A stretch of 35,352 bases of DNA from Planctomycetota bacterium (GTDB lineage Bacteria > Planctomycetota > UBA11346), in assembly GCA_007695355.1 (NCBI GenBank), contig REDX01000224.1:1-35352 (forward strand), read 5' to 3'. Below the pieces are notes generated by a model. That model saw only the letters and a list, made by a program, of their open reading frames with translations. It did no database searches and was not told where the DNA came from. How positions within the stretch are numbered: position 1 is the first letter of the stretch; each line of letters opens with the position of its first letter. Position numbers and translations under genes: made by a program. Positions 1 through 35,352 of the stretch are shown in pieces.

Positions 1-418
1 TATTGGCCCCGAAATCACCATTATTGAATTTGGTCTCAATGACTGCTCCTGCGATGGCCACAGCGTAAAAAACCGAGTGAGTATCGAGGAATACCGTGCC
101 AATCTCAAGGCTCTTGCCAAAATTGTGCACGGGCGTGGTGGCCAACCCATCCTAGTGGCCAATCACCTGCCTATGTACAGCAACGAGCCGCCCCAGCCCG
201 ACGGTCAACTCTACAGCACCAAGGTGGCCGCCTACAATGCCATTGTGCGCGAACTGGCCCAGGAAATGGATCTTGCCCTAATTGATGCCGAAGCCCACTT
301 TGCCGCTCCCGAATACACCTCACAAAAACTGCGAGCCGACGGCCTCCATCTCAATTTGGAGGGGAATCACGTCTATGCTCGGGCATTATATGCAGCCTTG
401 CGACCATTCGCAGATTAG
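1..418 (+). CDS. SGNH/GDSL-type esterase or lipase, C-terminal part (5' end outside window)
   Basis: The reading frame is open from base 2 to the TAG at 416-418, so the window holds only the C-terminal ~138 residues. Two SGNH hydrolase signatures are visible. Block III is near the start (EFGLNDC, the G-x-N-D motif whose Asn helps form the oxyanion hole). Block V is near the end (ADGLHLNLEGN, the D-x-x-H pair of the catalytic triad). The nucleophilic Ser block lies outside the window. Members of this fold are hydrolases of esters, including carbohydrate O-acetyl groups. The GH28 operon nearby would fit a role in deacetylating plant or algal polysaccharide, but that is inference. An internal ATG at 77 is not a credible start because block III lies upstream of it. 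Confidence 0.8.
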   Translation, partial: IGPEITIIEFGLNDCSCDGHSVKNRVSIEEYRANLKALAKIVHGRGGQPILVANHLPMYSNEPPQPDGQLYSTKVAAYNAIVRELAQEMDLALIDAEAHFAAPEYTSQKLRADGLHLNLEGNHVYARALYAALRPFAD

Positions 419-624
419 CGGATTGAAAAGTGGATTAAAGAAGGTTAATAATCGGCGTTTGTAATCTGTGCTATATTAACAGTGCTAATGCTCTTATTTT
501 GCTTTCCGGACCTGATGAAGTAGATATTTCGGATTGGATGACTTGTCCAGAGTCGTATGATAGTTTGAACATACCCGCCGAAAACATGGGATCATCAAAT
601 ATTGGATCATCCCGTTTCGGGATC
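419..624. other. Non-coding stretch between hydrolase gene and MITE-like element
   Basis: No convincing gene on either strand. It is more AT-rich than its surroundings. It contains the short repeated words GGATCATC and a small hairpin, GGATCatCCCGTTTCGGGATCC (about 603-625), directly against the left end of the inverted-repeat element. I see no clear terminator with a T-run after the hydrolase gene. Confidence 0.5.
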
Positions 625-793
625 CTAGTGTCCTGCCCATTCAATCCCTTGAAGAATTAAATCTTTGCGGCGCAGGGCATACCCGTTCCGGGCACAGGTC
701 TGCTGCGTTGCGAAAAGCTCGAAATAGCGTTGCTATTCCGTCTACCCTACGGCATTCCGAATTCTTCAAGGTATATCATGGACAGGACACTAG
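625..793. mobile_element. MITE-like element, 169 bp, 34-bp terminal inverted repeats
   Basis: The left end (625-658) and the reverse complement of the right end (760-793) match: both begin CTAGTGTCCTG and both finish with CCTTGAAGAATT, with a few mismatches between. The outermost 11 bp and the inner 11 bp are perfect. The interior (659-759) codes for nothing and contains a second hairpin, GAAATAGCgttGCTATTcC. A TA dinucleotide lies inside CTAG at both ends, as expected of Tc1/mariner-IS630-type elements that duplicate TA. No transposase is present, so it would be non-autonomous. A strong extragenic hairpin of another kind is the main alternative. Confidence 0.6.
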
Positions 794-1029
794 CGCAGGA
801 CGACGCCGGCTTCGCGGAGGACGATCCAGATGTCGTCGATGCGCTGGGGATCGACAAAGACGGCAAAGCCGCTGAGTCCGCCGTCGAGGCCGGCATTGCC
901 GGCTTCGCGCACCTGGTGCTCGATCTGCTGCTGACGACAGAGGGCGACGAGGTAGGCGAGGCTGCGGGGATCATAGAGGGTCCACAGCAGCTGCAGGTGG
1001 TCGATGGGGTCGTCGGGATTGCCAAACAT
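790..1029 (-). CDS. Small protein, possibly DUF2007-like, stop codon supplied by the MITE-like element
   Basis: A 79-aa frame starts at ATG 1029 and ends at TAG 790-792. It reads like a real protein: LYDPRSLAYLVALCRQQQ, then HQVREAGN, then AVFVDPQRIDDIWIVLREAG. This alternation of helix, strand and 'V..D...A...L.EAG' resembles the DUF2007 / putative signal-transducing fold or the small N-terminal domain of some rhomboid proteases; I cannot tell which. The stop codon lies inside the terminal repeat of the element at 625-793, so the gene may be a truncated remnant of a longer one. It follows the GH28 regulator gene by about 90 bp on the same strand. No clear ribosome binding site is visible. 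Confidence 0.45.
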   Translation of the reverse strand: MFGNPDDPIDHLQLLWTLYDPRSLAYLVALCRQQQIEHQVREAGNAGLDGGLSGFAVFVDPQRIDDIWIVLREAGVVLR

Positions 1030-1118
1030 GGCTGAGGCCCCGTTTGGGTAGGAGATATGAGCGAAGCGTTTTTGGGGAAAAGGTCTGCCGGAGCCGGGTG
1101 GTTGGGGAGGACGGGGTA

Positions 1119-2123
1119 CTAGCCTTGGCTGAGGAGGGTGGGCAGGAGGGTGCGGATGGGGGCGGGTTCGTTTGCCGCTTGGCGCAGGAGGTCGCAGGCA
1201 TTGCCGAGGATATCTTGGGAGCGAAAGCCGTAGCGCTCGGCGGGCAGGGCGCAGGGGCTCATGGCGGGGATATTGGCGTGGGCGAGGAGGGCCGGCGGCG
1301 CCGTATTGCTAAGTAGTTTGGCCAGGGCTTGGCTGACTGGAGGCACGAGGTGATCGTCGCTAATGAGGATGGCATCGGGGCGTTGACCAGCCGGCAGGGA
1401 CCACCAGAGGGGCAGAAGATTGTCGACGATGTGAGTGCTTTCGAGGGGGATTTCCAAAACCAAGCGCGGATCCCAGGGGCTGCTAAGTTCCCCATGATAG
1501 CCCTGGAGGCGCTGCTGCAGCATGGGACTTGAACGGGCGCTGGTGACGATTCCCACCCGTTGCTTGCCGGTGTTTATGAGGTGTTCCAGGCCCCAGCGAA
1601 TGGAGGCGAAGAGATCGAGATGAAGGCGCGGGAAGCGCTCGCTCATAAAGCCGATAATTACCACCGGAAATTGGCGCAGGCAACGCTGGACGCTTTGGTC
1701 GAGGTGTTGAACTTCGCCGAGAATAATGGCGCCGTGCATTCGATAATCTTGGAGCTCTGTGGCGAGGTGCTCGATCTCGTGGTGGCTGCGCATTTGGAAG
1801 CGCAGGGGGCCGGGCCAGTGTTCGGCGGTGAGGCGCAGATTGGTTGCGAGGCCGGGCCCGCAGTCGGCGGGGAGATAAAGGCCTACCAATTCGCAGCAGG
1901 GGGGATGTTCGGCGACCATGGTGCCGTGGCCACCATGGCTCACCAAATGTCCATCGCTCACTAATTCATCGACGGTCTGCTGGAGCGAGCGCAGGGAGAC
2001 GCCGTAGTCTAATGCTAATTGGTCGCGGCCAGGTAAGCGAGATCCTGGGGGCCAGAGGCCGTCGGCAATGGCTGCACAAATGCGGCGACGTAGGCGCAGG
2101 CGAACGGGTTCCTGGGGTTTCAT
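1119..2123 (-). CDS. GntR-type winged-helix / LacI-type sensor transcriptional regulator
   Basis: A 334-aa protein. Residues 1-75 form a GntR-like winged helix-turn-helix: 'RLRRRICAAIADGLWPPGSRLPG' is followed by a recognition helix 'YGVSLRSLQQTVDELVSDGHL' and a wing 'HGGHGTMV'. Residues ~78-330 resemble the LacI/GalR periplasmic-binding-protein-like effector domain (VGLYLPAD, HGAIILGEV, FPVVIIGF, RVGIVTS, PDAILISDDHLV). This chimeric domain order is typical of sugar-responsive repressors in Lentisphaerota and some Firmicutes. The start codon is 9 bp after the stop of the upstream GH28 gene, so it is the last gene of that operon. It probably senses a sugar released by, or related to, the substrates of the two GH28 proteins and controls the operon. 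Ligand and operator are unknown. Confidence 0.85.
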   Translation of the reverse strand: MKPQEPVRLRLRRRICAAIADGLWPPGSRLPGRDQLALDYGVSLRSLQQTVDELVSDGHLVSHGGHGTMVAEHPPCCELVGLYLPADCGPGLATNLRLTAEHWPGPLRFQMRSHHEIEHLATELQDYRMHGAIILGEVQHLDQSVQRCLRQFPVVIIGFMSERFPRLHLDLFASIRWGLEHLINTGKQRVGIVTSARSSPMLQQRLQGYHGELSSPWDPRLVLEIPLESTHIVDNLLPLWWSLPAGQRPDAILISDDHLVPPVSQALAKLLSNTAPPALLAHANIPAMSPCALPAERYGFRSQDILGNACDLLRQAANEPAPIRTLLPTLLSQG

Positions 2124-2132
2124 GGTGTGAGT

Positions 2133-3647
2133 TTAGCGCATGAGGATGTTGCTGCAGTCTTCGGCGATAATGCGTTCGAGATGGTGGCCATCGGGGTCGT
2201 TGGCTTGAAGCCAGGGGGCATCGATGATCGCCCCTTCGACCCGGCGCATCCAGATGGCATGCATGGGAATATTGCCGTGGTAGGGGTTGAGCTCGGTATT
2301 AGCGGCAGCGGCGGCGGCAAGGGCATCGCGGCCGCGACCCTGTCCCGGCCAGCGCACGCGCATATTGCTGACGAGCAGCCGGTGCACATTGTCGCAGACC
2401 AGGGCGGCCGGCTTATCGCGGGTGTGCGGGCAATCATTGGACATTTGTGACGAGGCCTGGAAGGCCAGGGCCCGGGCCGGATCTTCAATGGTGGGGTAGG
2501 TCAATTGAATATCGCGCAGGGTGACATCTTCGATGCAGGAGCCGTCGGCGGCGGTAAGCATGCAACGGCCGCGGGTTTGCAGGGCGATATCTGAAAAAAT
2601 CAAATTGCGACAGGTGCCAAGAGCGCCGTCGCGGCGGCCGTGATGTTGGATATCGACATAGATGGCGCGCTGCAGGGGCACATCGGCATCGGTGGTGCCG
2701 GTGAGTCCATTGACGACAACGTTTTCCACCAATCCGGCATCCCACATTTCGATTTGCACTGCGCGCAGGGCTTGGCGGATAACGCAGCCGGTAAAGCTGA
2801 CGTCGCGAATGGCGTGGACGGTTTCGGCGCCGATGCCGAGGGCGGCGCAATTGGAGGCGATGATGCAGTTGCTCACGGCGATGCGCTCGCAGCTACGAGC
2901 ATCGTCCATGCTTTTAAGGATTATGGCATCATCGCCGCAGGTGAGATCGCAGTCGCTTATCCGTACATCGCGGCAGCCATTGATATCAAGGCCATCGGTA
3001 TTCGGCCCGAACAGGTCATTGCGAATAGTGAGAAATTGAATCTGCACATCGTCGCAATTATGCAGGTGCACCGTCCACCCCGGCGAATTGCGAATGGTAA
3101 TGCCCCGCAGGATTACACCGCGGCAGTTAATGAAATCGACGAGAGGTGAAACCCGGGCTTTTTTCTCGCGAAACCAGGGATGGTTTGGATTTCGGTAATT
3201 TTCGCAGAGACCATGTTTGTCGACATAGGCGTTAATGTCGATGCCGCGCTTGGCCAGGGCCATTATCGGCTCGTCCCAAAATGCCGGGCCGCGGCCATCG
3301 ATAATGCCATCGCCGGTAATCCCTACCTGTTCGGCCCCTTCGGCGACCAGGAGGTGGTAGGGTTGGCGGTCTTTATTGCTTTGCGAGGCATTGCCGATGG
3401 CAAAATCGGCGAGGTTGTCGTGGGCTTCGAGGATGCAGCCAAAGGGCAGGTGGAGGGTGATGCCAGAGCGCAGTTGAATGGTAGTGACGCGCCAGGTGCC
3501 CACTGGCAGGCTGAGAGTGCCGCCGCCGCCCTCGGCGAGGCGATCTATGGCCGCTTGAATGCGGTCAGCACAACCGCGGGGGCTGGTGGTGTCGGCAAGG
3601 GATTGGGCAAGTTGTTGGCTGGAAGTTGTGTGCATCGCTCTATTCAA
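2133..3647 (-). CDS. Glycoside hydrolase family 28 (polygalacturonase-like), intact active site
   Basis: A 504-aa right-handed parallel beta-helix protein. The N-terminal 30-75 region has the usual pectate-lyase-like opening (AIDRLAEGGGGTLSLPVG, GITLHLPFGC). Active-site signatures of GH28 are present: NTDGLD at ~216-221 and CGDDAI at ~237-242 supply the three acidic residues. GIGAE (~271-275) and RAVQIE (~295-300) replace the canonical GHG and RIK, so substrate handling may differ from fungal polygalacturonases. There is no signal peptide, which suggests intracellular action on imported oligosaccharides. The start overlaps the stop of the upstream gene as ATGA (3644-3647), indicating translational coupling. 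The second GH28 in the operon has a damaged active site, so this one is probably the working enzyme. Confidence 0.85.
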   Translation of the reverse strand: MNRAMHTTSSQQLAQSLADTTSPRGCADRIQAAIDRLAEGGGGTLSLPVGTWRVTTIQLRSGITLHLPFGCILEAHDNLADFAIGNASQSNKDRQPYHLLVAEGAEQVGITGDGIIDGRGPAFWDEPIMALAKRGIDINAYVDKHGLCENYRNPNHPWFREKKARVSPLVDFINCRGVILRGITIRNSPGWTVHLHNCDDVQIQFLTIRNDLFGPNTDGLDINGCRDVRISDCDLTCGDDAIILKSMDDARSCERIAVSNCIIASNCAALGIGAETVHAIRDVSFTGCVIRQALRAVQIEMWDAGLVENVVVNGLTGTTDADVPLQRAIYVDIQHHGRRDGALGTCRNLIFSDIALQTRGRCMLTAADGSCIEDVTLRDIQLTYPTIEDPARALAFQASSQMSNDCPHTRDKPAALVCDNVHRLLVSNMRVRWPGQGRGRDALAAAAAANTELNPYHGNIPMHAIWMRRVEGAIIDAPWLQANDPDGHHLERIIAEDCSNILMR

Positions 3648-5110
3648 TCAATATCGCTGTCGCTGTCCATCGACCCTTCATCAATAATCAACACGGTACC
3701 GCTACTGTCGGCAATATCAGCGCGGGCCGCCCTCCCATGAGAGGACTGAATGCCGCCAAGATCAACCCGTCCCCCAATCAGGCCTCGTGCCCAAAAAGCG
3801 GCGAAGGGGGGCGAAGATTCGCTAAGCAGGGGGGGGTATAGGTTATTGGCGCCGTGTTCTAGGCGCATGCTATCCCCAGCCCAGCTCGCGAGCGGTTTTG
3901 TGTCTGGCCATTGGATGTGTAGTCCACTGATTGCCAGGTGATCGATGCCATCGGCGACGATGGCAGCGCGAGCCACCCGGGCTTCATCGTTATGCATGGC
4001 GTTTTCTTGGGATGCCGGGGACTGTCCGTTTACGAGCGGGTCGTCAATGTGGGGATAGCGTAGGGTAATGTGATCAAGGGTAAGGCGGGAGGCTTGACAA
4101 TCATCGGCGGTGGTGAGGAGGATGCGGCCATCGGTAACGGCGCTAAAATTGGTGATAGTGAGCATGTGCAGTCGCGAGCGGCGGGAGGTATCGTTGCGCT
4201 GGCGGAGATCGACTTGGATCGGGCGATTGAGGATAAAGGGACATTCGGTATCGCAGCTGAGGCCGGTAACGGTGATCTGTTCGATGCGGCCACCGTCGCG
4301 GCCATAGATGCCGAGGGCGCGGGAGCTCTGCCTTACGATGCAATTCGTGATGGTAATATGGCGGATATCGAACCAATTCTGCGAGCCGATTTTTAGGGCG
4401 CTGCAGTGGCTCTGCAGGATGCAGTTGCTTATCGCTATCGATTCACAGTTGGCGGCGTCTTGGCTAGCGCGAATGGCGACGGCGTCGCCGGAAGTGCTCA
4501 TCATGCAATCGCTTATTATCACGGTATGGCAGCCATTGATAACCACGCCATCGGCTTCGGGGGCGAAGGGGTGATTGCGGATTTGCAGGCCACGCAGCCA
4601 AATGTGCTGGCAGCGAAGGCAGTGCAGGGTCCAGCCGGGGCTTTGTACAATTGCCAGTTGTTCAATGCGCACGCCCATGGAGTCGCGAACCTCGATGAGG
4701 GGGGCTACGCGCTTACCCCTGCAGCTGCGCCACTGGGGTTCTCCGCCCTTGTCCTTCTCCGGATCCCAAAATTCTGGCCCGCAGCCCTCAATGCAGCCAC
4801 CGCCATCAATGGTGACATCGCAGGCATCATCGATGATGATGAGGTGGTAGCGGTCGCGGTTGAGGGTTCCAGGAATGGGGGCTTGGAGAATATAGTCTGT
4901 TAAATCGGTGGAGGCGATAACCCGGGCCCCGACCTGGATCTGAAGATGAACTCTGCTGCGAAGAATAATGGTGCCGCAGCGCCAGCGGCCCGGGGGCACC
5001 ACCACGGTGCCACCGCCGGAGCGGGCTGCGGCATCGCAGGCGGCCTGGATGGCGGGGGAATCAAGGGCAAGTCCATCACCTTTTGCACCGAAGTCCCGGA
5101 TATCACGCAT
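3644..5110 (-). CDS. Glycoside hydrolase family 28-like protein with altered catalytic residues
   Basis: A 488-aa beta-helix protein and paralogue of the neighbouring GH28. The N-terminus (DIRDFGAKGDGLALDSPAIQ) is the classic GH28/pectate-lyase-superfamily opening, so the start is sound. At the active site, NTDG is replaced by EADG (~185-188) and the GDD pair by SGD (~207-209). Two of three aspartates survive and one is lost to Gly. GHG and RIK are also not recognisable (KIGSQ, RALGIYG). No signal peptide is present. It is the first gene of a three-gene operon with GH28 number two and the regulator. Possible roles are an enzyme with a different mechanism or substrate, or a non-catalytic partner. 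No Shine-Dalgarno sequence precedes the ATG, but a -10-like TATTAT lies 6 nt upstream. Confidence 0.82.
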   Translation of the reverse strand: MRDIRDFGAKGDGLALDSPAIQAACDAAARSGGGTVVVPPGRWRCGTIILRSRVHLQIQVGARVIASTDLTDYILQAPIPGTLNRDRYHLIIIDDACDVTIDGGGCIEGCGPEFWDPEKDKGGEPQWRSCRGKRVAPLIEVRDSMGVRIEQLAIVQSPGWTLHCLRCQHIWLRGLQIRNHPFAPEADGVVINGCHTVIISDCMMSTSGDAVAIRASQDAANCESIAISNCILQSHCSALKIGSQNWFDIRHITITNCIVRQSSRALGIYGRDGGRIEQITVTGLSCDTECPFILNRPIQVDLRQRNDTSRRSRLHMLTITNFSAVTDGRILLTTADDCQASRLTLDHITLRYPHIDDPLVNGQSPASQENAMHNDEARVARAAIVADGIDHLAISGLHIQWPDTKPLASWAGDSMRLEHGANNLYPPLLSESSPPFAAFWARGLIGGRVDLGGIQSSHGRAARADIADSSGTVLIIDEGSMDSDSDID

Positions 5111-5116
5111 GCCTAG

Positions 5117-5144
5117 ATAATAGCGAGCGTTTAGGCCTTAGCAA
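5117..5144 (-). promoter_or_regulatory. Candidate promoter of the GH28 operon giving a leaderless transcript
   Basis: On the minus strand, TTGCTA (5139-5144), a 16-nt spacer and TATTAT (5117-5122) precede the ATG at 5110 with only 6 nt between. Transcription would begin at or near the A of the ATG. No ribosome binding site is visible. Confidence 0.35.
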
Positions 5145-5350
5145 AGTGTAGTCAGCGCGCTTTGGTCTGTTTACGGTAGATGGGATTTCTAATACCAATT
5201 GCGCGTTGGACTCGGGATTTTCGCCACTGGCGTGGTGGTGCCTGTGGCCTCCTCATTGGCGGTCCAGCCTTGGCGGATTTTTCCGTGCACAGCGATGAGC
5301 GCATTATGGGGGCATCGGGAATCGACGCCGACAGAGTTGATATCCACGAG

Positions 5351-6259
5351 CTATATTGGTGGATCGCTGCGCCCGCCGACATCGTGAAAGGCCATCCATT
5401 GACTGGGCACGGCGTGGATGAAGCGATCCATGACGCGGGCAAGCTGATGCATGAGGATGGGAAGTTGTTCGGCCTTGCTTAACTCGGGATGGGGCAAGAT
5501 GGGCTTGGCGACGAGGAGGGCAAAGCCGCTGGTGCCGCGGCGGGCAAGTAAGACCGGAATAATCGGAGCCCCGCTTTGTACCGCCAGGGCCGCCGGTCCT
5601 ACGGGTAAACTTACCTGGTGTCCTGCCAAAGGGAGGACCATGCCATTGCCGCTGTAATCCCGGTCGGCGACGATGCCCAGCAGACGCTGGTCGCGCAGGG
5701 CGCGCAGGCTGGCCAGGGGAGCTCGTTCAAGTAAAAGCGAGCGGGCGCTATGACTGGCCCGCATGCGGTCAAAAAGTTCATCGATGGCGGGATCGAGATT
5801 CGATCGAGAAATGACTCTAATGCTTTCGATCAGCCCGAGGTGGTGGCCAGCGGCGAGAAGCAGTTCCCAATTGCAGTGAATGGTGCAGAGAATGGCAGGC
5901 CCCTTGAGCGGGGGTTGCGCAAAAACCCCCCAGGGATCGACGATTTGGATATTCTGCGGGCTTACGAGCCAGCCTGGCAGGCGGGCTAAGCGAAAGGCCT
6001 CGTTAAACATCATCAGGCAGTGGACAAAGCTACGGCGAACCGAGCGCTCGACGTGGGCAAGGCCGCTGGAAGCCAGCATCGGCCGCAGATTGCGCCGCAC
6101 CCGCGAGCGTCCCTGACCGTCGATGAGCCAAGCAGCGAGGCCAATAATGATTGCGATCATCATGCCTAATCGGTAGGGCAGGCTGTGTCCCAGGGCAAAG
6201 GCCGTGCGAAAGAGGCGCAGACGCAGGGCTGGCCGGCTGGCGAAGAGTTCGCGGCTCAC
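5351..6259 (-). CDS. LpxL/HtrB-family lysophospholipid acyltransferase (lipid A acyltransferase-like)
   Basis: A 302-aa protein when started at GTG 6259, which forms a GTGA overlap with the recJ stop and has GGTGGAG about 11 nt upstream. An ATG at 6319 lies deep inside recJ and is less likely. A hydrophobic segment (LGMMIAIIIGLAAWLI, ~31-46) anchors it to the inner membrane. The family block ILCTIHCNWELL (~123-134) corresponds to the HX4E catalytic motif, but here only three residues separate His from Glu. Further family features are VADRDYSGNG, 'VQSGAPIIPVLLARR' and the C-terminal 'PSQWMAFHD'. Family members transfer acyl chains to lipid A precursors. The gene implies an outer membrane, although no other lipid A gene is in the window. 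It probably forms an operon with recJ. Confidence 0.82.
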   Translation of the reverse strand: MSRELFASRPALRLRLFRTAFALGHSLPYRLGMMIAIIIGLAAWLIDGQGRSRVRRNLRPMLASSGLAHVERSVRRSFVHCLMMFNEAFRLARLPGWLVSPQNIQIVDPWGVFAQPPLKGPAILCTIHCNWELLLAAGHHLGLIESIRVISRSNLDPAIDELFDRMRASHSARSLLLERAPLASLRALRDQRLLGIVADRDYSGNGMVLPLAGHQVSLPVGPAALAVQSGAPIIPVLLARRGTSGFALLVAKPILPHPELSKAEQLPILMHQLARVMDRFIHAVPSQWMAFHDVGGRSDPPI

Positions 6260-8001
6260 GCCCGTGCCGCTCCACCATCGACCATTACCAAACGGTGCTG
6301 GGCGTTTCCGCGGAACCAATCGATTTGCGGTCGCACGAGTACGTCGAGGCGACTATGTCGATCCACCCCTGGTAGGATCTGCACCGCCTTCCAGACAAGG
6401 AAATTCTGCATGCCGCCGCCATCATCGGTAAGGGCCCCGCGGAGGTGGGCCGAGCTGCGACCAAAAAATTGCGGATTGGTAAGAAAGCGAGCCCCTTGCA
6501 GGCGCAGCAGGGGTTCGGGATTGCCCTGCCCGAAGGGGCCGAGACGCAGTAGATCGGCATAGAACTCCGGAGTCAGGTCGCGGATGCGCACCCGGCCATC
6601 GTAGTCGATACCGGGGGCGCAAAGCCCCCCTGGGGATTGGCTGCGCACCGCCATGTCGAAGGCTTCACTAAAGGCAGGGACATTTTCTGGGGCGATAGTC
6701 AGGCCGGCGGCCATGGCGTGGCCGCCGCCCTTAATGAGATGCTGGCGACAGGCATCTAGGGCATGGCCCAGGTGAATGGAGGGGATGGTGCGCAGGCTGC
6801 CCTTGCCTTCGCCTTCATTAATCGCAATAACTACCGATGGTTTGGCAAACGCTTCGGTGAGTCGTGAGGCGATAATGCCGACCACGCCAGGGTGCCAGCC
6901 CTCGCCGGCAAAGACGAGACTGGCACGTTGGGCGTAGCGCTGTGGGTGTAATTCCACCTCGGCGCAGAGTTCCTCGGAGAGCAGCTGGGAAATGCGCCGG
7001 CGTTCCGTATTCTCGCGGGAAATCTCGGCCATCCAGGGCGCTGCCTCATCGCTGTTCTGACTGGAGAGTAGATGGACGTTGCGCATGGCGCTGCCGAGGC
7101 GACCAGAGGCATTGAGCAGGGGGGCCATTCGCCAGCCAATATCATCCACTGTCGGTTGTGGCCCCACCCGCGCTTCATCGAGCAGGGCGCGCAATCCCGG
7201 ATTACGTGTTTGCCCCAGATACTTCAATCCATGGTGGACCAAGATCCGATTCTCTCCATCCAGGGGGGCGCAATCCGCCACCGTGCCGATGGCAACCAGG
7301 GCCAGGGAATCCATTAGGAATTCGCGCAGTCCAGCGGGAAGTTTATCGCTGCCAGTGAGCTGACGGGCGGTGGCCCAGGCGAGTTTCCAGGCCACGCCGA
7401 CGCCGGCTAATCCCTTGTCGGGATAGGTGCAGCCGGGCTGATTGGGGTTGACCACGGCATGACAATTGGGCAGGGCGCCCTGGGGTAGATGGTGATCGGT
7501 AATAATGACGTCGCAGCCGGCGTCCGCTTCGATGCGTTGGGCCCAGCCATGGTCGGCGATGCCGCAGTCGACGGTAATCATTAACTGCGCCTGCTGTTCT
7601 CGTACCGCGGCGAGACTGGCCTCGCTGAGACCATAGCCATCGATGCGGCGATCGGGAATCCAGGGCACGGCGCGATGGCCAAAGCTGCGCACAAAGAGGG
7701 TAAGCAGGGTGGTGGCGGTAGAGCCATCAACGTCGTAATCGCCATGGATGAGGATGGTCTCACGCTGATCGATGGCCTTGGCCAGGCGTCGGGCAGCGGC
7801 ATCCATGCCCTGCAGGCGTGCAGGATCGTGGATGTCGGCTAAGCGCTTGGCGAGGAAGCCCGATGCTTGATTCACATCTAGCACTCCGCGGCCGGCTAAA
7901 ATCCGTGCCGCTACTGGGCCCAGGCCCAATTCCCGGGTAAGCTCTTGCGCCACATCATCGGCGAAGGGCCGTTCTCGCCAGACCCGGGGCGTTACATTCA
8001 T
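6256..8001 (-). CDS. recJ: Single-stranded-DNA-specific 5'-3' exonuclease RecJ
   Basis: A 581-aa protein, the normal length for RecJ. DHH-family phosphoesterase motifs occur in order: HGDYDVDGSTA (~86-96), TVDCG (~143-147), TDHH (~168-171), GTVADCAPL and LNASGRLGSA. These are followed by the DHHA1 signature GGGHAMAAG and a C-terminal OB-fold region (RVRIRDLTPEF, LGPFGQGNPEP). RecJ degrades single-stranded DNA from the 5' end during recombinational and mismatch repair in the cytoplasm. The downstream acyltransferase start overlaps its stop. It diverges from the Pol I-like gene across a 481-bp gap. No Shine-Dalgarno sequence precedes the ATG; a TATGCT hexamer lies 6 nt upstream. Confidence 0.95.
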   Translation of the reverse strand: MNVTPRVWRERPFADDVAQELTRELGLGPVAARILAGRGVLDVNQASGFLAKRLADIHDPARLQGMDAAARRLAKAIDQRETILIHGDYDVDGSTATTLLTLFVRSFGHRAVPWIPDRRIDGYGLSEASLAAVREQQAQLMITVDCGIADHGWAQRIEADAGCDVIITDHHLPQGALPNCHAVVNPNQPGCTYPDKGLAGVGVAWKLAWATARQLTGSDKLPAGLREFLMDSLALVAIGTVADCAPLDGENRILVHHGLKYLGQTRNPGLRALLDEARVGPQPTVDDIGWRMAPLLNASGRLGSAMRNVHLLSSQNSDEAAPWMAEISRENTERRRISQLLSEELCAEVELHPQRYAQRASLVFAGEGWHPGVVGIIASRLTEAFAKPSVVIAINEGEGKGSLRTIPSIHLGHALDACRQHLIKGGGHAMAAGLTIAPENVPAFSEAFDMAVRSQSPGGLCAPGIDYDGRVRIRDLTPEFYADLLRLGPFGQGNPEPLLRLQGARFLTNPQFFGRSSAHLRGALTDDGGGMQNFLVWKAVQILPGVDRHSRLDVLVRPQIDWFRGNAQHRLVMVDGGAARA

Positions 8002-8007
8002 GCCGGC

Positions 8008-8035
8008 AGCATAGATCGGCGCCGCAAAGAGACAA
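8008..8035 (-). promoter_or_regulatory. Candidate leaderless promoter of recJ
   Basis: Minus strand: TTGTCT (8030-8035), a 16-nt spacer and TATGCT (8008-8013) stand 6 nt before the recJ ATG. The geometry is the same as at the GH28 operon. The hexamers match the sigma-70 consensus only partly. Confidence 0.25.
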
Positions 8036-8313
8036 CCCGCCGTGCGGTGATCAGGGCTGGGCGATTCAATCCTTGCCTTCGGGGCCGTGGGTATGCGCTC
8101 CGCGAATCAAAATTACCTCGAATAAGAGTCTTGTAGGGCAAAGCGCATCCAGCTCAGGGGGCATTTCGCGGGGGAAGGGCAGCTTCGAAGCACTTGAGAG
8201 ATTTCCAGGGTATGGTACATGCTCAATCAGTTAGAGCTGTGCCCTGCGGGGATGCGGCAGGTCCCGGGATTCTGCCTTTATCATTGATTGCACCGTCGCC
8301 GCTGTTTCGGTGG

Positions 8314-8342
8314 TTGACTTGTCACTAACACGGGCCTACACT
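8314..8342 (+). promoter_or_regulatory. Sigma-70-like promoter for the Pol I-like / rho operon
   Basis: TTGACT (8314-8319), a 17-nt spacer and TACACT (8337-8342) are close to the TTGACA/TATAAT consensus. The expected start near 8350 would leave a leader of about 130 nt before the ATG at 8483. Confidence 0.5.
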
Positions 8343-8482
8343 TCTGAAGTCGCAGGCGAGGTATTGACCGCTTGTAGACAGCTCCGCCCGACTTCTGCTG
8401 TTTCTTGCCTCGATCTAACCGTGGGCGCGATGTTTTTCATGCTCCCTTTTTTTAAGAGGCCTTAGCGGATTGCCGTTCATCA

Positions 8483-11179
8483 GTGGATGTGCTGGCGGTC
8501 CATTTTCGATTCCCATGCGCCTCCGTGCTGTTTGGAATCATCCCCACCCTCCTTTCATCTCCTGGGAATCACCCCCTGTTGAGCCTTCCTGAGTCGCCAC
8601 CATCACCTATCGCGGTGATCATTGACGGCAATTATTTTGCCCATCGTTTTTATTACGGCCGCTCTGCGCTGAGCGGTCACGATGGTAGCGATGTCGGAAT
8701 GCTCCTGGCCTATGCGCAGTGGCTTTTGGAGTTACGCGCTGATGCGCGCCTTTCGCACCTGGTCTTGGTGCTTGATCACCCGGGGCCGTCCTTTCGGCAT
8801 CAGCTTTATCCGGCATATAAGGCCCAGCGGCCCCCGTCACCGGCGCCGCTCCAGACTCAATTGGCTTGTTTGCCCGCATTGGCTGTAGCCTTGGGGGTGC
8901 CGGTGCTGCAGCGCCCTGGGGTTGAGGCTGATGACGTTATTGCCTCTCTTTGTCGGGCCTTAACGCGTCAGCCTGGGCAGATTTGGCTTGCCACCAGCGA
9001 CAAAGACCTTGATCAATTATTGAGCCCGCAGGTAAGCACCTGGGATCCCTTTCGTGATACCAGGCGTGCGCCTGCCGATCTCTGGCAAGAGCGCGGTATT
9101 ACGCCGCAGCAGGTGCCCGATTGGCTCTGCATGGTTGGCGATAGCGCTGATAATATTCCCGGCATTCGTGGCATCGGCAGTAAGGGGGCGGCGCAGCTGC
9201 TGGGGCAACACGGAAGCCTTGCCGAAGTGCTTGCCCGGGCCAGTTCCTTTACGCCGCGCCGGCAGCAGGCCTGCGCTGAATTTATGCAACGGCAAGAGCT
9301 AATGCAGCGTCTGGTGCGGGTGGTGGATGATCTCTTCTGCGATTCCCATGGTGGGTTTACTATCGACTGGCCTGATGTGCGTCCCGCCCCCTTGGACGCC
9401 GATGGGGCTTGGTTAGATCGGCTGGCCGCCCTTGGTTTGCCCTGTGCGCGCCTGCGCCAGCGCTATCTTAACGCTGAGGCAGCGCCTTCACCTACTGCAT
9501 TCACCACCGTCGAAGAGCTGTCGATCCATGTGCACTCTGGCTGGTGGGGAGTCGCCCTGGCCGCTGACGAGGCAGCGGGAGATGGGTCCCAGATATTGGC
9601 CTTGGTGGGTGAATCCCAGGGGGTTTGTCAGCGGCTTTTGCTGCGGCTGCAGCCGGATCAGGTCGCTGCCTGCCTGGCGGCAGCGCAGGCTCGAGGGGCA
9701 GCCTTGGGTGTTCTTGATGCAGCCGCCTGGCAGGGCGATTGGCGTGCGGTTTTAGTGCCCATGTTAAGCGCATGCTGTCGCAGTGGGCAGTGGCTTTTAG
9801 ACCCCGAGGCGACAAGGCCTGCGCTTCCCGCCCTCGCCCCATTAGCGGCGGCAGAAGCCGCCTTTGCGGACCTGCAACGTCTCCATGCAGCCTTCCGTGA
9901 CCAGGGCTTGGCGGCCTATGCGCAGGACGTTCACTGGCCACAGCAGCACCTACTATGGCGACTAGCGGCTACACAGTTGCCCTGTGCCAGTCCGGTGTGG
10001 GCCCTGGCTTGGCAGGAGTTAGCGGAATGGCAAGGGCAGTTGCGCCGGGATCTTTTCGCCATCGCTGGCCGTCCGCTGGATCTTGATCAGCCGGCTCAGG
10101 TGGCAGATTTCATCTTGCGACGCTGCGATATCTTGCCATCGACGCAATCATCTCTGGTGGTGAACGTAGATGATGCGAGTTTGCAGGCTCTGCGTGGTCA
10201 ACACGAAGTTGTCGAAACGGTGCTGCAAGAGCGGCAGGCGCGGCGCCTGCTGCATGATGCTTGCCCGGCTAGTCCCTTGCCGCCCTGCCGTTTACAAAGA
10301 CATGGTTTGGCCGGAGAGCTTCGTGCTGATAATCCAGTGTGGCAGCACTGGCCCGCCGCCGATGCCATGGGCCGTGGTTTGCGCTCGGCCGTTCGCTGCG
10401 ATGGTGGCAGCGACCGCCTGTTGAGCATGCGCTGTCCCGATGCCGATCTTGCCCTATTGGCAGCACATGCTGGCGATGAACAGCTTAGCGCCCAGTTACG
10501 CGCTGGTGATCCTTGGCGAGCAATGGCCGCCGTAGTCTTAGCGTTGCCGCCGTCGATGGTGGCGCCACGGCATAAGCGACTGGCCCAGGATCTGCACCGC
10601 TGCCTTCTTGAACAACGTCTGCTTGCTCCATTGGCCCAACGCTATTCCCTTGAGATGAATGATGTGGAATCATTCTCTATTCGCCATCGCCAGTGTTATG
10701 CTGGACTTCATGATTGGCTTGGACGCACGGTGCGCGATGCTGCTGCTTGCGGCTGGATAACCCTTCCCAGTGGGCGTCGTCTGCGCGCCTCTCGCAGCGG
10801 CGAGGGCGATTTTGCCGCCTTGTTGCTGCGCCGACGGGTGCTTGCGGCCTGGTCTGGGGCGGTGGTTGACGGCCAGCTGGCCCTGGCCTTGGCCTATGCC
10901 GAGCGCTTTCCGCAAACGAGATTGCTTGCCCTGTGCCCTGGCGAATGGCTGTGGCAGGTGCCAACCCAGCGGATCGATGCCAGCATAACCTGGTTGCAGG
11001 CATGGATGCAGCACTGGGCTCCTCATGCCCGGCCCCAATTCGGCTCAGCTGAAGATTGGGGCCAAGCCAGTGCCGCGGCGCTTTTGCGTCCCGGTCTTCC
11101 TGCGGCTATGCCGCCGGTTTCGGGGCATGCCCCGGCCCTGTCCCTGGCGCGTGGCCAGGAGGCGGCAAGTCCCCTTTAA
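8483..11179 (+). CDS. polA: DNA polymerase I-like protein: intact 5' nuclease, catalytically dead polymerase domain
   Basis: An 898-aa protein with the length and domain order of Pol I. The 5' nuclease (FEN) domain, ~43-285, keeps all expected acidic motifs: IIDGN, GPSFRHQLYPAYKAQR, VEADDVIA, ATSDKDLD and GDSADNIPGIRGIGSKGA. The 3'-5' exonuclease region (~350-420) has lost the D-x-E motif (LAADEA). The polymerase domain (~500-850) is still alignable: 'GDEQL' follows motif A and 'GWITLPSGRRLR' is conserved. The motif A aspartate of DYSQIELR is Arg650. Motif B lacks the K/F/YG pattern. Motif C VHDE reads CPGE (817-821, Asp to Gly). It should therefore be unable to polymerise DNA but may still cleave flaps. 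The first ~40 residues are unlike the family, so a later TTG or GTG start near 8579-8615 is possible. It precedes rho by 22 bp. Confidence 0.85.
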   Translation: MDVLAVHFRFPCASVLFGIIPTLLSSPGNHPLLSLPESPPSPIAVIIDGNYFAHRFYYGRSALSGHDGSDVGMLLAYAQWLLELRADARLSHLVLVLDHPGPSFRHQLYPAYKAQRPPSPAPLQTQLACLPALAVALGVPVLQRPGVEADDVIASLCRALTRQPGQIWLATSDKDLDQLLSPQVSTWDPFRDTRRAPADLWQERGITPQQVPDWLCMVGDSADNIPGIRGIGSKGAAQLLGQHGSLAEVLARASSFTPRRQQACAEFMQRQELMQRLVRVVDDLFCDSHGGFTIDWPDVRPAPLDADGAWLDRLAALGLPCARLRQRYLNAEAAPSPTAFTTVEELSIHVHSGWWGVALAADEAAGDGSQILALVGESQGVCQRLLLRLQPDQVAACLAAAQARGAALGVLDAAAWQGDWRAVLVPMLSACCRSGQWLLDPEATRPALPALAPLAAAEAAFADLQRLHAAFRDQGLAAYAQDVHWPQQHLLWRLAATQLPCASPVWALAWQELAEWQGQLRRDLFAIAGRPLDLDQPAQVADFILRRCDILPSTQSSLVVNVDDASLQALRGQHEVVETVLQERQARRLLHDACPASPLPPCRLQRHGLAGELRADNPVWQHWPAADAMGRGLRSAVRCDGGSDRLLSMRCPDADLALLAAHAGDEQLSAQLRAGDPWRAMAAVVLALPPSMVAPRHKRLAQDLHRCLLEQRLLAPLAQRYSLEMNDVESFSIRHRQCYAGLHDWLGRTVRDAAACGWITLPSGRRLRASRSGEGDFAALLLRRRVLAAWSGAVVDGQLALALAYAERFPQTRLLALCPGEWLWQVPTQRIDASITWLQAWMQHWAPHARPQFGSAEDWGQASAAALLRPGLPAAMPPVSGHAPALSLARGQEAASPL

Positions 11180-11201
11180 TGTTTTGTTTCACCACCCCCG
11201 C

Positions 11202-13415
11202 ATGGATACGTCTATGAGTCAATCGTTTGATGCCCATTCCCACAACAACGGTTCCCCCCACGGCAATGGGGATAATCGCAATCGCCGCCGTCGTCGTCGT
11301 GGCCGCCGCCGTGGTGGCCATGAAGGCGGTGAGGCTCCGGCCTCTACCGCGACTGCTCCCGCTCCCATTGATCTGACGGTGCCGGCTGATAAGACCGTAG
11401 TTATTGGCATTACCGGCGAGCCCGCTGCTGGTAAAAGCGCCCTGGCTCACGAATTCGGCAAATTCGGCGCCGAAGTTATCGATGTTGATGCCGCCGGTCA
11501 CGAGGTCATCGAGCTCCCCAGCGTTAAGAAGAAGTTGGTGGAAGCCTTTGGTGAAGATATTCTCGATGAGAATAACACCATTCAGCGGGGTGCCTTGGCC
11601 GCCCGCGCCTTTGCCTCTGAGGATGCTACTCAGTCATTAAATCAAATCGTTTCCGGACAGTTGAGTCGCCGAATTAAGGCGCAATTGAAGAAGGCTGGAA
11701 ACTTTGTGGTTATCGATGCCGCCCGATTGCACGAGCTTGGGCTTGATGAGGGCACCACTCTCACGGTTTATGTCCGTGCACCGCAAGAGCAGCGAGCCCA
11801 GCGGGTTATGGAGCGGGGCTGGAGCGCAGAGGAGTTGGCCCAGCGCGATGCCGCCCTCGGTGATATCGATGAACGCCGCCTGCGTTGCAAACTTACCGTC
11901 GATAATTCCGGCGAGCCCCAGTTGTTGGAGGCCTACGCGAAAACCATCCTCGCTCGTCAGTTGGGCATTGATCTTACCGCCCGTCAGGCCCTGCGGCGAG
12001 ATGAGAGCGAGGACGAAGATGACGACGGCTACGACGACGATGGCGACGACGATGGCGACGATGGTCAAAGTGTTAATCGCCGTCCGCCGGCCCAGGCTCA
12101 GGCCCCAGTCCAGGCGCCGCGCGAGCCGGTGCGGGCTATACTCAGTGATTACCTCGCTCGCCAGGTCCCGGATCTGCAGCGCGAGGCCGAGAGCATGGGC
12201 GTGCGCGATGTGCGCTGGCTTTCCAAGGATGACCTCATCTGTGAGATTCTGCGCCGGGTTGCCGGCACCCGTCAGGATGACATTTTAGTCGAGGGTTTCA
12301 TCGAATTGGGTCCCAAGGCAGCCAATGGCTATTTGCGCTCCCAGTTGAATGAATATCACACCACGAATACGGATACCTTCATTACCCAGATGCAGCTGCG
12401 CCGTTACGGTCTTAAGGCTGGCATGCACGTTATTGGCACTGCTCGCGCACCGCGTGGCAATGAGCGCTGCCCCCAACTGCTGACGGTAAGCGAGGTGATG
12501 GGTGAAGACGTTAATGCGCAAACCCCGGTGCGGCCTTTCGAGAGTCTCACCCCTTTACATGCCAACCAACGTCTGTTTATGGAATTGCCCAACAACCCAG
12601 ACGAAGTGGCGCTGCGCATTATCGATCTCGTCTGTCCCATCGGCAAGGGTCAGCGCGGTTTGATTGTGGCCCAGCCTAAATGTGGCAAAACGGTGTACCT
12701 GCAAAAAATTGCTAATGCCATTACCACCAATAACCCTGAGTGCATTCTCATGGTGTTGCTGATTGATGAGCGCCCTGAAGAGGTCACCGATATGCAGCGT
12801 TCGGTGAAAGGCGAGGTTATCGCCTCGACCTTCGATATGCCTGCCTCGCGTCATGTCCAAGTGGCCGAAATGGCGATCAGCAAGGCCAAGCGCTTGGTCG
12901 AACGGGGCAAGGATGTGGTGATCCTCCTTGACTCGATCACCCGCCTCGCCCGTGGCTACAATACGGAATCCCCCAGTTCTGGTCGGATTATGTCCGGTGG
13001 CTTAGAGGCCTCCGCCCTGGTCAAGCCCCGGCAGTTTTTTGCCGCCGCCCGTAATATTGAAGATGGTGGCAGTCTCACCATCCTTGCCACCGCCCTGGTG
13101 GATACGGGCTCGGTAATGGACACGGTGATCTTTGAAGAGTTCAAGGGTACCGGCAATATGGAATTAGTGCTGGATCGCCGCCTCGCCAATAAGCGCATCT
13201 TCCCCGCTGTCGATATCGCCCAGAGCTCGACCCGGAAGGACGAGTTGCTGGTGGAGAGCCACGATGAGATGAAGCGCCTGTGGGCGCTGCGTAAATTCCT
13301 GGCTGATCGTAGTCCCCAGGACGCGGTGGATTTCCTCAAGGGCAAATTGCGCAATTATAAGACAAACGTCGAATTCCTGATGCATGTTGATCCGGAAAAG
13401 GCCAGTAGTTGGTGA
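11202..13415 (+). CDS. rho: Transcription termination factor Rho with N-terminal CoaE-like kinase domain
   Basis: A 737-aa protein from ATG 11202 (ATG 11214 is also possible; neither has a clear ribosome site). Residues 1-45 include an Arg/Gly-rich tail. Residues ~64-251 are homologous to dephospho-CoA kinase: Walker A GEPAAGKS (72-79), VIDVDAAGH (~92-100), 'IQRGALAARAF' and LTVDNSGEP. The HP motif and the P-L-L-x-E acceptor motif of true CoaE are replaced (VSGQ, DAARLHE). A highly acidic linker follows (~267-288). From ~311 on there is a full Rho: OB-fold RNA-binding region, Walker A AQPKCGKT (490-497), Walker B VVILLDSITRLARG, Q-loop and R-loop regions. Rho is an RNA helicase hexamer that ends transcription. 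The kinase-like domain may act as a nucleotide or CoA sensor or be an inactive tether; its role is unknown. Confidence 0.93.
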   Translation: MDTSMSQSFDAHSHNNGSPHGNGDNRNRRRRRRGRRRGGHEGGEAPASTATAPAPIDLTVPADKTVVIGITGEPAAGKSALAHEFGKFGAEVIDVDAAGHEVIELPSVKKKLVEAFGEDILDENNTIQRGALAARAFASEDATQSLNQIVSGQLSRRIKAQLKKAGNFVVIDAARLHELGLDEGTTLTVYVRAPQEQRAQRVMERGWSAEELAQRDAALGDIDERRLRCKLTVDNSGEPQLLEAYAKTILARQLGIDLTARQALRRDESEDEDDDGYDDDGDDDGDDGQSVNRRPPAQAQAPVQAPREPVRAILSDYLARQVPDLQREAESMGVRDVRWLSKDDLICEILRRVAGTRQDDILVEGFIELGPKAANGYLRSQLNEYHTTNTDTFITQMQLRRYGLKAGMHVIGTARAPRGNERCPQLLTVSEVMGEDVNAQTPVRPFESLTPLHANQRLFMELPNNPDEVALRIIDLVCPIGKGQRGLIVAQPKCGKTVYLQKIANAITTNNPECILMVLLIDERPEEVTDMQRSVKGEVIASTFDMPASRHVQVAEMAISKAKRLVERGKDVVILLDSITRLARGYNTESPSSGRIMSGGLEASALVKPRQFFAAARNIEDGGSLTILATALVDTGSVMDTVIFEEFKGTGNMELVLDRRLANKRIFPAVDIAQSSTRKDELLVESHDEMKRLWALRKFLADRSPQDAVDFLKGKLRNYKTNVEFLMHVDPEKASSW

Positions 13416-13893
13416 TTTAGGCAGCAAATAAACCGTTGTCCTTTGACGAAGCTTAGGGCAAGCAGCGAAATAACCCAGTAGGGGTGGCCTAGGCCACCCC
13501 TACTGCTTTATAATACATGGTTTATAACGACCAACAGGGCGCAGGGGCCCGTGTTTCTCACCTATGCTGGCCGCCTTTGCTCGCTGGTGATCGGATTTCT
13601 TGCTGCCCCCTTGTAGAAGGTTCGCAGCTAAGGCTTGGGCGCGAAAGGCCTCTCTGAAGAGCCCTTTGCCGTCGAGCGAAAGGCAGTTGGCGGAAAAGAC
13701 CGTCTGCAGCACTGGGTGATTTGGCCCTGCTTAAGCCCAGGCAGCGAGATCCTCTTCCTTCCCGGTAAAAGGGTCTACAGTTTAGGTAGTTGGGATATCC
13801 CCCTGATTCTTCTCGGCTGCTTGCTACACCTGGGATTACCCATGCGGTTGCCATCTACTGAATCTGCCACCATGTATCTGGAGAGATAGATCC
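13416..13893. other. 478-bp intergenic region between rho and glgC
   Basis: Apart from the palindrome at 13476-13505 I see no gene or recognisable RNA. Short frames on both strands lack ribosome sites and familiar motifs. The glgC promoter should lie here, but no hexamer pair stands out; the TATAAT at 13509-13514 has no -35 partner. Confidence 0.5.
13476..13514 (+). terminator. Perfect 30-bp palindrome after rho, likely terminator
   Basis: Bases 13476-13505 are a perfect inverted repeat, CAGTAGGGGTGGCCT followed by its exact reverse complement, starting 60 bp after the rho stop. The following CTTTATAAT is only weakly T-rich, so termination may be inefficient or the hairpin may mainly protect the 3' end of the transcript. 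Confidence 0.55.
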
Positions 13894-15147
13894 ATGCCTT
13901 CGCCGAATACTTCCGTCCTTGCCCTAGTCCTTGCTGGCGGAAAAGGCACCCGGCTTGAACCGCTCACGGGTAACCGTTCCAAGCCCTCGGTACCCTTTGG
14001 CGGTCAGTACCGCATTATTGATTTCGTCTTATCGAACTTAATTAATTCGGGAATTTACAGCATCTATGTGCTGACCATGTTTAAATCCCAAAGTCTCAAC
14101 GAGCACCTGCAAGAAGCCTGGAACTTTGGCAATATTCTGCCGAGTCACTACGTCATTCCCGTACCGGCCCAGCAGCGCACCGGTGAGCACTGGTATCGTG
14201 GCACCGCTGATGCCATCTATCAAAATTTAAACTTGATCGAAGACCGTTATCCCCAGGAGGTTGTGGTCTTCGGTGGTGACCACATTTTTCTCATGGATGT
14301 CAGCCAAATGCTGCATTTTGCGCGGAAAAATGAGGCCGATGCCTGTGTCGCCTGCCTGCCTTTCCCGGTTGAGGAAGCACATCAATTTGGCGTGATCCAG
14401 GTGGATGAAAACTGGCGCATTATCGGCTTTCAAGAGAAGCCGGCCAACCCCACCCCGATCCCCGGGAATCCAGGTATGGCCCTGGTGAGCATGGGTAATT
14501 ACTGGTTCCGCCGAGACTCCTTGCTTGAAAATCTTATGAGCGATGCCGGCAAGGGCGACAGTCACCATGACTTCGGCAAAGATATTTTACCGAGCATGCT
14601 TGCCAGCGGCCAGCGGCTTTTCGCCTATGATTTTACCCGTAACGCCATCCCCGGTTCGAATCCCGAGGCCAATGACGCTTACTGGCGTGATGTCGGCACC
14701 CTCGACGCGTATTTTGACGCGAATATGGACTTGCGGGCAGTGCGCCCAGAACTCGATCTTTATAACCGCGAATGGCCCATCCGTACGGCTGACAGCCATC
14801 TGCCGCCGCCTAAATTTGTCCACAATGTTGAAGGCCGGGTTGGGCAAGCGATTCAATCCATCGTCTGTTCGGGGTCGATTATCTCCGGCGCCTCGGTGAT
14901 CGATTCGGTGATTGGTCGCGAGTGCGTAATCAATTCCTATGCTGAGGTGCGCTCCTGTGTGCTCATGGATGACGTGCATATTGGCCGCGGTGCCCAACTC
15001 AATCGCTGTATTATCGATAAGCATGTGGTGATTCCGCCCGGTGATCGCATTGGCTTTGATCCCCAGCTTGATCGCCAGCGCTTTAGCGTCACCGAAAAGG
15101 GCATTGTGGTGATTGGCAAAAACCAGGTGGTCCAGAAACCGGTCTGA
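13894..15147 (+). CDS. glgC: Glucose-1-phosphate adenylyltransferase GlgC
   Basis: A 417-aa protein of normal GlgC length. The N-terminal nucleotidyltransferase domain shows LVLAGGKGTRLEPLT (~12-26), RSKPSVPFGG (~28-37), WYRGTADAIYQN, VFGGDHIFLMD and FQEKP. The C-terminal left-handed beta-helix shows the repeated 'SIISGASVIDSVIG', 'CVLMDDVHIGRGAQLNRCIIDKHVVIP'. The enzyme makes ADP-glucose from glucose-1-phosphate and ATP, the committed step of bacterial glycogen synthesis, and is usually allosteric. GGAGAG at 13880-13885 is a good ribosome site. It heads a cluster that includes a GH57 branching enzyme 1.4 kb downstream. No glycogen synthase is in the window. Confidence 0.96.
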   Translation: MPSPNTSVLALVLAGGKGTRLEPLTGNRSKPSVPFGGQYRIIDFVLSNLINSGIYSIYVLTMFKSQSLNEHLQEAWNFGNILPSHYVIPVPAQQRTGEHWYRGTADAIYQNLNLIEDRYPQEVVVFGGDHIFLMDVSQMLHFARKNEADACVACLPFPVEEAHQFGVIQVDENWRIIGFQEKPANPTPIPGNPGMALVSMGNYWFRRDSLLENLMSDAGKGDSHHDFGKDILPSMLASGQRLFAYDFTRNAIPGSNPEANDAYWRDVGTLDAYFDANMDLRAVRPELDLYNREWPIRTADSHLPPPKFVHNVEGRVGQAIQSIVCSGSIISGASVIDSVIGRECVINSYAEVRSCVLMDDVHIGRGAQLNRCIIDKHVVIPPGDRIGFDPQLDRQRFSVTEKGIVVIGKNQVVQKPV

Positions 15148-15150
15148 TCC

Positions 15151-15657
15151 ATGAGTTCCCTCCTGCGTCCACCAACTGAACCTGAATTCCTCCCCGAGGG
15201 TTGTTTGCCCTGTGATCGGGTGCGCGAGGACAATGTGGTGGTGCATTCGCTTACCGGCCACGCCCTGCAAGAGTTGGAACGGCACAAGTGGATTGAAAGT
15301 CAAAAGCACGGCCACGATGTCGGTGCTTTCGCCTATCAGCATTGGCTTGATCATTGCTGGAAAGGTTGGACGCGCGCTAAGCTGCTGGAACACCTCTACG
15401 GATGGCGCTGCTGGGGGGCTTTTGATGAAGATGATTTTGGACTCTTTGCGCAATCCACCGTCGATCATCATGTCAGCTCAGAGGTGCTGGAGCAAGTCGC
15501 CGAGATTCTCGCCAATGGCGGGGAAAACCTTGATGTTATCAATTGGGCCGTGGAGGTGAACGCCGACATTGCTGCGATTATGTGGTTGCTTGACCGCATC
15601 GACATTAATGCCAAGCGGCAGCGTTTACTGACCAATCACATTCGTCTGTTTATCTAA
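15151..15657 (+). CDS. Conserved-looking protein of unknown function in glycogen cluster
   Basis: A 168-aa protein, acidic and rich in Trp and His, with no signal peptide or membrane segment. I do not recognise the family. Distinctive stretches are 'RHKWIESQKHGHDVG' (~44-58), 'HCWKGWTRAKLLEHLYGW' (~68-85) and 'FDEDDFGLF' (~91-99). They have the look of a soluble, mostly helical domain with conserved aromatic patches. Its ATG is 3 bp after the glgC stop, so the two are almost certainly co-transcribed and translationally coupled. That places it in ADP-glucose or glycogen metabolism, perhaps as a regulator or scaffold of GlgC. Function is inferred from position only. Confidence 0.75.
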   Translation: MSSLLRPPTEPEFLPEGCLPCDRVREDNVVVHSLTGHALQELERHKWIESQKHGHDVGAFAYQHWLDHCWKGWTRAKLLEHLYGWRCWGAFDEDDFGLFAQSTVDHHVSSEVLEQVAEILANGGENLDVINWAVEVNADIAAIMWLLDRIDINAKRQRLLTNHIRLFI

Positions 15658-15709
15658 ATCCGGGTTTTGCACCCATCCGCCTTTCGTCCTTGAGTTTATG
15701 GAGCATCCA

Positions 15710-16525
15710 ATGGCTAACCTTGAAGCAATGAACCTCAAAGATCTGCGGGCCCTCGCCAGCACCCTGGATATCCCCAATCGTAGCAAGTTGCGCAAGGCCG
15801 AGCTCGTACTTGCCTTACTTGCCGCCCAGCGGCCCCAGCGTCGAGATGCTGCCCCAGCCCCAGTGCGACATGAAGCGCCGGAATCAGTCCAGGGCCAGGG
15901 TTCGAGTGCGAGCTCCATGCCAGCCCAGGCCCCCGCCGCCGCCCATGGCCCCCATGGCGACCCCGGTTTGCCCTTGCCAGATAGCTACGGCCGCGATTGC
16001 GTGGTGCTTATGGTGCAGGACCCGCAGCATATCTACGCTTGGTGGGAACTCACCGGCCCGGCCCTGGCCCAGGCGCGCGCGGAGGCCGGCCCCGATGCCG
16101 CGATGGTATTGCTGTTGCGGGGGAGCCATGGCGAAGAACAGCGCGAAGTTGACTTCGCAGCTGGGAACTATTATTTCAGCGTTGCCCCTGAAAGCACCTA
16201 TGCGGTGGCCCTCGCATTGCGCGATGCCAGTGGGCGATTGATTATCCTTGCCCAATCAGCCGCCGTGCAAACCCCGCCGATGGGGGTCAGCGATTGCGTG
16301 GATGAGGAATGGATGGCGGTGGACGAGACCTTCTCCGAGTTGGTCCGCCGGGCGCAAATCGGCGATGGATCCTTGAGCTCGGCCGAGCGCCTGCGCGCCA
16401 TGGGCGAGCGCACCTGGTCTCAAACTCCGGTGGCACCCTGGTTTAGTGGCCATCTTATGGCTCCGCCTTCCAGTCTCGCCCTTTCCAGTACCGCTCTGTC
16501 TAGCGCCCATCTCTCCCGCCGTTAA
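15710..16525 (+). CDS. DUF4912 protein with N-terminal Rho_N/SAP-like helical motif
   Basis: A 271-aa protein started at ATG 15710 (GGAG at 15700-15703, 6 nt upstream), preferred to ATG 15698. Residues ~7-38 (NLKDLRALASTLDIP... KAELVLALL) resemble the small Rho_N/SAP/LEM-type helix-extended-helix module. A Pro/Ala/Gln-rich linker spans ~40-85. Residues ~87-200 are DUF4912-like: LPDSYGRDCVVLMVQDP then HIYAWWEL, followed by beta-rich sequence. This domain occurs next to DUF1957/GH57 glycogen-branching enzymes in many bacteria, and here the GH57 gene follows 30 bp later. A carbohydrate- or enzyme-binding adaptor role is plausible but not established. The last ~30 residues are Ser/Leu-rich and low complexity. 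Confidence 0.8.
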   Translation: MANLEAMNLKDLRALASTLDIPNRSKLRKAELVLALLAAQRPQRRDAAPAPVRHEAPESVQGQGSSASSMPAQAPAAAHGPHGDPGLPLPDSYGRDCVVLMVQDPQHIYAWWELTGPALAQARAEAGPDAAMVLLLRGSHGEEQREVDFAAGNYYFSVAPESTYAVALALRDASGRLIILAQSAAVQTPPMGVSDCVDEEWMAVDETFSELVRRAQIGDGSLSSAERLRAMGERTWSQTPVAPWFSGHLMAPPSSLALSSTALSSAHLSRR

Positions 16526-16555
16526 TATTCACCGCTGCCCCCAGGAAACTGTCGT

Positions 16556-18121
16556 TTGTCCCATCTGCTGCTGGTTCTCCACTCCCATCTGCCTTTTGTT
16601 CGCCACCCTGAAGAACCCGTCTTTCTCGAAGAGGGGTGGTTATTCGAGGCGATAACGGAAACTTATATCCCGTTGCTGGAACGTTTTGAGCGCCTGCATC
16701 ACAACGGGGTGCGGGTACGGGCAACGATGACTTGGTCTCCGCCGCTGTGCGAGATGCTGGCCGATCCCCTGCTGCAAGGCCGCTATCGTCATTATCTCGA
16801 ACGGCTTTTGGAACTGGCCGAACAGGAAGTGCATGCCAAGGCCGACTGCGCCATGGCGGCTGCCTCGGTTATGTACCGCGATCACTATCGCTATTGCCTG
16901 CAGCAGCTCGATCGCTGGCAGGGGAATATTTTGCGCTGGGTTTGCCTACTTGCCGATCAGGGAGTGATCGAACCGATCACCTGCGGGGCGACTCACGGAT
17001 TTCTGCCGCTGATGTCGAGCGACACGGCCCGCCGGGCTCAGATTGCGGTTGCCGCAGCTAATTATCGTAAGCACTTTGGCCGCGACCCCCGCGGCATCTG
17101 GCTCCCCGAATGCGGTTACATCCCAGGGGTTGAGGAATTACTTAAGGAAGAGGGCATTCGCTTTTTCTTTGTCGATTCCCATGGTATTTATTATGGTACT
17201 CCACGTCCTCGTTTTGGGGTCTACGCTGCCACCTACTGCAGTAACGGCGTTGCCGCCTTTGGCCGCGATCCCGAGAGTAGTCGTAGTGTTTGGTCGGCCC
17301 AGAGCGGTTATCCCGGTGATCCTCTGTACCGAGAATTTTATCGCGATCTTGGTTATGACGGCGAGTACGATTATATCTGCAATTTTCTCCATCCCGACGG
17401 GGTTCGGCGCAATCTGGGTCTCAAATATCACCGCATTACCGGCAAGGTGGAACTGCACGAGAAAGAAGCCTATCAGCCAGCTCCGGCCTTTGCCCGAGCG
17501 ATGGAACACGGGGCCGATTTTGCCCGCAGTCGCATTGCCCAATGCCGTTATCTGCGGGATCTCCTTGGTCGCGATCCGGTGGTGGTCAGCCCCTATGATG
17601 CTGAACTCTTCGGCCATTGGTGGTATGAGGGCCCGCAATTTCTTGAAAGTGTCTTCGCCACCCTCAATGGTTCCTCGGTTGAAGCGATTACCGGCTCGGA
17701 ATATCTTGAGCTTTTCCCGATTAATCAGGTGATTACACCGGCTGCCTCTTCCTGGGGTGATGCCGGCTATAATGGGGTCTGGCTTAATCCCAGTAACGAT
17801 TGGATCTACCGCCATCTGCACATTGCCGAGGATCGGATGCAGGAGATGGTGCGCCGCTATCCCCAGCCCGATGCCCTGCAGGCCCGAGCCCTCAAGCAAA
17901 TGGGCCGCGAGCTACTGCTTGCCCAATCGAGCGACTGGGCCTTTATTATGACTACCGGTACCAGTCCGGCCTACGCCACTCGGCGCACCCGCGATCATCT
18001 TCATCGTTTTACCGGCTGTTACAGCATGCTTGCTCAAGGACAGGTGGACGAGCAGGCCCTCGCCGGCATCGAGTGGCGAGACAATATATTCTCAGAGATC
18101 GATTATCGGGCCTGGGCCTGA
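16556..18121 (+). CDS. GH57-family 1,4-alpha-glucan branching enzyme
   Basis: A 521-aa protein started at TTG 16556, with AGGAA 8 nt upstream and the canonical N-terminus LLLVLHSHLPFVRHPE right after it. GH57 catalytic features are the nucleophile Glu185 in WLPECGY and the acid/base Asp348 in SPYDAELFGHWWYEG. The C-terminal region (SSDWAFIMTTGT ... RRTRDHLHRF) matches the DUF1957 helical domain of branching enzymes. It transfers alpha-1,4-glucan segments to make alpha-1,6 branches in glycogen in the cytoplasm. It is the fourth gene of the glycogen cluster. A hairpin without a T-run follows immediately. Confidence 0.92.
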   Translation: MSHLLLVLHSHLPFVRHPEEPVFLEEGWLFEAITETYIPLLERFERLHHNGVRVRATMTWSPPLCEMLADPLLQGRYRHYLERLLELAEQEVHAKADCAMAAASVMYRDHYRYCLQQLDRWQGNILRWVCLLADQGVIEPITCGATHGFLPLMSSDTARRAQIAVAAANYRKHFGRDPRGIWLPECGYIPGVEELLKEEGIRFFFVDSHGIYYGTPRPRFGVYAATYCSNGVAAFGRDPESSRSVWSAQSGYPGDPLYREFYRDLGYDGEYDYICNFLHPDGVRRNLGLKYHRITGKVELHEKEAYQPAPAFARAMEHGADFARSRIAQCRYLRDLLGRDPVVVSPYDAELFGHWWYEGPQFLESVFATLNGSSVEAITGSEYLELFPINQVITPAASSWGDAGYNGVWLNPSNDWIYRHLHIAEDRMQEMVRRYPQPDALQARALKQMGRELLLAQSSDWAFIMTTGTSPAYATRRTRDHLHRFTGCYSMLAQGQVDEQALAGIEWRDNIFSEIDYRAWA

Positions 18122-18125
18122 TTGG

Positions 18126-18152
18126 CGCCTGTGAAAATCGTTTCACCAGGCG
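18126..18152 (+). terminator. Stem-loop directly after the GH57 gene
   Basis: CGCCTGTGAAA pairs with TTTCACCAGGCG (one bulged base, loop ATCG), 4 nt after the stop codon. There is no following T-run, so it may be a processing or stabilising hairpin, or a weak terminator separating the glycogen cluster from the GNAT gene. Confidence 0.35.
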
Positions 18153-18202
18153 ACGTCCTTGGCCCTCGACGGCTGCTGTCTTGGACTTACAAGTAGTGTA
18201 TT

Positions 18203-19096
18203 ATGCCCTCTAAGTCGCCACAGAACCTGCAGCTTCGCTTTACCGACCTTGATGAGCGGCCGGATTTAAGCGAAGAAGTCTTGGCCCTCTATCGTCGTTT
18301 TGGTCCAGGCCGCTTCCACGCCGTCAATGGCGAGCCCAGTGCCATGGGCCAGGAGCCGCAAATTACCGATCTCTATGATTGCCTCGGGGTTTTGGTGGCC
18401 ATGGATGGCAATGATCAGGTTGCCGGTGCTCTGGCTATTTGCCCCTACTCCTCATCCCAGGTTACCCTGTGGGGCCCGGTGGTGGCCAGTGGGCATCAGG
18501 GTTACACCATTGGTCCGCGCCTGCTTGACCGCGCCCGGCAGGCCCTGCGCGAGGGGGGCTTTGAGAGTGTGCGGGTGCTCAATGATACCCGCAATCGCCG
18601 CGCCCGTGCCTTCTTCCTCTCCCATGGCATGGCGCCGTGGAAGGATAATCATCTCTATGAACGCCAGCTTGATGGCACTGAGCCCATGGAAGCCCCTGGA
18701 GTTGCCCTGGCTCGTCTCAGTGATCATAGCGAGGTGGGTAGCATTATTATGACCTGCTTCCCCGATAGCAGCCACTGTGACGTTTCTCTCTTTGAACGGG
18801 AACGACAGGGCTACCGCCACTATATTTTGCAAGCTAGCGGCAATATCGTTGCCGTCGCCGCAGTAAAAGGCCTGGGCCGTCGCAGTTGGCTCTCCCTCTA
18901 TGCGGTGCATCCCCGCCGCCAGGGTAAAGGTTACGGCACGACGCTTATCCAGGGACTTATTGGTGAAGAATACCGGCATGGCGTGCGCAGTATCGGCCTG
19001 GAAGTTCTCGCCGACAATACCACCGCCATTCGGGTGTATGAGCGGGTAGGATTTGTGCGACGGTGGACGGCTTCGATACTGGTTGGGCCGCTTTAG
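18203..19096 (+). CDS. Tandem GNAT-family N-acetyltransferase
   Basis: A 297-aa protein with two GNAT folds. The N-terminal half (~10-150) is divergent: VLVAMDGNDQVAGALAICP, TIGPRLLDRARQALREGG and NRRARAFFLSHGM give the core strands and helices. The C-terminal half (~165-297) has a clear acetyl-CoA loop, HPRRQGKGYGTTLIQ, followed by GLEVLADNTTAIRVYERVGF. Enzymes of this kind acetylate amines of small molecules or proteins using acetyl-CoA; the substrate cannot be read from sequence. The N-terminal copy lacks a strong Q/R-x-x-G-x-G/A loop and may be structural. It lies 81 bp after the GH57 gene with no visible ribosome site, so it might be expressed separately. Confidence 0.85.
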   Translation: MPSKSPQNLQLRFTDLDERPDLSEEVLALYRRFGPGRFHAVNGEPSAMGQEPQITDLYDCLGVLVAMDGNDQVAGALAICPYSSSQVTLWGPVVASGHQGYTIGPRLLDRARQALREGGFESVRVLNDTRNRRARAFFLSHGMAPWKDNHLYERQLDGTEPMEAPGVALARLSDHSEVGSIIMTCFPDSSHCDVSLFERERQGYRHYILQASGNIVAVAAVKGLGRRSWLSLYAVHPRRQGKGYGTTLIQGLIGEEYRHGVRSIGLEVLADNTTAIRVYERVGFVRRWTASILVGPL

Positions 19097-19106
19097 TTTC
19101 GAGGGG

Positions 19107-19385
19107 GCTTTTTGCTCAGGGGCTCCGCCCCTACGGCCCTGCGGGCCTACCCCGCTGGCTTTGTCGGGGCTCACGTTTCGGGGCATTCGCCCCTGCACGT
19201 GTGGCTGGATCGCTTCGCGATTATATCCAGCCACCGCCCCTCGGCGCTTTTTGCTCAGGGGCTCCGCCCCTACGGCCCTGCGGGCCTACCCCGCTGGCTT
19301 TGTCGGGGCTCACGTTTCGGGGCATTCGCCCCTGCACGTGTGGCTGGATCGCTTCGCGATTATATCCAGCCACCGCCCCTCGGCG
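19107..19385. repeat. Two tandem direct copies of a 139-bp hairpin-rich sequence
   Basis: Bases 19107-19246 and 19246-19385 are essentially identical, period 139 (for example CTTTTTGCTCAGGGGCTCC begins at 19108 and again at 19247). Each copy contains several hairpins: AGGGGCtccGCCCCT, GGCCCtgcGGGCC, GGGGCattcGCCCC, and a long one, GTGGCTGGATCGC...TCCAGCCAC (19201-19234 and 19340-19373). Open frames across it are in several phases at once and encode repetitive Pro/Arg-rich peptides, so it is treated as non-coding. Confidence 0.85.
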
Positions 19386-19560
19386 CCAGTCCCCCTCGGG
19401 CTCCCCCGCTGCCCCCCGCCCTTCTGGCGTATGGCGCTCACGGGCGGTTGGCGTGGTTCGACACCTTTTGGGGGCTCTGCCCCCTTGCCCCCCGGCGCAA
19501 CGCGCCGCCCGGAGGGTGGGACTTGAGTCCCACCATTTCGCCTCCGCGTAAATTCCGCTG
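19386..19560. repeat. Further GC-rich extragenic hairpins
   Basis: Continuing from the tandem repeat are a GGGGGCtctGCCCCC hairpin (19470-19484), a GCGCaacGCGC hairpin and a perfect GGTGGGACTtgAGTCCCACC hairpin (19515-19534). The style is that of REP-like extragenic palindromes. None is followed by a T-run. Confidence 0.55.
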
Positions 19561-19694
19561 GCGCTAGCGTATGTCACATTGGCGATTGAGCGCGTTTACC
19601 TTGGAGATAAGCCTTCTTTTCTCGGGGTCTACTAGATCCTATGAGATGATTTATCCTTGAGATTACAGGGCTTTGCCTAGCCTTAACCGCATAT

Positions 19695-19714
19695 GCGCCA
19701 GCAATTGCTGGCGC
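19695..19714. promoter_or_regulatory. Perfect 20-bp palindrome upstream of PA14 lipoprotein gene
   Basis: GCGCCAGCAATTGCTGGCGC is a perfect 20-bp palindrome 47 bp before the ATG at 19762. It could be an operator for a dimeric regulator or a small hairpin in the leader. Nothing in the window identifies the binding protein. Confidence 0.45.
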
Positions 19715-19732
19715 TGCTAATGAACTGCTATT

Positions 19733-19746
19733 AGTGTAATTACACT
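19733..19746. promoter_or_regulatory. Perfect 14-bp palindrome AGTGTAATTACACT next to the lipoprotein start
   Basis: AGTGTAATTACACT is a perfect palindrome 15 bp before the ATG at 19762. Its T-G-T-N-A-T...A-C-A form is typical of helix-turn-helix dimer sites. It overlaps the region where a promoter -10 (TATTAG, 19728-19733) could lie, so binding there would block transcription. Confidence 0.45.
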
Positions 19747-19761
19747 GGAATGGGGATATAT

Positions 19762-21222
19762 ATGATTGCATTGCGAAAACAGGTGGGATGGCAGGCTTGG
19801 ATGGTGGTGGCTCTGCTGGCTGGGGCGCTGTTGGTGCTGGGCTGTGGGGGAAGTGATGATGCGGCTGGGGCGCCGGATCCGGCGCCGGTGCAGTCGGCGT
19901 CGTCACAGGCACCGGAGAGAGAGGCCGCTACTTCGGCGCCGGATCCGGTGGATTCCGCCGAGTTCACGGCGGAGGAGCCGGTTGATGAGCCCGTGGATAT
20001 GCCGACGGCGGCGGTGGTTGAGGAACCGAAGGAGACTGCGGATATTGTCGATAATGTGGCGCCGGAGCCGCAGGCCGATGGCGTTTCAGGCTTAGATTGG
20101 GAGGGCTTGCAGGCAGAACTGGCGCTGCTGCGAGAGCAGGCGCAGTTTTTGGAGGCACGCAATCGGGCCGAGGCGGCCCTGTCATTGGCGAATCCGCAGC
20201 AGGCAGAAAACTTAGCTCAGCAGATGCAGGAATTTCGAGTGAAGGCACGCTTAGCCCCGGAATTGCAGCGCGCGGTGGACCTTCTGGGCGGCAATGCGGT
20301 GGAGCAGCGACAGGCTCGCAGTGTAATTCTCGCCGGCGGCGATGCAGCGCCGATTATGCTGCTTTTGGCCTTGGAGGAGGCGAGGGGCGAGCATGCGGCG
20401 CAGATCGCCAATATGCTGGTGGTGCTGCGGCATCATGAGGCGATCGAGCCTCTTTGGGAACACATGCTCCAGGCCCGGGAGGCGGATAATGAGGAATTGC
20501 TGATCCACCTGCGCAGTTCCATTGTTGCCCTCGCAGGCCCCTCGTCTTCCCTGGCCTCTCATCTGGAGATGGGTTTGGCGGCGGAGGGGCTCAAGCGGCG
20601 CGATACCATCGATCTCATCTACGCCTTGGGTGACGATGCGCGGATTGAGGAATACTTAGGCGATGGCGCCGCCGAGCGGGTGCATGCGCTGGTCGAGGCA
20701 GCTTACGAGCAGGCCGATAGCGCCGATGCCCGAGCCTGGGCGATGAATCACGCCAGCCGCGCCGGCATTGCCGAGGAGGGCTTTCGCGTCGAGTGGTTTC
20801 ACAATCGGGAATTTGAAGAGCCGGTGGAACTGCGCACCATTGAAACCGTGCTCAATTGGCCCGATGGCGATGGCAGCCAATTCCCCATCGAAAATCGAAC
20901 CGATATTTCTGGTCGCTTTATCGGTACATTGGTGGTGGAGGTAAGTGGCAACTATACCTTCTTTACCAATTCCGATGATGGCAGTCGTCTCTTTATCGAC
21001 GGCGAAGAAATCGTCGATAATTGGGGCATGCACGGCATGCAATTGCGCGAGGGCAGCATCGATTTGGAAGCTGGTCGCTCCTACGCTATTCAAGTGGATT
21101 GGATGCAGGGTGGTGGTGGCGCTGGCCTCATTGTCGAATGGCAGCCACCGGGTAGCGAGGAGCGTCAGCTTTTGGGAGGCCCGCAGGTGCGCACCCAGCC
21201 CTGGCCAGATAGCGCTGAGTAA
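19762..21222 (+). CDS. Lipoprotein with C-terminal PA14 domain
   Basis: A 486-aa protein started at ATG 19762 (GGGGA about 6 nt upstream); an ATG at 19750 is also in frame. A lipoprotein signal peptide ends in LLVLGC with the acylated Cys near residue 28, followed by an acidic, Ala/Pro/Glu-rich linker to ~105. Residues ~110-330 are Leu/Ala/Glu-rich helices, possibly HEAT-like. Residues ~340-476 form a PA14 domain: FRVEWFHN, then GRFIGTLVVEVSGNYTFFTN, SDDGSRLFIDG, and EEIVDNWGMHG. PA14 is a beta-barrel often involved in carbohydrate binding. The protein is probably anchored in the outer membrane. Its upstream region carries two palindromes. Partner and ligand are unknown. Confidence 0.85.
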   Translation: MIALRKQVGWQAWMVVALLAGALLVLGCGGSDDAAGAPDPAPVQSASSQAPEREAATSAPDPVDSAEFTAEEPVDEPVDMPTAAVVEEPKETADIVDNVAPEPQADGVSGLDWEGLQAELALLREQAQFLEARNRAEAALSLANPQQAENLAQQMQEFRVKARLAPELQRAVDLLGGNAVEQRQARSVILAGGDAAPIMLLLALEEARGEHAAQIANMLVVLRHHEAIEPLWEHMLQAREADNEELLIHLRSSIVALAGPSSSLASHLEMGLAAEGLKRRDTIDLIYALGDDARIEEYLGDGAAERVHALVEAAYEQADSADARAWAMNHASRAGIAEEGFRVEWFHNREFEEPVELRTIETVLNWPDGDGSQFPIENRTDISGRFIGTLVVEVSGNYTFFTNSDDGSRLFIDGEEIVDNWGMHGMQLREGSIDLEAGRSYAIQVDWMQGGGGAGLIVEWQPPGSEERQLLGGPQVRTQPWPDSAE

Positions 21223-21398
21223 ATCAACGCCTTGGTGGGTTGATGGTTTGCGAGATGGGGCTGGCTTTCCCCGGGAAGAGCGTTTGCCCATCCTTGATCG
21301 GCGTGCAATGCTCGGCCGACAAGCGTCGTTGCTCGCCACGTTTGTATTATCACCTTCCTTGCGTGTCGGCTGGGTGGTTGTGGCCTGCGGGGGCGGCG

Positions 21399-21404
21399 TA
21401 TTCT
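21399..21404 (+). promoter_or_regulatory. Candidate -10 element of prmC, 7 nt before the start codon
   Basis: TATTCT lies 7 nt before the prmC ATG and no Shine-Dalgarno sequence is present. The arrangement resembles those at recJ, tyrA and the GH28 operon. No good -35 hexamer is seen at the right distance. Confidence 0.2.
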
Positions 21405-21411
21405 GGCGCTT

Positions 21412-22269
21412 ATGGATGAGGCCCCTACCCTGCTTAATCTGGTACGGCGCTCTGGTGCTTATTTGGTCGAACGGGGCATTACCAATGGCCGCCGCGAGGC
21501 GGAGTGGATTTTTTGTTACGCCCTTGATTGCGAACGGCTGCAGTTGTTTACCGAGTTTGATCGCTTGCTGGATGGCGAGGAGGTGGCCCGTTTGCGCCAA
21601 TTGGTGCAGCGTCGGGGTCGGCGCGAGCCCTTGGCCTACATTCTCGGTACCCAGCCCTTCTGCGGCCTTGAACTGCAGGTAAGTCCGGCGGTGCTGGTGC
21701 CGCGGCCGGAGACCGAAGAATTGGTGGCTCTGGTTGCCGGTGAGGCCCTGGCGCAGGGGGAAGGGGCACGGCTGCTGGATGTAGGCACCGGCTCTGGGGC
21801 GATTGCCCTGGCCCTGGCGGCGGCTTTGCCCCAGGCCGAGGTGTGGGGGGTGGATATTAGTGCCGAGGCCCTGGCTTGCGCCCAGGCAAATGGCGAGGCC
21901 TTGGGGGCGCGGGTGCGCTTTGCCGCCTCGGATCTTTTGCTGCATGCGCCCGGGCCTTGGCAAGTCATCGTTGCCAATCTACCCTACGTCGGCGAGGACG
22001 AGCGCGCGCGCTGTGATCCGGAATTGGCCTTTGAGCCCGCCCTAGCCCTATTTAGCGGGCCCGAGGGTTTGGATGCCATGGCCCGCCTATTGGGCCAATT
22101 GGCGGCGGCTTTGGCCGAAGAGGGGGTATGCTGGCTTGAGCATGGGGATACCCAGGGGGCGGCCTTGGCACGGTTGGTTCAAAGTCACGGTTTTGCCAGT
22201 CGGACGGTGACCGATAGCGCAGAGCGCGATCGCTTTACGCGGGTTTGGCGTCCCGCCGGCGGCCCTTGA
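21412..22269 (+). CDS. prmC: Peptide chain release factor N5-glutamine methyltransferase PrmC
   Basis: A 285-aa protein of normal HemK/PrmC length. The N-terminal helical domain contains 'REPLAYILGTQPFCGLELQV' (~71-90), VLVPRPETEELV (~94-105) and the SAM-binding motif I LLDVGTGSGAIAL (~121-133). GVDIS follows, and the substrate-glutamine motif, usually NPPY, is NLPY here (189-192). The enzyme methylates the GGQ glutamine of release factors in the cytoplasm, tuning translation termination. The next gene starts 1 bp after its stop, indicating an operon. NLPY instead of NPPY is the only oddity and is probably tolerated. Confidence 0.92.
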   Translation: MDEAPTLLNLVRRSGAYLVERGITNGRREAEWIFCYALDCERLQLFTEFDRLLDGEEVARLRQLVQRRGRREPLAYILGTQPFCGLELQVSPAVLVPRPETEELVALVAGEALAQGEGARLLDVGTGSGAIALALAAALPQAEVWGVDISAEALACAQANGEALGARVRFAASDLLLHAPGPWQVIVANLPYVGEDERARCDPELAFEPALALFSGPEGLDAMARLLGQLAAALAEEGVCWLEHGDTQGAALARLVQSHGFASRTVTDSAERDRFTRVWRPAGGP

Positions 22270-22270
22270 G

Positions 22271-22618
22271 ATGCTCTCTCCGCTAACCCCGCAGGATTTA
22301 CAAGCAGCCATCCAGAGGCGCGAGCGCAAAGAGCGCTGGCAGCTCCATGCCGCCCTTGTCTTGGTGCTGGTGCTGATGGCGACGGGCTGGCTGCGGCAGC
22401 GCCAGCCATCGTCGCCGCCGCCCCTGCCGGCAGAGATGGTGCAGGCCTGGATGCTGGAGAGCGCCCATGGGATTGGGCCGCGCACCTCGGCGCAGTGGCT
22501 TCAGCGCTATCGCGCCGAGGGCTTTTCGGTGCTGCCGCCGCGGGTGCAGGCGGATCTCGCCGGCCTTATTTGCGCGGATATTCCTGCTGCAGAAAATGCT
22601 CACAGCAGCGCTCGATGA
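22271..22618 (+). CDS. Small membrane protein with possible helix-hairpin-helix motif
   Basis: A 115-aa protein. Residues ~26-41 (LHAALVLVLVLMATGWL) form one membrane segment after a basic N-terminus, so the rest probably faces the periplasm. The segment 'AWMLESAHGIGPRTSAQWLQRYRAEG' (~59-84) resembles the helix-hairpin-helix of ComEA-like DNA-binding proteins (hGhGPxxA). That is a weak match on sight. It starts 1 bp after the prmC stop and its end overlaps the convergent phosphatase gene by 53 bp. A role in DNA uptake would fit the prepilin peptidase nearby, but this is speculative. Confidence 0.6.
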   Translation: MLSPLTPQDLQAAIQRRERKERWQLHAALVLVLVLMATGWLRQRQPSSPPPLPAEMVQAWMLESAHGIGPRTSAQWLQRYRAEGFSVLPPRVQADLAGLICADIPAAENAHSSAR

Positions 22619-23036
22619 GGTCCAGCACGCTGGCGAAGCCTTCTTCGCCGCCGTAGTAGGGATCGGCCACCGCCTGCGCCTGTTGCAGCGGATCCCAGTC
22701 TGAGAGTTTGGCAATACGGGCTCGGCTCTGGCTTGGCGCAACGGCGCGGACATCGCTGAGATTGCTATCGTCCATTACCAGCAGCCAGTCAAAGTTCTGA
22801 AAATCACCGGCGCAGAGTTGGCGGCCGCGGTGCTCGCTTTCATAGCCGCGGCGGGCGAGGGCGCGCAGGGCCCGGGGGTCTGGGCGCTTGCCGACGTGCC
22901 AGTCGCCGGTGCCGCAGCTATCGATGCGCCACTGCGCGGCATCGGGGCGCTGGCTTACCAGCTGGCGGAAGACCGCCTCCGCGCTGGGGGAGCGACAGAT
23001 ATTGCCGAGGCAAACAAAGCAGATGGCGGGTTGCAT
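22566..23036 (-). CDS. Low-molecular-weight protein-tyrosine phosphatase family
   Basis: A 156-aa protein started at ATG 23036, with AAGGA 8-9 nt upstream; longer starts on the same frame add an unrelated N-terminus. The P-loop CLGNICRS (9-16) is at the very N-terminus as the family requires, and the general-acid Asp is in DPYYGG (D125-P126). Family members dephosphorylate tyrosine on proteins such as exopolysaccharide kinases, or arginine in some bacteria. No kinase or capsule gene is adjacent, so the substrate is open. It converges with the small membrane protein gene and diverges from the prepilin peptidase. Confidence 0.92.
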   Translation of the reverse strand: MQPAICFVCLGNICRSPSAEAVFRQLVSQRPDAAQWRIDSCGTGDWHVGKRPDPRALRALARRGYESEHRGRQLCAGDFQNFDWLLVMDDSNLSDVRAVAPSQSRARIAKLSDWDPLQQAQAVADPYYGGEEGFASVLDLIERCCEHFLQQEYPRK

Positions 23037-23194
23037 GACCGGAGTCCTTGATGGTTGGCAGCTGGTGCTTGGTGGCAGCGAGGCCCTTTCATGGTGCACT
23101 GCTGAGCGGCGGCTCAAGGGCGGCGCGTCAGGCGCTTTTGGCTGCCGCTGGTGCTTGCCCCTTGCCTTGTCGCTCTGCCCTCCAGAACCGACGC

Positions 23195-24364
23195 ATGCTG
23201 CCCCTGATGATCGGTTTGGTAATGGGTGCCTTTATTGGCTCCTTCCTGGGGGTGATTATCCATCGCCTGCCCCAGGGCATGAGCATTGTCCGCCCGCCCA
23301 GCCATTGCGGCGACTGCGGAACGGTGCTGCGCTGGTATGATAATGTGCCGATCTTCGGCTGGCTGGCCCTGCGCGGGCGCTGCCGCTGGTGCGGGGCGCG
23401 CATTCCCCTGTCGGTCTTGACCGTGGAGTTGGTCACCGCCCTCGCCACTGGGCTTATCTGCTGGTGGGTGTTTACCCATCCCGCTGAGCTTACCGCTCCC
23501 CTGGGTATTGTCCTTGCCGATTGGGTGCACTTGCCTTGGCTGGCCCCGGTATTGGCGGCCCTGGCCTTGCTCGTGGCGATGTGGGCGCTGATTGTCAGCA
23601 CCTTCACCGACCTTGAGCATCTGATTATCCCCGATGAACTGTCCAAGCCCCTGCAGCTGCTGGCGCCCTTTCTCGCCCTCCTGCTTGTCGGCAGCATGGC
23701 TGAGGCCTCCTACTTGCTCATTTTTTATGTGCAGTCGCAAACCCTTGCCGATGGTGCGGTGGTGGCGATGTGGACCATTGGCGGCGGTAGCTTGCTGATT
23801 GCCGGAGTGGTGGTCTTGGTTTGCGTTTTGCTGCTGGCCAGCCTGCCCTTTGCACGCTGGGTTTATGGCACCCGTATTCGCGGACCCTTTCCCTGGCGCG
23901 AGGAGGATCACCGCGCCTTTGCCAAGGGTCTGTGGTGGTTTGTTATCGCCTTGCAGCCAGCCTTGCTGCTGTTGCTATTGTCTGCCTGGTGGTCGGATCC
24001 GGTGGAGGGCCCAGACCTACCCCTGTTCCTGGTCTTAGGTTTAAGCCATGCCCTGCTTGGCTCTCTGGTTGGCTGGTGTTTGCCCTACGCCGTGGGTTTA
24101 TTTGGCACCTGGGCCTTTGGGCGCAATGCTATGGGCTATGGGGATGTAAAAATGCTGGCCTGGATGGGGGCTTTTCTCGGCCCGATGGGGGTACTCTTCA
24201 CCTTTTTCCTGGCCGCTATCTACGGCTCGCTCATCGGCATCCCCATGCGCCTCTGCGGCGGCGGGCGGGAAATTCCGTTTGGGCCCTATTTGGTTGCCGG
24301 CGCCATTACGGCCTTCCTCTTCCATGGCTGGCTTCAGGATATGCTTTTCGCTGGGTTTGCTTAA
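23195..24364 (+). CDS. Prepilin leader peptidase / N-methyltransferase (PilD/GspO family), enlarged
   Basis: A 389-aa polytopic membrane protein from ATG 23195, the start that puts GLVMGAFIGSFLGVIIHRLP at the N-terminus as in PilD. Longer in-frame starts back to 23048 are possible. Two CxxC pairs (38-41 and 63-66) form the cytoplasmic zinc-binding domain of the methyltransferase part. The two active-site aspartates lie in FTDLEHLIIPDE (D139) and GYGDVKM (D317). About 175 residues separate them, against about 60 in typical enzymes, because an extra hydrophobic region with a charged loop (~195-300) is inserted. It processes type IV pilin or type II secretion pseudopilins; no pilin gene is in the window. 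Confidence 0.88.
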   Translation: MLPLMIGLVMGAFIGSFLGVIIHRLPQGMSIVRPPSHCGDCGTVLRWYDNVPIFGWLALRGRCRWCGARIPLSVLTVELVTALATGLICWWVFTHPAELTAPLGIVLADWVHLPWLAPVLAALALLVAMWALIVSTFTDLEHLIIPDELSKPLQLLAPFLALLLVGSMAEASYLLIFYVQSQTLADGAVVAMWTIGGGSLLIAGVVVLVCVLLLASLPFARWVYGTRIRGPFPWREEDHRAFAKGLWWFVIALQPALLLLLLSAWWSDPVEGPDLPLFLVLGLSHALLGSLVGWCLPYAVGLFGTWAFGRNAMGYGDVKMLAWMGAFLGPMGVLFTFFLAAIYGSLIGIPMRLCGGGREIPFGPYLVAGAITAFLFHGWLQDMLFAGFA

Positions 24365-24443
24365 TTCATCGATGGACAGGGAATCGGGCCTGTGATGCTC
24401 TTACCCTTCCATCAATCACCGGGCTTTTTCAGGGGACTTATTC

Positions 24444-25373
24444 ATGGGTATTGCACTCGTCTTTCCAGGCCAAGGGGCGCAGGCTGTGGGCATGGGAATG
24501 GAATTGGCAACGCGCTTTCCGGTGGCGCGACGCATTCTCGATGAGGCCGATGACGTGCTCAATATGAGCCTCTCGGACATTATCGCCAATGGCCCCATGG
24601 AAGAACTCACCCGCACCGATATGAGTCAGCCGGCAATTCTGGTTATGAGCTGGATGGCCCATGAAGTGATGATGGATGTCTTGAAGCAGGTGGAAATTCA
24701 GGCCGCCGCCGGTTTAAGCCTGGGCGAATATACCGCCCTCCTCGCCGCCGATGCCTTGGATTTCGCCGATGCCCTGCGCCTGGTGCGCCTGCGCGGCCAA
24801 GCGATGCAGGACGCGGCCGAACTTCAGCCCTCGGGCATGGTGGCGCTGATTGGCGCCGACGAGGCTTCGGCCAGCGCCCTTTGCGCGGCGGTGGCCCAGG
24901 GCGAGGTGCTGCAGGTGGCTAATCTCAATGCCCCGGGCCAGGTGGTGATCTCCGGCACCAGCGCCGCTTGCGAGCGCGCCGTCGCCGCCGCCCGCGATCA
25001 CGGTATCCGCCGCGCCATGCCGCTACCGGTGGCGGGGGCTTTCCATTCGGCCCTCATGGCGCCGGCCGCCGAGCGCCTTCAGGCCGCCCTCGACGCCACC
25101 CACTTCCGCGATCCACGGGTGCCGGTGTGGGCCAATGCCAGCGCCCAGCCGGTGCAGCGGGCCGATGAGATTGCGCCCTCCCTGGTGCGCCAGCTCACGA
25201 TGCCGGTGCGCTGGGCCGATTCGGTGATTGCCATGCAAGCCGCCGGGGTCGATCAATTTTGGGAGCTGGGCCCGGGCAAAACCCTCTGCGGCATGATTAG
25301 CCGCACCGTGGAGGGGGTGAGCTGCCGCAATGTCGAGACGCCCGATCAGGCCTTTGCGTTGATTGAGGCCTGA
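24444..25373 (+). CDS. fabD: Malonyl-CoA:ACP transacylase FabD
   Basis: A 309-aa protein of normal FabD length. Motifs are VFPGQGAQ (~6-13), the nucleophile Ser92 in AAGLSLGEYTAL (GHSLGE is usual, so the residue before Ser is Leu rather than His), 'RGQAMQDA' with the Arg that binds the malonyl carboxylate, and the catalytic His201 in AGAFHSALM. It transfers malonyl from CoA to acyl carrier protein to start fatty acid synthesis. The AGGGGA just before the ATG is a good ribosome site. It overlaps convergent tyrA by 28 bp, and no other fab gene is adjacent. Confidence 0.95.
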   Translation: MGIALVFPGQGAQAVGMGMELATRFPVARRILDEADDVLNMSLSDIIANGPMEELTRTDMSQPAILVMSWMAHEVMMDVLKQVEIQAAAGLSLGEYTALLAADALDFADALRLVRLRGQAMQDAAELQPSGMVALIGADEASASALCAAVAQGEVLQVANLNAPGQVVISGTSAACERAVAAARDHGIRRAMPLPVAGAFHSALMAPAAERLQAALDATHFRDPRVPVWANASAQPVQRADEIAPSLVRQLTMPVRWADSVIAMQAAGVDQFWELGPGKTLCGMISRTVEGVSCRNVETPDQAFALIEA

Positions 25374-26194
25374 TGTTCAAAGGCCAGCCGCCGTTCCCGG
25401 CCGCCTTCCAGCCAAGCGACAATGGCGGCTTCATTGTCCGCCTCAAGGGCTTGGGCTAATTGTGCCAGATCGCTGATACTCCCTGCAATGGCGGCGAGGA
25501 TGGCCTGGCGGTTTTCGCGCAAAATGTCTGACCAGAGAGGTGCCGAGGCGGCGGCCACCCGGCTGGTATCGCGGAAGCCGCCGGCGGCCAGGGGTAGGGC
25601 CCGCTGATCCAAGCCCCGCGCCGCCAGGGCGCTGAGGATGTGTGGCAGATGCGAGGCCCGGGCCACCGCCTGATCGTGGAGATCCGGCTCTAAGGCCACT
25701 ACCCGGGCACCGCAGCATTTCTGCCACAGTTCGCAGATGCGGACCACGCTCTCCTCCGGGCCGGGATAGGGTGGGCACACCACCACCGTGGCGCCGCGGT
25801 AAAGATCGGCGCGGGCATGCTCAAGGCCCGAAGCGTGGCTGCCGCACATGGGATGGGAGCCGACAAAGGCCCCAGCCGCGCCGAGATCCCCTAAATCGCG
25901 ACAGATCGAGCCCTTAGTGGATCCCACATCGGTAATCACCGCCCGCGGGCAGCTTTCATGCAGGGCGCGCACCCGTTCTACCACTGCTCGCACGGGTACG
26001 CAGGTCACCACCACCTCGGCAGCGGCGGCTTGACGGGGGTCGTCCACCGCTTCGCCCCAGCCCCGTTTAGCGGCGGCCGCGGCGACTTCAGGGCGGCGGT
26101 GGTGCAGCCACACCTGGTGGCCAGCAGCGCTCAGGGCAGCGGCTAAGGAGCCTCCCATGAGGCCGAGTCCATCGATAAGTACGCGTATTGGCAT
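25346..26194 (-). CDS. tyrA: Prephenate dehydrogenase (TyrA family)
   Basis: A 282-aa protein. The N-terminal Rossmann fold opens with IDGLGLMGGSLAAALS (~7-22). ITDVGSTKG (~86-94) and GSHPMCGSHASGLEHA (~113-128) are the TyrA signatures for prephenate binding. The C-terminal helical domain shows RASHLPHILSALAA and GFRDTSRVAAASAPLW. It oxidatively decarboxylates prephenate to 4-hydroxyphenylpyruvate for tyrosine synthesis; NAD or NADP use and whether arogenate is used instead cannot be told by eye. No ACT domain is present, so feedback control is probably elsewhere. It converges with fabD. No Shine-Dalgarno sequence is seen; TAGGCT lies 6 nt before the ATG. Confidence 0.92.
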   Translation of the reverse strand: MPIRVLIDGLGLMGGSLAAALSAAGHQVWLHHRRPEVAAAAAKRGWGEAVDDPRQAAAAEVVVTCVPVRAVVERVRALHESCPRAVITDVGSTKGSICRDLGDLGAAGAFVGSHPMCGSHASGLEHARADLYRGATVVVCPPYPGPEESVVRICELWQKCCGARVVALEPDLHDQAVARASHLPHILSALAARGLDQRALPLAAGGFRDTSRVAAASAPLWSDILRENRQAILAAIAGSISDLAQLAQALEADNEAAIVAWLEGGRERRLAFEHQASINAKA

Positions 26195-26200
26195 TGCGGG

Positions 26201-26206
26201 AGCCTA
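26201..26206 (-). promoter_or_regulatory. Candidate -10 element of tyrA, 6 nt before the start codon
   Basis: On the minus strand TAGGCT is separated by CCCGCA from the ATG at 26194. A TTGAGC lies 15 nt further upstream. The match is weak, but the geometry equals that at recJ and the GH28 operon. Confidence 0.2.
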
Positions 26207-26364
26207 GGCCGAGATCCATTTGCTCAATGCTTGACCGCTCGCAAACCATTGACCGTGGTATGGCTGCACCTACGGTTCGCTCCCCGACATCGTCTGATGG
26301 CGGACATCCGTCGCCCCAGTCAGGCTCTATATCGCTTTAACGCCGTTATTTTCAGGGAGTTTTC

Positions 26365-27114
26365 ATGGCTCGTACCCATCTTATTGCCGGTAATTGGAAA
26401 ATGCACTTGAGCCCCGCCGAAGGCCGGGAATTGGTGACATCCATTGCATCAGGCTTGGGCGGCACCACCGCCGAGATCCTGGTTTGTCCAACCGCCCTCG
26501 GTATCGCTGATGCCATTGCCGCGGCGGCGGGCTCGAAGGTCCAGGTGGGAGCGCAAAATTGCCACTGGGAAGTCAAGGGTGCTTTCACCGGCGAACTCAG
26601 CGCTGAGTTGATTCAAAGCGCCGGCTGCAGCCATGTTCTGCTAGGCCATAGCGAGCGTCGCCAGTTTTTCCACGAGACCGATGAAACCGTGTCTCAGCGG
26701 CTTAAGGCCGTTCTGCGCGCCGGCCTTGTGCCGGTTCTCTGCATTGGCGAAACTCTCAGCGAACGCGAATCCGGACAGCTGGAAACGGTGCTGCGTCAGC
26801 AGATCACCGGTGCCCTGGCTGGCATCGATGCCGCTCAGCTCACGCAGTTGGTGGTTGCCTATGAGCCGGTTTGGGCCATTGGCACCGGGGTGGTCGCCAG
26901 TACCGAGCAGGCGCAGGAAGCCCACGCCTTTGTGCGCAGTGTTTTAGCTGGTGTGCTTGGCGATCTCGCCAATGATCTGCGCATCCTTTACGGTGGTTCG
27001 GTGAAGCCCGGCAACGCCGCCGAACTCTTGGCGCAGCCGGATATCGACGGCGCCTTGGTTGGTGGTGCAAGTCTGAAGGCCGAGGACTTCCTCGGCATTA
27101 TCGCCGCTGCTTAG
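26365..27114 (+). CDS. tpiA: Triosephosphate isomerase
   Basis: A 249-aa TIM barrel of normal length. The catalytic residues are all present: Lys12 in AGNWKM, His95 in LGHSERR and Glu167 in AYEPVWAIGTG. The phosphate-binding loops LYGGSVKPGN and LVGGASL follow. It interconverts dihydroxyacetone phosphate and glyceraldehyde-3-phosphate in glycolysis and gluconeogenesis. AGGGAG precedes the ATG by 6 nt, a strong ribosome site. secG follows 137 bp downstream, an order also seen in other bacteria. Confidence 0.97.
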   Translation: MARTHLIAGNWKMHLSPAEGRELVTSIASGLGGTTAEILVCPTALGIADAIAAAAGSKVQVGAQNCHWEVKGAFTGELSAELIQSAGCSHVLLGHSERRQFFHETDETVSQRLKAVLRAGLVPVLCIGETLSERESGQLETVLRQQITGALAGIDAAQLTQLVVAYEPVWAIGTGVVASTEQAQEAHAFVRSVLAGVLGDLANDLRILYGGSVKPGNAAELLAQPDIDGALVGGASLKAEDFLGIIAAA

Positions 27115-27251
27115 GCGGAGTCAGGCGCCGCGGGGTATCTCGGGACGCTTTTTGTTCAGTGGTTTGAGGGACGATTGCTTGGGGCGCGCTCAGTGGCCCC
27201 ATAATGGTAAATGGCTCGCGCCGCGCATGGCGCAGGAAAGGGGTCCAACCC

Positions 27252-27812
27252 GTGCTCGAAGTTCTGCAAGATATTTCTACCATCGCCATTTGGATCGTCG
27301 GCGTCGTGGTTATCGGCCTAGTGCTGCTCCAGGGTGGCGCTGGTGACGTTGGCTCGGCCTTTGGCGGCGGTGGCCAATTAGACGGCGCCCTGGGTGTTGG
27401 CGCCAATAAGAAGTTGGCCAAAATCACCGGTTGGCTGTCCTTTCTCTTCATTGTCATGATTGTCATCCTCGCTATCCGGCCCTCCGGTGATTTCACCGCC
27501 GCCGGAGCAGGTGCTGAAAGCGCATCTGGGGCGCCAGCTGCATCCGCGCCGCTAGAGGCTGAAGACCCAACAGACCTGCCCCCGCCAGCGTTGATAGAAG
27601 AGGGGGAAGTCCCTGCGCTTGTGCAACCGGCGGATGAAGACGAGGCAGAGCTTGCAGATCCCCCAGCCGCGCCACCGGCCCCCCCCGCTGACGACAGCAG
27701 CGACGGCAGCGGCGTGACCTTTGGCGATCTTCCTGAAGATGACGCAGCTGCCACAGAGGCAGAAGCGGCTAGCGAGACCGAAGAAGAAGACGAGACCAAC
27801 GAGGACAATTAG
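27252..27812 (+). CDS. secG: Protein translocase subunit SecG with long acidic C-terminal tail
   Basis: A 186-aa protein started at GTG 27252, with AAAGGGG about 9 nt upstream, which puts the SecG N-terminus LEVLQDISTIAIWIVGVVVIG in place. Two membrane segments (~8-28 and ~56-75) flank the conserved LVLLQGGAGDVGSAFGGGG region. SecG is an auxiliary component of the SecYEG channel in the inner membrane. Typical SecG has about 75-110 residues; here about 105 extra residues form an Ala/Pro/Glu/Asp-rich tail with no hydrophobic part. With an N-out/C-out topology the tail would be periplasmic; with the alternative it would be cytoplasmic. It is followed 68 bp later by the PDH operon. Confidence 0.9.
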   Translation: MLEVLQDISTIAIWIVGVVVIGLVLLQGGAGDVGSAFGGGGQLDGALGVGANKKLAKITGWLSFLFIVMIVILAIRPSGDFTAAGAGAESASGAPAASAPLEAEDPTDLPPPALIEEGEVPALVQPADEDEAELADPPAAPPAPPADDSSDGSGVTFGDLPEDDAAATEAEAASETEEEDETNEDN

Positions 27813-27880
27813 CCCTCAAAAGCCCTGCTGCTCACTTGGGTCCGCGGCTACGCCTACGGACCGTACTCCTGGAGGATACC

Positions 27881-28906
27881 ATGTCCGCATCCACGCAAAC
27901 CCTGGAGACCAATGCCGACAAGGTGCGTGAGGAGATTGGCCGCGAGCGACTGATTGCCCTCTACAAGCGCATGGTGCTGATTCGGGAATTCGAGCAGGCC
28001 TGTGCCAAGGCCTTCCAGGCCAAGAAAATTGCCGGCTTTCTCCATCTCTATTCCGGCCAAGAAGCGGTTGCCACCGGCTTTTTCGATCATTTGGAAACGA
28101 GTCGCGATTACACCGTCACCTCCTACCGCTGCCATGCCCAGGCCCTGCTCTCTGGTCTTGAACCTAAAGAACTGATGGCCGAACTCTTTGGTAAGGTGAC
28201 CGGCAATGTGCGCGGCAAGGGTGGCTCAATGCACTTTTTTTCCAAAGAGCTCAAAATGCTTGGCGGCCACGGCATTGTGGGTGGTCAAACCCCAGTCGGA
28301 ACCGGCGCTGCGTTTTCATGCAAATACCGCGATACCCACGGGGTTAGCGTCACGTTTATGGGCGATGGTGCGGTGGCCCAGGGCACCTTCCATGAAAGCC
28401 TGAATATTGCCAGCCTCTGGGGCCTGCCTGCCCTTTACGTCATTGAAAACAATCAATACGGCATGGGTACCGCCTGCTCGCGGGCGGTGGCGGTGGAAAA
28501 TATGGCCGAGGCCAAAGCCCCCGGCTATAATATGCGCGCCTATACCTTTGATGGGCTTGACCTCTATGCTTCGTGGAAGACCGCCCAAGAAGCCGTGGCC
28601 TATGCGCGCAAAACCTACAAGCCGGTGCTTATTGAAGCCAAAACCTATCGCTATTTTGGGCACTCGCTTTCGGATCCCGGTCTTTACCGCACCAAGGATG
28701 AAGTGAAAAAGTACCGCGAAATTGATCCCATCGGCCGTATTGCCGCCGATCTCGTGAAGGTCGAATGGGCAACCGATGCCGATATCGAAGGCTGGGGAGA
28801 AGAGATTCGCGGCCGCATCCAAGAGGCGGTGGCCTATGCCGAGGATAGTCCCGTCCCGCCCATGAGCGAACTCATGGAACACGTCCTCGCCCCCGATACC
28901 GTCTGA
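27881..28906 (+). CDS. pdhA: Pyruvate dehydrogenase E1 component, alpha subunit
   Basis: A 341-aa protein started at ATG 27881 (CTGGAGGATACC just upstream, a strong ribosome site). Features are 'MVLIREFEQACAKAFQAKKIAGFLH', 'LYSGQEAVATGF', YRCHAQAL, GKGGSMHFF and the thiamine-diphosphate motif GDGAVAQGTFHESLN ... ENNQYGMGT. YFGHSLSDPGLYR holds the conserved serine-loop region regulated by phosphorylation in mitochondria. With E1 beta it decarboxylates pyruvate and acetylates the lipoyl group of E2. It is the first gene of a four-gene PDH operon and resembles the alphaproteobacterial/mitochondrial alpha2-beta2 type rather than the single-chain AceE type. Confidence 0.95.
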   Translation: MSASTQTLETNADKVREEIGRERLIALYKRMVLIREFEQACAKAFQAKKIAGFLHLYSGQEAVATGFFDHLETSRDYTVTSYRCHAQALLSGLEPKELMAELFGKVTGNVRGKGGSMHFFSKELKMLGGHGIVGGQTPVGTGAAFSCKYRDTHGVSVTFMGDGAVAQGTFHESLNIASLWGLPALYVIENNQYGMGTACSRAVAVENMAEAKAPGYNMRAYTFDGLDLYASWKTAQEAVAYARKTYKPVLIEAKTYRYFGHSLSDPGLYRTKDEVKKYREIDPIGRIAADLVKVEWATDADIEGWGEEIRGRIQEAVAYAEDSPVPPMSELMEHVLAPDTV

Positions 28907-28963
28907 GTTCCCCGCTGTCCAGCCGCACACGGTTGGGCAGGTAATGTCACTGGAGCAGCCCCC

Positions 28964-29956
28964 ATGAGCGAAGCCGATATGCAAACTGTGGAGATGCGCG
29001 AAGCCATCCGCCAAGCCCTCACCGAGGAGATGGAGCGCGATGGTGATGTCTTCATCATGGGAGAGGAAGTCGCTGAATACAATGGCGCCTACAAAGTCAC
29101 CAAAGGCATGCTCGACCGTTTCGGCCCGCAGCGGATTATCGACACCCCGATCACCGAAAATGGTTTTACTGGCTTGGCCGTAGGCGCGGCGATGGCAGGT
29201 TTGCGCCCGGTGATCGAGTTCATGAGTTGGAATTTTAGTTTTGTTGCCTTTGATCAGATTATTTCCAATGCCTCAAAAATGTATTACATGTCCGGTGGCA
29301 TGTTTAATATTCCCATGGTTATGCGCGGCCCCAATGGCGCTGGTCCCCGTGTATCATCGCAGCACTCGCATTCGGTAGAGGCCCTTTACGCACACTTCCC
29401 CGGCCTGATCGTAATTAGTCCAAGCACGCCTTATGATGCCAAGGGGTTAATGAAAACTGCGATCCGCAATAATAACCCGGTTTGCTTCCTTGAAAACGAG
29501 ATGCTTTATTCCTTTAAGCAGGAGATCCCCACGGAGGAATACCTCCTGCCCTTGGGCGTTGGCGACATTAAGCGCGAGGGAACGGATTGCACCATTGTCG
29601 CGATTAACCGCTGCGTCCATCGCGCCCTCGCCGCTGCCGAAGAGTTGGCCAGCGAGGGCATTTCCTGCGAGGTGGTAGATCCGCGCACGATCAAACCCCT
29701 CGATATCGATCTGATTGTCAAATCGGTGCGTAAAACCAACCGCCTAGTGATCGTCGAAGAATGTCATGAATTTGGCGGTTGCGCCGCTGAGATCACCACC
29801 CAGGTCCAGGAATTGGCCTTCGATGATCTCGACGCTCCGATACGTCGCGTCACCCAGATGGAATGCCCTTTGCCCTACGCGGCCAACCTCGAAGCCGAAA
29901 CCATCCCCAATGTACGCCGCATTCGCGAAGCCGTGCATACCGCGCTGTATCGTTAA
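28964..29956 (+). CDS. pdhB: Pyruvate dehydrogenase E1 component, beta subunit
   Basis: A 330-aa protein. Conserved features are 'EMREAIRQALTEEMERDGDVFIMGEEVAEYNGAYKVTKG' region near the N-terminus (~10-48), 'DTPITENGFTGLAVGAAM', RGPNGAG and SQHSHSVEALYAHFPGL, with 'DPRTIKPLDID' and 'EECHEFGGCAAEI' in the C-terminal transketolase domain. It pairs with E1 alpha to form the thiamine-dependent heterotetramer. GGAG precedes the ATG. It starts 57 bp after pdhA and its partner E2 gene begins 78 bp downstream. No lipoyl domain is fused to its N-terminus, unlike some alphaproteobacterial PdhB proteins. Confidence 0.95.
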   Translation: MSEADMQTVEMREAIRQALTEEMERDGDVFIMGEEVAEYNGAYKVTKGMLDRFGPQRIIDTPITENGFTGLAVGAAMAGLRPVIEFMSWNFSFVAFDQIISNASKMYYMSGGMFNIPMVMRGPNGAGPRVSSQHSHSVEALYAHFPGLIVISPSTPYDAKGLMKTAIRNNNPVCFLENEMLYSFKQEIPTEEYLLPLGVGDIKREGTDCTIVAINRCVHRALAAAEELASEGISCEVVDPRTIKPLDIDLIVKSVRKTNRLVIVEECHEFGGCAAEITTQVQELAFDDLDAPIRRVTQMECPLPYAANLEAETIPNVRRIREAVHTALYR

Positions 29957-30034
29957 GGCCGCCATCCGTCCTGGATATGAACCATTGCTACTTGCCATGA
30001 GTGACCGAAACCTGCGAGAGAGAGTACCACAGCC

Positions 30035-31336
30035 ATGATCACCGAACTCACCATGCCCAGTCTGTCCCCCACCATGGAGGAGGGCACCCTCGTTGCCTGG
30101 CACGTCAAAAAAGGCGAGAAAATCAGCCCCGGCCAGGTGATTGCTGAAGTGCAAACCGATAAGGCGGTGGTGGAATGGGAAGCCCTTGAAGGTGGCTACC
30201 TGGCCGAAGTTCTGATCGAGGCCGGGACGCTTGCTAAAGTTAATGCGGTGGCTGGCTTACTGACGAGCAAAGAGGGGGAAGATCTCGGCGATGCTGTAGA
30301 TAAGGCCAAGGCCTTAAATGCAGAATTGGCCGGCGGCGCCGCTCCAGGCGCAGAAAAAGCCGAGCCCAGCGAACCCGAACCGGAAGCTCCGGCAATCCCC
30401 AGTCGCCCCAAGCCTGAGAAGGCCCCTGGCGATAAGGCCGGCGCCCTGCCCAAGGGCAAGCGGGCCAGCCCGGTGGCGGTGCGCCTGGCCACCGAGCACC
30501 GCATCGATCTCGGTCAGCTCAACGGCTCTGGCCCCGATGGCCGTATCGTCAAAGCCGATGTCCAGGCCGCCATTGAAAGCGGCGCTGCCCGTATCGGTGC
30601 CGCTGGCCCTGCGGCCCCCGCCGCCAAGCCCAAGCGCAAACTGAGCCGCAAGGATGGTGCCGACGAATCCAGCAAGATGAGCCAGATGCGCACCGTCATT
30701 GGCCGCCGTCTTCTGCAGTCGAAGACGCAAATCCCTCACTTCTATGTCACAGAGCGCATTGACGCTGGACCCATGGTGGCCCTGCGCGAGCAGCTTACCG
30801 CCTTTGAAGGGGTTAAAATAACTTTTAACGACCTGGTGCTGAAAGCCTGCGCCCTGGCCCTGCGTCAGCATCCCACGGTCAATAGCACCTACGTCAAAGA
30901 CACCATTGTGAAGCACGATAGCGCCGATATCTCGGTGGCGGTGGCCATTCCTGACGGATTGATTACCCCCATCGTCTTTGGCGCCCATGCCCTCTCGGTG
31001 GGTGAAATTTCCAAGACTGTACGCAGTCTCGCCGGCAAAGCCAAGGAAGGTAGCCTGCAGCCTAAGGAATTCGAAGGCGGCACCTTTACCATCTCCAATT
31101 TGGGCATGTATGGCATTGAGGAATTCAATGCCATCATCAATCCTCCCCAATGCGCGATCATTGCCGTTGGTGGCATTAAGGACGAGCCGGTGGTGCAGAA
31201 TGGCAGCGTTGTGCCCGGTAAGACCTTGCGCGTCACCCTCAGCTGCGACCACCGCGTGGTCGATGGCGCCGACGCCGCTGGATTCCTGCGCGATCTGCGC
31301 GAGCTCCTCGAGCGTCCTGCTTCCTTGTTACTTTAG
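30035..31336 (+). CDS. pdhC: Dihydrolipoamide acetyltransferase (PDH E2)
   Basis: A 433-aa protein with the full E2 layout. One lipoyl domain (~1-80) carries the modified Lys43 in VQTDKAVVEWE. An Ala/Pro/Glu-rich hinge spans ~100-140. The peripheral-subunit-binding domain (~144-180) reads ASPVAVRLATEHRIDL ... GPDGRIVKADV. The catalytic core (~205-433) ends with SCDHRVVDGADAAGFL (His406, Asp410). It transfers the acetyl group from lipoamide to CoA and forms the core of the complex. The GAGAGAGA before the ATG is a possible ribosome site. E3 follows after a 235-bp gap holding inverted repeats. Confidence 0.95.
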   Translation: MITELTMPSLSPTMEEGTLVAWHVKKGEKISPGQVIAEVQTDKAVVEWEALEGGYLAEVLIEAGTLAKVNAVAGLLTSKEGEDLGDAVDKAKALNAELAGGAAPGAEKAEPSEPEPEAPAIPSRPKPEKAPGDKAGALPKGKRASPVAVRLATEHRIDLGQLNGSGPDGRIVKADVQAAIESGAARIGAAGPAAPAAKPKRKLSRKDGADESSKMSQMRTVIGRRLLQSKTQIPHFYVTERIDAGPMVALREQLTAFEGVKITFNDLVLKACALALRQHPTVNSTYVKDTIVKHDSADISVAVAIPDGLITPIVFGAHALSVGEISKTVRSLAGKAKEGSLQPKEFEGGTFTISNLGMYGIEEFNAIINPPQCAIIAVGGIKDEPVVQNGSVVPGKTLRVTLSCDHRVVDGADAAGFLRDLRELLERPASLLL

Positions 31337-31343
31337 GGCTTCG

Positions 31344-31499
31344 CCCTGGGATCGCCGATCCAATGGCGGGAAGTTAAGGACCCTGGAAGAGGATGGCCCG
31401 CTTCGCGGGCGCTGTTTTCATTGGCCGAGTACAACTCGGCGATCCCAGGGGGGCCCTTAGCTTCCCACCATTGAGCGCCGAGCCCCAGCTCGGCATGAA
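31344..31499. repeat. Interleaved inverted repeats between E2 and E3 genes
   Basis: CCCTGGGATCGCCGA (31344-31358) recurs as its exact reverse complement at 31436-31450. CAATGGCGGGAAGTTAAGG (31361-31379) recurs inverted with 2 mismatches at 31455-31473. The order is A-B-A'-B', so both long pairings can form only as a pseudoknot-like fold or as alternatives. Local hairpins GCCCGCttCGCGGGC-like (~31396-31410), GCCGAGtacaaCTCGGC (31424-31440) and GCCGAGccccagCTCGGC (about 31478-31494) lie within. The style resembles REP-type extragenic elements. Confidence 0.6.
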
Positions 31500-31571
31500 T
31501 TCGCAAACGCTGTTCGTCGCTCGCTGTTGGTTGCCGCGCCTCTGTCCGCTGTCTTCTAAGGAGATTTTCCC

Positions 31572-32966
31572 ATGGCTGATTTTGATGTAATTGTCATTGG
31601 TGCTGGCCCCGGCGGCTATGTAGCGGCGATTAAGGCGGCCCAGCAAGGGAAGAAAACTGCGGTGGTTGAGCGCGAGCACCTGGGTGGCATCTGCCTGAAC
31701 TGGGGCTGCATTCCCACCAAGGCCCTGCTCAAATCCGCCGAGATGTTCCAGGCCATGCAACATGCCGATCAATTCGGTTTGGATGTAACCGGTGTCAAAG
31801 CCGATTTTGCCAAGGTCATGGGTCGTTCCCGCGAGGTTGCCGGCGGCATGTCCAAGGGCATCGATTTCTTGATGAAAAAAAATAAAATTACCGTCATCGA
31901 AGGCACCGCATCCTTTACCGGTCCCGGTGCTATCGAAGTCACCGATGGCAAGGGTAAGGCCACCGCTTACAGCGCAGCCGCGATTATTATCGCTACTGGC
32001 CACCGTCCCCGCACCTTCCCTCACCTGCCGGTGGACGGCACTCGGATGATCAATTACCGGCATGCCCTGGAATTAGAGAAGCTGCCGAAATCTCTGCTCT
32101 GCATTGGCGCTGGCGCCATCGGCATGGAGTTTGGCTACTTCTTCTCTACCATGGGCGCAGAGGTCACCGTGGTAGAGGTGATGGATCAGGTCCTGCCCCT
32201 AGAAGACCACGAAGTGGCGAAATTTGTTGAGCGCCAGTTTACCAAGCAAAAGGTCAAGGTGCGCACCGCCACCAAGGTGACCAAGGTCGATGTCGGCAAA
32301 AAATCGGTCACCGTGCACCTGCAAGACAGCAAGGGCGCCGAAACCACCCTTGAGGTGGAAAAGGTTTTGGTGGCCGTGGGTTTCCTCGCCAACACTGATG
32401 GGCTCAATTTGGATAAGGCCGGGGTGCAATTGGACGAGCGAGGATTCATTAAAGTCGACGAACACCAGCGCACCACCGCCGAGGGCATTTACGCCATTGG
32501 CGATGTGGCCGGTAAGCAGTTGCTGGCGCATAAGGCTAGCTTTGAAGGCGAGGCCGCCGTCGGCCATATCTGCGGTCATCCCCAACCGGTGGACTACGCC
32601 CAGATTCCCGGCTGCACCTACTGCCAGCCCCAGGTCGCCAGCCTGGGCCTGACCGAGCGCAAGGCCAAGGAAAAGGGCATTGAGGTGAATATCGGCCGTT
32701 TCCAATTCGCCGCCTCCGGCAAGGCTAAGGCCATCGGCCACCCCGAGGGCTTTGTCAAACTCCTCTTTGAAAAGCAGTACGGCGGCATTGTCGGCGCCCA
32801 CATCGCTGGTGTTGATGCCACGGAAATGCTCGGCGAATTATCCCTGGCTTTCAAACTGGAAAGCACCGCCAAGGAAATCATGGAAACGGTGCATGCGCAT
32901 CCAACCCTCTCCGAAGCGGTCATGGAAGCCGCCGCCGACGCCCTCGGCATGTGCGTCCACCAGTAG
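31572..32966 (+). CDS. lpdA: Dihydrolipoyl dehydrogenase (PDH E3)
   Basis: A 464-aa flavoprotein. FAD-binding VIGAGPGGYVAA (~8-19) is followed by the redox-active disulfide GGICLNWGCIPTKALL (Cys41, Cys46). The NAD-binding motif is GAGAIGMEFG, the second FAD motif is YAIGDVAG, and the C-terminal catalytic HAHPTLSE has His443 and Glu448. It reoxidises dihydrolipoamide on E2 with NAD. AAGGAG 9 nt before the ATG is a strong ribosome site, so it can be translated well even if transcribed separately from E2. It lacks the fused lipoyl domain found in some Lpd proteins. The ABC-like gene converges on it with 25 bp between. Confidence 0.97.
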   Translation: MADFDVIVIGAGPGGYVAAIKAAQQGKKTAVVEREHLGGICLNWGCIPTKALLKSAEMFQAMQHADQFGLDVTGVKADFAKVMGRSREVAGGMSKGIDFLMKKNKITVIEGTASFTGPGAIEVTDGKGKATAYSAAAIIIATGHRPRTFPHLPVDGTRMINYRHALELEKLPKSLLCIGAGAIGMEFGYFFSTMGAEVTVVEVMDQVLPLEDHEVAKFVERQFTKQKVKVRTATKVTKVDVGKKSVTVHLQDSKGAETTLEVEKVLVAVGFLANTDGLNLDKAGVQLDERGFIKVDEHQRTTAEGIYAIGDVAGKQLLAHKASFEGEAAVGHICGHPQPVDYAQIPGCTYCQPQVASLGLTERKAKEKGIEVNIGRFQFAASGKAKAIGHPEGFVKLLFEKQYGGIVGAHIAGVDATEMLGELSLAFKLESTAKEIMETVHAHPTLSEAVMEAAADALGMCVHQ

Positions 32967-32991
32967 TAGACGAGGCCTATGGTGGAATGAG

Positions 32992-34674
32992 CTATCCGCT
33001 CAGCCGCGCCTGGGCGAAGGCCCGGCGGGCGAGGATTAGGCCGGCGCTGGTCCAAACGATGCTGATGAGCAAGGTCCAGATAATGCCATATTCAAAGCGC
33101 ATGCGGGCGGCGCCGAAAATCGGATAAGCGGCGCCGGCCAATAATAGGGCGATAAAGCCAAGGCTGGCGAGAAGGTTTATCGTGCCGCCGTAACCGGCCG
33201 CCACCTTGCCGGCATCGTCTTCGCGGTAATCGGCGAGGAGGGCGCCGAGGCCCAGGGACATGGCCGAGCAGCCGCAGACCATGGCGGCTGCGACGAGGCC
33301 CTGATAGGCAACCATACGCGGGTCTAATTCTAAGAGGAAGCCCGAGCTTACCACCAGGCCGACGCAGACCGGCAGGCCAATAATCACGGCGAAGGTCCAC
33401 TTGGCGCTGACAATGGTATGCCGCGGCCAGGGGGCCAGGGCTAAAAGCCATAGGCGTTTGCCCTCTTGGCCAAGGAGCGGGAAGACAAAACGGCCGGTAA
33501 AGGTGGCCAGGGCCATGGCGACGGCGGTGAGATTGAGCAAGCTGATCATGGGCCGCCAGGCAGCGTCGAATTGGAAGCTCTGATCAAAGCGTGGGAGGAG
33601 ACTTATGTAGAGGGCCAGCATGCCGAAATAGAGGGCGAATTGGAGGATTTGCGCCGGGTCCCGGCGAAAGAGCCGCAGGTCCTTGCGCACCAGGATACCG
33701 ATGGCGGGGGGCAGGGGCCATAGGCCCGGCCACGCTTTGGCCTGTCGCTGCTGTCCTCGTAGGCCGCGTTCGCTGGCACCAGCCATGCGATTGAGGGTAG
33801 GGCGCAGGCGATAATGGCAGTGGGTCTCCGCGCCCACCGCCAAGGCTGCGGCGAGGTTGACTAAAAGAAAGACGTGCCAAGTCCAAGCGGCAAAGTCGCC
33901 TCGCAGGGCGCTAACTAAGGACTCGGCGGCCCAGGCCGGCGGCAGCAGGGGGTGCTCGGCGAAGCTGAGAAAACCGATGGTGGCGCGCAGGAATCCGGCA
34001 TCCGGACGTTGGGCGCCCCATTGTAGTAGCCCAGCCATGACGAAACCACCCAGCAACAGCGCCACCGTCACGCTGGTTATAACCAAATGGCGCCTAACCC
34101 ACTCCACCAGCGGCGCCAGCAGCAAGGCCAGCCACGAGCCCAGGCTCAGGCAGCAGGCGAGGAAGGCGATCAGGCTCAAGGCGGCGGCGGGTAGGAAGCG
34201 CCAGGGGTCCACCGCTTCCTGGGCTAGCACCAGCAGCAGGGGGACGGCAAGGACCATAGCCGCCCAGCTAGAAAAGATCCCACCTTCAACGCTGGCCCCC
34301 CAGTAGAGGCTGCGCGCCGGCAGGGGGAGTTGGGCCAAAAATTGGGCCCCTTGATTACGTAATAAGGCACCCCATACCAAGATGGCATGGGAAAAGGTAA
34401 TCAGCCAAAAGAGGGCAAAGCAAAACATGGCCAGTAAGGTGGCCATGAGGCGATTTTTCAGGGGCAGGAATTCCGGCTGCGAGAGATAGTTCAGCACTAG
34501 GCCGACCAGGGCGCCAATACCCAGCCACATGAGGAGAATCACCACCGCCATGGTCAACCCGCGCAGGGGCTGTTGGCGCAGGATAAGGTTCAATTGATGC
34601 CGCCCGCTCCACCACAGACGAGCTATGAGTAGACGTGTAGCGCGCCAAGTGGAGAGGGTCATAATCTGCAGCAT
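32992..34674 (-). CDS. ABC-2-type transporter permease-like membrane protein
   Basis: A 560-aa protein with about 12 hydrophobic segments. The N-terminal half (~40-270) and C-terminal half (~340-555) each carry about six, with a basic cytoplasmic loop between (~285-335) containing 'LRGQQRQAKAWPG' and 'GILVRKDLRLFRRDPAQILQF'. The phrase K-D-L-R-x-x-R-R-D-P-A-Q is typical of ABC-2 permeases that have an amphipathic interface helix. GAGGGA 6 nt before the ATG supports the start. No ATP-binding subunit is next to it inside the window; it may lie elsewhere. Substrate unknown. Confidence 0.75.
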   Translation of the reverse strand: MLQIMTLSTWRATRLLIARLWWSGRHQLNLILRQQPLRGLTMAVVILLMWLGIGALVGLVLNYLSQPEFLPLKNRLMATLLAMFCFALFWLITFSHAILVWGALLRNQGAQFLAQLPLPARSLYWGASVEGGIFSSWAAMVLAVPLLLVLAQEAVDPWRFLPAAALSLIAFLACCLSLGSWLALLLAPLVEWVRRHLVITSVTVALLLGGFVMAGLLQWGAQRPDAGFLRATIGFLSFAEHPLLPPAWAAESLVSALRGDFAAWTWHVFLLVNLAAALAVGAETHCHYRLRPTLNRMAGASERGLRGQQRQAKAWPGLWPLPPAIGILVRKDLRLFRRDPAQILQFALYFGMLALYISLLPRFDQSFQFDAAWRPMISLLNLTAVAMALATFTGRFVFPLLGQEGKRLWLLALAPWPRHTIVSAKWTFAVIIGLPVCVGLVVSSGFLLELDPRMVAYQGLVAAAMVCGCSAMSLGLGALLADYREDDAGKVAAGYGGTINLLASLGFIALLLAGAAYPIFGAARMRFEYGIIWTLLISIVWTSAGLILARRAFAQARLSG

Positions 34675-34842
34675 GACGATCCCTCAATCCTGCTCAAGGC
34701 TGCATTCAAGGGCCTTAGCTGTCCCTTGAGAGTCGCCGTCGTTCATCTACAAGCGCCCCATCCTTACGGGAACTCCTTGAACCGCGGCGCCGGGCTCGAA
34801 GCTGCTGCCCTGCCGTTTATCATCCCCGATTTGGAGCCCCCC

Positions 34843-35097
34843 ATGAGCGCCCTGCCCGAAGCCACCTTTCTCGCCTTCTGCTCTGGTATGGCCACCCAGG
34901 CCCTCATGCAGTTGGGCGAGGTGCCCTTCCCCGATAGCGGCGAGCGTCGGGAGAATCTGCCCTACGCCCGTTATACCACCGATGTCCTCAAGATCCTGCG
35001 CGCTAAAGCCGAAGGCAACCTCAGCGATGAGGAGCGTTCTTACCTGGATGCGGCCATAGAAGACTTGGAGACGCGCTGCGCTCAGAAAGGGGTATAA
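34843..35097 (+). CDS. DUF1844 family protein
   Basis: An 84-aa protein started at ATG 34843, with GGAG 7-10 nt upstream; a longer frame from 34726 adds an N-terminus that does not fit the family. The pattern ALPEATFLAFCSGMATQALMQLGEVP, then RENLPYARYTTDVLKILRAKAEGNLSDEE is the usual DUF1844 signature. These are small helical proteins of unknown function in many Gram-negative phyla including Planctomycetota and Verrucomicrobiota. It stands divergent from the ABC-like gene. No partner can be named. Confidence 0.85.
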   Translation: MSALPEATFLAFCSGMATQALMQLGEVPFPDSGERRENLPYARYTTDVLKILRAKAEGNLSDEERSYLDAAIEDLETRCAQKGV

Positions 35098-35352
35098 GGC
35101 GGGGGCACGATGCCACGATCCGAGGGGCGCGCATCGCCCTTCTGAATCACCAGCCAAGGTTGTTTGCCCTTACAGCCCAACGAAAAGCCAGGGACTTCAT
35201 CGGTTTCTGGGCTTTACTTGCCGCCATGGGTTCAGTCTTTCCAGGGGCCAGCTTGCAGGCGTCTTGAGGGCGGGGCAGGGCCACTCAAAGCTCCAGTCAA
35301 GCATATAGTTATCAGTTGGTTATTATTGATACTGGACAAAATTTTCATATTG
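35098..35352. other. Intergenic end of the window
   Basis: No gene is visible. A weak stem, AGCCCA ... TGGGCT (35174-35213), could serve as the 3' end of the DUF1844 transcript. The last 60 bases become AT-rich (GTTATTATTGATAC, AAAATTTTCATATTG), which suggests a promoter for a gene beyond the window. Confidence 0.4.

Follow-up and report, generated by a model that had tools for sequence, protein, structure and literature searches.

DNA polymerase I (PolA1), as in Escherichia coli and Taq, is found in about 96% of bacteria, and FEN, not the polymerase, is argued to be its indispensable part (PMC12926913). The same source, which surveyed over 3000 bacterial species, describes FEN function as nearly universal and, citing Fukushima 2007, states that some bacteria can do without the Pol I polymerase so long as they have FEN, the near-universal bacterial need being for FEN and not for Pol I polymerase activity (PMC12926913). 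In Bacillus subtilis the two functions are already split between two proteins: the discrete FEN does different work from the Pol I polymerase part, Pol I cannot substitute for FEN, and FenA has been proposed as the main Okazaki nuclease (PMC10191290). Discrete FENs (B. subtilis FenA/YpcP, E. coli ExoIX/Xni) are proteins of about 250-300 aa without a polymerase domain. The nearest published logic to the case described here—a polymerase site lost, a nuclease kept and used—is that of noncanonical prokaryotic PolX (Deinococcus and others), in which the polymerase is inactive and the exonuclease efficient (PMC9226535). PolX, however, belongs to family X, carries a PHP 3'-5' exonuclease and is widely distributed, not confined to a single lineage that also has a replacement copy. 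Polymerase folds have likewise outlasted catalysis in PolB2, the inactivated Pol epsilon module and ImuB, which belong to families B and Y and have no FEN domain, and among which a PolB2 is reported to have proved active (PMC8764526). The reverse case is PolA2/APEX of Actinobacteria, described in PMC12926913 as an additional family-A protein with an eclipsed exonuclease, in which the polymerase is kept and FEN is absent. Searches of open-licence papers turned up no polymerase-dead Pol I with its FEN kept, and a 2026 survey of bacterial polymerases, so far as its main text shows, reports none either.

The window (the whole stretch of DNA analysed, 35,352 nucleotides from a planctomycete genome, G000) carries a polA gene that shares with Pol I the order FEN, proofreading remnant and polymerase, the syntenic polA locus and a complete FEN site, but lacks motifs A, B and C and the proofreading motif and scores far below the cut-offs of the NCBIfam 'DNA polymerase I' equivalog models (231.8 vs 720, and 202.5 vs 600). 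FEN activity would here be expected apart from a working Pol I, as in the discrete FENs, from which the window protein differs in having PF00476.

Domain layout and catalytic sites of the window protein

The gene is a single uninterrupted frame of 898 codons (8483-11179, +) encoding a full-length DNA polymerase I homologue, as the original prediction had it, although the proofreading region barely aligns. There is no ATG start in this frame, and the GTG at 8483 from which it had been read is probably not the real start, which is more likely to lie at 8579-8615 because neither the FEN homology nor the G001 orthologue extends further upstream than codon 45 (GTG 8615). The features are:

8483..11179 (+), complete ORF of the predicted polymerase-dead PolA; probable true start between TTG 8579 and GTG 8615
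8615..9340 (+), FEN / 5'-3' exonuclease domain, residues 45-286 (Pfam PF02739 and PF01367, alignment); nine acidic metal ligands intact
9341..9892 (+), 3'-5' proofreading remnant, residues 287-470; no DTET motif, which relatives have; model mostly disordered
9893..11107 (+), putatively dead family-A polymerase domain, residues 471-875 (PF00476; hmmsearch with a profile of intact relatives, E = 2e-21; AF2 pLDDT)
10430..10432 (+), motif A metal-ligand position, Arg650 replacing Asp (alignment)
10574..10615 (+), motif B / O-helix, residues 698-711, with K698, Q702, R706 and E710 replacing Arg, Lys, Phe and Tyr (alignment)
10937..10945 (+), motif C, Pro819-Gly820-Glu821 replacing His-Asp-Glu (alignment)
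11025..13415 (+), CoaE-Rho fusion ORF downstream of polA, a marker of the ancestral polA locus in the whole family (Pfam/NCBIfam, synteny); probable start 11202 or 11214

Both the FEN and the family-A polymerase Pfam domains exceed their curated cut-offs (5_3_exonuc_N, E = 4e-35; 5_3_exonuc, 3e-18; DNA_pol_A, 3e-12), the FEN match spanning residues 45-285 and the DNA_pol_A match (PF00476) covering residues 511-768 with 46.5 bits vs a cut-off of 34.3; this score, and an AlphaFold2 model built with homologues, place the domain in the family-A fold.

Each active-site residue was compared with its counterparts in 18 intact relatives, in Taq numbering. The alignment bears out the predicted Arg650 at the motif A Asp (D610) and the change of VHDE to CPGE in motif C (H784 to P819, D785 to G820). 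Both metal-binding aspartates are gone, as had been claimed, but E786 is kept as E821, i.e., one of the three metal-site acids survives. Motif B is indeed lost, with Arg, Lys, Phe and Tyr all replaced (R659 by K698, K663 by Q702, F667 by R706 and Y671 by E710), and its O-helix pattern RxxxKxxxFxxxY is absent from the window protein; the primer-template contacts R573, N580, N583 and Q754 have become E612, V619, H622 and S791. Only E821 and G792 are kept among 21 tabulated polymerase positions (metal, dNTP, primer-template or adjoining), and Asp653 and Asp655 sit just past motif A. The residues at these sites support a window polymerase that is predicted to be catalytically dead.

The proofreading D-x-E, originally read as LAADEA, turned out to have no clear counterpart, because residues ~331-419 barely align and are modelled as disordered; the window protein lacks the motif, which almost every intact relative has and which the second polA copies described below have too. 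An independent loss of proofreading is seen in another genome, G011, whose single resident polA (L056:6244-9261) has kept its polymerase and reads IEAT at the D-x-E.

The claim that all acidic FEN motifs are kept holds for nine of nine ligands (D48, D98, E148, D150, D151, D173, D175, D220 and D223), which are invariant in a 17-protein alignment and include the three that ExoIX misses; 33 of the 36 FEN columns invariant in 18 active relatives are also retained.

AlphaFold2 (24 sequences) modelled FEN with high confidence, the thumb, fingers and palm with pLDDT mostly 80-95 and the old exonuclease region as disordered, and Foldseek with this model returned Taq (E = 8e-33) and Bacillus Pol I. The model retains the hairpin of motif C and the strand of motif A, with Pro-Gly-Glu and Arg650 in the places of the metal ligands. 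When only two dead sequences were supplied, pLDDT dropped to 38.6, and the resulting Foldseek hits (TM ~0.24) were set aside; since the confidence rests on intact homologues, the fold is backed by homology (the profile match at E = 2e-21) and not proven by the model.

A second polA and the ancestry of the dead copies

The analysis covered 23 genomes of the family, order- and class-level searches giving the same 23. A family-A polymerase was identified in 20 of them, and three, all fragmented MAGs of 86-91% completeness, have a degenerate copy together with an intact one: G000 (the window), G001 of the same genus and G008 of another genus. In each of these the dead polA lies at the polA-coaE/rho locus, where relatives with an assembled polA have a normal single gene, intact in the 15 whose full-length polA was aligned, and where a CoaE-Rho fusion gene directly follows polA in every relative with enough contig. 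Synteny and tree position identify the window gene as the resident polA; no close relative was found among viral contigs. The fusion of CoaE and Rho in one ORF of roughly 700-900 aa after polA occurs throughout the class (window 11025-13415 (+), L037, L038, L040-L046 and others), and a paper search found no published report of it. Upstream of the dead polA lies a divergently oriented recJ gene (window 6256-8001, -), a neighbour that the examined relatives were not seen to have at their polA loci.

A search for a second, intact polA, as originally proposed, found one outside the locus in exactly G000 (contig C303), G001 and G008, and across the 23 genomes the dead copy was never found without it. 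Since this gene is present in the same genome, another polymerase can fill gaps, and to that extent the suggestion that gap filling is left to another enzyme stands. The GC content of each second polA matches that of its own genome (59.8/58.4, 54.9/54.9 and 63.0/62.6); the second copies have little gene neighbourhood in common with one another, and dead and second genes lie on different contigs. Sequencing error, chimera or a binning artefact was rejected in view of independent genomes with the same locus and of the matching GC of each contig pair. Homologues of the same kind are thus present in G001 and G008, but at the metal sites the replacements differ per genome (in G000, G001 and G008 respectively, R, H and G in motif A and PGE, QQQ and RDE in motif C), G008 retaining the Asp-Glu of motif C. 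Two genomes of another Planctomycetota family (G134 and G177, family f18) have two full-length polA genes each, both of which score like intact polymerases, neither being dead, and might represent an earlier stage of the same route.

In the whole-protein phylogeny the dead copies of the three genomes fall together (97/100) within the resident polA clade, a grouping that the FEN-only tree, which long polymerase-domain branches cannot distort, recovers (97/91). The three second copies form a clade of their own (100/99), nearest to G145, a planctomycete outside the class, and the trees of dead and second polA share the same internal order, with G008 outside G000+G001. G000 and G001 have 21 derived polymerase-domain (POL) residues in common vs 8.2 expected, plus seven core gaps, so their ancestor must already have had a degenerate domain; judged from these residues, the dead state is older than the split of the two genomes. 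For G008, 13 shared derived residues vs 7.5 expected (P = 0.034) weakly suggest the same inactivation event, and CoaE-Rho neither shows nor rejects a G000+G001+G008 clade (p-AU 0.24). A single origin of the dead copies is the simplest reading, the alternative being that a second polA was shared and the resident copies of the dead-polA genomes were then inactivated one by one.

Constraint on the dead polymerase domain and alternative readings

Identities of the dead copies are 48-54% in FEN and 19-23% in POL, where intact relatives average 62% and 66%. Pairwise POL identity was discarded as evidence, as a shuffled sequence, globally aligned, gives a similar value (26.8% against 24.7%), and constraint was judged by profile score and retention of invariant columns instead. 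The dN/dS ratio cannot be computed at these distances because four-fold sites are saturated (29-39% identity in most gene comparisons between G000 and G001), a saturation at which an unconstrained domain would be unrecognisable. The dead POL domains fill 374-403 of 407 core columns and keep 33, 29 and 51 of 94 invariant columns, about five times the 6-7 expected by composition, with preferential loss at the active site (2 of 19 invariants kept there vs 31 of 75 elsewhere in the domain, P = 0.015). The same invariant positions are kept in G000 and G008 more often than expected (27 vs 17.9, P = 6e-5). Random stop codons, the sign of a recent pseudogene named with the original prediction, are absent from the three POL domains of two genera, where simulated neutral drift to 25% identity produced about 10 stops in each and never, in 100 runs, a domain free of them. 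Open frames, core filling and invariant retention therefore point to a domain relaxed for catalysis yet constrained as a protein and, together with the FEN identity, bear out the original view of selection for a non-polymerising protein: what selection maintains, as far as sequence can tell, is a FEN-bearing pseudo-polymerase and not a decaying gene. A recent pseudogene was rejected on the open frames, the saturated synonymous sites and the shared derived residues.

The low POL identity of the dead copies, the saturated POL branch lengths and the end of polA, close to or overlapping the coaE-rho ORF, would all fit a POL half that is a neutrally decaying remnant, with only FEN mattering and the frame open by chance or for translation into coaE-rho (polarity). 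This appears unlikely, given the lack of any stop in ~1,200 codons of three POL domains, the retained length and the excess of invariant columns at shared positions; pure translational coupling would not conserve residues. Slightly less probable again is a structural or regulatory role, in which the dead PolA would bring extra FEN to the intact second PolA as its partner, like inactive relatives in some polymerase complexes. Such a role agrees with the constant co-occurrence of the two genes, the matching order of their trees and an apparently retained fold that has lost its catalytic and DNA-contact residues, but the two genes lie apart on different contigs, and simple functional replacement predicts the same co-occurrence.

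It is very improbable that the window protein can still synthesise DNA at a shifted or atypical active site, on the pattern of archaeal PolB2, which was predicted to be inactive and is reported to show activity (PMC8764526). E821, the aspartates just after motif A and the Asp-Glu of G008 could be cited in its favour, but motif B and the primer-template contacts are gone; PolB2 is moreover a conserved family, whereas the dead PolAs differ per genome at the metal sites, which argues that no new conserved metal site has formed.

Predicted roles and wider context

The best explanation, with a probability of about 0.72, is that the resident polA turned into a FEN with a folded, dead polymerase domain after a second, complete polA had been gained. 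On this account the ancestor of the group would have acquired a polA of a different planctomycete type, presumably by transfer and not by an old duplication; with DNA synthesis covered, the resident gene would have lost polymerase and proofreading while staying under selection for its 5' nuclease. The dead PolA is most likely a dedicated flap/5' nuclease, which would cleave RNA primers and 5' flaps at the junctions of Okazaki fragments and of repair, with gap filling done by the second PolA. A standalone FEN gene was not found in the three dead-polA genomes, and one relative, G012, has one. The FEN of the second PolA is intact too, and the nuclease of the dead protein may for that reason be redundant; the dead protein must then add something, be it dosage, different substrates or partners.

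Of the originally proposed flap nuclease with a DNA-binding scaffold, the nuclease half agrees with the intact FEN site, but the scaffold finds no support, since R573, N580, N583, Q754 and the O-helix are lost as fully as the metal ligands; net charge, taken as an indicator of DNA binding, differs in no consistent way. More probably the domain has been retained as a folded appendage that serves stability, protein contact or a non-canonical DNA contact.

Whether this is the first natural polymerase-dead Pol I lineage, inherited across genera, with Okazaki nuclease and gap filling divided between two PolAs and a dead domain that is structural or partner-binding, we regard as an even bet. DNA copying and flap cutting, combined in a single enzyme in nearly all bacteria, would here be split between two genes, and evolution seems to have run the experiment of FEN against polymerase: with a second Pol I present, the resident copy kept FEN only. 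The 'dead polymerase, live nuclease' theme of PolX would thereby extend to family A, and the graded series from the less degraded G008 to the more degraded G000 and G001 would allow the passage from enzyme to pseudoenzyme to be studied. Annotation by domain architecture will label such genes DNA polymerase I.

Elsewhere in the window (15151-15657, +), a 168-aa protein encoded after glgC is without a Pfam or NCBIfam match and recurs in G001 (69% identical) and G012. Two large proteins of 1625 and 789 aa (L051:7347-12221 in G006:C174 and L052:6711-9077 in G013:C88) give weak, distant family-A matches and no FEN match, and perhaps come from phage or mobile elements.
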